Positions 1 through 64,000 of a DNA stretch of 64,000 nucleotides are shown here, piece after piece. The notes under the pieces were generated by a model. The model ran no database searches. It had not been told where the DNA came from and saw only the letters and a list, made by a program, of their open reading frames with translations. The stretch lies in NCBI GenBank assembly GCA_019240405.1, contig JAFAYL010000022.1, forward strand, positions 1 through 64,000, given 5' to 3'. Source of the DNA: Acidobacteriaceae bacterium (GTDB lineage: Bacteria > Acidobacteriota > Terriglobia > Bryobacterales > Bryobacteraceae). A program made the position numbers and the translations under genes. Every line of letters begins with the position of its first letter. Within the stretch, counting starts at the first letter, position 1.

Positions 1-453
1 GTTGTCCGCGACATAGCAGCCTTCACCGTGCGCGACAGGTAACTTTAGGATCTGACCTTTCTCTGCGTTATGGGTGAATGGAGAGTTAGTTGTTATGACT
101 TCTAACGCGACGGAACGGCAAACAAATTTACGATTTGCATTGCGCACCAACGCGCCTGGCAGCAAGCCGGCTTCGGTGAGAATTTGAAAGCCGTTGCAAA
201 TTCCGAGGACGAGTCCACCGTCTCGCGCGAATCGCTTTACGGCGTTCATCACCGGAGAGAATTTCGCGATCGCGCCGCAGCGAAGGTAGTCTCCATAAGA
301 GAAGCCGCCGGGCAAAATGACGGCATCGACATCGCCGAGCGAGGCCGAGTCGTGCCAGATGAATTCAGCTTGATGATGGAGATTTTGGGAGACGGCAAAC
401 CAAGCGTCGTGATCGCAATTGCTCCCGGGAAATACGACAACGCCAACCTTCAT
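1..453 (-). CDS. purQ: Phosphoribosylformylglycinamidine synthase subunit PurQ (partial)
   Basis: Glutaminase subunit of FGAM synthase, which supplies ammonia for step four of cytosolic purine synthesis. The minus strand reads [16 protein letters not shown] and continues open to the window edge. Visible class I glutamine amidotransferase features are the N-terminal PGSNCD block, the [11 protein letters not shown] oxyanion region, and the nucleophile elbow GICNGFQ with catalytic Cys near residue 87. The first 151 codons are present; the part with the catalytic His and Glu (roughly 75 residues) lies outside the window. The ATG at 453 is followed directly by the conserved N-terminus, so the start is secure. 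It sits 24 nt downstream of the small Tudor-like gene on the same strand and may be cotranscribed with it. Confidence 0.93.
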
Positions 454-477
454 CAGCGGGAAGGCAGGTTCACTTAG

Positions 478-717
478 TTAGGCAGCACCACCGACTGCTG
501 GAGCGGCTTTCTTGCGGCTAGCTCGCCGCTTTTCGACGGGCGGCTGCCGATCGCTTTTCTTCAAGGCTGGTAGAACGATGGAAGTGACGAACTTTTTTTC
601 ACCATGGTCATCGAATTTGATCACGAGATAATCGTCATTACACGCCAGCACAGAGCCGAGACCGAATTTTCCATGCTCGACTTGCGCTCCTTGAGCGAAA
701 GCCGGTTTGTTGGCCAT
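478..717 (-). CDS. Small protein resembling the PcrA/UvrD C-terminal Tudor-like domain
   Basis: A 79-residue protein. Residues about 8-55 have the pattern G-x-x-V-x-H-x-x-F-G-x-G-x-V, then D-x-L-x-I-x-F and G-x-K-K-F. This is the pattern of the Tudor-like domain at the C-terminus of PcrA/UvrD helicases, which in those enzymes contacts RNA polymerase. Here it stands alone with a lysine/arginine-rich tail (about residues 56-79) and no helicase. It is divergent from greA across a 113-bp gap and lies just upstream of purQ. Function unknown; an RNA polymerase-binding or DNA-associated role is inference from the fold resemblance. Confidence 0.7.
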   Translation of the reverse strand: MANKPAFAQGAQVEHGKFGLGSVLACNDDYLVIKFDDHGEKKFVTSIVLPALKKSDRQPPVEKRRASRKKAAPAVGGAA

Positions 718-830
718 GGTAAAAATTCCTCCTACGTTATTGTAACAATTACGTTTCCAATGCGTTAAATACGCAAGAAACTTCTTCCCTATAATGGATT
801 CAGCAAGGAACTAATAGATTCACCTAAAAC
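718..830. promoter_or_regulatory. Divergent promoter region with two short dyads
   Basis: Gap between the Tudor-like gene (left) and greA (right). It holds a good -10 hexamer TATAAT at 790-795 facing greA, with no convincing -35. Two perfect dyads are present: ATTGT-A-ACAAT at 739-749 and TGCGT-TAAAT-ACGCA at 761-775. The second lies where a -35 would be expected, so it could be an operator. No regulator is assigned. Confidence 0.45.
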
Positions 831-1304
831 ATGGACGACCTGAAGAAGAAGCTGCAAGAGGAGGTCTCCGCTCTCGAATACGAACTGCGCAATGAGCTGC
901 CAAAGGAGATTTTGAAGGCGCGGGCGCATGGCGATTTAAGCGAAAATGCCGAGTATCATGCGGCAAAAGAACGACAATCGTGGGTCACAGCGCGGTTGGG
1001 ACAACTGCAGGCGCGGCTGCGGGAGTTCGCGATGGTGGATATGTCGAAAATTCCGCGCGACCGGGTGGGATTGGGGTCGCAAGTAACGGTGCTCGACGTG
1101 AAAAAGGACGAGGAGCAGACGTACAGCTTGGTATTGAGCGAAGAGGCTGACGTGGCGAACGGAAAAATTTCCACGGGCTCGCCGATTGGGCGCGGCTTGT
1201 TAGGCAAGCAGGTTGGAGACACGGTAAAGATACAGATTCCCGACGGCACGAAGGAGCTGGAGATACTTAGCCTCACGACGATTCACGACTTAGCCGCCTC
1301 TTAG
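831..1304 (+). CDS. greA: Transcription elongation factor GreA
   Basis: Rescues backtracked RNA polymerase by stimulating cleavage of the extruded RNA 3' end. At 157 aa it matches the usual GreA length. The N-terminal coiled coil (about residues 1-75) carries the tip motif DLSENAEYHAAKE, with D35 and E38 as the acidic pair that coordinates the catalytic magnesium. The C-terminal FKBP-like domain ends in the usual GSPIGRGLLGK and VGDTVKI blocks. No strong Shine-Dalgarno precedes the ATG. The CDP-alcohol phosphatidyltransferase follows 10 nt later and is probably cotranscribed. Confidence 0.97.
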   Translation: MDDLKKKLQEEVSALEYELRNELPKEILKARAHGDLSENAEYHAAKERQSWVTARLGQLQARLREFAMVDMSKIPRDRVGLGSQVTVLDVKKDEEQTYSLVLSEEADVANGKISTGSPIGRGLLGKQVGDTVKIQIPDGTKELEILSLTTIHDLAAS

Positions 1305-1314
1305 ACGTATTGAG

Positions 1315-1959
1315 ATGACTTATACCCGCGCTATCGGCATTACTGCGGATCGAATCATCACGCTGATTGTCCGCGGGCTGGCGCTATCGAAGATCAATCC
1401 GAACGTACTGACCTTCTTCGGGCTGGTGATCAACATGGTGGCGGCGACATTTCTGGCGGTCGGAAGCTTCAGGACGGCGGGGTTCATTATCATTTTTGCC
1501 GGACTGTTCGACATGGTGGATGGCCGGGTGGCGCGCGAGACGAACCGGGTGACGCGCTTCGGAGCATTTTTTGATTCGGTGCTCGACCGGTATTCGGATG
1601 TGGCTTTGCTGGTTGGGCTGCTTGTGTACTACGGAACGATAAACCGGCCATCATACGTGGTGTTGACTGCGATCGTGATGGCAGCTTCGGTGATGATCAG
1701 CTACACGCGCACGCGAGCGGAAAACATCATTCCAACTTGTAAGGTGGGCTTTCTCGAGAGACCGGAACGTGTGGTTCTGCTGATCATCGGCGCGCTATTC
1801 GATCGCATGGCGCCGGTGCTGTGGGTGATTGCAGTGCTCGGGAATTTGACTGTCGCGCACCGCATGGTGTTCACGTATCAGGAAGCGAAGCGGCTTGAAG
1901 ACGCGCAGTTGCGAGCACGAACAGTTGCGGCGCGGAGCGGAAAGAGCACGGGCGGATAG
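1315..1959 (+). CDS. CDP-alcohol phosphatidyltransferase family protein
   Basis: Integral membrane enzyme that transfers a phosphatidyl group from CDP-diacylglycerol to an alcohol acceptor. The family signature D-x2-D-G-x2-A-R-x8-G-x3-D-x3-D is complete at about residues 66-91 (DMVDGRVAR ... GAFFDSVLD), so the two-metal active site is intact. Several hydrophobic helices flank it. At 214 aa it resembles PgsA or phosphatidylinositol phosphate synthase-like members; the acceptor (glycerol phosphate, inositol phosphate or other) cannot be read from sequence. It lies 10 nt after greA and is convergent with acpS. Confidence 0.87.
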   Translation: MTYTRAIGITADRIITLIVRGLALSKINPNVLTFFGLVINMVAATFLAVGSFRTAGFIIIFAGLFDMVDGRVARETNRVTRFGAFFDSVLDRYSDVALLVGLLVYYGTINRPSYVVLTAIVMAASVMISYTRTRAENIIPTCKVGFLERPERVVLLIIGALFDRMAPVLWVIAVLGNLTVAHRMVFTYQEAKRLEDAQLRARTVAARSGKSTGG

Positions 1960-1966
1960 CCGCGGC

Positions 1967-2344
1967 TTATTTCTCAAGAATCACCACGGCAAATGCGGTT
2001 TCGGAGGTGTGAGTAAGCGAAATGGAAATGCGCTCGACACCCATGCCGTTCGCAATCTGAAGCGCGACACCGCTGAAAACAAGAGTGGGACGCCCTGAGG
2101 CTTCATTGACCACTTCGAAATCTTTCCACGTGATCCCGCTGCGCCAACCAGTGCCAAGGGCTTTCATGGCTGCTTCTTTGGCAGCGAACCGAGCAGCGAA
2201 TCGCTCGGCTGAATTGGCTTTGCTGAGGGAGTAGGAACGCTCGCGATCGGTGTAAATGCGGCTCAAGAAACGATCTCCGTATTGCGCGATACTTTGACGG
2301 ATGCGTTCGACATGCACCAGATCGCTGCCAATACCGAGGATCAT
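1967..2344 (-). CDS. acpS: Holo-[acyl-carrier-protein] synthase AcpS
   Basis: Transfers 4'-phosphopantetheine from CoA to apo-ACP, activating it for fatty acid synthesis. At 125 aa it is the normal size. It starts MILGIGSDLVHVERI with the Mg-binding Asp at residue 8, and carries the second family block F-A-A-K-E-A-x-x-K-A-L-G-T-G around residues 53-66. The C-terminus (SISLTHTSETAFAVVILE) is typical. It is convergent with the phosphatidyltransferase (7-nt gap) and divergent from cbiM. Confidence 0.96.
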   Translation of the reverse strand: MILGIGSDLVHVERIRQSIAQYGDRFLSRIYTDRERSYSLSKANSAERFAARFAAKEAAMKALGTGWRSGITWKDFEVVNEASGRPTLVFSGVALQIANGMGVERISISLTHTSETAFAVVILEK

Positions 2345-2405
2345 TTTCGGGGCACCTTAATCCGAAACTTCATAGTTCACGTATTGATGAGAGAATAATA
2401 ATCCG

Positions 2406-3350
2406 ATGCACATTCCGGATAATTTTCTCTCGACTCCGGTTTGGGCGACTCTCGACGGCATAGCGATTCCCGCGGTTGCGATTGTTTCGCGCCAGGCGCA
2501 ACGCGCAACGGAGAGCAACCGTTTGCCGCTGCTCGGCGTGATGGGCGCTTTTGTGTTCGCGGCGCAGATGATCAACTTTCCCGTAGGGCTGGGGACGAGC
2601 GGGCATCTGGTTGGTGGGACCTTGCTCGCCTGCGTGTTGGGACCATGGGCTGCGGCGCTGGTTATAACCGCGATTCTCATCGTGCAAGCACTCATTTTCC
2701 AAGATGGGGGCGTGCTGGCTTTGGGAGCGAATGTCATCAACATGGCGCTGATCGGAGTGGTGTTTGGGTATTTGCCCGCGCGGGCGCTGTCTCGGACGAA
2801 GTGGAAGGGAGTAGGCGTGTTTCTCGGCGGAACTTGTTCCGTGCTGGTGAGCGGGGTCTTGGCCTTATCTGAGCTGCTGCTTTCCGGCATTCGCATGTCG
2901 AGCCCTCTCGTAGCCGTGTCCCTTGGCTTGTTTGCGGTGAATGCGGTTTTAGAAGGCGGCATTACGGTTTCTGTCTTAGGCGCGATGGAGCGACTGGATC
3001 CGAGCGCGGCACGCGGATTGATTAGCGACCGCAAGGGGACGGGAAACGCGAGGTTGCTCTGGCCAAAGCTCGTTGTTTCCGCAGGGTTGGCCGCAGTGAC
3101 GCTGGCAGGCCTTGGCATCATGGTGGCTTCGACGCTTCCGGACGGAGTACAGCATTTGGGGCAAAAGATCGGGCTGCCTCTTGCCGCGCCCCCAACCTTG
3201 CATTCGCCTTTGCGTGATTACAATATTCAGGCGCTTGGGAGTAACTGGATCAGTAGAGCGGGCGCAGGACTTATAGGTCTTGTTCTCGTTTATCTTATTT
3301 GCGCGCTGGGCAGCCATCTTCTAGGACGGACGCGCAGATCCTATTCTTAG
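2406..3350 (+). CDS. cbiM: Cobalt/nickel ECF transporter CbiM with fused CbiN-like domain
   Basis: Substrate-specificity (S) component of an energy-coupling-factor importer for Co2+ or Ni2+. The N-terminus MHIPDNFL keeps His2, whose amino-terminal ligand group forms the metal site in CbiM/NikM. Multiple membrane helices fill residues 1-230. Residues about 230-314 add a transmembrane helix, the motif PDGVQ (related to PDGLE) and a last helix, a CbiN/PDGLE-type extension fused to CbiM. It heads cbiM-cbiQ-cbiO. Only 61 nt separate it from divergent acpS, too little for a cobalamin riboswitch. Cobalt versus nickel is not resolved. Confidence 0.92.
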   Translation: MHIPDNFLSTPVWATLDGIAIPAVAIVSRQAQRATESNRLPLLGVMGAFVFAAQMINFPVGLGTSGHLVGGTLLACVLGPWAAALVITAILIVQALIFQDGGVLALGANVINMALIGVVFGYLPARALSRTKWKGVGVFLGGTCSVLVSGVLALSELLLSGIRMSSPLVAVSLGLFAVNAVLEGGITVSVLGAMERLDPSAARGLISDRKGTGNARLLWPKLVVSAGLAAVTLAGLGIMVASTLPDGVQHLGQKIGLPLAAPPTLHSPLRDYNIQALGSNWISRAGAGLIGLVLVYLICALGSHLLGRTRRSYS

Positions 3351-3370
3351 CTGAACTTATTGGAGCATGA

Positions 3371-4072
3371 TTGCGACACGCTAGCTTTGCGCAGTGGAGT
3401 AACCAAAGCAGCGTGATTCACCAGCTTGACGCGCGCGTTAAGCTGGTGCTGCTGATAACGTTTGTTGTTTCAGTAGCGCTGCTTCGGGAGCATTCGCAGG
3501 TTCAGCTCGCGATCTGCTTCACATTTCTTCTTGGTGTGGCGTGGGCCGCGCGGCTTCCGTTCTTCCGGGTTCTGAGCGTCTCCTTGCTTGTGCTTCCAGT
3601 GATTGGAGTGTTTGCCTTAATCGTGTACTTGTCCGGAGATCACGCGCGGGCGTGGACCATTCTGGCTAGAAGTTATCTTTCTGGATTCAGCGTGATAGTT
3701 GCGGTATCGACCACGCCGTTACCTCAGCTGCTCTCAGCAGCTCGGTTTTTTCGCATTCCGAGAATGCTTGTGGAGGTTGCGGGATTGATCTACCGCTACC
3801 TGTTTGTGATAACCGGTGAAGCGCAACAGATGCAAATTGCATTCGGCGCACGGGCTGGGCGGCCGGGTCTACGCGCGATCAAGGCATCTTCGGGGATGAT
3901 TGCCGTTCTTTTTAGCCGATCGTACGAAAAAGCTGCGATGGTCCACAATGCCATGTGCGCGCGTGGATTCGCAGGAGAGTTGACGCGAATGGAATTTGCT
4001 TCGCTTCGAACTATTGATCTGGCACTTATCACGGGCGGCCTAGCGCTGGAGCTAGCGTTACACTTCGCCTAA
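3371..4072 (+). CDS. cbiQ: Energy-coupling factor transmembrane protein CbiQ (EcfT)
   Basis: Membrane coupling subunit linking the ATPase to the S component. It has hydrophobic helices through residues 25-140, then the coupling-helix signature A-M-C-A-R-G-F near residue 193, matching the A-R-G motif by which EcfT proteins dock into the ATPases. It opens with a TTG start (MRHASFAQWSNQSSVIHQLDARVKL); the D-x-R-x-K block near residues 20-25 is typical of the family N-terminus. It lies 20 nt after cbiM and 27 nt before cbiO. At 233 aa the length is normal. Confidence 0.92.
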   Translation: MRHASFAQWSNQSSVIHQLDARVKLVLLITFVVSVALLREHSQVQLAICFTFLLGVAWAARLPFFRVLSVSLLVLPVIGVFALIVYLSGDHARAWTILARSYLSGFSVIVAVSTTPLPQLLSAARFFRIPRMLVEVAGLIYRYLFVITGEAQQMQIAFGARAGRPGLRAIKASSGMIAVLFSRSYEKAAMVHNAMCARGFAGELTRMEFASLRTIDLALITGGLALELALHFA

Positions 4073-4099
4073 CTTACGCGAAGCCTCTTACAAACGGGT

Positions 4100-4792
4100 A
4101 TGCTGATTGACATCAGGAAGCTAAGTTATGAGCATCCCGGCGGGACGAGGGCTTTGGATTGTGTGTCACTCCAGGTGCAGGATGGAGAAAACTTAGTGTT
4201 ACTGGGGCCGAATGGCTCAGGGAAAACAACTTTATTGCTTCACCTGAACGGGACTTTAAGAGGCTCGGGCAGCGTTCGCGTCACAGATTTAGAGATCAAT
4301 AAGGCTAATATGCCCGAGATACGGCGGCGAGTGGGTATTGTATTTCAAAACGCTGACGAGCAATTGTTCATGCCGACGGTTTTAGATGATGTGATGTTCG
4401 GACCTTTAAATTTAGGACGGAGCGCGGTTGAGGCTGAGGATCGCGCGCGACGGGTGCTGGGTGAGGTCGGGATCTCCGGCGATCTGCTGCGGCGGCCGCC
4501 GTATCATTTAAGCGCCGGCGAAAAGCGCCGCGTAGCGTTGGCCGGGGTACTAGCGATGGAGCCTCGGCTTTTGCTTTTGGATGAGCCGACAACCTCCCTA
4601 GATCCGACGGGACAACGCGCACTGCTCGATTTGCTTAAGGAGCTGCCCCAACCGAAGGTGATTGCGACTCACGACATCCACTTCGCGGCGGCGCTCAGTA
4701 AGCGAGCCGCGTTTCTAGAGAGCGGACGTTTTGTGGCGGATGGCGAGCTTCGGGAAATTGTTCAGCGATTCGATTGGAATCCCTATGCGTGA
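4100..4792 (+). CDS. cbiO: Energy-coupling factor ATPase CbiO
   Basis: ATP-hydrolysing subunit of the Co/Ni importer. All ABC motifs are present: Walker A GPNGSGKTT near residue 35, Q-loop VFQNADEQLF, signature LSAGEKRRVALAG, Walker B LLLLDEPT and the switch His in ATHDIHFA. At 230 aa it is slightly short but complete. Only one ATPase gene is present, so it presumably acts as a homodimer as in other CbiO systems. Its last 10 bp overlap the end of a convergent small gene. Confidence 0.95.
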   Translation: MLIDIRKLSYEHPGGTRALDCVSLQVQDGENLVLLGPNGSGKTTLLLHLNGTLRGSGSVRVTDLEINKANMPEIRRRVGIVFQNADEQLFMPTVLDDVMFGPLNLGRSAVEAEDRARRVLGEVGISGDLLRRPPYHLSAGEKRRVALAGVLAMEPRLLLLDEPTTSLDPTGQRALLDLLKELPQPKVIATHDIHFAAALSKRAAFLESGRFVADGELREIVQRFDWNPYA

Positions 4793-5064
4793 CTCTTGCG
4801 AAAAGCTGCCCAGCGCTTCTTTTGCGCGGCCGCAATTCTCTTGCGAGCTTCAGCGCTAAGCGTGCGCTTTTTCCGGCTTTGACCGCCAGTTCGTCCCGAC
4901 GCGTTGGATTCAGAGCCGCTGGACCTAGCGGTTCTTCCTGAACGGCCGCCCATCATGGCGCGGACCTGGTTGATCTGTTCGTCTAATTTTTGCCGCTGCG
5001 CTTCCAATCCTTGAAGAGCGGCTTGAAGAATCTCTCTATTGGGCGCCGAGGATGATCTTGGCAT
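4783..5064 (-). CDS. Small basic hypothetical protein with N-terminal coiled coil
   Basis: A 93-residue protein I cannot assign. Residues 10-42 (QAALQGLEAQRQKLDEQINQ and following) look like a coiled coil. The middle is Ser/Gly/Arg-rich and probably disordered. The tail R-T-L-S-A-E-A-R-K-R-I-A-A-A-Q-K-K-R-W is basic and amphipathic, suggesting nucleic-acid contact. Similar S-x-E-x-R-x-R-I-x-x-A-Q-x-x-R-W tails occur in short acidobacterial proteins. The 3' end overlaps cbiO tail-to-tail by 10 bp. Confidence 0.65.
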   Translation of the reverse strand: MPRSSSAPNREILQAALQGLEAQRQKLDEQINQVRAMMGGRSGRTARSSGSESNASGRTGGQSRKKRTLSAEARKRIAAAQKKRWAAFRKSHA

Positions 5065-5124
5065 AAGAGTTAGTAACTCATAGTAACACAGAAAGTAGTA
5101 TTTACGTATGCCGCCAGGGTAAAG

Positions 5125-5568
5125 TTACCCTTCGGTGTAGCACATGAGGGTAACAGGACCGTCATTTACTAGGCGAACCTCCATATGGGCCTGGAAAACG
5201 CCTGTAGAAACCGATATTCCGAAGTCGCGGCATATTGTGACGAAGTACTCGTACAAAGGTTCGGCTATCTCAGGTCTCGCGGCCTCCGAGTAGGATGGCC
5301 TGTTTCCTTTGGATGTTTCTCCGTATAGCGTAAACTGTGGTACCACAAGAAGCTCGCCAGAGATATCGGCTAAACTCCGGTTCATTTTACCGACATCATC
5401 CGGAAAAATACGTAACTGAATGACTTTCCGGGCGAGAAGCTCGGCGCGATCACGCGTGTCGTCGAACTTTATGCCCAATAAGACGAGTAAGCCGCGTTTG
5501 ATCTGACCGGCGAGGGAGCGGTCGACAAAGACGCTTGCTTCCGAGACCCTTTGTACCAACGCGCGCAT
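5125..5568 (-). CDS. dtd: D-aminoacyl-tRNA deacylase
   Basis: Cytosolic proofreading enzyme that hydrolyses D-amino acids (and glycine mischarged on tRNA-Ala) from tRNA. At 147 aa it has the standard Dtd length. It begins MRALVQRVSEASV, a near-invariant family start. The two active-site signatures are the S-Q-x-x-P motif variant VPQFTLYG near residue 77 and NxGPVT (NDGPVT) near residue 136. The N-terminal ATG at 5566-5568 is unambiguous. Confidence 0.96.
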   Translation of the reverse strand: MRALVQRVSEASVFVDRSLAGQIKRGLLVLLGIKFDDTRDRAELLARKVIQLRIFPDDVGKMNRSLADISGELLVVPQFTLYGETSKGNRPSYSEAARPEIAEPLYEYFVTICRDFGISVSTGVFQAHMEVRLVNDGPVTLMCYTEG

Positions 5569-5692
5569 AAACCCATTTCGATACGGAGAGTGGTGAAAGT
5601 ACGATATATTCGCGGCCTCCGGACTACTAATTTTAAGATCGCAGCACGCGGCCAGGATTGGTGCGCTTAGATATCCGACTTCTGAGTATGGC

Positions 5693-6838
5693 TTGACTTC
5701 CTCTATCTTTTTCTGGCAAATCGTGTTCTGGATTGGGGTTGCTATCCCGATCTACACATACCTGGGATATCCCGTCACATTGTTAGCGCTAAGGCGCGTG
5801 CTTCACCGGACCGTGCAGAAACGCGACATTACTCCGCGCGTGTCGCTGATCATACCTGGATTTAATGAGAGCTCGAATATAGAGCGGAAGATTCGGAATT
5901 CGTTAGAGCTTGATTATCCGCCGGACCGGATCGAGATTGTTATTGCCTGCGATGGATCAAAGGACGATACGCCGCAGCGGGCAGAGCGCATGGCGGAATC
6001 GGCAGAAGCTGAGGGGCGAGTTCGCGTGCTCAACTTTCCGATTAATCGCGGGAAGATCGTGACTCTGAATGCGGCGGTTGAGGAAGTTCGCGGAGAGATC
6101 ATCGTCTTCTCCGATGCATCAGCGATTTTGAATCGAGATGCGATTCGCGTGCTGGTGCGCAGCTTCGCAGACCCGAGCGTGGGATCGGTGAGCGGCAAAT
6201 ATACGGTGATTAAGCCGCATGAGGTGGCTATTGGTACTTCAGAGGATTTTTACTGGCGATACGAAACGTTTCTGAAGACACAAGAAGCGGAGCTGTCATC
6301 TGCGCTGGGGGGCCACGGCCATTTGCATGCGATTCGCGCCGAGCTGTATCCGTATCCGCCGGCAGGGACGATTAACGACGATTACATCATTCATGCGTCG
6401 GTAATTGCGAAAGGCTGGCGGGCTGTGTATGAACCTGAGGCCGTGATCCGCGAAGAGGCACACGAGATGACAGGATTCCGGCGACGGGTTCGGATCATGG
6501 CCGGCAATATTCAGCAGTTGCGGGAAATTCGAGCGTTGCTTCGACCGCTCCGGCCGTTGCCTTTATTTTTCTTTCTGTGTCATAAGGCTCTCCGTTTATT
6601 GGTTCCGTTCGCGATGATCGCGGCCTTCACAGCTAACTTGTTTCTGCTTGGAGAACGCGCATATCAAGCGAGTTTTGTTGCCCAAGTTGGGGTTTATCTC
6701 CTCGCAGGCGCGGGAGCGATGATTCGATTACGGCCGAAGTTCCTGATGCTGCCTTATTATTTTTCGATGATCAACGCGGCGATGTTTCTCGGCACATATC
6801 ACGCCATGACGGGACTGCGAGGCATGCGCTGGAAGTGA
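5693..6838 (+). CDS. Membrane-associated family 2 glycosyltransferase
   Basis: GT-A fold processive-type glycosyltransferase. An N-terminal membrane helix (residues 1-30) precedes the catalytic domain (about 50-280). Visible motifs are VSLIIPGFNES, the nucleotide-sugar block IACDGSKDDT, the metal-binding VFSDASA and a later INDDYI acidic block. Three hydrophobic segments follow at about 300-375. The layout resembles exopolysaccharide or poly-N-acetylglucosamine synthases of the BcsA/PgaC type, but without the Q-x-x-R-W motif, so the product is uncertain. The start is a TTG at 5693; an ATG five bases earlier runs straight into a stop. Confidence 0.85.
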   Translation: MTSSIFFWQIVFWIGVAIPIYTYLGYPVTLLALRRVLHRTVQKRDITPRVSLIIPGFNESSNIERKIRNSLELDYPPDRIEIVIACDGSKDDTPQRAERMAESAEAEGRVRVLNFPINRGKIVTLNAAVEEVRGEIIVFSDASAILNRDAIRVLVRSFADPSVGSVSGKYTVIKPHEVAIGTSEDFYWRYETFLKTQEAELSSALGGHGHLHAIRAELYPYPPAGTINDDYIIHASVIAKGWRAVYEPEAVIREEAHEMTGFRRRVRIMAGNIQQLREIRALLRPLRPLPLFFFLCHKALRLLVPFAMIAAFTANLFLLGERAYQASFVAQVGVYLLAGAGAMIRLRPKFLMLPYYFSMINAAMFLGTYHAMTGLRGMRWK

Positions 6839-6889
6839 GTTCACACGCGACATGGAGGTTAGCCGTGGACGTGCGCCGATTTATACGCT

Positions 6890-7512
6890 TCAAGCGGCCC
6901 ATTTTTTGTCGTAATACGTGTGGTTATAGATGGCCATCTTCTTGCTCACCTCGGCGGCGTGACGCTCGACGTCTTCAGTTGAAAATTCGAACCCAAATTC
7001 GGCAGCATCGAACACCTCTCCGGCTTTTTGGGCCTGATAATAAAGCTGCCGGGCTTGCGTCATCTGATTCTCACGGCGTTGCTTACGCTCGTGTTGCAGC
7101 TTCTGTAGCTCGGCTTGATCTTTTTCGCGCTGCTTGCGCAGGCGGGCTTCCTGAATGCTCAGTTGTTGAGGTCTTTTCGATAGGTGAGGAAGACTTGCGC
7201 TTCGATCAGCGAGGCGCGGACCTGCGGATCTTCTTCGTGCTCGAACTGTTTGGCGAGCGCGAGGCGGCCGATGGCGTAGATGCCCATTTCGGGTGATGGG
7301 ATGCGGAGCAAGCGCCATTCGGTGTCGGCGAGGGATTGCGTGAGAGCAGATTCTTCATCGCCGGCCGGCTTGTATTGATGGAAGAAGCGCTGAACGTGCT
7401 TCTGGTAGGCCGCGGCATCGTCGCTTGGCAGCAAGACGGTGCGCCCGGTGAGCCCAGTTTTGACGGCGTTCAAGTTGTGCTTGTCAAATTCTGCAAATTG
7501 GAGGTGAGTCAT
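6890..7512 (-). pseudogene. Conserved acidobacterial hypothetical gene, C-terminal part, frameshifted
   Basis: The minus strand from about 7476 encodes NAVKTGLTGRTVLLPSDD onward to TYRKDLNN, where a stop at 7159-7161 ends the frame. The next frame continues with LSIQEARLRKQREKDQAELQ and runs to a stop at 6890. Together they form one helical, Lys/Glu/Gln-rich protein of a type common in Acidobacteria (N-terminus N-A-Q-L-S-T-G-P-K-T-x-E-G-K). One frameshift near 7160 breaks it. Its N-terminus lies about 620 bp away at 8103-8176, beyond the transposase remnant. Function of the family is unknown. Confidence 0.75.
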
Positions 7513-7539
7513 TTCAGCCTTTATGAGCCTGGATGGGGT

Positions 7540-7575
7540 CCAGGGCAAGGGCGGCAATTGAGTATCTTGCCCTGG
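7540..7575. terminator. Perfect 10-bp inverted repeat at transposase 3' end
   Basis: CCAGGGCAAG at 7540-7549 is repeated inverted as CTTGCCCTGG at 7566-7575 with a 16-nt loop. It lies 20 nt past the stop of the IS256-type transposase remnant. It could be the element's terminator or part of its end; no T-run follows on the minus strand. Confidence 0.4.
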
Positions 7576-7594
7576 GGCAGCAATGTAGAGACCT

Positions 7595-8097
7595 TCACGC
7601 CGCATCTCCCAGTTTTCGTAATAGCTCTTTCTTCTGCTCCCGCAGGGGTTCCATGTTCAGGTACTGCATGGCTTCAATCCAGTTTTCGTGGGTTTCGATG
7701 GCCAGTGCGCGAATCAGCCGCAGGCAAGCGGCCGCATGGGGAAAAATGCGCACGACCAGAGTTCGCCGCTTGATCTCTTCCATGAGCCGCTCCAGCATGT
7801 TCGTCGATTTTAGATTTTTATGATGTTGTCGCGGCAGACGATAGAAGCTAAGGTCTCCTCGATGTTGGCTTCCACCCAGGCGCACCGCTTGGCATAGCGC
7901 TTGCCCCATTTCGTGAGCCAAGCAGCCAAGTCCTGCCGTGCTTCCTGCGCGTCTCGACGATCATAGATCCAGCGCAGCTCTTGCAAGCAATCATCGTCCG
8001 CTTTGCGTGGCAGGTAATCGAGTGCGTTCCGCAGAAAATGCACGTAGCAGCGCTGCCAGACCGCTTCGGGCAGCACTTCTTGAAATCGCACGACGAA
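7595..8097 (-). pseudogene. IS256-family (Mutator-type) transposase, C-terminal remnant
   Basis: The minus strand opens in RFQEVLPEAVWQRCYVHFLR, the core block of IS256-type DDE transposases, and runs through NALDYLPRK and YDRRDAQEARQDL. Near 7848 the frame shifts by one base; the second frame continues with SFYRLPRQHHKNLKSTNMLE, containing the catalytic Glu region (N-x-x-E), then RRTLVVRIFPHAAACLRLI, and stops at 7595. The first ~250 residues, including both catalytic Asp residues, are missing. It is therefore a dead fragment. It lies inside the conserved hypothetical gene and interrupts it. Confidence 0.85.
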
Positions 8098-8102
8098 GAT
8101 TT

Positions 8103-8176
8103 GGCTTTACCTTCCGACGTTTTCGGACCGGTGGAGAGCTGAGCGTTGGCGCCGTTAGCTTGGATTTGTGTGACCC
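8103..8176 (-). pseudogene. N-terminal fragment of the split conserved hypothetical gene
   Basis: The minus strand encodes TQIQANGANAQLSTGPKTSE followed by GKAKSS, the characteristic start of the acidobacterial hypothetical protein whose remainder lies at 6890-7476. The initiator Met is replaced by Val (GTC), and the reading frame runs directly into transposase sequence after KSS. Split position and residues fit a single original gene: KSS here joins NAVKTGLTG there. Confidence 0.7.
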
Positions 8177-8200
8177 GGTGCGGGCATGCCCGCACCCTAC
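8177..8200 (-). repeat. REP-like palindrome with GTAG head (copy A)
   Basis: Read on the minus strand it begins GTAG and continues into the perfect 20-bp palindrome GGTGCGGGCATGCCCGCACC at 8177-8196. A GTAG tetranucleotide followed by a GC-rich palindrome is the hallmark of REP elements mobilised by RAYT transposases. A RAYT remnant begins about 40 bp away, and a second copy (20 of 24 positions identical) lies at 47196-47219. Confidence 0.7.
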
Positions 8201-8240
8201 CGGTCGTTATCGGTTCCTTCAAGTCAGCGTAAGCAGACAC

Positions 8241-8369
8241 CTTGGACTTCGGATCTGGCAACGCGGCTATTGGGAACGTATCATCCGGAACGAAGATGAG
8301 CTAAACCGCACCCGGATCTACATTGACGAAAATCCGCTGCGCTGGGCACACGATCCTGAATTCCGCTAA
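8241..8369 (+). pseudogene. REP-associated tyrosine transposase (RAYT/Y1_Tnp), C-terminal remnant
   Basis: The plus strand reads IWQRGYWERIIRNEDELNRT and then RIYIDENPLRWAHDPEF before a stop at 8367-8369. The W-Q-R-x-Y-x-E-x-I-I-R-N-E-x-E-L block followed by Y-I-x-x-N-P-x-R-W is the conserved C-terminus of RAYT (TnpA-REP, IS200/IS605-like Y1) transposases. The HUH motif and the catalytic Tyr region upstream are absent, so only about 42 codons remain. Its position next to the REP-like palindrome fits a decayed RAYT/REP unit. Confidence 0.8.
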
Positions 8370-8704
8370 TCGAACATCATCCCTGGATACCAAGCTTTAT
8401 CCGATTGGTTCATCAGAAGAGTAAGCTGACACACGTGATCGCCCCGAAATCGCACCATCTCCGACTTTTCTGATATTGGCGCTTCAGTTGCCGATAAGAA
8501 ACGGCAGAGGCATCTAGCCAAATGAAACACGTCTGATGAATCTCTCAAATTTCTGGATCGCGCGGTTGCCTCTGCTCCTTGCGTGGACGTACCTTTGGCC
8601 GGCCGTAATCCGTATGCTGCAAATGTAAGAGAGTGTCGCTGCGCCGCCGGCCAGCCACAACTGCATTGTTCGCAGCACGCCTCCTCGACTGCTATTCCTG
8701 ACCC
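8370..8704. other. Non-coding gap after the decayed mobile patch
   Basis: 335 bp between the RAYT remnant and the DUF2520 gene. I see no convincing gene, RNA or repeat in it; short open frames on both strands have no recognisable content. Confidence 0.5.
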
Positions 8705-9511
8705 TCAGATCCCCGAGGCCTTCGCCTTGATCATTCGTCGCCGAGCCCAATTCAACTGCTCGGCGACAAGATCCGCAAGCTCGGGGTCGTTCAGGCGCAA
8801 TGCTTCGAGATGCCTCCGTGCGGTGTCGGCAGAACACTCGGCGAGCGGACCGCCCCAACGCACGCGCGCACCCTTCGAAAACTCGCGAAACATGCTCTGA
8901 GCCATCTCATTCAGAAGTTGGGGGAGATGATTTCCTGAAATGCCGCTCGCGCGCAGCGCCTTTCGAGCCGCTAAGAACAAAGGCACAGGCAGCGCGGTCG
9001 AGAGTAACGCCGCCGCAAAGTAAAGTTGCTTCGTATCACGGCGAATCTCGAGAGCGCGGCTCTCGTTCATTTCAATGAACCGTTTGGCCAGCCGTACCGC
9101 GTGGGGCTCTCCTTCAATTACGAACCAGTTGCGCCCGGCCTCAGGAACTTTGACAAGCGTTGCAACCGATGCGCCGCTAGCGCGCAGGACATTGAGAACG
9201 TCCGCCGGGAGCCAGCTTTCGCAGAGTAGAAATGAGAGGCCTTTGAGCGCGAGCTCAGACGCGGCCAGCTCCTCGACGATTCGCGGGACCGCAGCATCGG
9301 GAACTCGAAGAAGAATGAGACCCGCCTGCTCCAGCGATTCGTAATCGCTAACGGGGTAGCCCGCTCGAAGCAGATTCGAAACACGGCGCGCGACGCGCAG
9401 CGCCTTGCACTTGATCGGCCCGAGTGTTTCGGGGATTTTCGGAAGGCGCAGGATGGCGGAACCGGTGGAATTACCTTCGATAATCAGCCCGGCTTGCAAC
9501 TGCCTCCTCAT
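8705..9511 (-). CDS. Rossmann-like/DUF2520 domain protein
   Basis: A 268-residue protein with a poorly conserved Rossmann-like N-terminus (residues about 8-115) and a helical C-terminal DUF2520-like domain (about 130-260). The latter carries the family pattern of L-Y-x-A-A-A-L-L-S at the start of the first helix (here [18 protein letters not shown]), a G-P-L-A turn (RWGGPLAE) and a T-x-R-H-L-E-A-L block. The usual glycine-rich G-x-G-x-x-G is degenerate (GNSTGS), so nucleotide binding is doubtful. The family is related to pyrroline-5-carboxylate and ketopantoate reductases; its reaction is not known. Its first 41 bp overlap the end of uvrB, so the two are translationally coupled. Confidence 0.75.
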
Positions 9512-11492
9512 AGATACCGCCGGCTTTGAGCGAATTCATTCGGTCGCGGAATTGAGCTGCTTTTTCGAACTCAAATGCCTTGGCTGCCTCGCGCATCTTT
9601 CGTTCCAAATCCACGATCAGGGCGTCGCGCTGCTCGGGCGTCAGCTCTCCGCCGGCCTCGCCTTCGGGCTCCAGTGGCACCGTGACGTAATCCGCCTCGG
9701 CGACCGCGACCAGGCTCATATCGATCGGTTTGACAATCGTCTCCGGAGTGATGTGGTTTGCTTCGTTATATGCTTCTTGCAGCGCCCGCCTGCGCTCCGT
9801 TTCGCGAATCGCTCTTTGCATGCTTTCTGTTAATACGTCGGCAAATAGAATGGCACGCCCGTTCACGTTGCGTGCCGCGCGGCCGATAGTCTGAATCAAA
9901 GACCCCGTTGAGCGCAGAAATCCTTCCTTGTCTGCATCCAGCACAGCTACAAGTGATACTTCGGGCAGATCCAGTCCTTCGCGCAACAGGTTGACTCCGA
10001 TCAGGACATCATATGCCCCGCGCCGCAAATCGCGCAAGATTTTTATTCGATCCAGTGTGCTTACCTCCGAGTGGAGGTAGGCGCATTTCACCCCGACCTC
10101 TGTGTAGTACTCCGCCAGATCCTCGGCCATACGCTTAGTGAGCGTGGTTACAAGAACGCGTTCGTTCCGCTCGCTTCGCAACCGAATCTCGTTCAGCAGA
10201 TCGTCTACTTGCCCGCGGATGGGCCGGATATCGATTTGCGGGTCGACCAGCCCCGTCGGGCGGATAATCTGCTCTACGACAACTCCGGCGGATTTGGTGA
10301 GCTCATAAGGCCCTGGTGTAGCTGAAACGTAGACCACTTGATTCACACGATTTTCGAACTCTTCGAAAGTGAGCGGCCGGTTGTCGCGCGCGCTCGGAAG
10401 ACGAAAGCCGTAGTCCACCAGAATGTTCTTCCGTGACCGGTCGCCGTGAAACATGCCGTGCAACTGCGGAATCGTTTGATGGCTCTCGTCGATAAAGATC
10501 AGCGCATCGTTTGGGAGATAGTCAAGCAGCGTGGGAGGCGCTTCGCCTGGCAGACGCCCCGAAAAATGTCGCGAATAGTTCTCGATTCCGTGGCAGTACC
10601 CGATCTGCTTGATCATTTCCAGATCGAACATCGTGCGCTGGTAGAGCCGCTGCGCCTCGATAAGCTTCCCGTTCGCTTCGAGCTCCTTGTGCCACCATTG
10701 AAGCTCGTTTTCAATGCTGCGCATGGCCTGTTCCCTTGTCGGCACATCCATGACGTAGTGCGTTCTTGGGTAAATCGGCAGGCGCAAATAGGTCTGCTTC
10801 ACCTGCCCGAGGATCGGGTCGATTTGGCTGAGCGATTCAATTTCATCGCCCCAAAATTCAATACGGTAGGCGTTGTCGTCATAGGTCGGGAAAAGCTCGA
10901 CAACATCGCCGCGCACGCGGAATGTGCCCCGGCGGAAATCGTGGTCATTGCGCTCGTAGAGAATGTCGACCAGGCTTTTCAGCAATTCTTTGCGCGTGAT
11001 GTGCTGGCCCTTTTCGAGCATCACCAGCATGCCGTAATATGCCTCGGGCGATCCAAGGCCGTAAATACAGCTCACGCTCGCGACAATCACACAGTCGCGC
11101 CGCTCAAACAGCGAGCGGGTTGCGGAAAGGCGCAGCTTGTCTAGCTCGTCATTGATGGTGGCTTCTTTCTCGATGTAGATGTCGCCAGACGGGATGTAAG
11201 CTTCGGGCTGATAGTAATCGTAGTAGCTGACAAAATATTCGACTGCGTTCTTCGGAAAAAAGCTTTTGAACTCGTGATAGAGTTGCGCGGCGAGCGTTTT
11301 GTTATGCGCCAAAACAAGCGAAGGCTTGTCGAAGGCTTCTATGATCTTTGCCATCGTGAACGTTTTGCCGGAGCCTGTCACGCCCAACAGAACCTGGTGT
11401 TTTTCGCCATCCGCGACGCCCCGAATGAGCTGTTGAATCGCGCCCGCCTGATCGCCGCGCGGCCGGTAATCGATACTTAATTTGAACGGCAC
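9471..11492 (-). CDS. uvrB: Excinuclease ABC subunit B
   Basis: DNA-damage recognition helicase-like subunit of nucleotide excision repair, acting with UvrA and UvrC. The P-loop [13 protein letters not shown] lies near residue 40, followed by the beta-hairpin region [20 protein letters not shown]. Helicase motifs DESHQT and QTIGRAARN are present, and the C-terminal UVR domain ([20 protein letters not shown]) contacts UvrC. The open frame extends upstream to 11591, but the GTG at 11492 gives [15 protein letters not shown], the normal family N-terminus, and 673 residues. It also avoids overlap with the yihY-like gene. Confidence 0.96.
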
Positions 11493-11547
11493 GAAATACT
11501 CAGTATAGGGACTGCGGAAGGGGAGTACGGCGGCCCGATTTATCTGA

Positions 11548-12513
11548 TCAATACAAAGACGGCATCGCCTCAATGCGGTCGCGCTCGGCATTGAATTCGC
11601 AGCCCACTAGCGTGATGCAGGCAGTCAGATATAGCCAGACCAAAAGAATGATCACCGTGCCGAGACTTCCGTAGAAGAAGTTGTAATTGGCGATATGGGC
11701 CACATACCATGCGAACCCGACGGTTGCGGGCAGCCAGAGAACTGTGGCGATGAATGCACCCGGCCAGACCCTGAGAAACCGGGAGGGCGGAGGACCTTTT
11801 ATCGTCGGCGGCTCGGGCACGTAGTTGGGCCCGAAATAGTATAGGAGTCCCGTCACAAACGCAGTCGTACAAAACGCGACGCCATACCGGGCGATTCCCC
11901 ACAACATCAAAACCGGCGTGCTGATCTCGCTTACGCGGGGAGAGCCAATCCAATGAATGAAAGCCGATGCGCCGCGGTCGCCCATGATGATCAGTGACGA
12001 TGCGCCGACCGCCGGAAGGGCTGCGATCAGCACCAAAAGAATCCCCATTCCTCGCTCTTTCAGAAAGGGACGTCCCGTTGGAATCCGGTAAGCGGCTCTG
12101 AAGCCTTCCATCAGGCTCATCATGGCTCCCGAACCGGCCCATAAAGAGACAATCACAGCCACTACGGGCAGCGAGCCCGACGGTCCGCCTTTTTCCCGCA
12201 GCCGGGAAAGGATCAACTCTTCGGTACCCGGCGGCACGACTTGCATAAGGAAGGTCGCAATCACGTGCACCACGGCTTGCGCGCGGACCTGGATCAAAAT
12301 TGATGTCAGTGTAGTGAGTATCGGAAATAGCGACAGTAAAAACGAATATGCAGCGCCCTTTGCGATCCCGAAGCAGTTATCTTCATATGCCGCCACGAAG
12401 GCTCGGCGGAGCAGCCATACCGCTCGAACAAGCGGACTCGGTCCAATGATGACGTTTTCAAATAGCGCCTCGGACGGCGTGGTTTGAGGAGACGTGCTCG
12501 CACTCTCCGCCAT
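11548..12513 (-). CDS. YihY/BrkB family inner membrane protein
   Basis: Polytopic membrane protein with about six hydrophobic helices, once misassigned as ribonuclease BN. The family pattern is clear: [15 protein letters not shown] in the first helix, [20 protein letters not shown], and a last helix block [20 protein letters not shown] chose ATG 12513 ([10 protein letters not shown]) over the longer frame because GGAAAA precedes it at good spacing and it leaves a normal gap to the divergent peptidase gene. Length is then 321 aa. Function of the family is not settled; a transport role is often suggested. Confidence 0.85.
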
Positions 12514-12615
12514 GAGTTTTCCGGCCCTCGACTCACGATAACAGTCAAATCTTCGAAAATGCAAAGAGATTACATTTGGTCTCAGACGGGATAAGCCGCG
12601 ATTGTTCCCGCGGCT

Positions 12616-13635
12616 GTGATTGCTATGCACGTGTTTGAATTAACCCGCCGGCTGATCGACATCGAATCGATTACGCCGAACGAGCGCGAGATCGGCAATT
12701 TTCTCTGGAAACTCCTGTCAGAGATGGCAGATCGCTTCGACGGGAATGCCGAGCGAATGCCCGTTGAATCCGATCGCGACAACATATTCGTTCATTTCGA
12801 TCAGCCCGTTGTGGTTCTCTCAACCCACATGGATACCGTGCCCCCTTTTATTCCTTCATCGCAAGATAACGAGGACATTTGGGGCCGCGGCGCATGCGAC
12901 ACGAAAGGCATTATGGCGGCAATGATTGCGGCTGCTGAGCGGTTGCTTGCCGCGGGTCATCGCCATTTCGGGCTGCTGTTTGTAGTCGGCGAAGAACGCA
13001 ACAGCGCCGGAGCGCTTGTGGCGGCGCAGAATCCGCGCGGCAGCAGGTTTCTCGTAAATGGCGAGCCGACGGAAAACAAACTCGCGCTGGGATCCAAAGG
13101 TGCGCTGCGTTATGAGATCATCGCGCGCGGCCACATGGCGCATTCCGCTTATCCTGAGCTTGGCGAATCTGCCATTGAGAAGCTGCTCGATGCGCTGGAA
13201 CGCATCCGGCGCATTGAATTGCCTGCTGATGACGTTCTCGGACCGAGTACCCTCAATATTGGAACTATCCGCGGAGGCCGGGCGCCCAATGTCATCGCCG
13301 ATCAAGCAATGGCGGAGATTTTCGTCCGCGTGGCAGGAGATATCTCGCGAATCCGGCAAAAAGTCAAAAATGCCGCAGAGCCCGATGTCGCGGCCAAAGA
13401 AGTCTTAATGATTCCTTCAGCCCACCTCCGTGCGCTTGAGGGGTTTGAAACAACTGTGGTGGCGTTCACGACGGACATTCCAGCATTTGGAGGAGCTTGG
13501 GGCGAGCCGTTCCTGATTGGCCCTGGCAGCATTCATGTAGCCCACACGGCCGAGGAGCGGATATCGAAATCGGAGCTGCTGGACTCCGTCGCCTTATACC
13601 AGCGTCTCGTCGAAAGGCTTTCCTCAAGCGCATGA
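12616..13635 (+). CDS. M20 family metallopeptidase, probable succinyl-diaminopimelate desuccinylase
   Basis: Zinc-dependent amidohydrolase of the ArgE/DapE/ACY1 family. Metal-site motifs are present in order: THMDTVPPF (His, Asp), GRGACDTKG (bridging Asp), GEE (catalytic Glu pair) and a late His in SIHVAHTAEE. The dimerisation (lid) domain lies between about residues 165 and 270. It opens the operon M20-asd-lysC-dapB-dapA-dapD, and since dapD makes a succinylated intermediate, DapE is the natural reading. M20 specificity is hard to tell by sequence, so ArgE or LysK-like activity is possible. It starts at GTG 12616 or ATG 12625, and its stop overlaps the asd ATG. Confidence 0.85.
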   Translation: MIAMHVFELTRRLIDIESITPNEREIGNFLWKLLSEMADRFDGNAERMPVESDRDNIFVHFDQPVVVLSTHMDTVPPFIPSSQDNEDIWGRGACDTKGIMAAMIAAAERLLAAGHRHFGLLFVVGEERNSAGALVAAQNPRGSRFLVNGEPTENKLALGSKGALRYEIIARGHMAHSAYPELGESAIEKLLDALERIRRIELPADDVLGPSTLNIGTIRGGRAPNVIADQAMAEIFVRVAGDISRIRQKVKNAAEPDVAAKEVLMIPSAHLRALEGFETTVVAFTTDIPAFGGAWGEPFLIGPGSIHVAHTAEERISKSELLDSVALYQRLVERLSSSA

Positions 13636-14678
13636 AAGAGATTCCAGTAGGCATTCTTGGCGCCACCGGCATGGTCGGCCAGCATTTCATACGTTTTCTC
13701 GAAGGGCACCCCTGGTTTAAGCTCGCGTGGCTTGGAGCAAGCGACCGCTCGGCGGGCAAAAAGCTGAAAGATGCCACGGCTTGGCGTCTGGATGGCGAGA
13801 TGCCCGACAGCGCCGCGGAACTCTTTGTTTTTGAGTCGAAGCCGGACCGGGCGCCGCGTCTCGTATTTTCTGCGATGGATGCTTCCGTTGCGACTGAGAT
13901 CGAACGCGATTTTGCGCGAGCCGGTCACATTGTGGTTTCTAACTCACGCAATCACCGCATGGAACCCGACGTTCCGCTGCTGGTTCCCGAAATCAATCCG
14001 AGCCATCTTTCGCTGATACATCACCAGCAGAAGCATTGCGGGTGGAAGGGCATGATTGTCACGAATCCAAACTGTTCGACCGTGGTGCTGACGATGGCGC
14101 TTGCGCCGCTGTCGCGGTTCGGGATTGAGAAGGTCATCGCGACAACGTTACAGGCCGTCTCGGGAGCCGGCTATCCGGGCGTGGCCTCGATGGACGTGCT
14201 TGCGAATGTGATCCCCTTCATCCCTGGCGAGGAAGAAAAGATGGAACGAGAGACGCAGAAGATTTTGGGCAGCATGTCACAAGGCCGCGTAGTCGCGCTG
14301 AACGCGACAGTGAGCGCGCATTGCAACCGCGTGGCGGTCGCGGATGGGCACATGGTGGCGGCTTCGGTTGGTTTCTCTTCGAAGCCAAGAATCGAGGATA
14401 TGCAGCGCGCCTTTGATGAGTTTCGGGGAATTCCGCAGGAACGCAATTTGCCAAGCGCCCCCGCGCGGCCCATTGTTTATATGCCGCAACAAGATCGTCC
14501 GCAGCCCCGGCGCGATGCCTCCCGGGAGAATGGGATGACCGTATTCGTCGGGCGTGTGCGCGAATGCCCCGTGCTCGATGCGAAATTTGTTGCTTGCGGC
14601 CATAACACGATCCGAGGCGCAGCGGGAGCCGCTGTGTTGAATGCCGAGCTTATGGTCTCGGAAGGTTTCCTCGATTAG
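13632..14678 (+). CDS. asd: Aspartate-semialdehyde dehydrogenase, archaeal-type
   Basis: NADPH-dependent enzyme that reduces aspartyl-4-phosphate to the semialdehyde, the branch point to lysine, threonine and methionine. N-terminal GILGATGMVGQHF is the cofactor loop; the catalytic Cys is C148 in TNPNCSTVVL, and GAGYPGVASMDV follows. The sequence pattern (N-S-R-N-H-R-M-x-x-D-V-P-L-L-V-P-E-x-N) is that of the archaeal/fungal branch of Asd, not the E. coli type. The open frame continues upstream, but ATG 13632 overlaps the M20 stop as ATGA and gives a normal 348-aa enzyme. lysC follows 9 nt later. Confidence 0.95.
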   Translation: MKEIPVGILGATGMVGQHFIRFLEGHPWFKLAWLGASDRSAGKKLKDATAWRLDGEMPDSAAELFVFESKPDRAPRLVFSAMDASVATEIERDFARAGHIVVSNSRNHRMEPDVPLLVPEINPSHLSLIHHQQKHCGWKGMIVTNPNCSTVVLTMALAPLSRFGIEKVIATTLQAVSGAGYPGVASMDVLANVIPFIPGEEEKMERETQKILGSMSQGRVVALNATVSAHCNRVAVADGHMVAASVGFSSKPRIEDMQRAFDEFRGIPQERNLPSAPARPIVYMPQQDRPQPRRDASRENGMTVFVGRVRECPVLDAKFVACGHNTIRGAAGAAVLNAELMVSEGFLD

Positions 14679-14687
14679 GTCAGGCGC

Positions 14688-16055
14688 ATGATCGTGATGA
14701 AGTTCGGCGGCACGTCCGTCGAGTCGCAGGAGGCTGTGGCTCGCGTCGCTTGCATCGTCAAAAAGCACGAGCATCGCCGCCCTGTCGTCGTTGTTTCCGC
14801 TATGGGCCGGACGACGGATAAGCTGCTGGAAGCAGCGGCGGAAGCGGGCGCCGGACGCCGCGAACAGGCGCTGGCGCTCATCGATGAAGTGCGGACGCAT
14901 CATGTGACCCATGGCCTCGCGCTTGCCTGCGCAGGGGCGGCTGAACTCGATCGCTACATCCGGGCCCACTTCGAGTGGCTCGATGAATTGATCAAAGGCT
15001 TATCGGTCGTCGGTGAGCTGTCGCCGCGCAGCATGGACCTGATCGCGAGCGCCGGTGAGCGGCTCTCCAGCTTGATTATTACCTTCGCATTCCGCTCGGC
15101 CGGGATGCAAACCCAACACGTCGATGCGCGCCGAGTCATCGTGACCGATGATCGTTTCACGCAAGCGCAGCCCCTGCTCGAAAACACATACGCTGCCGTG
15201 CAACAAACCGTGCGGCCTGCTGCTGAAAGCGCCGTTGTCGTCATGGGCGGCTTCATCGGAGCGACGCAAAACGGCCAGACGACTACTCTGGGCCGCGGCG
15301 GCTCCGATTACACGGCTTCCATTGTGGGCGCGGGTCTCGGTGCGGAAGAGATCCAGATCTGGACCGACGTGGACGGTATGCTGACCGCCGATCCCCGCCT
15401 CGTACCTGGCGGCCGGCGCGTGAAATGCATTTCATTCGCAGAAGCGGCGGAAATGGCATATTTCGGCGCCAAGGTTTTGCATCCGGCGACGGTGCTTCCC
15501 GCAATTGAAAAAAATATTCCCGTGCTGATTCTCAATTCGCGCCGCCCCGAAGCCCCGGGAACCAGGATCACTTCGCAACCCACGCCGTGCAAGAATCCGG
15601 TGAAATCCATCTCATGCAAGCGAAACATCACCGTAATTAATATTCACTCCACGCGCATGCTGATGGCGCACGGCTTTCTTCGCCGCATCTTTGAGATCTT
15701 TGATCGCTATGACACAAGCGTCGACATGGTCTCAACCTCGGAAGTCAGTGTTTCGCTGACGATTGATGACCGGCAGAATCTCGAGCCCATCTGTGAGCAG
15801 CTACGTCATTTCGCCGAGGTGAGCTTGGAAGAGGCGCAGGCGATTGTGTGTCTCGTCGGGGAAAACATCCGCCACACGCCAGGCATCGCCGGCAGAGCTT
15901 TCCGCGCGCTCCATGACACGAATATCCGAATGATTTCTCAAGGCGCATCGGAATTGAACCTCGGCTTTGCGATTTCGGAGCACGATTTAAAGCCTGCCGC
16001 CGCTGCGCTCCATAAAGAATTCTTTTCGGAAGTCGATCCAGCCGTCTTCGAGTGA
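14688..16055 (+). CDS. lysC: Aspartate kinase
   Basis: Phosphorylates aspartate, the first step of the aspartate family pathway. It begins IVMKFGGTSV with the kinase K-F-G-G-T-S motif, and has the GRGGSDYTAS nucleotide loop and the DVDGMLTADPR block. C-terminal regulatory ACT domains start at about residue 310 (ITVINIHSTRML and later IRMISQGASELNLGF), so feedback control by lysine or threonine is expected. At 455 aa it is a monofunctional, LysC/aspartokinase III-like protein. Its TGA overlaps the GTG of dapB, pointing to translational coupling. Confidence 0.96.
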   Translation: MIVMKFGGTSVESQEAVARVACIVKKHEHRRPVVVVSAMGRTTDKLLEAAAEAGAGRREQALALIDEVRTHHVTHGLALACAGAAELDRYIRAHFEWLDELIKGLSVVGELSPRSMDLIASAGERLSSLIITFAFRSAGMQTQHVDARRVIVTDDRFTQAQPLLENTYAAVQQTVRPAAESAVVVMGGFIGATQNGQTTTLGRGGSDYTASIVGAGLGAEEIQIWTDVDGMLTADPRLVPGGRRVKCISFAEAAEMAYFGAKVLHPATVLPAIEKNIPVLILNSRRPEAPGTRITSQPTPCKNPVKSISCKRNITVINIHSTRMLMAHGFLRRIFEIFDRYDTSVDMVSTSEVSVSLTIDDRQNLEPICEQLRHFAEVSLEEAQAIVCLVGENIRHTPGIAGRAFRALHDTNIRMISQGASELNLGFAISEHDLKPAAAALHKEFFSEVDPAVFE

Positions 16056-16786
16056 CATCCATGAAGAACCTGGGCGGCCTGGCAAAACTCGCAATAGTCG
16101 GTCAAGGCAAAATGGGCCGGCTGATTGAGCAGCTTGCGCCTGAACACGGCTTCGAGGTTGTCTTGCGCCTCAGCTCGAAAAACAATGCGAACGGTAGCGG
16201 AATCACTGCCCACGGATTTCGCGATGTGAACGCTGCCATTGAGTTCACAACGCCAGATGCTACGCCCGCAAACTTGGTGCGTCTTGCCGAAGCCAAAATT
16301 CCCGCCGTCACAGGAACGACCGGCTGGTTCGATCGGTTGGAAGAAGTAAGCAAGACAGTAGAGGCAAACGGCACCGGATTGGTTTGGAGTCCGAATTTCT
16401 CAGCCGGTGTAGCGGTTTTCTGTAGGCTCGCCGCCGCTGCTGCGGACTTTTTGCGCGACCAGGAGGAGTACGGAGCCTGGGCTTGGGAGATTCATCACGA
16501 TACGAAAAAAGACGCTGTGTCCGGAACGCTGCTGCAACTCGTGCGAAGGATGGAGAAGGCCGGCTACTCGCGAAAAATTGATGTGGCCTCGAACCGCGCC
16601 GGCAGGCATCCCGGCACGCACGAGATCGGCTTCGATTCTGCCGCCGACACCATCACACTCCGGCACGTCGCCCGAAATCGAGAAGGTTTTGCGCGCGGTG
16701 CTTTGAAGGCCGCACAATGGATCTTGGACCGCAAAGGCGTCTATACGTTCGAAGACGTCCTTTTCGGTTCAGGCGGGAGCACATGA
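16052..16786 (+). CDS. dapB: 4-hydroxy-tetrahydrodipicolinate reductase
   Basis: Reduces the DapA product to tetrahydrodipicolinate with NAD(P)H. The N-terminal Rossmann motif is AIVGQGKMGRLI. The catalytic/substrate block EIHHDTKKDAVSGT carries the His pair and the Lys of the E-x-H-H-x-x-K-x-D-x-P-S-G-T family signature, with Pro replaced by Val. FTTPDA and TGTTGW are also typical. It starts at GTG 16052 overlapping the lysC stop, or at ATG 16061 three codons later. At 244 aa it is slightly short, as in other DapB of this branch. Confidence 0.94.
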   Translation: MTSMKNLGGLAKLAIVGQGKMGRLIEQLAPEHGFEVVLRLSSKNNANGSGITAHGFRDVNAAIEFTTPDATPANLVRLAEAKIPAVTGTTGWFDRLEEVSKTVEANGTGLVWSPNFSAGVAVFCRLAAAAADFLRDQEEYGAWAWEIHHDTKKDAVSGTLLQLVRRMEKAGYSRKIDVASNRAGRHPGTHEIGFDSAADTITLRHVARNREGFARGALKAAQWILDRKGVYTFEDVLFGSGGST

Positions 16787-16815
16787 TCGATAACGCTCCC
16801 GAAGGAGGGACCAAG

Positions 16816-17706
16816 ATGTTCACCGGTTGCGGAACTGCATTAGTAACCCCATTTCGGGCCGATCAGTCGCTGGACGAGGCCGCGATGCGTTCGCTCGTAA
16901 AGCGGCAGATCGACGCTGGGATCGATTTTCTGGTTCCCTGCGGCACCACCGGCGAGAGTCCGACGCTCACGCGCAGCGAGCATCTTCGGGTTGTCGAGAT
17001 TACTGTCCAGGAAGCTGGCGGGCGTGTTCCTGTGCTCGCGGGCGCCGGAGGCTACAACACGCATGAGGTCATCGAGCTGATAAGCGAGCTAGAGACCATC
17101 GGCCTTTCCGGAATCCTTTCAGTCACCCCGTACTACAACAAACCGACGCAGGAAGGCCTATATCAGCATTTCCGGAGCATTGCAGAATCCACGTCGCTGC
17201 CGGTCATTCTCTACAGCGTTCAATCGCGCACGGCCGTGAATATTGAACCCGCGACGCTCGTACGTCTTTCCGAAATCAGAAACATCATCGGGGTCAAAGA
17301 AGCCTCCGGCAGCATTTCGCAAATGGCCAGCATCCTCGCGCGAGTTCCTGAATCGTTTTTGGTGCTTTCGGGCGACGATGCCATTACCCTACCGCTCATC
17401 GCGCTCGGCGGCCGCGGTGTGGTATCTGTCGTGTCGAACGAAATTCCCGCTGAATTCGGCGAGCTTACCCGCGCGGCCCTGAACGGCGATTTCGTTCGGG
17501 CCCGCGAACTGCAGCGTAAATATCAAGCTTTGATGGAAATCAACTTCATCGAAACAAGTCCCGGACCCGTGAAGTTCGCGATGGCCCGCATGGGACTCCT
17601 CGAGCCGGTATGGCGTCTCCCCATGGTCCCGCCTCAAGCCGCATCCCAACAGAGAATCGAGAACGCGCTGGAAGCGCTCGGATTGCTCGCCGGAGTTCGT
17701 GTTTGA
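16816..17706 (+). CDS. dapA: 4-hydroxy-tetrahydrodipicolinate synthase
   Basis: Condenses pyruvate with aspartate semialdehyde at the entry to lysine/diaminopimelate synthesis. TIM-barrel enzyme; the Schiff-base lysine is K161 in GVKEASGS, the catalytic Tyr lies in [12 protein letters not shown], and the GTTGES block is intact. The open frame extends upstream, but an AAGGAGGG ribosome-binding site at 16802-16809 places the start at ATG 16816 ([13 protein letters not shown]), giving 296 aa. It lies 29 nt after dapB, and its TGA overlaps the TTG start of dapD. Confidence 0.97.
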
Positions 17707-18566
17707 GCGATACGCCCGATCTGCTGCGATTGCGGCAGATCATTGAGCATCTCTTCGACGAAAAACCCGTGCATTATTCGGACGAACACCGGCAGCTCTT
17801 TGCAGTATTTCGCGATCTGCTGAATCGGGGCATCGTTCGGGCAGCGCAGCCGGATCCCTCGCAGCCCGGCGGATGGCGCGTCGAGAGCTGGGTCAAGAAA
17901 GGCATTCTGCTAGGTTTTCGGATCGGGCAAACGATCGAGATGTCGGGCTGGGTTGGGCATTCGCAGTTTTTTGATAAATCCACCTATCCGCTGAAACACT
18001 TCACACTTGCCGGAGGTGTGCGCATTGTGCCGGGAGGCTCGAGTATCCGCGATGGATGCTACGTCGGCCGGGGCGTCGTCTGCATGCCGCCGATGTTTAT
18101 CAATGTCGGTGCCTACGTCGATGAGGGTTCGATGATCGATTCTCACGCGCTGGTTGGAAGCTGCGCCCAAATCGGGCGAAATTGTCACATTTCGGCGGCC
18201 GCGCAAATCGGCGGCGTGCTGGAGCCCGTCGGCGCTCTTCCGGTGATCGCTGAAGACGATGTGCTTGTGGGAGGTAATTGCGGGATCTACGAGGGCACGG
18301 TCGTGAAGCGCCGGGCAGTGCTCGGCAGCGGCGTCATTCTGAATCGCTCGACTCCTGTTTACGATTTGGTCCGTGGAACCATACATCGCGCCGAAGCTGA
18401 TGTGCCGCTCATCGTTCCGGAAGACTCCGTTGTGGTTCCTGGCTCGCGAAGCCTGACCTCGAGCCCCGGCAAAGAATGGGGAATCTCGCTTCAAGCGGCT
18501 GTGATCGTGAAGTATCGCGACGCAGGGACTGAAGCCAAAATTCAGTTGGAAGACCTGCTGCGCTGA
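17703..18566 (+). CDS. dapD: Tetrahydrodipicolinate N-succinyltransferase
   Basis: Succinylates tetrahydrodipicolinate using succinyl-CoA. A helical N-terminal domain (residues 1-100) precedes a left-handed beta-helix of hexapeptide repeats (about 105-240), with the family core of [31 protein letters not shown] and [10 protein letters not shown] place the start at TTG 17703 because it overlaps the dapA stop and gives the normal N-terminus and length (287 aa). Together with the M20 gene, asd, lysC, dapB and dapA it covers lysine synthesis except the aminotransferase, DapF and LysA. Confidence 0.94.
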
Positions 18567-18567
18567 T

Positions 18568-19326
18568 CTAAGCTTTCAATGCCGCACAGACCACGCGCTT
18601 GCCTCGCGCCAATTGCTCATAAGCTCCCGCAGGCGGCTCGATAAATTCGACTCGCTGAAACCCGGCGTGCAGCAGCATCGTTGTGAGCCCTTTGCGAGAA
18701 GGACAGAATGCCAGGGGCGTAGCGCCCGTCTCGCGATTGTCGGAATCGAACTCGGACGTTTCATCGATTAGCGCGACAATCCCCTGATAGGGACGTGTCC
18801 ACATTCTCGCGCCCCATTCCGCGGCCCCTTCGACATCTTCGATGACCTGTGTCTCAAGTACGCATAGCTCTTTCGTGACCGCACAAATCTTGCGCAGGCA
18901 CAGCATCGGATTCTCCAAATGATAGAGCAATCCCAAAGCGAGCGTCAGCTCAAACGGACCCGTGTTCGCGGGGCTTACCTGCTCCGCGTTCATCTGCTTG
19001 AACTCGACATTCCTAATCCCAAGCATTCGCGCCACAAAACGCGCTCTCTCGAGACTTTCCTCGCGCACGTCGACTCCGAGGACCCGGGGAACGCCGCGCT
19101 TTGCGAGCTCAATCGAATAGAAGCCTTCATGGCATCCGGCATCCAAGCAGGAAATAGTGCGCAAGCGATCGCGAGAAAAGTGCCGGTCAATCGCGATGTT
19201 CACCATCGCAAGTCGGCTCGCATGGATCGGCCGCACCTCCGGCGGCAAAACGGAACGTGTGCGGCCCAGCGGACCTAAATCGAATTCATAAAACCAGTTT
19301 TCTAAGTCCACGCCGCAACGATTCAA
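18568..19326 (-). CDS. Class I SAM-dependent methyltransferase
   Basis: A 252-residue methyltransferase. Motif I is CLDAGCHEGFYSIELAKRG near residue 60, the acidic residue for the SAM ribose follows in VLGVDVREESL, and motif IV is LALGLLYHLENP. The Y-H-L block and a C-terminal half without a separate substrate domain recall CmoB-type/DUF1698 methyltransferases, but the substrate cannot be told. Its end lies 1 nt from convergent dapD. It is divergent from the ABC ATPase gene with a 33-nt gap. Confidence 0.8.
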   Translation of the reverse strand: MNRCGVDLENWFYEFDLGPLGRTRSVLPPEVRPIHASRLAMVNIAIDRHFSRDRLRTISCLDAGCHEGFYSIELAKRGVPRVLGVDVREESLERARFVARMLGIRNVEFKQMNAEQVSPANTGPFELTLALGLLYHLENPMLCLRKICAVTKELCVLETQVIEDVEGAAEWGARMWTRPYQGIVALIDETSEFDSDNRETGATPLAFCPSRKGLTTMLLHAGFQRVEFIEPPAGAYEQLARGKRVVCAALKA

Positions 19327-19359
19327 TTCTTCCAGGTGCCATCATAACGGGTAAACGTC

Positions 19360-20709
19360 GTGGCCCACGAAGCGATTGTCGAAGCACGAAATATCGAAAA
19401 ATTTTACGATCATCCCGACAACCGCCCCGTCCAGGTGATCGCGCCCACTACCATGACCGTCTACGCGGGCGAGATCTTGGCCGTTCTCGGGCCCTCGGGA
19501 TCAGGCAAATCAACACTATTGCGAATCTTGACCGGTTTATCCAAAGCCTCCGCCGGCCAAGTGCTGTGGCACGGGAAGCCGATTGACAACCAGTCGCTGA
19601 ACGTCTCAATCGTCTTTCAAAGTTTTGCTCTCTTTCCCTGGCTCAACGTTTTGGAAAATGTCGAAGCGCCGTTAAAGGCCCGCGCGATGGATGCCATTCG
19701 GCGCCGCAAGAGAAGCCTGAAAATTCTCGAAACCGTTGGCCTGGATGGTTTCGAGGCTGCATACCCCAAAGAGCTCTCCGGCGGCATGAAGCAGCGCGTT
19801 GGATTCGCCCGCGCGCTCGTGATCGAACCCGAAGTTCTCTTCATGGATGAGCCCTTCTCAGCGCTCGACGTGCTGACCGCGGAGAATTTGCGCGGCGAAC
19901 TTCTCGATCTTTGGCGTAGTCAATCGATTCCGACGCGGGCCATTTACATGGTCACTCACAACATAGAAGAAGCCGTGCTTCTGGCAGACCGCATCGTCGT
20001 TCTCGCAAAGAATCCAGGCCGGATACGAACCGATCTTCGGGTTCCACTCCCGCATCCGCGAGACCGTAAATCGGCCGAGTTCGTTCAGCTTGTCGATCAC
20101 ATTTACAAGGTGCTGACACAGCCTGACGCCACTCCCGAACTCGCTCCGGCGGTGAGCGTGCCACAAATTACCGGAGATGGTAAAGGCGCAAAGTTTCAAA
20201 TGCTGCCGCATGCGCGTCCCGGCGGAATCAACGGAATGCTCGAGATCCTTTCGGATCGAGGCGGCCACGATGACCTTTACCGCTTGGCCGAGGATTTGAC
20301 GTTCGAAATCGATGATCTCCTGCCCATCGTCGAGGCGGCTTCGCTGCTTGGCTTCGTACGCGTTCACGAAGGAGACGTGGAACTGACCACCGCCGGGCGC
20401 GAATACTTGGAGGCGGACATGGCCAAGCGTAAGCGGCTGTTCAATAAAGCCGCGCTCGAGGGAGCCGTGCTCATGCGCCAGATCAAGCGAGCGCTTGAAT
20501 CGAAATCCGATCGCAGGCTGCCCGCGGAGTTCTTCCACGACACACTGGACGAACATTTCAGTGAGGAAGAAACGGTTCGTCAGATCGAGACCGCTATCCA
20601 CTGGGGCCGCTATGCTGACCTATTCGATTACGACGCCGGAAGCGACTCGTTCTATATTTCCGAAGAGAATCGGCCGGCGATCGAAGACAACGACTCGATC
20701 TGGGTGTAA
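19360..20709 (+). CDS. ABC transporter ATPase with C-terminal AAA-associated domain
   Basis: ATPase of the nitrate/sulfonate/taurine import class. Walker A GPSGSGKSTLL, Q-loop SIVFQSFALFPWL, signature LSGGMKQRVGFARAL, Walker B VLFMDEPF and the H-loop VTHNIEEA are all intact in residues 1-240. Residues about 275-430 form an extra domain (MLEILSDRGGHDDLYRLAED ... LTTAGREYLEA) that looks like a winged-helix AAA-associated domain found on some of these ATPases and possibly regulatory. GTG start at 19360. The permease follows 41 nt later; no substrate-binding protein is nearby. Confidence 0.9.
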   Translation: MAHEAIVEARNIEKFYDHPDNRPVQVIAPTTMTVYAGEILAVLGPSGSGKSTLLRILTGLSKASAGQVLWHGKPIDNQSLNVSIVFQSFALFPWLNVLENVEAPLKARAMDAIRRRKRSLKILETVGLDGFEAAYPKELSGGMKQRVGFARALVIEPEVLFMDEPFSALDVLTAENLRGELLDLWRSQSIPTRAIYMVTHNIEEAVLLADRIVVLAKNPGRIRTDLRVPLPHPRDRKSAEFVQLVDHIYKVLTQPDATPELAPAVSVPQITGDGKGAKFQMLPHARPGGINGMLEILSDRGGHDDLYRLAEDLTFEIDDLLPIVEAASLLGFVRVHEGDVELTTAGREYLEADMAKRKRLFNKAALEGAVLMRQIKRALESKSDRRLPAEFFHDTLDEHFSEEETVRQIETAIHWGRYADLFDYDAGSDSFYISEENRPAIEDNDSIWV

Positions 20710-20750
20710 ACATCCAGCGTGTTCGATTTTTCAGGACGCACGAACATCGA

Positions 20751-22499
20751 ATGATCTCGCGCATTCCTCGTCTCGCGCGGCCGGTTCTGCTCCGGCGCAC
20801 TACGCCGGTCCTCTTCGATGCACTCATCTTCGCCGCGATTCTCGCCGCCTTCTATGGGCTACTGGCGATGGCTCGCTACTGGGTCGGAGCGGCGATCCCG
20901 GTCACTGACATTTCGCGCTCGCCCTGGGCACTGCCGCGTTACGCCTTCTATTCGGTTATGCGTATCGCCGTCGCGTACGTCGCTAGCCTGTTTTTTGCAG
21001 TGGCTTATGGGTATATTGCCGCGTACAATCGCTTACTCCAGGGCTTCATGGTCGCCGTGCTGGACATCTTGCAGTCGATACCGGTTCTGAGCTTCCTTCC
21101 CGGCGTAATGCTCGCAATGGTTGCTCTGTTTCCGCAAAAGCAGCTCGGCATAGAACTGGGATCTATCATCTTGATCTTTACCGGCCAGGTCTGGAATATG
21201 GCCTTCAGCTTCTATTCTTCTTTGCGATCCATTCCGCGCGAGCTGCGCGAGGCCGCCGCAATATCACGCTTCAGCAAATGGCAGCGATTTCTCCAGCTCG
21301 AATTGCCGTTCGGAGCAATCGGGCTGGTGTGGAACTCTATCGTCTCGGTAGCAGGCGGTTGGTTCTTTCTGATGGCTTGCGAAATGTTCGTGCTCGGCAA
21401 CCGCGATTTCCGGCTGCCGGGGCTTGGTTCCTATCTGCAAATTGCCGCAAGCGCCGGCGATACACGCTCCATGCTGTGGGGCCTGGCGACGATGATCGGT
21501 GTCATTATCCTTATCGATCAACTGATCTGGGGGCCCGTTATCGCATGGTCCGATAAGTTCAAATTCGAGCAGGTGGAAGGCGAGGCGCCCCGCTCGGCAC
21601 TGCTGCACATTCTGAGAACTTCGCCGGCTCTCGAAATTCTAAGGCGAAAGACCCTGGCGCCTATCGCCGAAAGACTTGATCTCTACTTTGCGAAACTTGC
21701 AACCGCCCATACCGAGCATTCCGTGGGCGCCTCGCGCCGTAAAGAGCTCGCGGCCTGGATCTCCGCAGTTGTTTGTGTGTTCATCGCAATCATTGCAATT
21801 GTCTATTGCCTCATTCAGGCGTTGGCCCTCTTGGCCCATCTCCACTCAGCGCAAATTTTGGGCGTCCTTCAAGCGGCGGGAGCCACCTTCCTGCGAGTCA
21901 ACTCAGCGCTCGTCATCGCCTCCGTTTGGACGATTCCCGCCGGAGTCCTCATCGGCTTTCATCCAAAGCTCGCTCGCATCGCCCAGCCACTCACCCAGAT
22001 CGCCGCTTCCGTCCCCGCGACTGCGCTCTTCCCGGTATTGCTTCTGGGAATCGTGCAAATTGGCGGGGGATTGGGAGTCGGGTCCATTTTGTTGATGCTG
22101 CTTGGCACGCAATGGTACATCCTGTTCAACGTGATCGCCGGTGCAAGCGCAGTTCCTTCGGACCTAAAGGAGGTTGCTGACCTGTTCCATTTCAGCAGCC
22201 TCGATCGGTGGCGAACGGTGATTCTGCCCGGCATTTTTCCATATCTCGTTACAGGCCTCGTGACTGCATCCGGAGGCGCGTGGAACGCGAGCATTGTCGC
22301 CGAGTACTTCCACTTCAAAAATCAAGTCATGTCTACGGTGGGGTTGGGCGCGCAAATCAGCGCGGCGACCGATGCCGGACGTTTCGATATCCTGCTGCTC
22401 GCGACTGTCATTATGGCGGCCTTGGTGGTGTCGATCAATCGCCTGGTCTGGCGGCCGTTGTATCGTCTTGCGGAAACCAAGTACCGGCTTGAAAGCTGA
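20751..22499 (+). CDS. ABC transporter permease, two fused permease domains
   Basis: A 582-residue membrane protein built of two BPD_transp_1 units in tandem, about residues 25-285 and 330-575. Each carries a cytoplasmic EAA-like loop: SIPRELREAAAISRFSKWQR in the first and VPSDLKEVADLFHFSSLDRW in the second. A single chain therefore supplies what is normally a homodimer of permeases. Family resemblance is to nitrate/sulfonate/bicarbonate importers. It is paired with the preceding ATPase. With no periplasmic binding protein in the window the substrate is unknown. It ends 9 nt from convergent ku. Confidence 0.88.
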   Translation: MISRIPRLARPVLLRRTTPVLFDALIFAAILAAFYGLLAMARYWVGAAIPVTDISRSPWALPRYAFYSVMRIAVAYVASLFFAVAYGYIAAYNRLLQGFMVAVLDILQSIPVLSFLPGVMLAMVALFPQKQLGIELGSIILIFTGQVWNMAFSFYSSLRSIPRELREAAAISRFSKWQRFLQLELPFGAIGLVWNSIVSVAGGWFFLMACEMFVLGNRDFRLPGLGSYLQIAASAGDTRSMLWGLATMIGVIILIDQLIWGPVIAWSDKFKFEQVEGEAPRSALLHILRTSPALEILRRKTLAPIAERLDLYFAKLATAHTEHSVGASRRKELAAWISAVVCVFIAIIAIVYCLIQALALLAHLHSAQILGVLQAAGATFLRVNSALVIASVWTIPAGVLIGFHPKLARIAQPLTQIAASVPATALFPVLLLGIVQIGGGLGVGSILLMLLGTQWYILFNVIAGASAVPSDLKEVADLFHFSSLDRWRTVILPGIFPYLVTGLVTASGGAWNASIVAEYFHFKNQVMSTVGLGAQISAATDAGRFDILLLATVIMAALVVSINRLVWRPLYRLAETKYRLES

Positions 22500-22508
22500 T
22501 CTCTATCA

Positions 22509-23507
22509 CTATTTCTGTCCTGCCCCGCGCACCTTCTTTGTGGCCGTTCGCTTCGGCATCTCGTTCGCTGTGCGAAGCCGTTCATCCGAAGCCGCCGGTT
22601 TCTTCAGATTTGCCAGGCTCCTCCTCAGCGCATCTGCAATATCGACGACCGCCGCGTGCTTCGGCGCTTCGACCGTTTCAACGGGTCGGCCTTGCACCTT
22701 GCTCGCGATCATCGATTCAACTTTCTCGCGGTAAGTGTCCCGATATTTCTCCGGCTCGAACGGCGCAGCCAGTGAATGGATCAGCGCCCCCGCCAGCTCA
22801 AGCTCTTTCGGGGTCACGAGCCTCGTATCGGCGCGGTATTCCTCATCCGCTCGGACTTCCGATGCGAAGTACATTGTGTGCGCAATGATTCCGGTCTTCG
22901 CCGCTCGTACAACAACCACGTGCTCGCGGTTGTGCATTGCAAATTTTGCGATCGCAACTAACCCGGACTGTTGTAATGCACGATACAAGAGCGCATAGGC
23001 CTTCTCACCCGCTTCCTCCGGCTTCACGTAATAGGAGGTCTCGAAGTAAACGGGATCAATCTCAGCCAATTGCACGAACTCTTGAATCTCCATCTCGGTT
23101 GCGGTCTTTGGAGCAATGCTCTTCAATTCCTCCGGCTCGACCACAACGAACCGGTCCTTCTCGTACTCGTATCCCTTTACGAGCGACTGCCGCGACACTA
23201 CCTCGCCCGTTCCCTTTCGGACCGACGCCTGTTCAACAGGAGCCAAAATCGGCTCCGGCGCGGGTCTCGCTTCAAATCTGGACGGCCGGGAAGACGTAAT
23301 GGATTCAGTCTGCTGCTTTGCAGGTGCCATTCGCTCCTGCGGCTGCTCCCGGGCAACCAACGATCTCCTGTTTGGGCCATCCTTGTCAGGCTCCGCACGG
23401 TATAGCCGGCGAAAGCTTACCCTTTCAGGGCGGGCCGCGCGGAACAATCGCACCGGAATCGAAATCAGACCGAACGTAATGAATCCACGCCATACCGTGA
23501 TCGCCAT
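22509..23507 (-). CDS. ku: Non-homologous end-joining protein Ku
   Basis: Forms a ring on DNA double-strand ends and recruits LigD. The core is clear: WRGFITFGLISIPVRLF at the N-terminus, VKGYEYEKDRFVVV, EIDPVYFETSYYV and the TYREKVESMIASK bridge region. Between about residues 35 and 105 a Pro/Gln/Arg-rich stretch replaces the short segment of typical bacterial Ku, an insert I associate with acidobacterial Ku. The C-terminal tail is Lys/Arg-rich. The open frame runs 58 codons further upstream; I chose ATG 23507 because of GGAAGG before it and the conserved MAITVWRG start. No ligD is nearby. Confidence 0.93.
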   Translation of the reverse strand: MAITVWRGFITFGLISIPVRLFRAARPERVSFRRLYRAEPDKDGPNRRSLVAREQPQERMAPAKQQTESITSSRPSRFEARPAPEPILAPVEQASVRKGTGEVVSRQSLVKGYEYEKDRFVVVEPEELKSIAPKTATEMEIQEFVQLAEIDPVYFETSYYVKPEEAGEKAYALLYRALQQSGLVAIAKFAMHNREHVVVVRAAKTGIIAHTMYFASEVRADEEYRADTRLVTPKELELAGALIHSLAAPFEPEKYRDTYREKVESMIASKVQGRPVETVEAPKHAAVVDIADALRRSLANLKKPAASDERLRTANEMPKRTATKKVRGAGQK

Positions 23508-23637
23508 ATCTTTACCTTCCTGATAAATGGGATTTTTGCCAGCCGCAAAGTGTTTCAAGCCACGGCCGGCCGTAACCAGAGCGGCAAACAATACGTCCCA
23601 CGCGCTGTTATACTGAGCTTTCCTCGGGGTCTTTGGA

Positions 23638-26600
23638 TTGAGTAAGTACAAATCGGTTTTTCTTGGTCTGGCATCGGCCATACTCCTTCACGCGCAGAGC
23701 TTCAGCAACGGCCAGGCAGCGCGCGCGGAAATCGGGCAATTCACATTCACAGGCGCTAATTATGTCGCAGGCCAGCAGATCGTAGGCGGCGTGAGCGGCC
23801 TAGCCTTCACCAACGGCACCCTCTTTGTTGCCGACTCAAATCAGGTGGGCGCTTCGCCTGTGAACAATCGCGTCCTCATGTTTAACGCCAACCTAATTCC
23901 CGGGCGCGAAGCCGATTTGGCCACGTTGGGCGTTTTCAATAGCTCGTGCAATGTTTGCGGTTACCCGGCTGAAAATGTGTTGGGCCAACCGAATTACACC
24001 TCGACAACTCCAGGCATCAGTAGTCAAGCCCTCCAGATGCCGACGGGAGTGGCAAGCGACGGCAACATCCTCGCAGTCGCTGATACTAACAACAACCGCG
24101 TCTTGATCTGGACCTCGATTCCTTCGAGCATCAATGCGCCCGCCAATCTCGTTCTTGGACAGCCCAATTTCACGTCTGGAGGAAGCACAAGCGCTCCTAC
24201 GGCTCAAACCCTGCGTGGGCCAAGCGGAGTTTGGATCCAGAACGGAAAGCTATTTGTCGCGGATACGCAGAATAATCGCGTGCTGATCTGGAAGAGTATG
24301 CCTACCCAAAACGATCAAGCCGCAGACGTCGTTCTCGGTCAGCCAAACTTTACCTCGGCGAATGGTCCGCCTCCCGGCCAATCTAACCCAACCGCCGCCG
24401 CAAACGAATTGTTTACCCCGGTTTCCGTTACTTCGGATGGCATTCGCCTGTACGTCGCTGATCTGGGATTCAATCGCGTGCTTATTTGGAATAGCATTCC
24501 CACCGCCATCGATCAATCGGCAGATGTGGTGGTCGGCCAGCCCGATATGGTCAGCACAGCCGTGAACAACAAGGCGGCGCTGTGTCCGTCTGTAGGCGCG
24601 CCCGCATGCAATAAGACACTGAATTTCCCGCGTTACGCGCTCTCAAACGGCACTCAACTGTTCATTGCTGACGGAGGCAACGATCGCGTCTTGGTCTTCA
24701 ATTCGATTCCGACGAGTAATGGGACCGGCGCCGACGCCGTCTTGGGCCAGCCGGATTTCTTGCATGACGTAGTCACGAATCAGACGAGTACTATCGGAAC
24801 TGGAGTCAGCAACGCGGGAAGCGTTGACACAGTTCCCTCTCCGATGGCGCTTGCCTGGGATGAGGCGAATCTGAATCTCTACGTCAGCGATCCCTACAAC
24901 CGCCGCGTCTTGATCTTCTCGCCCGGAGATACGTATCTTGCTCCTCAGTCCGTCCTGAACAATGCGAGCGAAATCATCCGGCAGGAAGGGACCGTAACGT
25001 TGGGTGTAATCAAGATCGTGGCGAAGGATACGGTAACGGTCACCATCGCCGGGAAGGCGTACACATACACAATCGTCAGCAGCGATACTGCGGCTTCAAT
25101 CGCTCAAGGCATCGTTAACGCGATCAATGCCGGTGCTGGCGATCCGAACGTTACCGCGCTGCTCGGGCCAGTTGCCGGTGTCGTCTATTTAAGCTCCAAG
25201 GGCACCAACTTGGCGTACGATTCGATTTCTCTCGCCGCCTCAACTTCCAACACAGCGGATATCACGACAGCCGTTTCGAATAGTTATTTAACCGCCGGCA
25301 CTGCCGCAACTGTTGCTCCAGGAACTTTCGTCGAGATCGACGGGACTAATTTGTCCGACATCACAGTAAGCACCCCGCTCACAGGCTTGTTTCTGTCCCC
25401 CGAGACCGGCGCCGAGGTTTTTATGGACGGATTCGCGGTTCCCCTGTGGTCCATTTCCCCTACGCAGATCATTGCGCAGGTGCCGTACAGCTTCGCAAAT
25501 CGAACCAGCACCAGTGTTTATGTTCGAACGCTCCACTCCGGCGGCGCGACTGTAACGAACGCGACTCCACTTATCATCTCGCCCGCTAATCCAGGCCTGT
25601 ATGGCGCGCCCGTGTATCCAGGTGAGCCGCGGCCCTGGCCGGCTTTGAATGCCACTCATGGTCCTCCTTCTGCGGTAGTGTCAGTCGATGGAACCGCGCA
25701 TGCTGGCGATGTCGCCACAATCACCATCAATGGCCGAGCTTACAGCTACACCGTTAAAAGTAGCGACACGCTGGGAGGCATTGCGGCAGGTCTGATAACC
25801 GCCATCGATAGTAAGCCCGATCCCCAAGTCACCGCATTCATGGGAGGGCAGTTCGCTCGAGTCGTTCTGGTTTCGAAGCAGACAGGAGCAGCAGGAACTG
25901 GGATTCCCGTCTCAACAAGCATTAGCTCAGGTGCCCAAGTGATATTGACCGCGTATACAAAATCTACTTGTTGCGCGGTCGTGTTTGGTTCCGTCATCTC
26001 GAGTAGCAATTCGGCAATGCCCGGAGAAATCATCTCTCTCACCTCTACCGGACTGGGAATTTTGGCCGGCGGAGCTGCGAACAATCAAATCACCGGAGCT
26101 CCCTACTCCGGACCTCAGCCGAACTCCGCAGCCAATTCTGTGAGCGCCACGATAAATGGCACTACGGCTCAGGTGATCACCGCAGGATTGCCGAGTGGCT
26201 CGTTGGGACTTTATGAGATTCAACTTCTCATTCCGCCTGGCCTCGCGAGCCCTACCAGCGCTCAGATTTCTGTTGCCCAGAATGCTTTTATCAGCAACAT
26301 CGTCACCATTCCCGTGGGTACAGCCGCGGTGACGCAGGTAACGTTCACGGCCACTCCCTCTACTATCAAGGCCGTTCCTGGAACCGACCGGGGAAGCACG
26401 ATGCTCACGTGGAGTGGAGCGCCCGGGGGCGTTCTAGTCTATGTCGGAAATCCCGCTAACGGGGGGACGCTACTTGCTAATGCGGGCTCAAGCGGAAGCG
26501 CTGCTGCAAATGGATTCGTCACCGATGGAATGACTTTCTATTTGCAGGACAACACAAATCCGAATCCCCTCAGCGATGCAGCCACACTCGCGACCGTTAC

Positions 26601-27450
26601 AGTTCACGTTATAGTTCCGCACGTCGCCAGCGACTTCGACGGCGATGGAAAAGCAGATTTCGCTGTCTGGCGTCCTTCGAACGGTACTTGGTTCGTGATT
26701 CCGAGCAGCAATCCGGGCTCACCGATCATTCAGCAGTGGGGTGCGCCTGGCGATACGCCTATTGTCGGCGACTTTGACGGCGACGGCAGAAATGACTTCA
26801 CAGTGTGGCGTCCCTCGAACGGCTTCTGGTTTTTCCTTCTGAGTTCAAACCCCACTCCACAGGCATTCCAATGGGGCAACCCGGGCGATATCCCTCTGAC
26901 GGGCGATTTCGATGGAATCGGAAAGCAGGAGATAACCATCTGGCGTCCCCCGTACGGGAACTGGTACATCATTCCTGGCGACAATCCATCATCCCCGATT
27001 GTCCAGCAGTGGGGACTTCCCACCGACATCCCGGTCTCCGGCGATTTTGACGGTGACGGCAAAACCGATTTCGCTGTGTTCCGTCCATCCGATGGAACTT
27101 GGTACATTCTCCCCAGTTCGACAGGAATCCCATATGCAGTGCAATGGGGCGTCGCAAGCGATGTGCCCGTCCCTGCCGACTATGATGGAGACGGGAAAAC
27201 TGACATAGCGGTATGGCGCCCCGGCAACGGAACTTGGTACATCATTCCGAGCAGCAATCCGGGAACGCCCATCATCCAGCAATGGGGAGCGCCGGGAGAC
27301 ACTCCCTTGGCGCTCGACTTTGATGGCGATGGCAAAGCTGATCTAACCGTCTGGCGCCCCTCCACCGGAATCTGGTTCGTGATCCCGAGCGCGAATCCCG
27401 TCACGCCCATTATTCAGCAATGGGGTGCCCCAGGCGATATACCGCTGTAA
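23638..27450 (+). CDS. Large secreted NHL-repeat/TIGR03437/FG-GAP protein
   Basis: A 1270-residue exported protein with signal peptide at residues 1-20 (SVFLGLASAILLHAQ). Residues about 90-430 hold NHL-type propeller blades, each with V-L-G-Q-P-(N/D)-F and V-A-D-x-x-x-N-R-V-L-I-W. Next comes a Solibacter-type TIGR03437 domain (PGTFVEIDGTNLS ... LWSISPTQIIAQVPY), its second half at about 780-900 (PGEIISLTSTGLG ... LGLYEIQLLIPPG). Two copies of a small V-T-I-x-G-(K/R)-A-Y-(T/S)-Y-T module lie before and inside it. Residues 1000-1270 carry six FG-GAP-like repeats with D-F-D-G-D-G-K-A-D calcium loops. TTG start at 23638. Probably a cell-surface or extracellular adhesin; ligand unknown. Confidence 0.88.
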   Translation: MSKYKSVFLGLASAILLHAQSFSNGQAARAEIGQFTFTGANYVAGQQIVGGVSGLAFTNGTLFVADSNQVGASPVNNRVLMFNANLIPGREADLATLGVFNSSCNVCGYPAENVLGQPNYTSTTPGISSQALQMPTGVASDGNILAVADTNNNRVLIWTSIPSSINAPANLVLGQPNFTSGGSTSAPTAQTLRGPSGVWIQNGKLFVADTQNNRVLIWKSMPTQNDQAADVVLGQPNFTSANGPPPGQSNPTAAANELFTPVSVTSDGIRLYVADLGFNRVLIWNSIPTAIDQSADVVVGQPDMVSTAVNNKAALCPSVGAPACNKTLNFPRYALSNGTQLFIADGGNDRVLVFNSIPTSNGTGADAVLGQPDFLHDVVTNQTSTIGTGVSNAGSVDTVPSPMALAWDEANLNLYVSDPYNRRVLIFSPGDTYLAPQSVLNNASEIIRQEGTVTLGVIKIVAKDTVTVTIAGKAYTYTIVSSDTAASIAQGIVNAINAGAGDPNVTALLGPVAGVVYLSSKGTNLAYDSISLAASTSNTADITTAVSNSYLTAGTAATVAPGTFVEIDGTNLSDITVSTPLTGLFLSPETGAEVFMDGFAVPLWSISPTQIIAQVPYSFANRTSTSVYVRTLHSGGATVTNATPLIISPANPGLYGAPVYPGEPRPWPALNATHGPPSAVVSVDGTAHAGDVATITINGRAYSYTVKSSDTLGGIAAGLITAIDSKPDPQVTAFMGGQFARVVLVSKQTGAAGTGIPVSTSISSGAQVILTAYTKSTCCAVVFGSVISSSNSAMPGEIISLTSTGLGILAGGAANNQITGAPYSGPQPNSAANSVSATINGTTAQVITAGLPSGSLGLYEIQLLIPPGLASPTSAQISVAQNAFISNIVTIPVGTAAVTQVTFTATPSTIKAVPGTDRGSTMLTWSGAPGGVLVYVGNPANGGTLLANAGSSGSAAANGFVTDGMTFYLQDNTNPNPLSDAATLATVTVHVIVPHVASDFDGDGKADFAVWRPSNGTWFVIPSSNPGSPIIQQWGAPGDTPIVGDFDGDGRNDFTVWRPSNGFWFFLLSSNPTPQAFQWGNPGDIPLTGDFDGIGKQEITIWRPPYGNWYIIPGDNPSSPIVQQWGLPTDIPVSGDFDGDGKTDFAVFRPSDGTWYILPSSTGIPYAVQWGVASDVPVPADYDGDGKTDIAVWRPGNGTWYIIPSSNPGTPIIQQWGAPGDTPLALDFDGDGKADLTVWRPSTGIWFVIPSANPVTPIIQQWGAPGDIPL

Positions 27451-27458
27451 CGAAACAC

Positions 27459-28631
27459 ATGCACATCAAAAAGCAACGTCTTCTCACGCCCGGGCCAACG
27501 CCCCTTCTTCCTTCGGCCCTCCACGCCATGATGGGTTCCGATATCCATCACCGGACCGATGATTTTCGCAATCTCTATAAGCGAGTTCTGGCGGATTTGA
27601 AAGAAATCCTAGGCACATCAAGCGATGTACTCGTTCTCGTGTCTTCCGGTTCAGGAGCTATGGAAGCCGCTGCTCAGAACTTCTTTTCACCCGGAGACGA
27701 AGTGCTCGTGTGCTCGGCTGGAAAATTCGGCGAGCGCTGGGTAGAAATCACGAAAGCCTTTGGTCTCCACCCTACTGTCCTGACCGCTCCTTATGGCGAG
27801 GCCGTGCACCCCGAATCAGTCGAGCAAGCGCTGAGGCAGAACAAAAATTTACGGGGCGTGTTTGTCCAAGCTTCTGAAACATCCACCGGCGCCCAGCACG
27901 ATGTCAAAGCCATGGGCAAGGCAATTCAAAGGACCGAAGCAATTTTTGTTGTGGATGCCATCACCGGCATCGGCACAATGCCCTTGGATGTGGATGGCTG
28001 GGGTTTAGATATCGTCGTTGGCGGATCCCAGAAGGCGTTCATGATTCCGCCGGGCCTGGCTTTCTTGTCTATCAGCCCGAAAGCCTGGGCAATGGCTGAC
28101 TCCGCCAAGTCTCCCCGCTATTACTTCGATCTCAAGCGAGAGAAAAAGAACGCCGTGAATGGCGAGTCTGCCTGGACGCCCAACACTGCCTTGCTCCTTG
28201 CATTCGCCGAAGCGCTGAAATTTATTAGATCAATCGGCATGCCCAAGCTGGTGGAAAACGCGCAGCTTCTCGCGCGAGCGACCCGGGAAGCCGTAACCGA
28301 GCTCGGTCTGCAGCTCTTTTCCAACTCTCCTGGATCATCGGTAACAGCCGTGCGCCCGCCATCCGGCATGGATTCCGGCGTTATCGTCAAAGAATTCCGT
28401 ACTCGCTTCAACGCGATTATTACCAACGGCCAAGGCTCGATGAAGGGCCAGATCTTCCGGCTCGCGCATTTGGGCTATTTCGATTTTCACGATCTCTTCG
28501 CGATTATCGCCGAGCTAGAGTTGATTCTCGCCGCGCAAGGCTATCCTGTGCAATTCGGAACCGGCGTAGCCGCTGCGCAAAACGTTTACGCCGAGGCCGC
28601 GCTGCCGAAAGAAGCTGTTGCGCTCACCTGA
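27459..28631 (+). CDS. Class V aminotransferase (alanine-glyoxylate/serine-pyruvate type)
   Basis: PLP enzyme of the AGXT/SPT family. The N-terminus LLTPGPTPLLPSALHAMMGS is characteristic; the PLP lysine lies in VGGSQKAFMIPPG near residue 196 and the cofactor Asp in FVVDAITGIG. It is immediately followed by serA (20 nt), so it probably serves as the phosphoserine or serine-glyoxylate aminotransferase of serine metabolism, replacing classical SerC. The frame extends 13 codons upstream; ATG 27459 gives the standard start and 390 aa. Confidence 0.9.
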   Translation: MHIKKQRLLTPGPTPLLPSALHAMMGSDIHHRTDDFRNLYKRVLADLKEILGTSSDVLVLVSSGSGAMEAAAQNFFSPGDEVLVCSAGKFGERWVEITKAFGLHPTVLTAPYGEAVHPESVEQALRQNKNLRGVFVQASETSTGAQHDVKAMGKAIQRTEAIFVVDAITGIGTMPLDVDGWGLDIVVGGSQKAFMIPPGLAFLSISPKAWAMADSAKSPRYYFDLKREKKNAVNGESAWTPNTALLLAFAEALKFIRSIGMPKLVENAQLLARATREAVTELGLQLFSNSPGSSVTAVRPPSGMDSGVIVKEFRTRFNAIITNGQGSMKGQIFRLAHLGYFDFHDLFAIIAELELILAAQGYPVQFGTGVAAAQNVYAEAALPKEAVALT

Positions 28632-28651
28632 TCCAGCTCACAAACTCATCG

Positions 28652-30253
28652 ATGAAAATTCTTGTTGCTGAACCGCTCGCGCCGGCGGCTATGGATGCGC
28701 TCCGCGCCCAGCCCTCTTGGGATATCGTCGAAGCCGATCCGAAGACCTTCCAGAGCCATCTCGCCGATAGCGACGCGCTTCTCGTCCGAAGCGCTGTCAA
28801 AATAACCAGTGAAGTGCTCGCAAAGGCCCCGAAGCTCAAAATCATCGGCCGTGCCGGAGTGGGTGTGGATAACGTCGACCTGAACGCGGCTACCAATGCC
28901 GGCGTGTTGGTCATGAACACACCCGGAGGCAATGCCGTCTCTGTGGCCGAGCACACGCTTGCACTGATGCTCTCTATGGCCCGTTCCGTCCCGCAAGCCA
29001 GCATCTCCACAAAATCGGGCAAATGGGAGAAAAAGAAATTTCTCGGAAATGAGCTGCGCGGCAAAACTCTCGGTGTCGTCGGCCTCGGCAGCATCGGTCG
29101 CGAGGTATTGAAGCGGGCCAAAGCCTTCGAGATGCAGGTCATCGCTCACGATCCCTACGTCAGTTCACATACAGCGCACGATCTCAGTGTCGATCTCCTA
29201 CCGCTTCAGGAGCTCTACTCGAAAAGCGACTATATAACGCTGCACGTCGCGCTAACTCCAGAAACCGACCACATGCTCAACGCCGAAGCGTTCGGACAAA
29301 TGAAAGCCGGTGTTCGTATCATCAATTGCGCGCGTGGCGAGTTGATCGATACGTCGGCTCTTCGCGATGCCGTTGAGCGCGGAAGCGTCTCCGGTGTCGC
29401 CATGGACGTGTTCGAGAAAGAGCCGCCCGGTGAAGATCCCCTTTTGAAGCTAGACGCAGTTGTCGCCACCCCTCATATTGCAGGCTCTACCGAAGAGGCG
29501 CAGGAAATCGTCGGCATTCGTATCGCCGAGCAGCTCATCGAATATTTGAAAACCGGTGTCGCTCTGAATGCGGTAAATATGCCGGCGCTTACGGCGGAGC
29601 AGTATCGGGCTTTGGGACCCTACATCAATCTGGGCGAGCGGCTCGGAACTTTTTTGAGCCACATAGCTGTCGGCAATCCCCACACCGTCCGCTTCGTTTA
29701 TTTAGGAAGGTTAGCCGACCACAATACTCAGATCCTGCGCAATGCTGGCCTCGCCGGTGTTCTAAGCCGCTCCATGGAACATCGCGCCAACATGGTCAAC
29801 GCAATGCAGATCGCGACGGAGCGCGGCTTCAGGGTCGTCGAGCAGCGCGAGCCGGGTCGGTCCCACATGGATTCCATTCGCATCGAACTCGAATCAGACG
29901 CCGGTGTCTTTTCTGTGGTTGGCGCGATTGTGTTGGACAAGCCGCGTCTCTTGCAAGTCGAAGGAATCTCCTGCGAAGCGACGCTCGATGGTAATCTCAT
30001 ATTTTCCAAAAGCGAAGATGTGCCCGGCGTGATCGGCTATTTGGGAACGGTTCTCGGCCGGAACGGAATCAACATCGCGAACTTCGCTCTCGGCCGAGAG
30101 GATGTAGCCGCGGAAACCGAGGGCAATAAAAACGAGCCGCTCACAGCGATTTCTATCGTTGAAACCGACGAGCCAGTCACAGACCCAGTGATTTCACAAC
30201 TCTTCGAGAACAAAGCCTTCAAGTTCGTCCGCCGCGTCACCTTCACACGCTAA
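28652..30253 (+). CDS. serA: D-3-phosphoglycerate dehydrogenase, long form
   Basis: First enzyme of serine synthesis, oxidising 3-phosphoglycerate with NAD+. NAD loop GVVGLGSIGREVL lies near residue 148; catalytic Arg in NCARGEL, Glu in FEKEPP and His in TPHIAGSTEEA are all intact. At 533 aa it is the long form: residues about 315-450 form the allosteric substrate-binding domain and 455-530 an ACT domain (DVPGVIGYLGTVLGRNGINI), so feedback by serine is likely. Starts at ATG 28652. Confidence 0.97.
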   Translation: MKILVAEPLAPAAMDALRAQPSWDIVEADPKTFQSHLADSDALLVRSAVKITSEVLAKAPKLKIIGRAGVGVDNVDLNAATNAGVLVMNTPGGNAVSVAEHTLALMLSMARSVPQASISTKSGKWEKKKFLGNELRGKTLGVVGLGSIGREVLKRAKAFEMQVIAHDPYVSSHTAHDLSVDLLPLQELYSKSDYITLHVALTPETDHMLNAEAFGQMKAGVRIINCARGELIDTSALRDAVERGSVSGVAMDVFEKEPPGEDPLLKLDAVVATPHIAGSTEEAQEIVGIRIAEQLIEYLKTGVALNAVNMPALTAEQYRALGPYINLGERLGTFLSHIAVGNPHTVRFVYLGRLADHNTQILRNAGLAGVLSRSMEHRANMVNAMQIATERGFRVVEQREPGRSHMDSIRIELESDAGVFSVVGAIVLDKPRLLQVEGISCEATLDGNLIFSKSEDVPGVIGYLGTVLGRNGINIANFALGREDVAAETEGNKNEPLTAISIVETDEPVTDPVISQLFENKAFKFVRRVTFTR

Positions 30254-30560
30254 GGAGGGCGCGTCGCGCGATCACAACAACCTTACTTAGTCCTTTCAAC
30301 AACCTAGGCCAATCGCTCAATCAACGTTCGCACACCTGACTCTATTCACCTTGCCACAGCGATCCTGTACAGAGTGATCGAATTTCACACGTTTGACGGA
30401 AGTGGCAAAAGAAGGCGTCCTAGTGACATCCTTGCCCTAAATGGAAATGTCGCTGGTTATCCCTTGGTCATTAAAGTACCCAGGAAATCGCAGATAAGCC
30501 TGTTAACTGGGGTTGGACCGCTTCAAGATGGAACCTGAACGGCAGTGTTGTAGGTAAGCA
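30254..30560. other. Intergenic gap after serA
   Basis: 307 bp with no gene, hairpin terminator or repeat that I can support. It separates the serine genes from a small basic protein. Confidence 0.5.
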
Positions 30561-30755
30561 GTGAAGAAGCGGAATACAGGATTAACCCGAAAGCGCCGAG
30601 TTGCTAAAAGACCGCTCTCGCTTCACCCTCTCAACTTTGACGAAGCCGTTTCGGACATCTTGAAGGTGAAGCCGGAAAAGAAATTCCCGACAGCACAAAA
30701 ACAGAGCCGTAGAAGGCAACCCGCGGCAATCGCTCTTAAGCATCGGTTTTCGTAA
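30561..30755 (+). CDS. Small basic hypothetical protein
   Basis: A 64-residue, Lys/Arg-rich protein starting at GTG. The central block P-L-S-L-H-P-L-N-F-D-E-A-V-S-D-I-L-K-V-K-P-E resembles short proteins I associate with Acidobacteria and Planctomycetes (P-L-S-L-x-P-L-x-x-x-E-A-x-x-x-L-L-K-V-K-P), whose role is unknown. The flanks look disordered and basic. Its 3' end overlaps the DUF72 gene tail-to-tail by 20 bp. A real gene seems likelier than not because of the conserved block. Confidence 0.55.
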   Translation: MKKRNTGLTRKRRVAKRPLSLHPLNFDEAVSDILKVKPEKKFPTAQKQSRRRQPAAIALKHRFS

Positions 30756-31590
30756 ACTCACGCAACTCCGGGTAGTGCTCAACGAGCGAGGCCGGTGCGT
30801 TTACTTCTTTGCCTCTCAGAATGGACGTGATTTCTAAAGCGTTGACCATGGCTTTTCCAAGGTTGTGATTGTTTGTCATCGCGTATGTATCCGTAGCCTT
30901 CTCACCGACAGATCTGATCCGAGTGACCCAAGGCTCTAGCTCATCGACCTTGTAAAGGTAGTCGTAACGCTCCCTAACATCAGCTTTATCCGAGAACCAC
31001 ATTTTGTAGTTCCGTCCGTGCAAACGGATGTAGCCAATTGGCGATGTGACTTCAGCGCCCGGTTTGATCGAGCGTTTGAACAGCGGTTGATCAATGTTCG
31101 CTAGACCGATGTCCAGTTCTGCTAGCAAATCCAAAACTTCAGGTTCTGCCCAACTCGCGTGCCTGACTTCCAAGACCAGCGGATACTCCCGAAAGCGCTT
31201 TGCGAGATCAACTAAGTACTGCCGATTGTCCATGTCGAAATGGAACGACCAAGGGAACTGGAGCAATAGCGCACCGAAACGGCCCGAATCAATCAACGGT
31301 GTTAGGCCGTCTTTGAAATCGCGCTCATCCTGGGCGGTCGCATTCCGCTTATGTGTGAATCCCTGGTACAACTTTGCTGTAAACCGGAATCGCTGATTCG
31401 CTTCCACACGTTCGGTCCACGTCTTTGTCGTGGACGGTCGCGGAGCACCGTAAAAACTCGAATTAATCTCAATCGCGTCGAAGTATTGCGCCAGGTAGGT
31501 GAGTGGATGAAACGCTCTGGGTTTCTGCGCCGGATAGACGATCCCTTCCCAGTCTTTATAAGCCCAGCCAGCCGGGCCGATGCGAATCAC
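30736..31590 (-). CDS. DUF72 domain protein
   Basis: A 284-residue TIM-barrel-like protein of the YecE/DUF72 family. The characteristic start IRIGPAGWAYKDWEG, EINSSFYGAPRPSTTKTW, LLQFPWSF, EVRHASWAE and YIRLHGRN blocks are all present in order. Biochemical role of the family is not established. The C-terminal residues overlap the small basic gene opposite. A 153-bp gap with nothing clear separates it from the hydrolase gene upstream. Confidence 0.9.
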   Translation of the reverse strand: MIRIGPAGWAYKDWEGIVYPAQKPRAFHPLTYLAQYFDAIEINSSFYGAPRPSTTKTWTERVEANQRFRFTAKLYQGFTHKRNATAQDERDFKDGLTPLIDSGRFGALLLQFPWSFHFDMDNRQYLVDLAKRFREYPLVLEVRHASWAEPEVLDLLAELDIGLANIDQPLFKRSIKPGAEVTSPIGYIRLHGRNYKMWFSDKADVRERYDYLYKVDELEPWVTRIRSVGEKATDTYAMTNNHNLGKAMVNALEITSILRGKEVNAPASLVEHYPELREFTKTDA

Positions 31591-31743
31591 CTACTCAGTC
31601 TTGCAGACATTTAACAAGCGGTGAGGGTTTGTCAAGTATACAATTCCGAAACGCTTGTTCCGCCATGCTACTGTGCTCTCGGAGATCGTTTCTCAAACCG
31701 TGTTCACCCACGCACCTCTCGGCGGGCCGATAGGCCCCGGCCC

Positions 31744-33513
31744 CTACGAAATGTCAATGCGCCACAGGTCGGCGCCGTTCAGTTTCAGCAATTGCGTTTT
31801 TCCCTCGACCGGATAGAAAAACTCGGCGGTATCGGGGTTGTAGGGCTCTTCGCCTATGCGGAATAAAGATTGGCCCAGGCGCTCGAGCCGGGCCACGCCG
31901 TCCAGCCACAATGCGCCTTTTCTGATCACGACCCGCGTGCTGCCGAGCCAGACGCTTTCAGCCCGGTAATAGCCGGTGAACGCCGCGAGATCCGGCGGGA
32001 CGGCAAAGCTGCGCGGCCCTGAATACTTCGCATTCACATACCAATCCGCGCCATGCATCATCTCGATTACGGGGGCCAGCGTCTTCGCATCCTTCTCGTT
32101 TGCATGTTCTTTCTCTTTCGGGTTTTCTTCCGCGCGCCCGAACAAGATGGGAAAGCGTTCGAACGCTGGTGCTATCGCGAGAAACGTGTCGCCTCCGCCC
32201 GACTGTAGCGGAATTGATTCCGCACCCACGCGCATGGTCAAGCGGTCCCCTTCCGCGATGACCACGACCTCGCGGCCCTCGGGCGACGTATACGTTCCCG
32301 CATACTCGCTCGCATTCTTGACGTGCATCGGATCGCTCAGCTCCGGCGGCTTCGGCAGCGGCTTTCGCTCCGCTTGGGCGCACATTAGTTTCACGGCGAA
32401 TTGCGTCACGGGATTGGGCCGGTAGCCTTGCCCGGCGTTAATCGATGCGAACGCGGCCACACCGCCGTCCAGGTCGATGTGCATCGCGGACATGAAGGAG
32501 ACCATCCCGCCCGTGTGACGCAGAACCGTGTGCCCATCGAGCTGATCGACTCCGATGCCATAGCCGTAACAAGCCGTCGGGCTCAGCGCCGGGGCTTTCA
32601 CGTAGGGCTTACTAAACAAGGCGAAGCTCTCTTCCGAGACGATTCGCCGACCGCGTCCTTGGCCTCGCCGCAAGAGCATTTGGAGATACAGCGCCATATC
32701 GCCCGGCGTGGAAAGAATGCTTCCGGCAGCATCTTCGAAAACCAGATTTCCCGCCGGCGCGAGTTTTCCATGCCTGATGTACGTCAAGTCATCAAAAAAG
32801 GGGACGTAACTGTTAGCCGTTTTTTCGCGGGTGCGGTTTGTGATCACTGGGGCCGATGAGGTCATGCCGAGCGGCTCGAAGATCCGCTTCTGAACCGCTT
32901 CCGCCCAGGGCCGGCCATCGAGTTTTTCGACCAAATATCCGAGCGCGGTAAACCCCACATTGCAGTAATGAAAATGCTCGCCGGGCTTGAACGCCTGAAC
33001 GTGGCGGGCCCGCGGATCGCTCAGAAAGAGGCCCAGCGCGTCGGGCAGGCCCGAGGTGTGGGTCAGCAGGTGATGGACGGTAATGACCCCGTGATTTGCC
33101 TCGATGGGGAGCCAGGGGAGATATTCGAGAACCGGCCGGTCCAGATCGAGCTTACCCTCTCCGCGCAATTGGAGCAGAGTGAGAGCAACAAAGGATTTGG
33201 TAATCGAGCCGACCTCGAACAGCAGGTCTGGCGTAACAGGTGCCTTGGTTTCAAGATCGGAAAAGCCGAAGGCAGCGGTCCGGACGACCCGGTCCTTGTC
33301 TGCCAGAGCGAGCGTCAGACCAGGCGAGTTCATGGCCCGCATGTATGCCTGTATGAAATCATCGAGCGGACCGAATACCGGTCCGAAGGAGGCATCCCGC
33401 GCTTGTTCGGCGGAAAGCGTACCTTCCTGGACCAAAAAAGTGGTAGCCGAAAGGGTAGAAGCGCGGAGCGCGCCAATCAGAAACGCGCGACGTCTCAGGT
33501 ATGAGCCCGGCAT
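31744..33513 (-). CDS. Serine hydrolase, class C beta-lactamase-like
   Basis: Exported penicillin-binding-protein-like hydrolase. Nucleophile motif S-I-T-K is at residues 103-106, Y-C-N (YCNVGF) supplies the second motif, and HTGG the third, so the active site is intact. The beta-lactamase domain spans about 45-385 and a C-terminal lipocalin-like region about 400-589. The start at ATG 33513 gives MPGSYLRRRAFLIGALRAST, with an RRRAFLIG twin-arginine-like signal. Substrate is unknown: such proteins include D-aminopeptidases and esterases as well as lactamases, and resistance should not be assumed. Confidence 0.88.
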   Translation of the reverse strand: MPGSYLRRRAFLIGALRASTLSATTFLVQEGTLSAEQARDASFGPVFGPLDDFIQAYMRAMNSPGLTLALADKDRVVRTAAFGFSDLETKAPVTPDLLFEVGSITKSFVALTLLQLRGEGKLDLDRPVLEYLPWLPIEANHGVITVHHLLTHTSGLPDALGLFLSDPRARHVQAFKPGEHFHYCNVGFTALGYLVEKLDGRPWAEAVQKRIFEPLGMTSSAPVITNRTREKTANSYVPFFDDLTYIRHGKLAPAGNLVFEDAAGSILSTPGDMALYLQMLLRRGQGRGRRIVSEESFALFSKPYVKAPALSPTACYGYGIGVDQLDGHTVLRHTGGMVSFMSAMHIDLDGGVAAFASINAGQGYRPNPVTQFAVKLMCAQAERKPLPKPPELSDPMHVKNASEYAGTYTSPEGREVVVIAEGDRLTMRVGAESIPLQSGGGDTFLAIAPAFERFPILFGRAEENPKEKEHANEKDAKTLAPVIEMMHGADWYVNAKYSGPRSFAVPPDLAAFTGYYRAESVWLGSTRVVIRKGALWLDGVARLERLGQSLFRIGEEPYNPDTAEFFYPVEGKTQLLKLNGADLWRIDIS

Positions 33514-33718
33514 ATTAGCGATAAAGTACCACGCCGGTGCCGGCGCGAGGCTCTGCACGGCGGAAGGTAAATTTTACGAGCAAAAAGCCCTCGTGTTCGG
33601 AATGCGGGCTTGCAGGATTCGTGGCAAAAGCGGGCTGACGCCTCACCGTTCCAGTCGTTTAACCCACGCGAATGGTACTAGATAATCCGTTAGTGGTACG
33701 CCGGTCTACAGAAATCCC

Positions 33719-33747
33719 TTGACCCGGAAAATAATACACGGTTATCC
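33719..33747 (+). promoter_or_regulatory. Candidate sigma70 promoter upstream of the paralogue pair
   Basis: TTGACC at 33719-33724 and TTATCC about 18 bp downstream (33743-33748) lie 33 bp before the first paralogue's ATG. The -35 is good and the -10 weak. A strong ribosome-binding site AGAGGAGG at 33759-33766 follows. Confidence 0.35.
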
Positions 33748-33779
33748 TAACTCTGTCCAGAGGAGGACAATCAACAGTC

Positions 33780-34445
33780 ATGGCTATCTTAAAATCAACG
33801 CTCGCGACCTTCGCGATCGCGACTCTGTTTACAGTAGCCGCTTCAGCGGCTACGCAGCCGGCGCTTTCGGGGCCGGATGTGTTTCGTATTTCTTATTGGG
33901 TCAATGAGACGTTTACCTGTACCGGCGGCAGTTGTACGCCTAGCGGTATAGCGCCCGGCATTGACGACCAAATCTACATCGTCAATCCAGGAACGAGCGG
34001 CGGGAATCTCTGCGCGAACATTTACGTGTGGGATCCTTCCGAAGAGCTCGTGTCCTGCTGCGCCACTGCGATCACGCCGAACGAACTGGTGACCACCACC
34101 GTTGGGGGGCTGCTTACGAACCCGGCAAGCGCGAGGGATAGGACGCCTCACAGCGGAGTGATCAAGATCATCTCGTCCACCGTTCCTAGCGGCGGCTGCA
34201 ATGCCGCGACCGTGGGCAAGAGTGGAGGCGGAGCAGTCACTCCAGAGTTGCTCTCCTGGATGGTGCATATCTTTACCGTCAACGGTGCTTACGAGCCGAC
34301 GGAAGAGGAATTCCTTCCTGGAACGCTGAGCGCTGCCGAGGAGGGCCTCGATGTAAATGGTTGCGCCGCTTTTGCCGGTCTCAGTGGCGCAGGCACATGC
34401 GTAGGTCCGGTGGAGGCACCAGCGGTTCGCAAGAGCCTGCGGTAG
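33780..34445 (+). CDS. Secreted eight-cysteine hypothetical protein, paralogue 1
   Basis: A 221-residue protein with a clear signal peptide (residues 1-23, cleavage after ASA). I do not recognise a family. The mature part has eight cysteines in C-x4-C (CTGGSC), NLC, SCC, GGC, GC and TC contexts, an even number suited to four disulfides. Blocks shared with paralogue 2 are ALSGPDVFR, WVNETF/FVNETF, GTSGGNLCANIYVWDPSEEL, ITPNELVTTTVGGLL and EEEFLPGTLSAAEEGLDVNG. The two are close copies, 775 bp apart start to start. An AGAGGAGG site precedes the ATG. A hairpin follows the stop. Downstream lies a DsbA-family oxidoreductase. Confidence 0.8.
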   Translation: MAILKSTLATFAIATLFTVAASAATQPALSGPDVFRISYWVNETFTCTGGSCTPSGIAPGIDDQIYIVNPGTSGGNLCANIYVWDPSEELVSCCATAITPNELVTTTVGGLLTNPASARDRTPHSGVIKIISSTVPSGGCNAATVGKSGGGAVTPELLSWMVHIFTVNGAYEPTEEEFLPGTLSAAEEGLDVNGCAAFAGLSGAGTCVGPVEAPAVRKSLR

Positions 34446-34480
34446 GGGGAGACCACCTCACAGCGGCACGGTTGTAGTAT

Positions 34481-34516
34481 CGCGGGTGAACCACGGAAAT
34501 TAATGGCTCACCCGCG
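34481..34516 (+). terminator. Hairpin after paralogue 1
   Basis: CGCGGGTGA at 34481-34489 pairs with TCACCCGCG at 34508-34516, extended by CCA/TGG inside. It lies 36 bp past the stop. No T-run follows, so termination is possible but not assured. A related hairpin follows paralogue 2. Confidence 0.5.
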
Positions 34517-34554
34517 GACTTACTGATCGTTCCGCCGGAAGGAGATCAAACGTC

Positions 34555-35235
34555 ATGTCTATCCTAAAATCAGTACTTGCGGCGTTCGCATCGGCAACGC
34601 TGTTCACCATCGCCGCTTCGGCGGCCACGCAACCAGCCCTTAGCGGGCCAGATGTATTTCGGCTCTCGTATTTCGTCAATGAGACGTTTAGCTGTACCGG
34701 GGGCAATTGTACGCCTACCGGTATAGCGCCCGGTCTGGACGACCACATCTACATTGTCAATCCAGGAACCAGCGGCGGGAATCTCTGCGCGAATATTTAC
34801 GTGTGGGATCCTTCCGAAGAGCTCGTCTCCTGCTGCGCTACCGCGATCACGCCGAACGAACTGGTGACCACCACCGTTGGGGGGCTGCTTACAAACCCAG
34901 CCAGCGCGAAAGATACGACACCTCACAGCGGGGTGATCAAGATCATCTCGTCCACCGTTCCGAGCGGCGGACACTGCAATCCCGCAACCGTGGGCAAGAG
35001 TGGAGGCGGAGCAGTCACTCCAGAGTTGCTGTCCTGGATGGTGCATCTCTTCCCCGCTGGGTTTTCGGGCTTTAGCGACGGAGAAGCGACGGAAGAGGAA
35101 TTCCTTCCTGGAACGCTGAGTGCTGCCGAGGAGGGTCTCGATGTAAATGGTTGCGCCGCCTTTGCCGGTCTCAGCGGCGCAGGGACATGCGTAGGTCCGG
35201 TAGAGGCACCAGCGGTTCGATCGCACCTTAAGTAA
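34555..35235 (+). CDS. Secreted eight-cysteine hypothetical protein, paralogue 2
   Basis: A 226-residue tandem copy of the preceding gene with the same signal peptide pattern (MSILKSVLAAFASATLFTIA) and the same eight cysteines. Long stretches match at the DNA level. The main difference is a loop: paralogue 1 has HIFTVNGAYEPTEEEF and paralogue 2 has HLFPAGFSGFSDGEATEEEF. A GGAAGGAG ribosome-binding site precedes the ATG. The copies look like a fairly recent duplication in which the scaffold is conserved and one loop varies. Function unknown. Confidence 0.8.
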   Translation: MSILKSVLAAFASATLFTIAASAATQPALSGPDVFRLSYFVNETFSCTGGNCTPTGIAPGLDDHIYIVNPGTSGGNLCANIYVWDPSEELVSCCATAITPNELVTTTVGGLLTNPASAKDTTPHSGVIKIISSTVPSGGHCNPATVGKSGGGAVTPELLSWMVHLFPAGFSGFSDGEATEEEFLPGTLSAAEEGLDVNGCAAFAGLSGAGTCVGPVEAPAVRSHLK

Positions 35236-35270
35236 GGCGCATCGCCGCGAGTACAAATCAGTACCCATTT

Positions 35271-35300
35271 ACGGGTGACCAGGAGTACCTGGCCACCCGT
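35271..35300 (+). terminator. Hairpin after paralogue 2
   Basis: ACGGGTG at 35271-35277 pairs with CACCCGT at 35294-35300, and CCAGG with CCTGG inside, leaving a 4-nt loop. No T-run follows. It resembles the hairpin after paralogue 1 in its outer arms, as expected if duplicated with the gene. Confidence 0.5.
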
Positions 35301-35370
35301 GTGGTCTATTGACTCAGGTTTCGAGATAGATATACACTCCCCAAAGAACTTCATATTAAGGATATTTACA

Positions 35371-36408
35371 TTGAACATTCGTATTTTTTGCACTCTTATC
35401 ATGCTTTCCGGCTTGACAGGCATGCTCAATGCGCAGGCCGGCCCAGCCGAGAATCCCTCAACCGTAGTAGCCGAAGTTAACGGCACTGCCGTGACCTTAG
35501 GTGAGCTGGAACAAAAGCGGGCGGACAACCTGTTTCACGCGCGCACTCAGTATTACAAGGAAGAGCGTAAAGCGCTTGACGACCTGATTGATGAGCGCTT
35601 GCTTGACATTCGGGCGCGCCGTGAGAACGTAACGGTGGACGAGCTGCTCCGACGCCACGTGGACAGCCAGGTAGCTAAGGACCCGAGCGACGAGCAGCTT
35701 CAAATACTGTATGAAGCTACCCAAACCGATCAGCCGTTTGCTTCGGTACGCGAGAGATTACTGAACAATCTGCGGCAGTTGCGCACTTCGAAGGCTCGCG
35801 CAGCATACTTGAAAACACTTCGGGACGAGGCCAAGATCAACGTCACACTTCCGGAGCCGCGCGCGGAGATCGCGCTCAACGAGCATACGCCGGTGCGCGG
35901 CCCGCGAAACGCGCCCGTCATAGTGGTTGAATTTGCCGATTATCAGTGTCCGTATTGCAAGCAGCTCGAACCGCAGATCGAGAAAATAAAAAATGAATTC
36001 GGCGACAAAGTAGCTTTGGTGTATAAGGACTACCCATTGCAGATGCACCATGACGCCGAACCCATGGCCGAGGCAGCAAGGTGCGCCGGAGAACAAGGCA
36101 AATATTGGGAATTTCACGATTATCTCTTCAACGACGTGAAGAACTTCGACATCGCACAGGCGAAAGAGCACGCCCGAGCGCTCCAATTAGACTCGGCGCG
36201 GTTTGATAAGTGCCTGGACTCGAACGCCGAAGATCAATTAATTAAGCACGATTCTGCTGAAGCGACGAACCTGGGCGTCGGTGGCACTCCGACGGTGTTC
36301 GTCAACGGGCGACTCATTGCGGGTGCAAAGTACGAGGCAATACGCGATGCAATCCAGCAGGAGTTAGCAGCAGCTTCTGCGCGCCCCCGCCAGACCGCTC
36401 GACGCTGA
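35371..36408 (+). CDS. DsbA-family thiol oxidoreductase with SurA-like N-terminal region
   Basis: Exported thioredoxin-fold protein. The start at TTG 35371 (MNIRIFCTLIMLSGLTGMLNAQ) follows an AAGGA site and gives a signal peptide; the open frame begins further upstream. Residues about 30-165 are helical and begin VVAEVNGTAVTLGELEQKR, the pattern of the SurA/PrsA N-terminal chaperone module. Residues 185-340 are DsbA-like: VVEFADYQCPYCKQLEPQI with the C-P-Y-C redox pair, and cis-Pro loop VGGTPTVFVNG. The chain joins a chaperone-like part to a disulfide oxidoreductase part. It lies beside two eight-cysteine secreted proteins that could be its clients (inference). Confidence 0.86.
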   Translation: MNIRIFCTLIMLSGLTGMLNAQAGPAENPSTVVAEVNGTAVTLGELEQKRADNLFHARTQYYKEERKALDDLIDERLLDIRARRENVTVDELLRRHVDSQVAKDPSDEQLQILYEATQTDQPFASVRERLLNNLRQLRTSKARAAYLKTLRDEAKINVTLPEPRAEIALNEHTPVRGPRNAPVIVVEFADYQCPYCKQLEPQIEKIKNEFGDKVALVYKDYPLQMHHDAEPMAEAARCAGEQGKYWEFHDYLFNDVKNFDIAQAKEHARALQLDSARFDKCLDSNAEDQLIKHDSAEATNLGVGGTPTVFVNGRLIAGAKYEAIRDAIQQELAAASARPRQTARR

Positions 36409-36409
36409 T

Positions 36410-38671
36410 TTGTCAGCAGCAAAAGAAGAATTGAGTAGGCCCGCACGCTGGCCGGTTGGCGGGCCTTCTTCCTTAGGCCGGCCGCGGCCACTTGATTTCA
36501 CGCAAATACTACGAACTTCGCAACGCTGCTGGCCACTAGGCATCGTTGTAAGCTGCGTGTTGCTTGTCCATGAATTGGCGCGCCCGACGGCATCTTTGCC
36601 CGGCTTGATCACAAGCCCGATCGATGAACGTCAACTTGTCACCCTTGCTGGAAACACGCGCCCTGAAGCCAACGTGGACACCGATCATGGCCGCGTCGCG
36701 GACGGCTTCCGAATGGAACACGTGCTGCTGCAGTTGAAGCGCTCTCCCAAGCAAGAGCTTGCCCTTCGTGCTTTCATTGACGAACTGCATAATCCGGCAT
36801 CGGCAAATTTCCATCACTGGCTAAGCGCGGATGAATTCGGAAAACAGTTCGGCCTGGCGCAGCCAGATCTCGACGTCATCGAACGCTGGTTGGTATCGCA
36901 CGGTTTTCAGATCAACGTGGTCTATTCAAACCGTCAGCTTATCGACTTCTCGGGCACGGCCGGACAGATACGCGCCGCTCTGCATACTGAAATTCACCGC
37001 CTGATGGTGAATGGCGAAGAGCATATCGCTAACATGAGCGATCCCCAAATCCCCGCTGCCTTGGCACCGGCTGTTGCAGGCCCGGTTTCACTCCATAACT
37101 TCATGCCACAACCGTTACGTGAGCCACACGCGGGTTACACCTTTGTTCTGGAGAAAGAGAAGCTTTACGGCATTGTGCCTGGGGATCTCGCCACAATTTA
37201 TAACCTCACGCCACTGTTCGAGGCTGGTGATACAGGAAAGGGCCAGACCATCGCTGTGGTGGAAGTGATGGATATTTACAATTCTTCCGACTGGAACACG
37301 TTCCGCAGTACGTTCGGGCTCGCGAGTTATACCTCGGGTTCCTTGACAACGATCCATCCGGCCCCGAAGAGCGGCAATAACAACTGTGCCGACCCGGGTT
37401 ACATTGGCTCCGACGCAGAGGCCGTTCTCGACGCCGAATGGGCCAGCGCTGCTGCCCCTGACGCGACCATCGAATTAGCTTCTTGCGCCACAACCACAAC
37501 CAGTTTCGGCGCTTTGATTGCTGTTCAGAACTTGATCAACGGCACGGCTGTATCGCCCGACATCATCAGCATCAGCTACGGGGCTTGCGAGGCGAACAGC
37601 ACAATCGCAAACTCCGCGTACAGTTCGGCCTTCCAACAGGCTGTTGCGCAGGGTGTTTCAGTTTACGTCGCCGCCGGCGATTCTGGGGCCGCTTGCAATT
37701 ATGGCAGCGTGACAGGAATCGCCGTAAACGGGATAGCTTCAACCGCATATAACGTTGCAGTTGGTGGTACGGACTTCGGAGACACTTATAGCCAGGCGAA
37801 TAGCGCTTATTGGAATTCAAACAACAGCGCGGTATACGCCTCCGCGAAGAGTTACGTCCCGGAGATTCCATGGAATGACACCTGCGCCAGTGTGCTCCTC
37901 GCCGAATCACGCGGGTACAAAACGACGTATGGTGAAAAGGGTTTCTGCAACAGTGACACTGGCGCTCGCCTCAACTGGACACACGCCGGCGGCGGCGGAC
38001 CGAGCAATTGCGCCACTTTCGATCAGAAGACATGTGGGGGTTGGCCCAAGCCCTCCTGGCAAGCCAGCGTGGGCGGTATCTCCAACGACGGGGTTCGCGA
38101 CCTCCCCGACATCTCCCTCTTTGCCGGCAAAGGCATGTGGGATCACCTCTATGTGTATTGCGATTCCGCATTTGCTCCCTGCACGGATAAGCCCGACACT
38201 TGGTCTTACGACGGCGGGACGTCATTTGGCTCGCCCATAATGGCGGGAATTCAGGCGTTAGTGAATGAAAAGGTCGGAGAACGCCAGGGCAATCCAAATT
38301 ACATGTATTACAAGCTCGCTGCCGAAGAATACGGCGCCAAAGGCAGCAAACACTGCGATTCGTCAAACGGCAGGGCGGTTGCGGAAAGTTGTACGTTCCA
38401 CGATATTACGATGGGGGATAACGACGTCGCCTGTTCCGAGAATAAAAGTACTGGCAATAATAACTGCTTCATCCCTTCGGGCGAAACGGGTGTGCTCTCA
38501 CTATCCTCCGACACATATCAGCCGGCTTTTGAAGCTGGAATAGGCTGGGATTTCGCGACGGGCATCGGAACAGTGAACGCTTACAACCTTGTGAACAACT
38601 GGGCATCTGTGATTTCGAAATCCGCGACTCTGCCCGATCGCGACCGGCGTATCAAGCTAGGATGGCACTGA
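36410..38671 (+). CDS. S53 family serine-carboxyl peptidase (sedolisin) with activation propeptide
   Basis: Secreted acid-type protease. After an N-terminal hydrophobic stretch (about residues 42-56) comes a pro-kumamolisin activation domain (about 95-225, including NPASANFHHWLSADEFGKQF). The catalytic domain carries E-A-V-L-D (SDAEAVLDAEW) as the Glu/Asp pair and GTSFGSPIMAG with the nucleophile Ser, plus SISYGACE and AAGDSGA; the calcium site is near GIGWDFATGIGTVN. The start is uncertain: TTG 36410, TTG 36431 or GTG 36557. A terminator-like hairpin lies within the first 60 bp of the longest frame, favouring a later start. The protein has many Cys and lies after the DsbA-like gene. Confidence 0.88.
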   Translation: MSAAKEELSRPARWPVGGPSSLGRPRPLDFTQILRTSQRCWPLGIVVSCVLLVHELARPTASLPGLITSPIDERQLVTLAGNTRPEANVDTDHGRVADGFRMEHVLLQLKRSPKQELALRAFIDELHNPASANFHHWLSADEFGKQFGLAQPDLDVIERWLVSHGFQINVVYSNRQLIDFSGTAGQIRAALHTEIHRLMVNGEEHIANMSDPQIPAALAPAVAGPVSLHNFMPQPLREPHAGYTFVLEKEKLYGIVPGDLATIYNLTPLFEAGDTGKGQTIAVVEVMDIYNSSDWNTFRSTFGLASYTSGSLTTIHPAPKSGNNNCADPGYIGSDAEAVLDAEWASAAAPDATIELASCATTTTSFGALIAVQNLINGTAVSPDIISISYGACEANSTIANSAYSSAFQQAVAQGVSVYVAAGDSGAACNYGSVTGIAVNGIASTAYNVAVGGTDFGDTYSQANSAYWNSNNSAVYASAKSYVPEIPWNDTCASVLLAESRGYKTTYGEKGFCNSDTGARLNWTHAGGGGPSNCATFDQKTCGGWPKPSWQASVGGISNDGVRDLPDISLFAGKGMWDHLYVYCDSAFAPCTDKPDTWSYDGGTSFGSPIMAGIQALVNEKVGERQGNPNYMYYKLAAEEYGAKGSKHCDSSNGRAVAESCTFHDITMGDNDVACSENKSTGNNNCFIPSGETGVLSLSSDTYQPAFEAGIGWDFATGIGTVNAYNLVNNWASVISKSATLPDRDRRIKLGWH
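36436..36470 (+). terminator. Rho-independent-like terminator after the DsbA-family gene
   Basis: AGGCCCGC at 36436-36443 pairs with GCGGGCCT at about 36457-36464, followed by the pyrimidine-rich run TCTTCCTT. It begins 28 bp after the oxidoreductase stop and falls inside the 5' part of the peptidase frame. Confidence 0.55.
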
Positions 38672-38697
38672 GAACTGAGATGATATTCGAAGCCATT

Positions 38698-39474
38698 ATG
38701 AAACGATTGTTTGGGGTGACCTTTAGCTTTGTCGCCACGCTGATGGCGCAGCAAGGCACGGCGCCAGCGACGTCTTCACAAACACCTCTGCTCCCGCAGA
38801 CGGAAGTGGACTCTGCGGTTCAGCAGTTCGAGGCGGCCTTTGCAGCCGGCTATAACGGCGGCGATGCGAAACGAGTCGCCGACCTCTACACGGACAATGC
38901 AACTCTGCTAACTGAATCCGGTATTACGATCATTGGCCGGGAACGGATTGAAAAAGCTCTCGCCGCAGGTTTTGCGCAGCGCAAAGACGCCAAACTCGAA
39001 AATACGCCGCAAAACTCGGTGGCCGTTTCGCGCGACGTCATCGTCACGCAGGGGCTCTCACGCTTGACTCCGGCTGACAACGCGCAACAACCTTCGGAAT
39101 TCCTGTATACGAGGGTTCTGACTCGGCAGGAGGATAAATGGCGAATCGCCGTGGCGCAATATGCTCGCCCCAACCCCTGGGTTGTGACTCTTCCCACGAC
39201 ACCTGTTGGGCATACTAGCCCTCCAAAGAAGGTGAGCTTAACGAACACAGGAGCGACCGCGCTCAGGATTCGCAATATGACCTTGAGCGGAAGGGCAGTC
39301 GCTGATTTCACCAAGGTGGGCACGTGTACGCGTCCGGTTCCGCAGGGGGGAAGTTGCGTGCTGGCTTTCACGTTCCGTCCGACGAGCCCCGGTCCCCGCA
39401 AGGCAACACTCTGGTTTAACGACGATGCCGGAACCGGCCCCCACGAATTGAGGCTCGTTGGCACAGGCAAGTGA
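38698..39474 (+). CDS. Secreted SnoaL/DUF4440-like protein fused to an ASH domain
   Basis: Two-part exported protein. From ATG 38698 a signal peptide (MKRLFGVTFSFVATLMAQ) is followed by an NTF2-fold, DUF4440/SnoaL-like domain at about residues 40-150, with FEAAFAAGYNGGDAKRVADL, LYTDNATLL and a C-terminal W-R-I-A-V-A-Q-Y strand. Residues about 160-258 form one choice-of-anchor-D/HYDIN-like ASH unit (KKVSLTNTGATALRIRNMTL ... CVLAFTFRPTSPGPR). The ASH unit is the same module that is repeated ten times in the next gene. Ligand or enzyme activity is unknown. The frame extends 12 codons upstream over the peptidase end. Confidence 0.75.
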   Translation: MKRLFGVTFSFVATLMAQQGTAPATSSQTPLLPQTEVDSAVQQFEAAFAAGYNGGDAKRVADLYTDNATLLTESGITIIGRERIEKALAAGFAQRKDAKLENTPQNSVAVSRDVIVTQGLSRLTPADNAQQPSEFLYTRVLTRQEDKWRIAVAQYARPNPWVVTLPTTPVGHTSPPKKVSLTNTGATALRIRNMTLSGRAVADFTKVGTCTRPVPQGGSCVLAFTFRPTSPGPRKATLWFNDDAGTGPHELRLVGTGK

Positions 39475-39636
39475 GTTGGCAGGAAACATGTGGTGCCAAC
39501 CGGGCCTCTAGTACTTTTATAGGATCTAGCTGCGAAAAGTTGTCATCAAAGCGACGTCATGCAACGTCTATACAGCAGGAATCTGTCCACAGAAATCGGT
39601 GCCTAAGGCGCGGCTTTCGGTTGGACGATAAGAAGA

Positions 39637-39701
39637 GCAAGAGCAGCGAGGGTGCATGCGCGTCCTCCTCTGACGTCACTTTGCATGCACCCGGCTCTTG
39701 C
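39637..39701. terminator. Two-part inverted repeat between convergent genes
   Basis: GCAAGAGC (39637-39644) and GGGTGCATGC (39650-39659) are matched in reverse by GCATGCACCC (39683-39692) and GCTCTTGC (39694-39701). The stem would carry an internal bulge and a 23-nt loop. It lies in the 273-bp gap where the SnoaL/ASH gene and the giant ASH gene converge, so a bidirectional terminator is the simple reading, though no clear T-run is present. Confidence 0.5.
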
Positions 39702-39747
39702 GCCTAAGGACCCCTCCTCTAGGCCCATAAGCGGCAACTCGTTGGAT

Positions 39748-42700
39748 CTACAATCCGGTTCCCTTTAAAGGGATAATTTGCGGACTGGTTATGTCGCTAT
39801 CCGTGATGATTACTTCCGCTGTTCGATTTCCTTTGGCCTTTGGCATTAAGGTCACAGTGATCGTGCAACTCTTGGATGCGGCAAGGCTACTGCCGCATGT
39901 TTTTGAAAGGTGGTAGTCAGCCGAATGGCTCCCGCCAAGGGCTATGCTTTTGATGGTCAACGTGGTCTTTCCGACATTGGTTAACGTGATGCTCTGAGCC
40001 ATACTGCTTTTGCCTACCGTGGTGGAGGGGAAGGTCAAACTGGTCGGAGAGACTTTGGCCTGGGTGGCGGAGCCAGTCAAACTAATCAACTGCGGGCTCC
40101 CCCCTCCGTTGTCTGCGATCGAAACATCGGCTGTCCGCGTCCCTGTGGTCTTCGGTTTAAAGGTCACGCTTACAGAGCAGCTCGCATTCTTTGCGAGTAC
40201 GCTGCCGCATGTCTTCGATAGGGCAAAGTCGCCTGAATCACTGCCCGTCAAGGTAATGCTTGTAAAGGTAAGTGTGGTTGTTCCGACGTTGGTGATCGTC
40301 ACACTCTGCGGGCTCGAGCTACTTCCGATTTTCGTCGCCGGGAAGCTCAAACCTGATGCCGATAACTTAACCTGCGTCCCGGTGCCCGTCAAATTGATCG
40401 ACTGGGGACTACTGGCGGCGTTATCAGTGATTTTCACTGTTCCCGTCCGGGTGCCTTCAGCCGTGGGCTTGAATGTGACGTTGATGGTACAAGTCGCGTT
40501 TACAGCGAGGGAACTGCCGCATGTGTTGGTCTCGGAGTAGTCTCCGCTCGGCGCGATGCTGGTGATGTTCAGCGTAGCTGTCCCAGTGTTTTTGAGCGTG
40601 ACCGGCTTTGCGGCACTGGTGGTGCCCAGCAGTTGGGTGCTGAACGTGAGACTGGTTGCGCTCAGATTTACGGCCGGCGCAACGCCCGTACCGGTCAGGC
40701 TGATGGATTGCGGACTGCCTGACGCATTATCAGTGATTGCCACTGTGCCCGTGCGCGTGCCTGTAGCGGTCGGATGGAACGTGACGTTAATGGTACAGTT
40801 ACCGCCCGCTGCCACGGAGCTACCGCACGTGTTGGTTTCTGCGTAATCGCCGGTTGCGGCGATGCTGGAAATCGTCAGAGTTCCGGTGCCGGTGTTCGTA
40901 AGCGTAACGGGTTGGGCACTGCTGGTGGTGCCAACCAGTTGGCTCGCGAAGGTGAGGCTGGTCTTGGATAGGCTGACCGCAGGCGCGACGCCTGTACCGG
41001 TCAAGCTGATGGATTGCGGGCTGCCTGACGCATTGTCAGTGATTGCCACTGTGCCCGTGCGCGTGCCTGTAGCGGTCGGATGGAACGTGACGTTGATAGT
41101 ACAGTTTCCACCCGCAGAAACGGAACTACCGCACGTGTTGGTTTGTGCGTAGTCGCCCGTTGCAACGATGCTGGAAATCGTCAGAGTTCCGGTGCCGGTA
41201 TTCGTAAGCGTAACGGGTTGGGCACTGCTCGTGGTGCCAACCAGTTGGCTCGCGAAGGTGAGGCTGGTCTTGGATAGGCTGACCGCAGGCGCGACGCCTG
41301 TACCGGTCAAGCTGATGGATTGCGGGCTGCCCGAGGCATTGTCGGTGATGGTGACAGTGCCGGTGCGCGTACCCGTAGCGGTCGGGTGGAACGTGACGTT
41401 GATGGTACAGTTGCCGCCCGCAGAAACGGAACTACCGCACGTGTTGGTTTGTGCGTAGTCGCCCGTTGCAACGATGCTGGAAATCGTCAGAGTTCCGGTG
41501 CCGGTGTTAGTAAGCGTAACGGGCTGGGCACTGCTGGTTGTGCCAACCAGTTGGCTCGCGAAGGTGAGGCTGGTCTTCGATAAGCTGACCACAGGCGCTA
41601 CGCCCGTACCGGTTAGGCTGGTGGATTGCGGGCTGCCCGAGGCGTTGTCGGTGATCGTGACAGTGCCGGTGCGCGTGCCCGTAGCGGTCGGATGGAACGT
41701 GACGCTGATCGTACAATTTCCGCCCGCTGCCACCGAGCTACCGCAGGTATTGGTTTGTGCGTAGTCGCCCGTAGCAACAATACTGGAGATTGTCAGAGTT
41801 GCGCTGCCGCTGTTCGTAAGTGTGACGGGCTGAGCACTGCTGGTTGTGCCAACCAGTTGGCTCGCGAAGGTGAGGCTGGTCTTGGATAGGCTGACCGCCG
41901 GCGCGACGCCGGTTCCCGTCAGGCTGATGGATTGCGGGCTGCCGGAAGCATTGTCGGTGATGGTGACAGTGCCGGTGCGCGTGCCCGTGGTTGTGGGTTT
42001 AAACGTAACGTTGATAGTGCAGTTTCCACCAGCAGAGACGGAACTACCGCAGGTGTTGCTCTGGGAGTAATCGCCCGTAGCAACAATGCTGGAGATTGTC
42101 AGAGTTGCGCTGCCGCTGTTCGTAAGGGTGACAGGCTGGGCACTGCTGGTTGTGCCAACCGGTTGGCTCGCAAAGGTGAGGCTGGTCGTCGATAGGCTGA
42201 CCGCAGGCGCGACGCCTGTACCCGTCAGGCTGATGGATTGCGGGCTGCCCGAAGCATTATCGGTGATCGTGACTGTACCGGTGCGCGTGCCTGTAGTGGT
42301 CGGATGGAACGTGACGTTGATTGTGCAATTGCCGCCCGCTGCAACAGAACTACCGCACGTGTTGGATTGCGCGTAGTCGCCGGTGGCGGCGATGTTCGAG
42401 ATGGTAAGAGTTCCGGTGCCGTTGTTCGTGAGGGTAACGGGCTGGACACTGCTGGTTGTGCCAACCAGTTGGCTCGCAAAGGTGAGACTGGTCGTCGATA
42501 AGCTAACAGCCGCCGCCACCCCTGTTCCCGTCAGGCTGACGGTCTGCGGACTCCCCGACGCATTGTCGGTGATTGTTACTGCGCCTGTGCGAGTGCCTGT
42601 AGTCGTGGGACTGAATGTGACGTTGATCGTGCAACTACCAGTGGGCGCAATCGAGCCGCTGCAGGTATTCGTTTGCGCGAAGTCGCCGGTGACAGCGATG

Positions 42701-43470
42701 TTGGAGATGGTAAGCGCCGCGCTCCCACTATTGGTAACGGTCACCGGTTGCGCGCTGCTTGTGCTGCCAACCTGCTGGCCAGGGAAGGTAAGACTCGTGG
42801 TCGACAAGCTCACGGCAGCAGCAGCAGCATTCAAGCCCACCGCATCTAACGCAAAATCGCTGCAGGTTCCGGGGCACTGCGAAAGAGTAAACACAACGGA
42901 GGTGATGTTCGCGCCAGACTGATCGAGCAATCCGATATAGACTGCGTCACCATTCGTGTCACTTGGCACCGTGAAGACGCCAAGCGAAGTAGCTCCGTTA
43001 AAGGCCTGGACTTGCGCAGTGAATTGACCCGGCGTGTCAGTCTGAATCAAGGCACCGGCGCCGGCAACAGGATTCGTGAAAGTCAGCGCGACCGGCCCAT
43101 TACCTCCGTTCGCAGCATCCGACGTCCAAAGCAAAGCGTCCTGCGCTGGAAATCCCGAGCCGGTCCAACTGCAAGGCGAACCTCCGCAGACAACCGAAAC
43201 AATGCTATTAGGACCGGCGAGACTCACGCTCACCGAATTGCCCTTGGTTGAGGTGACATTGAAACTGGCCTGAACGACGGTCCCGTCGGCGCCCAGTTGG
43301 GACCAATTTACGAAATCCGTGGCATTTTGCGCACTCTGACTGGTAACCAGAGTGAGCGAATCGGCCGAAGCAGAAGCGGCCCCGAAGAGCATCGCGACCA
43401 AACATAGTGCCGCGAAACGAGAAGTTGTGCGTGCGCTCATTTGCTTTTCAATCCAAGATGTGTGCAGCAT
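39748..43470 (-). CDS. Giant secreted ten-repeat ASH (choice-of-anchor D) protein
   Basis: A 1240-residue exported protein. A signal peptide (residues about 11-35, LCLVAMLFGAASASA) is followed by a 220-residue N-terminal domain (SLTLVTSQSAQNATDFVNW onward) and then ten ASH/HYDIN-like immunoglobulin-type repeats of about 102 residues. Each reads S-L-T-F-x-x-Q-x-V-G-T-T-S-S-A-Q-P-V-T-L-T-N, a T-C-G-S-S core, and T-G-T-R-T-G-T-V-x-I-T-D-N. Repeats 2-7 are near-identical, while 8-10 diverge. The DNA period is 306 bp. I chose ATG 43470 because GGAG lies just upstream and the longer frame would run into the neighbouring gene. Likely an extracellular surface scaffold; partner unknown. Confidence 0.85.
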   Translation of the reverse strand: MLHTSWIEKQMSARTTSRFAALCLVAMLFGAASASADSLTLVTSQSAQNATDFVNWSQLGADGTVVQASFNVTSTKGNSVSVSLAGPNSIVSVVCGGSPCSWTGSGFPAQDALLWTSDAANGGNGPVALTFTNPVAGAGALIQTDTPGQFTAQVQAFNGATSLGVFTVPSDTNGDAVYIGLLDQSGANITSVVFTLSQCPGTCSDFALDAVGLNAAAAAVSLSTTSLTFPGQQVGSTSSAQPVTVTNSGSAALTISNIAVTGDFAQTNTCSGSIAPTGSCTINVTFSPTTTGTRTGAVTITDNASGSPQTVSLTGTGVAAAVSLSTTSLTFASQLVGTTSSVQPVTLTNNGTGTLTISNIAATGDYAQSNTCGSSVAAGGNCTINVTFHPTTTGTRTGTVTITDNASGSPQSISLTGTGVAPAVSLSTTSLTFASQPVGTTSSAQPVTLTNSGSATLTISSIVATGDYSQSNTCGSSVSAGGNCTINVTFKPTTTGTRTGTVTITDNASGSPQSISLTGTGVAPAVSLSKTSLTFASQLVGTTSSAQPVTLTNSGSATLTISSIVATGDYAQTNTCGSSVAAGGNCTISVTFHPTATGTRTGTVTITDNASGSPQSTSLTGTGVAPVVSLSKTSLTFASQLVGTTSSAQPVTLTNTGTGTLTISSIVATGDYAQTNTCGSSVSAGGNCTINVTFHPTATGTRTGTVTITDNASGSPQSISLTGTGVAPAVSLSKTSLTFASQLVGTTSSAQPVTLTNTGTGTLTISSIVATGDYAQTNTCGSSVSAGGNCTINVTFHPTATGTRTGTVAITDNASGSPQSISLTGTGVAPAVSLSKTSLTFASQLVGTTSSAQPVTLTNTGTGTLTISSIAATGDYAETNTCGSSVAAGGNCTINVTFHPTATGTRTGTVAITDNASGSPQSISLTGTGVAPAVNLSATSLTFSTQLLGTTSAAKPVTLKNTGTATLNITSIAPSGDYSETNTCGSSLAVNATCTINVTFKPTAEGTRTGTVKITDNAASSPQSINLTGTGTQVKLSASGLSFPATKIGSSSSPQSVTITNVGTTTLTFTSITLTGSDSGDFALSKTCGSVLAKNASCSVSVTFKPKTTGTRTADVSIADNGGGSPQLISLTGSATQAKVSPTSLTFPSTTVGKSSMAQSITLTNVGKTTLTIKSIALGGSHSADYHLSKTCGSSLAASKSCTITVTLMPKAKGNRTAEVIITDSDITSPQIIPLKGTGL
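39760..42820. repeat. Tandem 306-bp coding repeats
   Basis: Ten consecutive copies within the ASH gene, about 3.06 kb in all. Copies 2-7 (about 40.6-42.5 kb) match so closely that the opposite strand shows the same open frames every 306 bp. The outermost copies are the most diverged, a pattern expected from unequal exchange or gene conversion in the middle of the array. Confidence 0.85.
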
Positions 43471-43490
43471 GTCTATCTCCTCGATCTCCT

Positions 43491-44717
43491 CTACGGGGTA
43501 CATGCGGCGCCTGCATCGCTGGTGAACGAGCCGCCGTCGGAATACATGCCGCCTGCAGCGATCGAAGGATCCTGATCGTAAAACCACGAGAAGAAGGCCA
43601 GCTCCTGCAGGTTGTAGCTGAAGCCGTTAGGCATAGTCACAGGAGGAGAGAGAGGGGGGCTGCCGAAGAAGGCATCACCCACTTCGTAGTTGTTATCGCA
43701 ACTCCCATCAGCGGGGTTTGTCCACCCTGGAGTGGGGTTGCCGGTATCCGGATCATTCATCCATTCGGCAACTTCGTGGCTTAGGACATAAACATCCGAT
43801 ACGTACAGATCCTGCCACTCTCCACTGGTATCGAAATCAGCCACGACATAGGTCTGCAGCGAATTGGAAGAATCGTAGTAGGCGCCATGATCGCCAAACG
43901 CCGTTGAGCCGTTGTAATTCATCACCACGCTGTCGAAGATAAAAATCGGGACGCTACCCGGGCCAACGCCGGTTCCCTGGCTCTCTAATGCAGGGATAAG
44001 CGTAGTGGTGACATAGTTGTCCCACCAGAAGTAATCAATCTCGCCAGACTGGCATGAGCCTCCGATAATGTAGCCATCAGCAGCCGGGACTTGAACAACC
44101 TGGCCTAAAACATTGTTGAGGTTCAAGATGGTGTGATAGGGCGTGATCAAGTTCGAGTTTGGAGAGACATATTGCCAAAAATTGGCGCGCTGGAACGCGT
44201 CCGCGTACTGCGTGGTGCCCACATCTACGGGATTGTTGCCATTGGCGTCAGTAAACGTGAAGTCGGTGGTCTGAAACATTGGCGACTTTTGGACCAGATC
44301 GACAACAGTGTCGCCGGCACAAGGATCGAACGCGGTGGGGTCCTGAACGGAGCCATCCGAGAAATTGAAGATCACGGGAACGAGATAAGCCTGGATTGTG
44401 GTTGTTCTCTTGCCGTTATTGAAGGGGCTCCGGCCCACGATAGTGCCCGAATAATTGTTATTGTCTTGGCCTGCTACGACGTTGTAGGTCCAGAGGGGGA
44501 GCGAGGGAGAACTCGGTCCATTTGGGCTGTTCAACCCCGCATTGGGTCTTGGCGAATTGGGTCTTGGGATTGCTTTGTGGTGAATCGGGTCGGCTCGCTT
44601 GACCTTCTTGGATGGTTGCAGGCGGCTTTTTTGTTGTCCGAAAGCTGCTTGTGAATTAGTAAAAAAGAATACGATTGCGATCGCGAATATGAATAAGAGG
44701 GTGCGATGAATTTTCAA
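43491..44717 (-). CDS. Secreted hypothetical protein with an HEVAEW metal-site-like motif
   Basis: Exported protein of about 408 residues. The start TTG 44717 follows AGGAAAGGAG at ideal spacing and opens a signal peptide (IHRTLLFIFAIAIVFFFTNS); an ATG 56 codons further upstream has no such support. Near residue 318 it has LSHEVAEWMNDP, then PGWTNPADGSCDNNYEVGDAF. The layout S-H-E-x-A-E-x-x-x-D-P ... G-W ... E-x-G-D resembles secreted proteins of the phosphate-induced/EXORDIUM kind and some zinc-peptidase-like families, but activity is not shown. It is followed 21 nt later by the ASH protein and is probably cotranscribed with it. Confidence 0.72.
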   Translation of the reverse strand: MKIHRTLLFIFAIAIVFFFTNSQAAFGQQKSRLQPSKKVKRADPIHHKAIPRPNSPRPNAGLNSPNGPSSPSLPLWTYNVVAGQDNNNYSGTIVGRSPFNNGKRTTTIQAYLVPVIFNFSDGSVQDPTAFDPCAGDTVVDLVQKSPMFQTTDFTFTDANGNNPVDVGTTQYADAFQRANFWQYVSPNSNLITPYHTILNLNNVLGQVVQVPAADGYIIGGSCQSGEIDYFWWDNYVTTTLIPALESQGTGVGPGSVPIFIFDSVVMNYNGSTAFGDHGAYYDSSNSLQTYVVADFDTSGEWQDLYVSDVYVLSHEVAEWMNDPDTGNPTPGWTNPADGSCDNNYEVGDAFFGSPPLSPPVTMPNGFSYNLQELAFFSWFYDQDPSIAAGGMYSDGGSFTSDAGAACTP

Positions 44718-44979
44718 AATAACTCCTTTCCTAACTTGCGGATACACCGCTAATGGGCGTTCCCAGTCATACGCCGTGATCCGGCGTGCATTCGGCCTCG
44801 GCGCATCTCCACGCAGACGGGAGGGCCGGTAAGCTTCAGTAATGAATGGCTCTATGCTACTACGTTTAAGGAAAGAATCTAACACCGGTCACGCATCCGT
44901 AGTACTAGCTTTTCAGTAGCCCCGTACTGCCCCGAGAAGCGCAGTACTTCAATCCAGAAAAGAAGGTCGCGGGGCTAGT

Positions 44980-45005
44980 TTGACGCTGGACTGGAATGCT
45001 ATAAT
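44980..45005 (+). promoter_or_regulatory. Promoter of the arg operon (extended -10)
   Basis: TATAAT at 45000-45005 is preceded by TG two bases upstream (TGCTATAAT), an extended -10. TTGACG at 44980-44985 is close but only 14 bp away, so the extended -10 probably drives recognition. Transcription would start near 45012, only a few bases before the argF ATG at 45017. Confidence 0.65.
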
Positions 45006-45024
45006 TATTCACGGTTATGAATAA
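45005..45024 (+). promoter_or_regulatory. Candidate ArgR operator overlapping the argF start
   Basis: TTATTCA at 45005-45011 and TGAATAA at 45018-45024 are perfect half-sites of the ARG-box consensus (TGAATAA-TTATTCA), separated by 6 bp. They overlap the end of the -10 and the ATG. Orientation is that of inner halves of two adjacent boxes. argR is the fourth gene of the operon. Confidence 0.5.
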
Positions 45025-45979
45025 AGCGCTGGCAACGTCACTGGGATCCGTCGTACAGCTCCATCCTGGCCGGAGCGTTCGCAGCTTGCTCCGGGACGCA
45101 GATCTCTCGATCCCGGAATTGAAACGCCTGCTCGATTTGACACAGCAGGTGAAGAACGGGCGGCAGCGCTACGCATCGGCATTAAGAGGTCGCTATCTCA
45201 GCCTTTTGTTCGAAAAGCCATCGCTTCGCACACGCATGACATTCGAGCTGGCGATTAAGCAACTAGGAGGAGATTGCGTGCTCCAAACCGGCATGATTGC
45301 GGATCGCGAGCCGCTCAAAGATGTGGCGCGGAATCTGGCTCGATGGACGGATGCGATTGTGGCGCGGACTTACTCGCAGGAAACGATCGAGGAGCTGGCG
45401 AGATGGTCCGGAATACCCGTCGTGAATGCGCTGAGCGATCTATATCATCCGTGTCAGGCGCTTGCGGACATGTTCACTTTGAAGGAGCGCTTCGGGCAGT
45501 TGTGGGGATTGAAGCTGGCATATGTTGGCGACGGCAACAACATGGCGCACTCGCTGTTGCTGTGTTGTGCGCGGTTGGGTATCAGTTGTTCAGTGGCAAC
45601 ACCGCCTGGCTATGAGCCAAAGGCTGAGATTGCAGCCGAGGCGAAGCGTTTGGCCCGCGAATCCGGAGTGGAGGTCGAAATAACTCACGATCCCAGCGCT
45701 GCAGTGCGATCCGCCGATGCGGTTTATACGGATGTTTGGGCGAGCATGGGGCATGAATCAGAAATCGAAGAGCGGAAGAAGGTTTTTTCTCCATACCAAG
45801 TGAATGAAGCGCTGCTGTCCAAGGCTCGAAAGAACACAGTATTCATGCATTGCATGCCGGCCAAGCGCGGGTTAGAAGTGACCGATTCCGTAATGGAATC
45901 GGCGCAATCTGTCGCATTCGAGCAGGCCGAAAATCGTTTGCACGTACAGAAAGCGCTACTCTTGATGCTGTTGCAATAA
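45017..45979 (+). CDS. argF: Ornithine carbamoyltransferase
   Basis: Makes citrulline from ornithine and carbamoyl phosphate. The carbamoyl phosphate loop is FEKPSLRTRMTFE, the conserved S-x-R-T-R with Leu at the x; HPCQALAD and the ornithine-binding HCMPAKRG near residue 279 are intact. VGDGNNMAHSLL is typical of the second domain. At 320 aa the length is standard. It heads argF-argG-argH-argR. Its TAA shares one base with the argG ATG (TAATG), indicating coupled translation. Confidence 0.96.
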   Translation: MNKALATSLGSVVQLHPGRSVRSLLRDADLSIPELKRLLDLTQQVKNGRQRYASALRGRYLSLLFEKPSLRTRMTFELAIKQLGGDCVLQTGMIADREPLKDVARNLARWTDAIVARTYSQETIEELARWSGIPVVNALSDLYHPCQALADMFTLKERFGQLWGLKLAYVGDGNNMAHSLLLCCARLGISCSVATPPGYEPKAEIAAEAKRLARESGVEVEITHDPSAAVRSADAVYTDVWASMGHESEIEERKKVFSPYQVNEALLSKARKNTVFMHCMPAKRGLEVTDSVMESAQSVAFEQAENRLHVQKALLLMLLQ

Positions 45980-47199
45980 TGGCAGCTCCAATACGAGTGG
46001 CGCTCGCCTATTCGGGCGGGCTTGATACCTCCATCATCATTCCGTGGTTAAAAGAGCACTATAACTGCGAAGTGATCGCCGTGTGCGGCGACATCGGGCA
46101 AGGCGGCGAAGAACTGGACGGCTTGCGCGAGAAGGCGCTGAAGACGGGAGCTTCCGAAGTTTACATCGAGGACATGCGCGAGGAATTCGTTCATGAATAC
46201 CTTTGGAAACTGGTTCGCTCCGGCGCTGTCTACGAACACAAATATCTGCTAGGCACATCAATTGCGCGTCCGCTGCTCGCCAAGCGCCAAGCGGAAGTCG
46301 CGCTCAAAACCGGCTGCGATGCGCTCGCGCACGGCTGCACCGGCAAGGGCAATGACCAGGTCCGCTTTGAGATGACATACAAGGCCATCGCTCCGCAGCT
46401 TGCAGTAATTGCGCCTTGGCGCGAGTGGGACATTGTGTCGCGCGAGGACGCAATCGAGTACGCGCGAAAGCACAACGTTCCGATCAGTCAATCGACGACA
46501 AAGATTTACAGTCGTGATCGCAACATCTGGCATATCTCGCACGAAGGCGGAGAACTTGAGAACCCGGCGGACCCGGCCCCGGAGCATATTTGGATGCTGA
46601 CCAACAATCCCGCGGACGCGCCATCGAAGCCCGCGGACATAGTGATCGGATTTGATCAGGGCGTGCCGGTTTCGTTGGATGGGCAGCATCAACTCAGCGG
46701 AGTGGCTTTGCTCGAAACGCTGAACGCGCTTGGTGGTGAGCACGGCATTGGACGAATTGACCTGGTCGAAAACCGTTTTGTCGGGATGAAATCGCGAGGG
46801 TGCTATGAGACGCCAGGAGGCTCGATCCTGATCGCCGCGGTTCGTGAGCTGGAGGCGCTTACGCTCGATCGCGCTACTCTGCATTACAAACAGAAGCTGG
46901 CGCTGGACTATGCCGAAATGATCTACAACGGCTTTTGGTTCACGCCCTTGCGCGAGGCGCTGGACGCGTTTTTCGCTGAAGTTTCGAAGCCCGTCTCAGG
47001 TGAAGTCACGCTCCGGCTTCACAAGGGAACGACCGAGCCGGTGAGCCGCAAAAGTCCGAATTCGCTGTATAGTCTGGATATCGCAAGCTTCACGATGGGT
47101 GAAAGCTACGATCAAAAGGACGCACTTGGCTTTAATAACCTGGTCGGCTTGCCCATCAAAGTGCGAGCGCTGCTCAAGAAATCAGCCTCCGCATCGTAG
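45979..47199 (+). CDS. argG: Argininosuccinate synthase
   Basis: ATP-dependent condensation of citrulline and aspartate. The N-terminal P-loop-like motif is VALAYSGGLDTSIIIPWL; HGCTGKGNDQVRFE and the citrulline-binding MKSRGCYETPGG block follow. 406 aa is standard. An upstream in-frame extension exists, but the ATG overlapping the argF stop gives the normal N-terminus (MAAPIRVALAYSGG). The stop codon TAG forms part of a REP-like element that separates it from argH. Confidence 0.97.
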   Translation: MAAPIRVALAYSGGLDTSIIIPWLKEHYNCEVIAVCGDIGQGGEELDGLREKALKTGASEVYIEDMREEFVHEYLWKLVRSGAVYEHKYLLGTSIARPLLAKRQAEVALKTGCDALAHGCTGKGNDQVRFEMTYKAIAPQLAVIAPWREWDIVSREDAIEYARKHNVPISQSTTKIYSRDRNIWHISHEGGELENPADPAPEHIWMLTNNPADAPSKPADIVIGFDQGVPVSLDGQHQLSGVALLETLNALGGEHGIGRIDLVENRFVGMKSRGCYETPGGSILIAAVRELEALTLDRATLHYKQKLALDYAEMIYNGFWFTPLREALDAFFAEVSKPVSGEVTLRLHKGTTEPVSRKSPNSLYSLDIASFTMGESYDQKDALGFNNLVGLPIKVRALLKKSASAS

Positions 47200-47219
47200 C
47201 GTGCGGAAACGCCCGCACC
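47196..47219 (+). repeat. REP-like element with GTAG head (copy B)
   Basis: GTAG at 47196-47199 (its TAG is the argG stop) is followed by a C and the arms GTGCGG (47201-47206) and CCGCAC (47213-47218). It matches copy A at 20 of 24 positions, differing at one spacer base and in the loop. It occupies most of the 33-nt argG-argH gap and would form a hairpin in the message. Confidence 0.65.
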
Positions 47220-47232
47220 GAAAATCTAAGGT

Positions 47233-48630
47233 ATGAAGTTGTGGGGCGGGAGGTTCGAAGGCGAAGCCTCCACATTTTTCGAAAAGTTTTCCAATTCCTT
47301 ACATTTCGATCGCAAACTTGTTTTCGAGGATATTGAAGGCTCGCGCGCATTCGCGCAAGCACTTTTGAGGGAACGCGTTCTTACTCCTGACGAATGCCGG
47401 CGCATTTTGGAGGCATTTTCAGAAATTGCGGACGAAGCGCAAGATCCGCGCTACTTCGACGGGGCGGAAGACGAAGACATCCACACATTTGTCATTCGGA
47501 AGCTGGGAGAGAAGGTTGGGCCCGTGGCGGAGAAGATGCACACGGGACGAAGCCGAAACGAGCAGGTCTCGCTGGATCTTCGCCTATATTTGCGCTCCGC
47601 GGCAGACACATTGCTCGACAGACTCGGCGATCTGATGAGCGAGTTACTGGCGCTGGCCCGAAAATATCCCGACGCGGTGATTCCCGGCTTCACGCATCTC
47701 CGACGCGCTCAACCAGTGTTGTGGCCGCACTACTTGCTTGCATTTTTCGAAATGTTCGCGCGCGACTGCGAGCGAGTGCGGCAAGCTCGCGAGCGAATTG
47801 ATGTGATGCCGCTCGGCTCGGGCGCTCTCGCCGGCAGCGGTTTTCCATTTGACCGTGAGGCTCTCGCGCAGGAGCTTGGATTTCGAGCCATTTCGCGCAA
47901 CAGCATGGATGCCTCTGGCGACCGGGATTTTGCTCTGGATTTTTTGTACGGGTGCAGCGTCATTATGCTTCACTTGAGCCGGCTAGCAGAAGATTGGATC
48001 TTGTATTCGAGCGAAGAGTTCAACTGGATCACTCTCGGAGACGGCGTCACAAGCGGCTCGAGTCTAATGCCGCAAAAGAAGAATCCGGACTCGCTGGAAC
48101 TGATCCGCGGCAAGTCCGGCCGGGTTTTTGGATCCCTTACATCTCTTTTTGTAACGATCAAAGGCCTGCCGATGACTTACAACCGCGATCTGCAGGAGGA
48201 CAAGGAAACGTTATTTGAGGCGTTTGATCACACGTCCGAATCGCTGGCCATGGCGAAAATCGTCGCCCAATCGGCTACGCTCAATCCCGGCAAAGCATTG
48301 GCGGCCGTCGAAGAGAGTTGGGCGGTTGCAACGGATCTCGCCGAGGAGCTAGCGCGAAACGGAGTGTCGTTCCATCGAGCACATCAAATTGTGGGACGAT
48401 TGGTTCTGGAGAGTCTGAAAGCGGGCAAAAAGCCGGGGGACTGGACCGGCGACACGCTGGCAGCGTTTGCTCCCGAGTTCAAGCCGGAAATGGCGCGCCT
48501 GCTTGCGCCATCTGAAGGCATGGAAATGCGCGAGTTGCCCGGCGGAACCGGCGCTCAGGCTGTGCGGCGCGCACTTGAAGAAGCAGAGCAGCGGCTTAAG
48601 CAGATGCGCGAATCTTCGGGTGAAAGATGA
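47233..48630 (+). CDS. argH: Argininosuccinate lyase
   Basis: Cleaves argininosuccinate to arginine and fumarate. The superfamily signature GSSLMPQKKNPD near residue 277 contains the flexible catalytic loop; HTGRSRNEQV and FTHLRRAQPVLW are the other fumarase/lyase blocks. 465 aa is standard. ATG 47233 starts KLWGGRFEG, the invariant family N-terminus. argR follows 11 nt later. Confidence 0.97.
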   Translation: MKLWGGRFEGEASTFFEKFSNSLHFDRKLVFEDIEGSRAFAQALLRERVLTPDECRRILEAFSEIADEAQDPRYFDGAEDEDIHTFVIRKLGEKVGPVAEKMHTGRSRNEQVSLDLRLYLRSAADTLLDRLGDLMSELLALARKYPDAVIPGFTHLRRAQPVLWPHYLLAFFEMFARDCERVRQARERIDVMPLGSGALAGSGFPFDREALAQELGFRAISRNSMDASGDRDFALDFLYGCSVIMLHLSRLAEDWILYSSEEFNWITLGDGVTSGSSLMPQKKNPDSLELIRGKSGRVFGSLTSLFVTIKGLPMTYNRDLQEDKETLFEAFDHTSESLAMAKIVAQSATLNPGKALAAVEESWAVATDLAEELARNGVSFHRAHQIVGRLVLESLKAGKKPGDWTGDTLAAFAPEFKPEMARLLAPSEGMEMRELPGGTGAQAVRRALEEAEQRLKQMRESSGER

Positions 48631-48641
48631 AGAAGTGAGAC

Positions 48642-49076
48642 ATGAACAAGAGCTTCCGGCAGGGTCAGATCTTGAACATCGTCCGCCACAGAGAAATCTA
48701 TACCCAGGAAGAATTGGGCCGGGAGCTTGGGAATCTGGGTATTCAAACAACGCAGGTAACGCTCTCGCGAGATATTCGCGAGCTCGGATTGGTCAAAACG
48801 GCCGATGGCTACCGGCAGTTGCAGGCGGAACCAGCCGGTCCCCAGCTCGTAAATATTGCCAGCGAGTTCCTTCTGGACATGCGGCTGGCACAAAACCTGG
48901 TCGTGCTTCGGACATCTCCGGGAAACGCGAATACGCTTGCCATCGCGCTTGACAGGGAAGGCTTAAACCAAGTGGTCGGCACCATTGCCGGCGACGATAC
49001 AGTGCTCGTGATCACACCCGATAGCGAAACTGCCGCAAGTTTTCAGGCAAGAATGCTGGAGATGATTTCGGGCTGA
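48642..49076 (+). CDS. argR: Arginine repressor ArgR
   Basis: Arginine-sensing regulator. The N-terminal winged helix (residues about 3-60) carries LGIQTTQVTLSRDIRELGLV with the S-R DNA-contact pair; the C-terminal hexamerisation/arginine-binding domain has GTIAGDDTVLVI. 144 aa is typical. It lies at the end of the arg operon, so it is probably autoregulated. The candidate ARG half-sites at 45005-45024 are its obvious target. Confidence 0.95.
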   Translation: MNKSFRQGQILNIVRHREIYTQEELGRELGNLGIQTTQVTLSRDIRELGLVKTADGYRQLQAEPAGPQLVNIASEFLLDMRLAQNLVVLRTSPGNANTLAIALDREGLNQVVGTIAGDDTVLVITPDSETAASFQARMLEMISG

Positions 49077-49081
49077 GAAGG

Positions 49082-50017
49082 TCAGTGATGGTGTGTTGTA
49101 TCGCGGCGATGCGCGTGATCGGTCATCATGTTGCAGCCGTTATCGGATAAGACGCAGGGCACGTGCTCGAATTGAATCGTCGTGTGATGGATGTTGAAGC
49201 CGCGCAAAGCCTCGTTAATACGACAGAGAATCCGGTCGCTTGCCGAAGGGGGCATATCGTCAATCAACACGTGCGAGCTGAGAGCATGCGTACTTGAACC
49301 GAGGCTCCAGATGTGCAAGTCATGCACATCCAGAACGCCTTCGATCTGGCCCATCGCTTGAGTGACCCGCGTTAACTCAAGCCCGCGGGGGAGGCCTTCG
49401 AGCAGAATATTCAACGATTCGCGGATGATATCCCAGGCAGTGTAGATAATCAGAAAGCCGAGCGCAATGGAGAGCGCAGGGTCAATGTAGCTCCAGCCGG
49501 TAAAACGAATTGCAATCGCCCCGATGATGATCGCCACGGCACCCATCGCGTCACCAAGCATGTGGACAAATGCAGCGCGGATGTTGATGTCGCCTTTTTG
49601 GCCGCGATGCAGCGCGAGCATAATCGCTCCGTTGAGAATCACCGCCGCGCCGGCTACCCAGATCATGACCCGCTCGTCCACCATTTGGGGGTGCAAGATT
49701 CTTCGCCCCGCTTCCAAGAAGATGAAGAGCGCGATGATGATGAGGGTCGAAGCGTTGAGAAACGCCGCGATTACGCCAGCGCGCTGGTAGCCGTAGGTTT
49801 TGACCTGGTTCGCCGGTTTTTCCTGCAGATACAGACCCACGGCCGCGAGAAGAAGCGCAAGCGCGTCGGTGAAGTTGTGCCCGGCATCCGAGAGCAGCGC
49901 CAAGCTTCCGGACCGGAAGCCGGCAAAGGCCTCGAAGGCGGTGAATGCTAGCGTGGCAATGAGTGACAGCCGGAGAATCCAACCGGTGCTATGGACGTGA
50001 TGGTGATGATGACCCAA
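49082..50017 (-). CDS. CDF family cation efflux protein (CzcD/ZitB-like)
   Basis: Six-helix membrane exporter of Zn2+ or related divalent metals in exchange for protons. Metal-site residues are visible in helix II (SDAGHNFTDALAL) and helix V (HMLGDAMGAVA), the H-x3-D pair that selects Zn. The cytosolic C-terminal domain follows helix VI (LHIWSLGSSTHALSSHVLI). Both ends are His-rich: GHHHHHVH at the start and DHAHRRDTTHHH at the end, likely metal-binding tails. 311 aa. It is convergent with argR. Confidence 0.93.
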   Translation of the reverse strand: MGHHHHHVHSTGWILRLSLIATLAFTAFEAFAGFRSGSLALLSDAGHNFTDALALLLAAVGLYLQEKPANQVKTYGYQRAGVIAAFLNASTLIIIALFIFLEAGRRILHPQMVDERVMIWVAGAAVILNGAIMLALHRGQKGDINIRAAFVHMLGDAMGAVAIIIGAIAIRFTGWSYIDPALSIALGFLIIYTAWDIIRESLNILLEGLPRGLELTRVTQAMGQIEGVLDVHDLHIWSLGSSTHALSSHVLIDDMPPSASDRILCRINEALRGFNIHHTTIQFEHVPCVLSDNGCNMMTDHAHRRDTTHHH

Positions 50018-50075
50018 TGCTCGACAGCCTCTGATTTCAATTTACGACAATGAACCGGCTCCAAGAATCTGGAGT

Positions 50076-50612
50076 TTACAGCAGAAATCGGGCGCGGAGG
50101 CGGTCGCCAACGTTTTTGGGGACAAAAGCTGAAACGTCGCCTCCGAGGGTGATGATTTCCTTGATTAGGCGCGAGCTGATGAATGAATATTCTTCGCCTG
50201 ACATTAAGAAAATGGTTTCCGTTTCCGGGCGCATGCGGCGGTTGATGAGCGCCATTTGAAGCTCGGCTTCGTAATCGGAAATGGCGCGAATACCTCGAAG
50301 TATGGCGTTTGCACCCCGACGCGCAGCATAGTCGACAAGCAAGCCATCGAAGGAATCGATTTCCACATTCGAAAACTCCGCGGTGGCTTCGCGGATCATT
50401 TCACTCCGTTCGCCGATACCAAAAAGAGGCGACTGCTTTTGTGTGTTGCTGAGAATAGCGACGATCAGGCGATCGAAGAGACGCGAGCCGCGAGAGATCA
50501 GGTCGAGGTGGCCGTTCGTCAGCGGATCGAAAGAACCGGGATAAATGGCGAGTAGACGCCGTTCAGACGAAGGCACGTCAGATGAGAGGCGGGAAGGGTG
50601 ACCAGGTGCCAT
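50076..50612 (-). CDS. coaD: Phosphopantetheine adenylyltransferase
   Basis: Penultimate step of CoA synthesis, transferring AMP to 4'-phosphopantetheine. The nucleotidyltransferase motif YPGSFDPLTNGHLDLI, the RGIRAISDYEAELQMAL block and the late EYSFISSRLIKEI signature are intact. Start is ambiguous: ATG 50612 gives 178 aa; GTG 50576, just after the stop of the upstream gene, gives 166 aa (MPSSERRLLAIYPG), closer to the usual length. The gene overlaps or abuts the POTRA gene's 3' end, so coupling is likely. Confidence 0.94.
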   Translation of the reverse strand: MAPGHPSRLSSDVPSSERRLLAIYPGSFDPLTNGHLDLISRGSRLFDRLIVAILSNTQKQSPLFGIGERSEMIREATAEFSNVEIDSFDGLLVDYAARRGANAILRGIRAISDYEAELQMALINRRMRPETETIFLMSGEEYSFISSRLIKEIITLGGDVSAFVPKNVGDRLRARFLL

Positions 50613-51966
50613 CACTTCGTCTGCGCTCTTCCTCTTCCTTCTTTTCCTTCTCGGCCTGCTGTTTGGATTTGCCACCTTTGAAATACAGATGCACGGTCAC
50701 GCCGTGTGATGCGGGATCGGCCGTGTAATCCGATGTCGTATCGGCGAGATTGTCGAACAACCCTTCTTCTTGCACGCGCTTTAAAAAGAAATCCGGGTAA
50801 TCGGGGTTGAAGGGCTTGCCGGGCTTCTCACCCCACAGGCGAGCCACGACAGGCTCGGTTGTGACGTCGAGGCCCCGGATATCCAAAGTTTGGAATGTGT
50901 ACACGGAGCCGGGTGAGACGTTATAGGTGACATCGACGACTCGGCGGCCGTCTTCGGGCTGAGTCTCGGTGCTCACGCTGGCATCGAGAAGACCGCGGCG
51001 CTTCATGCGATGGAGCAGATCCAGGCGGAAGTTGTCGACTTGTTGTCCGCTGAAGGTTTGGCCTGGTTTGAATGGAATGTTGGAGCGAATCTCATCTTGA
51101 TCCATGCCGCTGCCGTGAAAATGAATCGCGCCGAACTTGAATTGTGGTCCGTCTTTGATTTCCACTTTTACTACTACGCCGAGATTTGTTTTGGAGGGCT
51201 CTGTTTCGACTTTGGGAAACGTTACGGCCGCGTACCCTTTAGCTGCATATAAGGGCTTGATAGCGCCATCGAGGATCAGTTTGAGTCGCGCATCCGAAAG
51301 CGGAACGCCAACGGCAACCTGATTCACGGCGCGCAAGATGGTCCCGGTGTCGACCGCCTGATTCCCAGTCACGACGACTTGCGAGATGGTGGGCGGGGGC
51401 GTGTCGGGGGAGAAGAGCACGGTCAACTCTTTGGGATCGTCGTTCGAAACGTGTGCCTTGACCTTTAATGAGGGATCGCTTTGGGCGATAAATTCTTGGA
51501 CTGCGGCGGCGTAGCGCTTGAGCACGGTGTCGGTGGCGGGTATCCGGTCCGCGTATAAGCTGACGTGATCTTGAAGATAGCGGCGGACCGCGTCAGGAGG
51601 AACACCAAGCCGCTCGAAGCGCATAGGGAATAGCTGGTCGTTTTCGACTACCTCGAAGGTGAGATCGTAATCGGGAGGAATGCTCGCGGAGAATTGAAAG
51701 CGGTCCGAGACATTGTTGAAAAGCTCGGAGGCTTGGAGTTTGCTCCGGGCCTGTTCGATAAGGGGCCCGGTGACGCGCTGGCCGACTTGAAGACCAGAGT
51801 ATTTGATGATATCGGCAGAGGAATATAGGTGATTGCCTTTAACCGCAATTGAATGTAACGTGCCGGGCGGCGGCTCTCTTTTGGGCGAAGATTTGTGAGC
51901 AGGCTCCTGGGCCAACGCTGTCAAGGAGGACGCGCAGACTACCAAGGCGAGAAAAGCGACGCGCAT
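50578..51966 (-). CDS. Periplasmic POTRA-repeat protein without a barrel
   Basis: A 462-residue exported protein, signal peptide at 1-20 (VAFLALVVCASSLTALAQ). It consists of about four POTRA-type units: about 38-115 (LHSIAVKGNHLYSSADI), 190-270 (ISQVVVTGNQAVDTGTI), 278-360 (FKFGAIHFHGSGMDQDEI) and 363-445 (YTFQTLDIRGLDVTTEP). It ends in a charged tail and lacks the outer membrane beta-barrel that follows POTRA units in BamA and TamA. It may be an accessory to an assembly machine or a periplasmic scaffold (inference). It ends where coaD begins. Confidence 0.8.
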   Translation of the reverse strand: MRVAFLALVVCASSLTALAQEPAHKSSPKREPPPGTLHSIAVKGNHLYSSADIIKYSGLQVGQRVTGPLIEQARSKLQASELFNNVSDRFQFSASIPPDYDLTFEVVENDQLFPMRFERLGVPPDAVRRYLQDHVSLYADRIPATDTVLKRYAAAVQEFIAQSDPSLKVKAHVSNDDPKELTVLFSPDTPPPTISQVVVTGNQAVDTGTILRAVNQVAVGVPLSDARLKLILDGAIKPLYAAKGYAAVTFPKVETEPSKTNLGVVVKVEIKDGPQFKFGAIHFHGSGMDQDEIRSNIPFKPGQTFSGQQVDNFRLDLLHRMKRRGLLDASVSTETQPEDGRRVVDVTYNVSPGSVYTFQTLDIRGLDVTTEPVVARLWGEKPGKPFNPDYPDFFLKRVQEEGLFDNLADTTSDYTADPASHGVTVHLYFKGGKSKQQAEKEKKEEEERRRSDGTWSPFPPLI

Positions 51967-52101
51967 ACTGCTTTATTCATCATACGTAGCGCCGGGGGCT
52001 GTGGTTGCCGGAACAGGAGTGCGGCGGAATCCCTGAAGGGGTCCTGGTCTTTGACGGGAAGTCGCTGAAAAATAAGGCTGAATGATACACTTGATTCGAA
52101 A

Positions 52102-53493
52102 ATGACATATGATGTCGCTGTTATTGGAAGTGGGCCAGGCGGCTATTCCGCGGCGGTGCGGGCTGGGCAATATGGTCTGAAAACGGCACTGATCGAGCGC
52201 CAACCGAGGCTCGGCGGCTGCTGCCTTCTGGTCGGCTGTATTCCCACCAAGGCGCTCCTGCACACGGCCGACGTCTGGGAGCACTTCAAGCATCCGGAGG
52301 CAGACGGAATTGAATGCAAGGATCCGCGGCTGAACTATGGCCGGGTGCTCGACCGAAAAAACAAGATCGTCACAAAGAATTCGAAAGGCATCGAGTTTTT
52401 GATGCGCAAGAACAAGGTCGACGTGATCAAAGGCCAGGCGCGTTTGCTCGGCGGCGGGCGCATTGAAGTGACGGGGGAAGAGCCGCAAACGGTTGAAACG
52501 AAGAACATCATTCTGGCCGCGGGCTCGGAAGCGCGAATGCTGCCGGGACTGGAGCCGGATCCTAATCTGATTCTTACGAACGTCGAGATCCTCGATATGC
52601 CGGAGATACCAAGAACGATCGGGATCATCGGTGCGGGCGCGGTAGGCGTGGAATTTGCCTCGATTTTTGACCGTTTCGGGTCGCAGGTGACCGTCCTCGA
52701 AATGCTGCCGCGAGTGGTGCCGGTGGAAGACGAGGAGGTCTCAAAGGAACTGGAGCGCAGGTTCAAGAAGAGCGGTATCCGGGTGGAGACCGGAGCGAAG
52801 GCCGGAAGCATTCGCAAAAACACGAATAGCGTCAGCCTCAGCGCAACGCTTTCGAACGGGAAGACGGAAGAGTTTGAATTCGACAAGCTGCTGGTCGCGG
52901 TAGGGCGCAAGCCGAACACTGAGAACATCGGGCTGGAAAATACGAAGGCTCGAATCGATCGCGGATTCGTGATTGTAGATTCGTATCAGAGAACCGACGA
53001 GCCGACCCTCTATGCGATAGGCGACCTGGTGGCCGGAACACCGCAACTGGCTCATGTTGCGACCATGCAAGGCATGGTCGCCGTGGGGCACATCGCTGGG
53101 AAACCGGTACGGCCGATTAACCGGAATCGCATTCCGGGCGCGACCTATACGGACCCTGGAATTGGCAGCGTCGGACTTACAGAAGCGCAAGCGCAAGCGC
53201 AAGGATTCAAAGTCAAAGTTGGGAAGTTTCCGTTTGCGGCGAATAGCAAGGCGACGATTCTTGATTCGCACGAGGGTTTCGTAAAAGTGATTTCTGACCA
53301 GCAGTTCGGCGAGATTCTCGGGGTCCACATCATCGGGCCGGAGGCGTTTGAGCTGGTATCCGAAGCGGTCACGGCAATGGAATCGGAAGCGACTGTGGAT
53401 AGCATGATGTCGACGATTCACGCGCATCCGACGCTCTATGAAGCGCTGGGCGAGGCCTTCAATAACGTGCATGGGTTGGCGATTAACATTTAA
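52102..53493 (+). CDS. lpdA: Dihydrolipoyl dehydrogenase (E3)
   Basis: FAD enzyme that reoxidises lipoyl groups of 2-oxoacid dehydrogenase complexes. FAD loop VIGSGPGGYSAAV is at the start, the redox-active disulfide is C-L-L-V-G-C in GGCCLLVGCIPTKAL (with an extra Cys where Thr is usual), NAD loop IGIIGAGAVGVEFA lies mid-chain and the catalytic His-Glu is in STIHAHPTLYEAL near the C-terminus. 463 aa. lipB and the E2 gene follow, so this is a 2-oxoacid dehydrogenase/lipoate cluster. Confidence 0.95.
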   Translation: MTYDVAVIGSGPGGYSAAVRAGQYGLKTALIERQPRLGGCCLLVGCIPTKALLHTADVWEHFKHPEADGIECKDPRLNYGRVLDRKNKIVTKNSKGIEFLMRKNKVDVIKGQARLLGGGRIEVTGEEPQTVETKNIILAAGSEARMLPGLEPDPNLILTNVEILDMPEIPRTIGIIGAGAVGVEFASIFDRFGSQVTVLEMLPRVVPVEDEEVSKELERRFKKSGIRVETGAKAGSIRKNTNSVSLSATLSNGKTEEFEFDKLLVAVGRKPNTENIGLENTKARIDRGFVIVDSYQRTDEPTLYAIGDLVAGTPQLAHVATMQGMVAVGHIAGKPVRPINRNRIPGATYTDPGIGSVGLTEAQAQAQGFKVKVGKFPFAANSKATILDSHEGFVKVISDQQFGEILGVHIIGPEAFELVSEAVTAMESEATVDSMMSTIHAHPTLYEALGEAFNNVHGLAINI

Positions 53494-53499
53494 GTAGGT

Positions 53500-53577
53500 A
53501 TGAATCCAGAGTTGAAGCAGTGGTTGTTCGCCCTAATTCAGGCGCTCATACGTACGCATCTCGAAGAGAGAGCCTAG
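53500..53577 (+). CDS. Possible 25-residue small protein between lpdA and lipB
   Basis: ATG 53500 to TAG 53577 encodes MNPELKQWLFALIQALIRTH plus LEERA, which would form a single amphipathic helix. It begins 7 nt after the lpdA stop; AGG is nearby but very close to the ATG. It may be real or chance; only conservation would tell. Confidence 0.25.
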   Translation: MNPELKQWLFALIQALIRTHLEERA

Positions 53578-53593
53578 CTAAACTCCGCAGTGC

Positions 53594-54280
53594 ATGTTGA
53601 ACACCAGGAGACCACTGGAGGTTCTGGATCTCGGGCGCATGCGGTACGCGGACGCGCTCGAGGAGCAACGGCTGCTCGTTGAGCAGCGCAAAGAGAGCGC
53701 GGGGGTCGACACGTTGCTGTTTGTCGAGCATCCGCACGTGGTAACCATCGGGCGAAACGCGAAACTTCAAAACTTGCTTGCAAGCGAGGAGATTCTTGCA
53801 CGTACCGGAATCGAGCTTTTCGAGACGGATCGCGGGGGAGACGTGACGTATCACGGCCCGGGCCAGATAGTGGGTTATCCGATTCTCGATCTGCGAGAAT
53901 GGAGGCGCGATGTGCGGGCGTATTTCAGAGGCGTCGAGCAATCGCTAATCAATGCGCTGAGGGAATTTGGAATTCCGGCTGAACGGATTCCCGAGCCCGG
54001 ATATGAAGGCGTTTGGGTGAATGGGGCGAAGATCGCGGCTATTGGAATACATATCAGCCGCTGGATCACATCACACGGATTTGCGCTTAACGTGGACACT
54101 GACCTGAACTATTTCAAATATATTGTTCCGTGCGGTCTGACCAAACCCGTTTGCTCGGTTCGCAGTGCCGGCTGTTCGGCCAAGCGTGGAGAAATACAAG
54201 AGTGTATTGCCGGTTCGTTTGCGGAGGTTTTCGGCTACGAGCTGGAGGTGCCGCGTAAGCAATTGCAGGAGACCCGATGA
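53594..54280 (+). CDS. lipB: Octanoyl-[ACP]:protein octanoyltransferase
   Basis: Transfers octanoate from ACP to lipoyl domains, the first step of lipoate attachment. The RGGDVTYHGPGQIVGYPI block is diagnostic; the catalytic Lys lies in GAKIAAIGI and the catalytic Cys in YIVPCGL. 228 aa fits. Its stop overlaps the ATG of the E2 gene, whose lipoyl domain is its substrate. Confidence 0.95.
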   Translation: MLNTRRPLEVLDLGRMRYADALEEQRLLVEQRKESAGVDTLLFVEHPHVVTIGRNAKLQNLLASEEILARTGIELFETDRGGDVTYHGPGQIVGYPILDLREWRRDVRAYFRGVEQSLINALREFGIPAERIPEPGYEGVWVNGAKIAAIGIHISRWITSHGFALNVDTDLNYFKYIVPCGLTKPVCSVRSAGCSAKRGEIQECIAGSFAEVFGYELEVPRKQLQETR

Positions 54281-55755
54281 CTGACGTCGTAATGCCCCAG
54301 ATGGGCGAGAGCATCGTCGAAGGAACGTTGACGCGATGGCTGAAGAAGCCGGGCGAAAAGGTGGAGCGGGACGAGCCGCTTTTCGAGATTTCAACCGACA
54401 AAGTAGATACCGAGATTCCCGCCCCCGTATCGGGAGTTCTGAGCGAGGTTTTAGTCAACGAGGGAGCGACAGTTGCGATTAATGCCGTAGTTGCACGAAT
54501 CGGTGAGGGTGACGGTGCTTCGGCGGGAGCTTCTGCCCCCAAGCAGGAACCGCCGAACGAAGAAGCAAAGCCCGCACCCGACACTAAAACCGATGTCGAG
54601 GTGGGCCCGTCGGCCGCCTCTCCGGAAGCGCGTCGGGCGAAATCAGCGCCGCCTCCGCCTCAACCGGCTCCGCCGCCGGGCCGCCATACTCCGGTTGCAA
54701 CTTCGGCGGGACCCTATCCAATTCAGCCGGAGGAACCTCGGGTCGAGGACGTAACACCGCCGTCTCCTTCTGCTCAGGCGGACGGGAGCAGCGCTCCGGT
54801 AAGCGAGGAGCAAGGGCCATTGTCGCCGCTGGTGCGTAAAATGGCGCGCGAATACAATATCGACCTTTCGCGTGTGAAAGGGACGGGCGCAGGGGGCCGT
54901 ATTACCAAGCAAGATCTCGAGTCGTATATGTCTTCCCAGGCCGGCAAGGCATATGGCGGGGTGGCTACTAGTGCTCCAGCCGAGCCGGTTCCGACGCAAC
55001 GGACCGCGGCTCCGGCGCCAGCAGCGCCTGCTCCGGCTCCCATGCCGCTGGCTGAGTCTGCGAAAACGCGCGTAGAGCCGATGAGCATCATGCGGCAAAA
55101 GATTGCCGAGCACATGGTGATGAGCAGGCGCACATCGGCTCATGTCACAACCGTGCACCGAGTGGATATGACGAAAATCGCCAAACTGCGGGATAGGTCC
55201 AAAGCCGAATTTCAGGCTCGAAACGGATTTTCGTTGACGTACTTACCATTCGTGACGGCAGCGGCCGCCGAGAGTTTGCGAGCCTTCCCGATCTTCAATG
55301 GATCAATCGACGGCAAGAATATCGTTTATTTCCGCGATATCAATATCGGGATTGCGGTGGCGCTCGAGGGCGGGCTGATCGTGCCAGTAATCCGCAATGC
55401 GGATGAGAAGAACGTGGCTGGGTTGCAGCGCGCGATTGTGGATTTGGCGACGCGGGCGCGCTCACGGCAGTTGAAGCCCGAAGAGGTCCAGGGCGGCACG
55501 TTTTCTATCACGAACTTCGGCAGTTTTGGCAGTATCTTCGCAACTCCCGTTATCAATCAGCCTCAAGTTGCGATTTTGGGGGTCGGCGCGGTGGAAAAAA
55601 TACCGGCTGTAGTGGACGGGGATGCTATCGCAATCCGATCTCAAGCGCATTTGGCCCTGACGTTTGACCATCGTCTGATTGATGGGGCGCTCGCGGATCA
55701 GTTCTGCCAGAAGGTGAAGTCAATTTTAGAGAGTTGGTCGAGGGAAATTCTTTAA
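54277..55755 (+). CDS. 2-oxoacid dehydrogenase E2 acyltransferase
   Basis: Core acyltransferase of a pyruvate or 2-oxoglutarate (or branched-chain) dehydrogenase complex. The lipoyl domain is residues 1-78 with the lipoylated Lys in FEISTDKVDTEIPAP. A long Pro/Ala-rich linker follows, then the E1/E3-binding domain at about 185-220 (LSPLVRKMAREYNIDLSRVK), another linker and the catalytic domain from about 270 with the active-site DHRLIDGA. 492 aa. E1 is not in the window, so the substrate is unresolved; sucB-like and bkdB-like are both possible. Confidence 0.92.
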   Translation: MTDVVMPQMGESIVEGTLTRWLKKPGEKVERDEPLFEISTDKVDTEIPAPVSGVLSEVLVNEGATVAINAVVARIGEGDGASAGASAPKQEPPNEEAKPAPDTKTDVEVGPSAASPEARRAKSAPPPPQPAPPPGRHTPVATSAGPYPIQPEEPRVEDVTPPSPSAQADGSSAPVSEEQGPLSPLVRKMAREYNIDLSRVKGTGAGGRITKQDLESYMSSQAGKAYGGVATSAPAEPVPTQRTAAPAPAAPAPAPMPLAESAKTRVEPMSIMRQKIAEHMVMSRRTSAHVTTVHRVDMTKIAKLRDRSKAEFQARNGFSLTYLPFVTAAAAESLRAFPIFNGSIDGKNIVYFRDINIGIAVALEGGLIVPVIRNADEKNVAGLQRAIVDLATRARSRQLKPEEVQGGTFSITNFGSFGSIFATPVINQPQVAILGVGAVEKIPAVVDGDAIAIRSQAHLALTFDHRLIDGALADQFCQKVKSILESWSREIL

Positions 55756-55846
55756 TCGACTCCTATCTGCGACGGCTCTGCCACCCTATATCCGTTCGCG
55801 AGCCACTATCGTGAACCGATTGGCTAAGCAAACAACGCTTTTATCC

Positions 55847-55875
55847 TTGACGAAAGATTAAGGGAGGTTTACTAT
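55847..55875 (+). promoter_or_regulatory. Sigma70 promoter of carD
   Basis: TTGACG at 55847-55852 and TACTAT at 55870-55875 are separated by exactly 17 bp. Transcription would start near 55882, giving a leader of about 46 nt to the carD ATG, with GAGG 8 nt before it. Confidence 0.75.
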
Positions 55876-55927
55876 TTCGAGTGGCTGTCTAGTTTAACTA
55901 GGAGTTTTCCTAGAAAAGAGGTCTGGC

Positions 55928-56440
55928 ATGGCCTTCCAGGTGGGTGAGAAAGTCGTGTACGCGAATCACGGCATCGCAACTATCGAGAACATTAGTTCCC
56001 GTTCTTTTGGCGCCCACCAGGAACGCTTTTACCTCTTACGGCTGTCCCCCAACAGGATGACCGTGATGGTGCCTTTTTCGCATGCGCAGGATGTGGGGCT
56101 GCGGAAAGTTACCAAATGTAGCGAGGTCAATCGCGTGCTGGCCTACCTCGCCGCCGGCCGGTCTTCTGGGAGCACGCAGGATTGGAAGGACCGCTTCAAA
56201 GAGAACTCGGACAAAATGCATGGCGGCAACCTGGTCAAGGTTGCCGAGGTATTTAAGGCGCTTTTGATTATTCAGCTTTCAAAAACGCTGTCGTTTCGTG
56301 AGAAGCGGATGTTGGAGAGGGCGCGCAGCATGCTCGTTCTCGAGACATCTATTGCGAAATCGGTTCCCCAGCGCGAGGCGGAGGACCTGATTCAACGCGC
56401 GCTGGCCAAATGTAACCTGCCGATGCCCCCGGCTTTGTAG
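55928..56440 (+). CDS. carD: CarD family transcriptional regulator
   Basis: RNA polymerase-binding regulator that stabilises the promoter open complex. The N-terminal Tudor-like RNAP interaction domain begins FQVGEKVVYANHGIATIENI; the C-terminal helical DNA-binding domain (about residues 75-165) has the typical K-D-R-F-K-E-N and L-S-x-x-E-K-x-M-L-E-x-A pattern (LSFREKRMLERARSML). 170 aa matches CarD/CdnL proteins. It is a single gene with its own promoter, followed by tRNA-Glu. Confidence 0.93.
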   Translation: MAFQVGEKVVYANHGIATIENISSRSFGAHQERFYLLRLSPNRMTVMVPFSHAQDVGLRKVTKCSEVNRVLAYLAAGRSSGSTQDWKDRFKENSDKMHGGNLVKVAEVFKALLIIQLSKTLSFREKRMLERARSMLVLETSIAKSVPQREAEDLIQRALAKCNLPMPPAL

Positions 56441-56492
56441 CGGTTCGGATTTCAGGCGGCAGCGATCGCTCCGGATAGCAATCGAGCTTGGC

Positions 56493-56498
56493 TATACT
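56493..56498 (+). promoter_or_regulatory. Likely -10 of the tRNA-Glu promoter
   Basis: TATACT at 56493-56498 lies 22 bp before the tRNA. No good -35 hexamer is visible 17 bp upstream. Confidence 0.4.
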
Positions 56499-56519
56499 GA
56501 GAGTGTTTTCAACGGGAAC

Positions 56520-56594
56520 GGCGCTATCGTCTAACGGTTAGGACGGAGCCCTCTCAAGGCTCAAATAGGGGTTCGATTCCCCTTAGCGCTACCA
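56520..56594 (+). tRNA. tRNA-Glu (anticodon CTC)
   Basis: 75 nt including an encoded CCA end. The acceptor stem GGCGCTA pairs with TAGCGCT; the anticodon stem GAGCC/GGCTC encloses loop CTCTCAA, anticodon CTC, which reads GAG. The T arm AGGGGTTCGATTCCCCT is canonical. Confidence 0.95.
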
Positions 56595-56771
56595 AGCTTT
56601 TCAATTGTCGTGCACCCGCGGGGCTGCTCTCACGAAAGCCGTTAAACCCGGTTAGTTCGGTGATGGCCAAGTGTGATAGTTCAATTTTCGCGGCGCAAGC
56701 CATGCTTACCTAACAAACGTCACCCGTGGTTGCGAATTTAGGGCCCGCATTGGACAGGATAAATTCAGGCG
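56595..56771. other. Intergenic region after tRNA-Glu
   Basis: No gene or element that I can support between the tRNA and the small zinc-ribbon protein. Confidence 0.45.
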
Positions 56772-57005
56772 CTATCGCCTTCGGCGTACGGCGTGTACGT
56801 TCACGTTTGCTGAAAACCTGTAACGCTCACTCCGTAGGTCATAAACCACGGGTCGTACCCGGGGAGGATTGTCACCGGAACATTCGAACTCGTGAGCACA
56901 GCCGAGGCATTTGACACTGGCGCTCTCGTTAAATCGCGCTTCGACTGGATCGCCGCACTTCGGGCAAGCTACGCAACGCAGGTTTCTGACTTGATATCTA
57001 CTCAT
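56772..57005 (-). CDS. Small zinc-ribbon-like protein
   Basis: A 77-residue protein with RCVACPKCGDPVEA followed by SVKCLGCAHEFEC, two C-x2-C pairs (plus extra Cys) spaced like a zinc ribbon within residues 9-43. The Arg-rich tail (NVHAVRRRR) could touch nucleic acid. No close family is recognised. There is no clear ribosome-binding site. The spaced cysteines are the main reason to think it is coded. Confidence 0.5.
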   Translation of the reverse strand: MSRYQVRNLRCVACPKCGDPVEARFNESASVKCLGCAHEFECSGDNPPRVRPVVYDLRSERYRFSANVNVHAVRRRR

Positions 57006-57301
57006 AGCGTGTGTGGCAGTTTAGTAGCTCTAAGCAGCTTCAGTTTGCATTAAGCTAGCTAAGTTATTGATTTGATGTGCAAAAAACTCGCTAAGCAAGT
57101 TGTGACTCCCCGAGGCTCTAGATCGTTCCTGCTGGGCAAAACCTGCTGGGTTACCCCGGAACAGCCGCGAGCGTGCTTCAAGATGCGGCGCTCGCCATGG
57201 ACGCCCGAAAAACGCGGCCCACGAAGAAAAAAGCGTCGAAGTGAGTACCAGGTTACGGTCCGTACTTGCAGGAAGCGTTTAAACGGGTCGATAAGTAGCC
57301 C

Positions 57302-57709
57302 ATGCGGATTTCAGCTCTAGTGATGCTATTGGCAGTTTTCGCGAGTCAGATCGACGCGCAACGGGAAATTTACGGGCACAAGGGCGACGACGCGTTTGAC
57401 CTAAAGATTTCTGAGGTTCGTGCGTTGCCAAGAGCGCGTGAGCGAGTCGGTTTCAGCAGGGTCCCCACAACGTATGCGGTCACCGCATCCGGAAGCGATT
57501 CGATTTACACCCTCTATTGCTTCGGGCGCGCTCCGGAAGCAGGGCGCACCTATCCAGCGCTGGACGTCTACGTCAGTGACGATTGGTCTCCGCTCCGCCT
57601 TTGGCCAATTGAAAAAAGGGATTTACGTCTGCCCGAGGGTGTGAAGAAGAAAGGGGGTGCTGTACCGGGTGGTGATTATCCAGAACATGCTGACCACGGA
57701 GCGTCCTGA
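57302..57709 (+). CDS. Exported hypothetical protein
   Basis: A 135-residue protein with a signal peptide (MRISALVMLLAVFASQIDAQ). The mature part has no motif I know; it includes TTYAVTASGSDSIYTLYCFG and ends in a charged Gly-rich tail. No ribosome-binding site is obvious. The signal-like N-terminus is the main support. Confidence 0.5.
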   Translation: MRISALVMLLAVFASQIDAQREIYGHKGDDAFDLKISEVRALPRARERVGFSRVPTTYAVTASGSDSIYTLYCFGRAPEAGRTYPALDVYVSDDWSPLRLWPIEKRDLRLPEGVKKKGGAVPGGDYPEHADHGAS

Positions 57710-57884
57710 TTTTGCCTGCGATATTCGAGCTGAAGATGCCCTCACGCAAGCCAAGAAATGAGATCGTTACCTGGCGTCGTTATAAGCCGCCTCGCCAAGG
57801 CCGGCCGCTCTCACGAAAGCGTCTCACGGGTCGCTGCGTCGATCGAAAGCACTACACCATCGGCAGCAAGGGATACTAAGTCTC

Positions 57885-58199
57885 ATGGCGAAACAACCCG
57901 GCAGTGTTGGAAGTGCTGCGCTTTGGATGTTTGTACTCTCGGTGCTCCTATTTTGGGCGCCGCTGATTGGTCCGTTTATAGCCGGTTTCGTGGGCGGCAG
58001 AAAGGCGGGCACAGTTGGAAACGCGATTCTAGCAGCAATTTTGCCAGGGCTTCTCCTCGGTCTCGCGCTTTTCTTTCTCGCTTCACTCTTCACGGGATTC
58101 CCGCTGTTTGGAGTGGTTGCCGGAGCAGGCGGTGTGACGCTTGCCTTCGCTCATATCGGACCCCTTCTGGTAGGCGCGATTCTCGGGGCACTGCTGTAG
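57885..58199 (+). CDS. Small membrane protein (DUF5518-like)
   Basis: A 104-residue, strongly hydrophobic protein with about three membrane helices. The motif P-L-I-G-P-F-I-A-G-F-V-G-G-R-K-A-G (near residues 26-42) resembles small glycine-rich membrane proteins of the DUF5518 kind. The composition argues it is a real gene. No operon partner is present; function unknown. Confidence 0.6.
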   Translation: MAKQPGSVGSAALWMFVLSVLLFWAPLIGPFIAGFVGGRKAGTVGNAILAAILPGLLLGLALFFLASLFTGFPLFGVVAGAGGVTLAFAHIGPLLVGAILGALL

Positions 58200-58644
58200 A
58201 CGAAGAATGAACAGGCCGAGTTGGACTACCCAGGCCAACGAGGATCCGCCATCACGAAACGAGTCGCCACAAGAGATTGATCATCAGCGCGGTAACCGAA
58301 GCCAGCGCATCAAATATCGTGCAGCCTCCATATACATGAAAAGACGTGGCGCAATTGAACCCTATAAAGGCCCAAACGCCCACAAGCAAACAACGTTTCA
58401 CGGATCTCGATTATCTTATCGGCAGCAAGGGGTTCAATTGACTTACCGCGTGGCCCTATAAAAAGAAGGGGTCGAGATGGGCGGAGGCCGAGGCAATAAT
58501 GTGTTGCTTGCACCGATCACATTTCGGCGTAAAGACCCGAGTTTGCTTGTCCATCATCCAGAGGACTCTATGTCCGAAGATCCAACAAATGACTCCCATA
58601 ATCTCGTTACCCCTTATATTCGGCGCAAAACGCTTATCTGCAAC
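58200..58644. other. Sparse region before the pilin gene
   Basis: 445 bp in which I see only short, uncharacterised open frames on both strands and no RNA gene or repeat. Confidence 0.4.
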
Positions 58645-58830
58645 CTACGACGCCGCGCTGGTAAGCGTTGTATTGATATGCGTCCAGACGCTCTTTATCG
58701 TGTTGCCGGTACCGCCGAGAAGAGCGAGGGCGCCCAGCGAAATGGTAGCGAGCAGCAGCGTGTACTCCACCAAGTCCTGGCCGTTTTCCTCATTGAGGAG
58801 AGCTTTTGCGAGTGAGCAGATCGTGTTCAT
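58645..58830 (-). CDS. Flp/Fap-type (type IVb) pilin
   Basis: A 61-residue prepilin. The leader ends NEENG and the mature protein begins QDLVEYTLLLATISLGALAL, with the G/Q cleavage site, Glu5 and the long hydrophobic stretch expected of Flp pilins, followed by a short tail. I chose ATG 58830 because it gives a typical short leader of 17 residues; an upstream ATG at 58908 has a strong AAGGAGG but would give a 43-residue leader. No tad/cpa assembly genes are in the window. Confidence 0.82.
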   Translation of the reverse strand: MNTICSLAKALLNEENGQDLVEYTLLLATISLGALALLGGTGNTIKSVWTHINTTLTSAAS

Positions 58831-58930
58831 GCTTCGCTCATCGGCGGTCTTGAATTTACGTAAGTCCCAGCGGTACTTGAAGGTACGTCTATAACTCGTA
58901 TGGGCCATCCCCTCCTTACGAGTAGGGAGG

Positions 58931-59884
58931 TTAATCGAACATTCCTTCAAAAAGCGCGGAGGTGAGGTATCGCTCGCCGGCATCGGGGAGCACGACGACA
59001 ACCGTTTTGTCGTTCATCTCCGGCTCTTTCGCGATACGGACAGCCGCAGCGGCTGCGGCCCCGCAAGAGATACCGCAGATTAGCCCTTCTTCTCTCGCAA
59101 GGCGGCGGGCCATTTCAATTGATTCCTCATTGGTTACCTGCTCTACCCGATCAACCACCGAGAGGTCGAGAGTTTCCGGGATAAAGCCAGCTCCAATGCC
59201 CTGAATTTTGTGCGGTCCCGGCCGGAGCGGCTCGTGATTCAAGGCTTGCGCTATGACCGGGCTCCCGGAGGGTTCGACGGCAATCGAAACGATTGGGTGA
59301 TGGCGCTCCTGTTTTATGTAACGGGACACCCCGGTAATCGTGCCGCCTGTGCCGACGCCTGAGACGAGCACGTCGACCCGACCTTCGGTGTCTTCCCAAA
59401 TCTCGGGCCCCGTGGTCCGAAAGTGGATGCGCGGATTCGCGGGATTGCTGAATTGCTGGGGGATGAAATAGCGTTCAGGATCGGAGGCGCGGATCTCCTC
59501 GGCTTTCTGCATGGCGCCTTCCATGCCGGTGGCGCCGTCAGTCAGGATCAGGTTCGCTCCGAGGACTTTCAATACTTTGCGGCGCTCGATGGACATCGTA
59601 TCGGGCATGGTGAGGGTGATGGGGTAGCCGCGAGCAGCGGCGACGTAGGCGAGCGCGATGCCGGTGTTTCCACTGGTGGGCTCGACGATTTCGCGGCCAG
59701 GTCTTAGGAGCCCGCGTTCTTCGGCATCCCAAATCATCGCCGCCCCGATTCGGTCTTTAACGGAAAAGGCGGGATTGCGGCCTTCGATCTTCGCGAGCAC
59801 CGTCGCGCGAGCGCTGTTGACTACCCGGTTGAGCTTCACCAATGGTGTGCGGCCGATGCTAAACGACGCGTCCGGATAGCGCAA
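58931..59884 (-). CDS. cysK: Cysteine synthase A (O-acetylserine sulfhydrylase)
   Basis: PLP enzyme making cysteine from O-acetylserine and sulfide. PLP lysine K43 lies in [11 protein letters not shown], the substrate loop is PTSGNTG, the phosphate loop GTGGTITG, and the C-terminal [10 protein letters not shown] block is intact. The frame extends well upstream; TTG 59884, five bases past the rrf2 stop, gives the standard [19 protein letters not shown] start and 317 aa. It is the second gene of an rrf2-cysK pair. Confidence 0.95.
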
Positions 59885-59888
59885 TGAA

Positions 59889-60329
59889 TTAGATCTCCCA
59901 ATTGGGCACGTACTGAGTGTACTTTTCCTGCCAGGCGCGGGCCAGCTCGGCAAAAGTGGTCTGATCGAGAACTCCGGAGACTGCATTGTCGACGCGATTC
60001 CAGATATCCGCAAAAGGATCGTTCGCTTGCGGGCGAGAAGCTCGATTTACATTCTCCACGGCCCTGAGGACTTCGCCGACCGTAATCGCGTCGGGCGGTC
60101 GCGCCAACAAATATCCGCCTTCGGCTCCCCGGCGGGAATCTACAAAACCGTTTTGCTTCAAACCAGCCAAGATCAATTCGAGGAACTTTTGCGGAATTTT
60201 CTGGCGCTTCGCAATATCCGCAATTTTGATCGGGGGCATGTTTGCTCCGGCCGCACGGCCGACCAAATATTGCGCAGCGAGATCAAAAACAGCCTTGAGC
60301 GCGTATTCGCTCTTGACCGAGATGTTCAT
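59889..60329 (-). CDS. Rrf2 family regulator without iron-sulfur cysteines (CymR-like)
   Basis: A 146-residue winged-helix regulator. The start [18 protein letters not shown] and the wing [18 protein letters not shown] are family hallmarks. No cysteine occurs in the protein, so it cannot bind the Fe-S cluster used by IscR or NsrR. It lies 4 nt upstream of cysK, as in a CymR-type sulfur regulator whose partner is CysK. The C-terminus ends in isoleucine (PNWEI), the kind of tail known to enter the CysK active site in other partners. Regulation of cysteine synthesis is inferred. Confidence 0.88.
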
Positions 60330-60463
60330 CCGTTGCCCATATCGATTTTACTGCCTCAAGCGGGATATGCCCTGCGGGCCAGGCCGGTTGAGGATTTTCT
60401 CCGGATACAGACGGGCAAGTTTCTGAAGAACTATAAGATGGGGGAAGAGGTTAATCCGCAATC

Positions 60464-60476
60464 GGAGTAATTTCTG
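60464..60476 (+). promoter_or_regulatory. Ribosome-binding site and CTG start of glmM
   Basis: GGAG at 60464-60467 lies 6 nt before CTG 60474. An in-frame stop at 60468-60470 rules out any earlier start, and the first downstream ATG (60555) would remove the conserved FGTDGIRG motif. Confidence 0.7.
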
Positions 60477-61835
60477 TCGAGACAACTTTTTGGAACCGAC
60501 GGCATTCGGGGCGTTGCCGGTGAGCCGCCGCTGGATGCTAGGACTGCCCATGCGTTGGGCGTTGCCCTTGGAGCTTGGGCGCGAAAGGCAAGTGCACAAC
60601 TAGCCAAAACGGATTCCGCCGAAGTCTTGATAGGCATGGATACCCGCGAGAGCGGGCCATGGCTGGCAGATCAAGTGGCTGGCGGGCTGTCCCGCTCGGG
60701 TGTAAGAGCGAGATTTGCGGGCGTGATCACCACCCCCGGGATTGCTTACTTAACTCGAACGGGTCCCTTTATTGCAGGCGTAATGATCTCCGCTTCACAC
60801 AATCCTTATCAGGACAACGGCATCAAAGTTGTCAGCCACTCGGGATACAAGCTTGCGGATGAAGTCGAACTCGAGCTTGAAAAACTGATGGCCGAATGGC
60901 TAGCGGGTCAAGAGCAGGCGGCCCCGGCGCAGCTCGAAATGGATAAGAGTTTGGACGACCTTTACATCAATTACCTGGCGAACTCAGTAATGACGCGGTT
61001 TCCGTTGCGCCTGGTGATCGACTGCGCGAACGGATCGGCGACAGAGATTGCGCCGAGGTTGTTTGACCGCCTAGGGGCGAAAGTAGATTGGATCTGCGCC
61101 TCACCAGATGGTCGCAACATTAATCTGAATTGCGGCTCGTTGCATCTCGACAGCCTTCAGAAGCGGGTTCTCGAGACGGGCGCGGAGATGGGAATTGCCT
61201 TCGACGGTGATGCGGACCGCGCGCTGTTCGTTTCGAGAGACGGAAAAATCGTGGATGGCGATGCAGTGCTGTTCTTGGCTGGTACGGCACTCAAACGCAC
61301 AGGGCGGCTGCCGGGTAGCCTTCTCGTGGCTACGGTGATGTCAAACCTGGGGCTGGAGAGAGCGCTCGAAGCATACGGGATTGCTATGTTGCGGACGCCT
61401 GTGGGCGACAAGTATGTGCTGGAGGAGATGCTGAACCGGGGCGCCGTGCTGGGGGGCGAGCAATCAGGTCACGTGATTTTTTTGGAATACGCGACGACAG
61501 GGGATGGCCTGCTAACCGCGCTGCGAGTGCTCGAAATTATCAAGGATTCCGGCCAGACACTCGATACATTGGTCGAGGAAATAAAAACATTTCCACAGAA
61601 GCTGGTGAATGTCCGAGTGAAGCAGAAGCGGCCACTCACGGAACTTCCGAAAGTTCAAGCCGAGATTGAAGCGGCGGAACAGGAGTTTGGGGATAGCGGC
61701 CGTGTGGTCGTTCGGTTCTCGGGAACTGAACCGCTTGCTCGTGTGATGGTCGAGGCTGAATCGCAGGAAAAAGTCGACAAATGGACGGGCCGCATTGCTG
61801 ACGCCATTCGCGAGGAGCTTGGTGCAAGCGCGTAA
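60474..61835 (+). CDS. glmM: Phosphoglucosamine mutase
   Basis: Converts glucosamine-6-phosphate to glucosamine-1-phosphate for peptidoglycan and lipopolysaccharide precursors. The N-terminus reads SRQLFGTDGIRGVAG. The phosphoserine is S108 in ISASHNPYQDNGIK, the metal loop is DGDADRA, and the C-terminal phosphate-binding loop is RFSGTEPLARVMVE. 453 aa fits. The only start that keeps the N-terminal motif is CTG 60474, with GGAG upstream. Confidence 0.95.
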   Translation: MSRQLFGTDGIRGVAGEPPLDARTAHALGVALGAWARKASAQLAKTDSAEVLIGMDTRESGPWLADQVAGGLSRSGVRARFAGVITTPGIAYLTRTGPFIAGVMISASHNPYQDNGIKVVSHSGYKLADEVELELEKLMAEWLAGQEQAAPAQLEMDKSLDDLYINYLANSVMTRFPLRLVIDCANGSATEIAPRLFDRLGAKVDWICASPDGRNINLNCGSLHLDSLQKRVLETGAEMGIAFDGDADRALFVSRDGKIVDGDAVLFLAGTALKRTGRLPGSLLVATVMSNLGLERALEAYGIAMLRTPVGDKYVLEEMLNRGAVLGGEQSGHVIFLEYATTGDGLLTALRVLEIIKDSGQTLDTLVEEIKTFPQKLVNVRVKQKRPLTELPKVQAEIEAAEQEFGDSGRVVVRFSGTEPLARVMVEAESQEKVDKWTGRIADAIREELGASA

Positions 61836-61922
61836 GATCGCATCCTCTAGAGTGCGTGGTAGACTCAAATCTCCGACTTCTTCCCCCGCTGCGTCCTGCA
61901 GTTCCAGGACAGCTTTACTTCG

Positions 61923-62273
61923 ATGGAACGTGTTGCCCGACTGGTGAAGAACGCGAAGTTCACTGGCAAGTTCTTCGCGGATGAGGATTTAGCGCGTGCC
62001 ATCTGGCCCGCCGCAGTGGGGAAGGCGATATCTTCGCACACATCGCGCATCACGCTCGTACGCTCGAAGCTAGTTGTGGAAGTGGAAGACACTATTTGGC
62101 AGCAACAACTTTACCGGCTAAGCGCGCAAATCATGGAACGGCTTCGGAAAATCACTGGAACCGATCGTATTCAGGAACTGGAGTTCCGAATCACTGTTCC
62201 GAGAATCCAAGCGCATCGGGAAGAGCGGGATGCGTCCGGAACGGCGCGCGGGACAGCAAAATTCGGCTCCTAA
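61923..62273 (+). CDS. DUF721/DciA-like protein
   Basis: A 116-residue protein with the DUF721 pattern W-P-x-x-V-G-x-x-I-x-x-H-T (here IWPAAVGKAISSHT), then L-x-V-x-V-x-(D/S)-x-x-W-x-x-x-L (LVVEVEDTIWQQQL) and a final I-x-x-I-x-F-R-x. The family includes DciA, the ancestral bacterial replicative-helicase loader, but many members are short and untested. It lies between glmM and gatC on the same strand. Confidence 0.75.
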   Translation: MERVARLVKNAKFTGKFFADEDLARAIWPAAVGKAISSHTSRITLVRSKLVVEVEDTIWQQQLYRLSAQIMERLRKITGTDRIQELEFRITVPRIQAHREERDASGTARGTAKFGS

Positions 62274-62322
62274 CTCGGATTCAGAACACCTCGAATGCGA
62301 AAATCGCAACGAGGCATCCCAA

Positions 62323-62622
62323 GTGAAACTAAGCGATGAGAAGGTCCGGTATGTCGCTGATCTCGCGAATTTGCGGCTTACGGAAGAGGAAGTCTACCGC
62401 ATGTCGCACGATCTCGGGCAAGTCTTAACTCATATGGAACAGTTGAATCAGCTCGACACGACCAGCATCGAGCCAATGGCGCAAGTGCTGTTTGAAGAAG
62501 ACGAGATTGCCACCCTTCGAGAAGATATTCCGCGCGCAACACTCAGCAATGACGAAGCTCTTCATAATGCAGCAGCGAGCGGTAAGGGGTACTTTAAGGT
62601 GCCACGGGTCATTGAACGATGA
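62323..62622 (+). CDS. gatC: Asp/Glu-tRNA(Gln/Asn) amidotransferase subunit C
   Basis: Small subunit stabilising GatA in the enzyme that converts Glu-tRNA(Gln) and/or Asp-tRNA(Asn) to the amide. Starts at GTG 62323 ([20 protein letters not shown]), and has the typical E-E-x-x-x-x-x-x-D-L and L-D-T-T-x-x-x-P-x-x-x-V pattern and ends [12 protein letters not shown]. 99 aa fits. The open frame extends further upstream, overlapping the DUF721 gene, but that part is not GatC-like. Its stop overlaps the gatA ATG (ATGA). Confidence 0.94.
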
Positions 62623-64000
62623 CGGACATCGAGTCTCTGCCGTCGTTTACCATTTCCAGCATTCGTGAAGGACTCACGAGCAAGGCATTCACTGCCACCG
62701 AGCTTGCGAAGGCTGCGCTTGCATTCGCGGAAAAGGAGAATGCGGCGACAAATGCGTATTTGACATTCTCACCGGAGCGCGCGCTTAAGGCTGCTGCAAA
62801 GCTGGACGCGCAAATTGCGAAAGGTGAATATGCCGGAGCAATGGCCGGCGTCCCGGTTGCGATTAAAGACGTCATCATTACAAAGGATTTACGGACGACC
62901 TGCGGCTCGAAAATTTTGGCGCAGTATATCCCGCCATACGACGCCACGGCAGTATTCCGGCTCGAGGCGGAAGGCGCGGTCATCATCGGCAAGACAAATT
63001 GCGACGAATTTGCGATGGGATCTTCGAATGAAAATTCAGCCTTTGGTCCTGTGCACAATCCAAAGGCACTCGATCGAGTGCCTGGTGGGTCGAGCGGAGG
63101 CTCAGCGGCAGCAGTTTCGCAAGGGACGGCTGTAGCTGCTCTCGGATCAGATACAGGAGGTTCTATTCGCCAACCCGCGAGCTTTTGTGGTGTGGTTGGT
63201 GTCACGCCAACGTATGGGCGGGTTTCGCGGTACGGCTTAGTTGCATTCGCAAGCTCGTTAGATCATATCGGGCCGCTGGCTCGCAATGTGGAGGATGCCG
63301 CCACTGTACTCCAAACAATTGCCGGCCGCGATGATTTCGACTCCACATCCGCATTTGCGCCGGTGGATGATTATCGCGCGCTTATGAAGCACCCAGTTAA
63401 CGGTTTGAAGCTGGGTTTAGCGAAGGAGTATTTTGAAGGTCTCGGCGCGGAGACGGGTGACGTCGTGCGCGCGGCGATCAAACAACTTCAGAGCTTGGGT
63501 TGCGAGCTACGCGAGATTAGCTTGCCGCATACCAAATATGCGCTTTCGTGTTACTACATCATTGCGACTGCCGAAGCTAGCTCGAATCTGGCCCGCTACG
63601 ACGGCGTGCGCTATACGACCCGCAACGACGGAGAAACGCTTTCGGAGATGTACCGGAATACGCGGGGCTGCGGATTTGGAGCAGAGGTGAAGCGCCGGAT
63701 TATGCTCGGCACGTATGTCCTCAGCGCGGGTTATTACGAAGCATACTATCGGAAGGCTCAACAAGTTCGTGCTTTGATCACGAGAGACTTCAGCAATGCT
63801 TTCGAAGAGGTAGACGCAATTGTCGCGCCGGTATCGCCGATTCCTGCATTTAAGATCGGCGAAAAGATCGATGATCCGCTAGCGATGTATTTGTCCGATG
63901 TTTATACGTTGACAGGCGATCTCTCGGGTGTGCCCTGCATGAGCGTGCCGTGCGGCGAATCGGACGGTTTGCCGATCGGCCTGCAAATTTTCACGAAGCA
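62619..64000 (+). CDS. gatA: Asp/Glu-tRNA(Gln/Asn) amidotransferase subunit A (partial)
   Basis: Glutaminase subunit of the transamidosome. Amidase-signature catalytic triad is visible: Lys in PVAIKDVI, cis-Ser and Ser in [13 protein letters not shown] and [14 protein letters not shown]. About 460 codons are present; the C-terminal end lies beyond the right edge. ATG 62619 overlaps the gatC stop. Family length is about 480 aa, so little is missing. gatB is not in the window. Confidence 0.95.

Follow-up and report, generated by a model that had tools for sequence, protein, structure and literature searches.

A SurA_N-like/DsbA fusion as a probable dedicated foldase of an eight-cysteine exported domain in Acidobacteria

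An exported protein that joins a SurA_N-like module to a DsbA domain is, on the evidence of gene order and distribution, quite probably a periplasmic foldase dedicated to an eight-cysteine (8-Cys) domain. Genes for both partners lie together in the window, i.e., the whole 64,000-nucleotide stretch of DNA that was analysed. The original prediction, made on this stretch, proposed a dedicated folding machine and called for a check of co-occurrence and adjacency in relatives. That check supports the main idea: both partners are present in 18 of the 237 genomes of the bacterial family and the fusion alone in none, and 27 of the 29 testable fusion orthologues adjoin a stand-alone 8-Cys gene.

Results

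Gene arrangement in the window

Four genes are aligned on the forward strand in the order paralogue 1, paralogue 2, SurA_N-like/DsbA fusion and S53 pro-peptidase (Table 1). As predicted, the first two are near-copies of an exported protein: reading of both open reading frames (ORFs) gave an identity of 88–89%, a signal-peptide-like start in each (...AASA/ATQ, by eye), and eight cysteines, all in the mature part (47, 52, 78, 93, 94, 140, 195 and 207 in paralogue 1; 47, 52, 78, 93, 94, 141, 200 and 212 in paralogue 2). The ORF order and the Pfam matches also confirm that they precede a SurA-like/DsbA protein with a C-P-Y-C site. Both are rightly called unrecognised, as neither matched Pfam or NCBIfam at E ≤ 1; nor did PADLOC (E ≤ 0.01) match them, leaving a defence system reading unsupported. 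The two paralogues are the only 8-Cys domain matches in the window genome.

Table 1. Positions of the cassette genes, their parts and the neighbouring peptidase gene in the window
Feature	Position	Strand	Remarks
8-Cys paralogue 1	33780..34445	+	221 aa; signal peptide about 33780-33848, mature 33849-34442
Private CTGGSC pair, paralogue 1	33918..33935	+	sits in ~15 aa insertion
Variable loop, paralogue 1	34269..34298	+	
8-Cys paralogue 2	34555..35235	+	226 aa; signal peptide about 34555-34623, mature 34624-35232
Private CTGGNC pair, paralogue 2	34693..34710	+	
Variable loop, paralogue 2	35047..35088	+	
Exported SurA_N-like/DsbA fusion	35371..36408	+	ORF open from GTG 35275
SurA_N_3-like stretch	35392..35673	+	26.5 bits vs cut-off 27.2
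DsbA / Thioredoxin_4 domain	35878..36357	+	Pfam match
C-P-Y-C active site	35947..35958	+	
S53 (sedolisin-type) pro-peptidase	36410..38671	+	exact start unsure; cassette neighbour in this genus only

The statement that the copies differ mainly in one loop was an overstatement, since the loop accounts for 12 of the 31 differing alignment columns; the loop region is of variable length across the 28 aligned family members. The loop had also been thought to be under different selection. For the pair as a whole dN/dS is 0.20, and in codons 151–180, which contain the loop, it is about 0.41; neither value gives a sign of positive selection, and that reading of the loop was rejected. Between the paralogues, dS amounts to 1.1 over the 23 codons of the signal peptide and to 0.35 over the mature part, a difference suggestive of gene conversion in the core. 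Among other tandem copies, some are close (98% identity in L080, 99% in L159) and others far apart (43% in L041, 50% in L160).

Adjacency in relatives

We collected 30 distinct fusion orthologue genes, namely, 21 in the bacterial family, 8 outside it and 1 of genome G283; 29 were testable, the G046 copy being left out because it lies at a contig edge. In the 27 linked cases the stand-alone 8-Cys gene is located immediately upstream of the fusion on the same strand. Two of these links (L036 and L158) were counted by hand from match coordinates, as the longest DsbA ORF overran the 8-Cys gene; the copy in L158 is intact and stops where the gene ends. The exceptions are two. In G094 the fusion is unlinked, and a SurA_N-like stretch without the DsbA half lies beside a tandem 8-Cys pair (L041). 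In G283, which carries the fusion without a detected domain, a 12-Cys exported-looking gene is found two genes upstream. Tandem 8-Cys copies beside the fusion recur, being seen in the window, L035, L059, L080, L121, L159 and L160. L035, from the same genus, carries the S53 gene, two 8-Cys genes and the SurA_N-DsbA fusion together, so the arrangement in the window is more than chance.

The distances of the two partners agree with each other: the Mantel r was 0.625 for 27 pairs and 0.885 for 9 pairs within the genus, and none of 20000 permutations reached these values in either test. Both values come from a second run of the Mantel test, which, like the tree, was made without L114 and L115 (repeats of L080 and L046); a first run had included them. 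In genome G332, which has two divergent cassettes, the nearest relative of each cassette is the same by both proteins; for the window's own pair, the nearest relatives differ between the domain and the fusion.

Co-occurrence of the domain and the fusion

The fusion orthologues are set apart by a clear gap in scores. With profile A3, 18 of 237 genomes had matches of at least 446 bits, against 302 for the next match down; in the class sample the orthologues reached at least 427 bits, against 336. The gap was not made by the profile, because the single-sequence search with P0003 shows it as well (E ≤ 1.4e-85 in 12 of 150 genomes, against 3.3e-62 for the next match).

All 18 fusion-bearing genomes of the bacterial family are contained within the 21 domain-bearing ones, three genomes having the domain only and 216 neither (Fisher test, 3e-24, uncorrected for descent). 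The class sample (n = 399; 9 of its domain-bearing genomes are also in the family set) contains 13 genomes with both, 2 with the domain only, 1 with the fusion only (G283) and 383 with neither. Four more domain-bearing genomes were reached through the loci; the fusion is present in two of them (L034 and L066) and was not found in the other two, which are metagenome-assembled genomes (MAGs) filed under Myxococcota (L033 and L052). Since 3 of the 21 family genomes (G013, G028, which is 99% complete, and G045) have the domain without the fusion, the fusion is not strictly required for the domain.

Could all this reflect vertical inheritance alone, with the adjacency descending from one ancestral cassette without functional coupling? 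All linked fusions do fall in one clade (SH-aLRT 99; 27 linked of 30 rows), and the tests above are not corrected for phylogeny. Nevertheless, in one genus (g1, n = 17) presence and absence are patchy and joint, 7 genomes having both partners, 10 neither and none one alone; the pairing is kept at about 30% domain identity; and the two divergent cassettes of G332 coexist in one genome. We therefore consider descent without coupling highly unlikely and retain the reading of a dedicated foldase.

Distribution and architecture of the 8-Cys domain

A single-sequence search found relatives of the paralogues in 15 of 150 genomes of the bacterial family, with at most 14 matches per genome, and a profile search (E ≤ 1e-10) found the domain in 21 of 237, with up to 13 copies per genome. 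When genome contigs were scanned, one sequence as the query found nothing, and the profile then gave 69 loci, of which 67 belong to Acidobacteriota and 2 are the Myxococcota MAGs. In the loci read there are 110 distinct domain copies, some being fragments at contig ends.

The position of the domain within its protein was examined for loci L033–L135 and the window, using the 102 domains with complete C-terminal coverage and a stop. The domain ends within 5 residues of the stop in 91 of them and within 30 residues in 100; the two exceptions occur in L067 and L033. By the open frame, the residues preceding the domain number 75 or fewer (stand-alone) in 54 cases, 76–200 in 11 and more than 200 in 37. 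Ten longer or typical members were scanned, and their N-terminal partners include DUF11, DUF7933, ice-binding-like and DUF4394 modules. The stop-proximal position, the N-terminal partners and the stand-alone copies together indicate, at the level of sequence, that exported proteins carry the 8-Cys domain as a C-terminal module and that it also exists alone. The domain is thus repeated on many exported proteins of Acidobacteria, yet no Pfam or NCBIfam model matched it. Among the matches listed in the open-licence literature, the titles and the starts of the abstracts revealed no paper on the 8-Cys domain, and likewise none on a SurA-DsbA fusion.

Cysteine pattern and predicted disulfides

The canonical cysteines are C1 (in CxN), C2, C3 and C4 (in CCxC, as C2-C3-x-C4), C5, C6, C7 and C8, and all eight are present in 86 of the 110 distinct copies. 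Three lineages with losses are noteworthy. One is that of L066 (two copies) and L135, where C1 and C5 are both missing. Another is that of L121, L123 and L124 (eight copies), where one of the vicinal pair is missing, C3 by alignment, and where the copies with a complete end also lack one of C7/C8. The last is the window pair, which lacks C4 and C8 and is brought back to eight by the private CTGGxC, which lies in an insertion not present in the 26 other rows of the family alignment (28 members). The eight cysteines of the window pair are therefore not the family's eight.

These paired losses suggest the disulfides C1-C5, C4-C8 and C3-C7, and C2-C6 by elimination, so that all canonical bonds would be non-consecutive. 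For the window pair, the same reasoning suggests 47-52, 78-140/141, 93-195/200 and 94-207/212. The co-loss evidence comes from three lineages, and in clade C (that of L121) the missing cysteines may be either of C2/C3 and either of C7/C8; C2 and C3 may thus have to change places in this map. Contrary rows also exist: C1 alone is missing in L079 and C5 alone in L053. In the upstream copy of L039, C7 and C8 are missing and the end is degenerate. In the rows scored as lacking C5 (L126, L068, L041, L082 and L120), a cysteine lies a few residues away (by eye).

The pattern also bears on another idea, in which the 8-Cys proteins have metal or redox activity and the fusion, instead of folding them, is an ScsC-like partner that sets their thiol state in redox sensing or metal resistance. 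The vicinal CC motif of the domain would suit such a role, and so would the PDB relatives of the DsbA half, which include 4gxz (suppression of copper sensitivity), 6nen (copper resistance) and 6mhh (metal resistance). However, in three lineages the cysteine losses are paired and leave an even total, as expected of disulfides, the C-terminal position on diverse proteins fits a structural role, and inspection of the neighbours by eye brought up no metal gene. A metal or redox function is accordingly very unlikely in our view. Other DsbA-like chains are also among the PDB matches of the DsbA half.

The SurA_N-like/DsbA fusion

The fusion likely starts at TTG 35371, which has AAGGA before it, and it is exported, a signal peptide being seen in the sequence. 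It matches Thioredoxin_4 (2.8e-30) and DSBA (3e-21), and these DSBA/Thioredoxin_4 matches are above the Pfam cut-offs (106.1 and 76.5 bits versus 23.2 and 25.6). SurA_N_3 reached 26.5–27.0 bits, just under its cut-off of 27.2. At E ≤ 1e-3, both DSBA and Thioredoxin_4 were matched by 15 of 15 orthologues, and SurA_N_3 by 11 of 15. No parvulin (rotamase) family was among the Pfam matches of the window fusion at E ≤ 1.

The active site is CPYC in most orthologues, CPAC in both of L046 and CPFC in L036. A GTP motif is invariant in 15 of 15 orthologues; we take its proline to be the DsbA cis-proline, preceded by Thr. CPYC with Thr before the cis-proline is typical of DsbG/ScsC-like isomerases, and E. 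coli proteins with non-consecutive disulfides often depend on the isomerase DsbC. Because of these motifs and the predicted non-consecutive bonds, the fusion is more likely an isomerase or a mixed foldase than a pure oxidase. Neither DsbB nor VKOR was found in the window genome (95.79% complete), to which the DsbB search was confined; VKOR was found in 9 of the 23 domain-bearing genomes tested and in 3 of 6 others.

The S53 peptidase and the wider gene context

The S53 neighbour was described as having many cysteines, and 16 were counted in its ORF, 14 of them after residue 300. Its Pro-kumamolisin activation domain scored 86.1 bits against a cut-off of 23.5. As a neighbour of the folding cassette it was seen within the genus, beside 5 of the 9 cassettes known there (contig ends truncate several of the nine). 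Among the 69 loci of the profile scan only L035 has it, and among L102–L135 it occurs in L116, L122 and L123, all of the same genus. Over these two sets of loci, the S53 peptidase as a core cassette part finds no support beyond the genus.

Downstream of the cassette in eight loci (L037, L039, L046, L050, L055, L058, L059 and L080) is a giant PKD-type protein almost devoid of Cys, identified as such by Pfam for L055, and in most of them a PEP-CTERM-like protein (by eye) lies in between. One reading of this arrangement is that the fusion serves as an additional foldase of general scope for a surface structure with the giant and PEP-CTERM-like proteins, adjoining the 8-Cys gene only through a shared timing of need. 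Yet the giant protein itself offers hardly any cysteines, it was not found beside the cassettes of the window or L035, where the 8-Cys/fusion pair persists, and some other fusion clades adjoin unrelated Cys-rich proteins. We judge a shared operon of this kind unlikely and keep to the dedicated foldase. LuxR-type genes were seen near several cassettes. In the window no match to these context proteins was found.

Wider fusions and a second candidate client family

Beyond the orthologues, we examined a hand-chosen set of loci with more distant, full-length (tier-2) fusions. Of 41 tier-2 fusions, 10 have a Cys-rich gene as their immediate upstream neighbour on the same strand; for background exported-like genes the figure is 9 of 275 (p 2e-5). 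Under the criterion applied, the remaining 31 fusions have none. In these statistics genes are the longest ORFs, and a crude rule for export, based on a hydrophobic stretch, was applied to the background and not required of the neighbours. One separate fusion clade has a second candidate client family, with 8 homologues of 243–306 aa and 9–13 Cys; in 5 cases the gene is the first upstream of the fusion and in 3 the second. In the eight f2-family loci read (L141, L149, L151, L153, L154, L155, L166 and L167), no Cys-rich neighbour was found directly upstream.

More tentatively, then, the idea of a paired foldase and client may extend to a class. In its broadest form, which we offer as a real possibility while leaning slightly against it, SurA_N-DsbA fusions would be a client-encoded foldase class in Terriglobia, with several clades each having its own unrelated Cys-rich exported family; the 8-Cys domain would be a new C-terminal surface module, for anchoring, sorting or glycan binding, and its i/i+4 disulfides, none of them consecutive, would depend on a foldase of this class.

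Fold of the 8-Cys domain

AF2 models were made for window paralogue 2 (pLDDT 80.5, pTM 0.80) and for a canonical member, L050 (pLDDT 90.1, pTM 0.87); both were built from the same sequences and are not independent. The best fold match of both is TM1070 (1nc7; E 5.4e-4 and 4.1e-4), and it is a modest one, with a target TM of 0.66–0.67 and a query TM of 0.41–0.42. ASRT chains are among the next best matches, as are FlgD chains with lower scores. On the sequence side, the ASRT family was not among the 15 families listed in a Pfam scan of 85 domain members (E ≤ 5), and the domain profile had 0 hits to PDB sequences at E ≤ 10. No viral fold in BFVD matched at E ≤ 0.001. The models thus hint weakly at an oxidised domain with a beta-sandwich like the ASRT fold. 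Sugar binding was proposed for ASRAH (ASRT superfamily) domains (PMC2739507). Since the fold match is modest and lacks sequence support, binding of a surface glycan by the 8-Cys domain is a lead only.

Discussion

In the mechanism that we propose, the paralogues and the fusion are exported, as their signal peptides show, the unfolded 8-Cys domain would be held by the SurA_N-like module, and the CPYC DsbA module would form and reshuffle its disulfides. A helper would be needed because these disulfides, to go by the paired losses, are non-consecutive. The oxidised domain may then act beyond the cytoplasm, either by itself or at the C-terminus of surface proteins, where it might perhaps bind a surface glycan.

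To our knowledge, few natural DsbA-type enzyme-client pairs are known, and the client choice of these enzymes is hard to study for this reason. The present data provide a resource of 27 matched pairs, one further candidate client family, single-disulfide losses that arose in nature and a plain bond prediction, with which specificity, the chaperone fusion and the disulfide order become testable by partner swapping.

The idea of a dedicated DsbA is already known from DsbL and ASST; the client domain and the SurA_N-like fusion variant are new here. DsbL is described as a DsbA-like oxidoreductase whose gene adjoins that of a single exported client, ASST, for which it is specific (PMC3526765). The cassette resembles the DsbL/DsbI-ASST system in that the oxidoreductase gene adjoins the presumed client gene in 27 of 29 testable loci. 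It differs in three respects: a SurA_N-like module is fused on, a DsbB-like partner of its own was not found (no DsbB or VKOR in the window genome), and the client would be a multi-copy domain family with 3–4 predicted disulfides, plus a private one in the window. ScsC is reported to be trimeric and tied to copper (PMC8900818, PMC5524982). Like ScsC and other trimeric DsbA-like isomerases, the fusion has a DsbA domain with an extra N-terminal module and a PDB relative in 4gxz; unlike ScsC, its N-terminal part resembles SurA_N. With SurA-type chaperones it shares export and, to go by a match just under the cut-off in the window, probably a SurA_N-like N-terminal module, and it carries a DsbA domain instead of a parvulin (rotamase) domain, for which there was no match at E ≤ 1. 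Finally, the 8-Cys domain may be like the ASRT (ASRAH) superfamily in fold, given its modest matches to TM1070 (1nc7) and then ASRT chains, and it departs from that superfamily in lacking a sequence match and in being disulfide-rich, with a C-terminal helical part.

Features of the cassette

The inverted repeats behind the two paralogues, one after each, resemble each other and may hold expression of these putative clients above that of the SurA_N-like/DsbA fusion.

Positions of features in the window and at a related locus
Feature	Position	Strand	Remark
Imperfect inverted repeat, CGGGTGA...CACCCG	window 34483-34514		3′ of paralogue 1
Imperfect inverted repeat, CGGGTGA...CACCCG	window 35272-35299		3′ of paralogue 2
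1279-aa ORF, many near-identical Ig-like repeats	window 39748-43587	-	by eye
Tandem array of four genes, 8-Cys domain at end of each	L049:1073-7044

Redox partners and related arrays

Neither DsbB nor VKOR was found in a search of the window's own genome, despite the further DsbA-like proteins encoded there; among its relatives, the VKOR distribution is patchy.

The 8-Cys domains of the L049 array are 75–95% identical. Tandem 8-Cys genes also occur in two MAGs labelled Deltaproteobacteria (Myxococcota; L033 and L052), from which the fusion orthologue is absent, and transfer or mis-binning may account for them. A second Cys-rich, exported-looking family (243–306 aa, 9–13 Cys) lies upstream of another SurA_N-DsbA clade (L131, L139, L143, L148, L150, L152, L164, and L165); a Pfam scan of two members gave no match above its cut-off.

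Surroundings of the cassette

In eight related loci (L037, L039, L046, L050, L055, L058, L059, and L080), the cassette lies in an extended operon with a giant PKD/Ig-type protein, in most also with PEP-CTERM-like proteins of ~200 aa each, and in several with LuxR-type regulators nearby. The giant protein measures 2300–2800 aa in the copies complete enough to size, while others are truncated where the contig or the stretch stops. In the window, each Ig-like repeat of the 1279-aa ORF was seen by eye to carry a cysteine pair of the TC...GGxC type; its product is perhaps another disulfide-rich exported protein adjoining the cassette.
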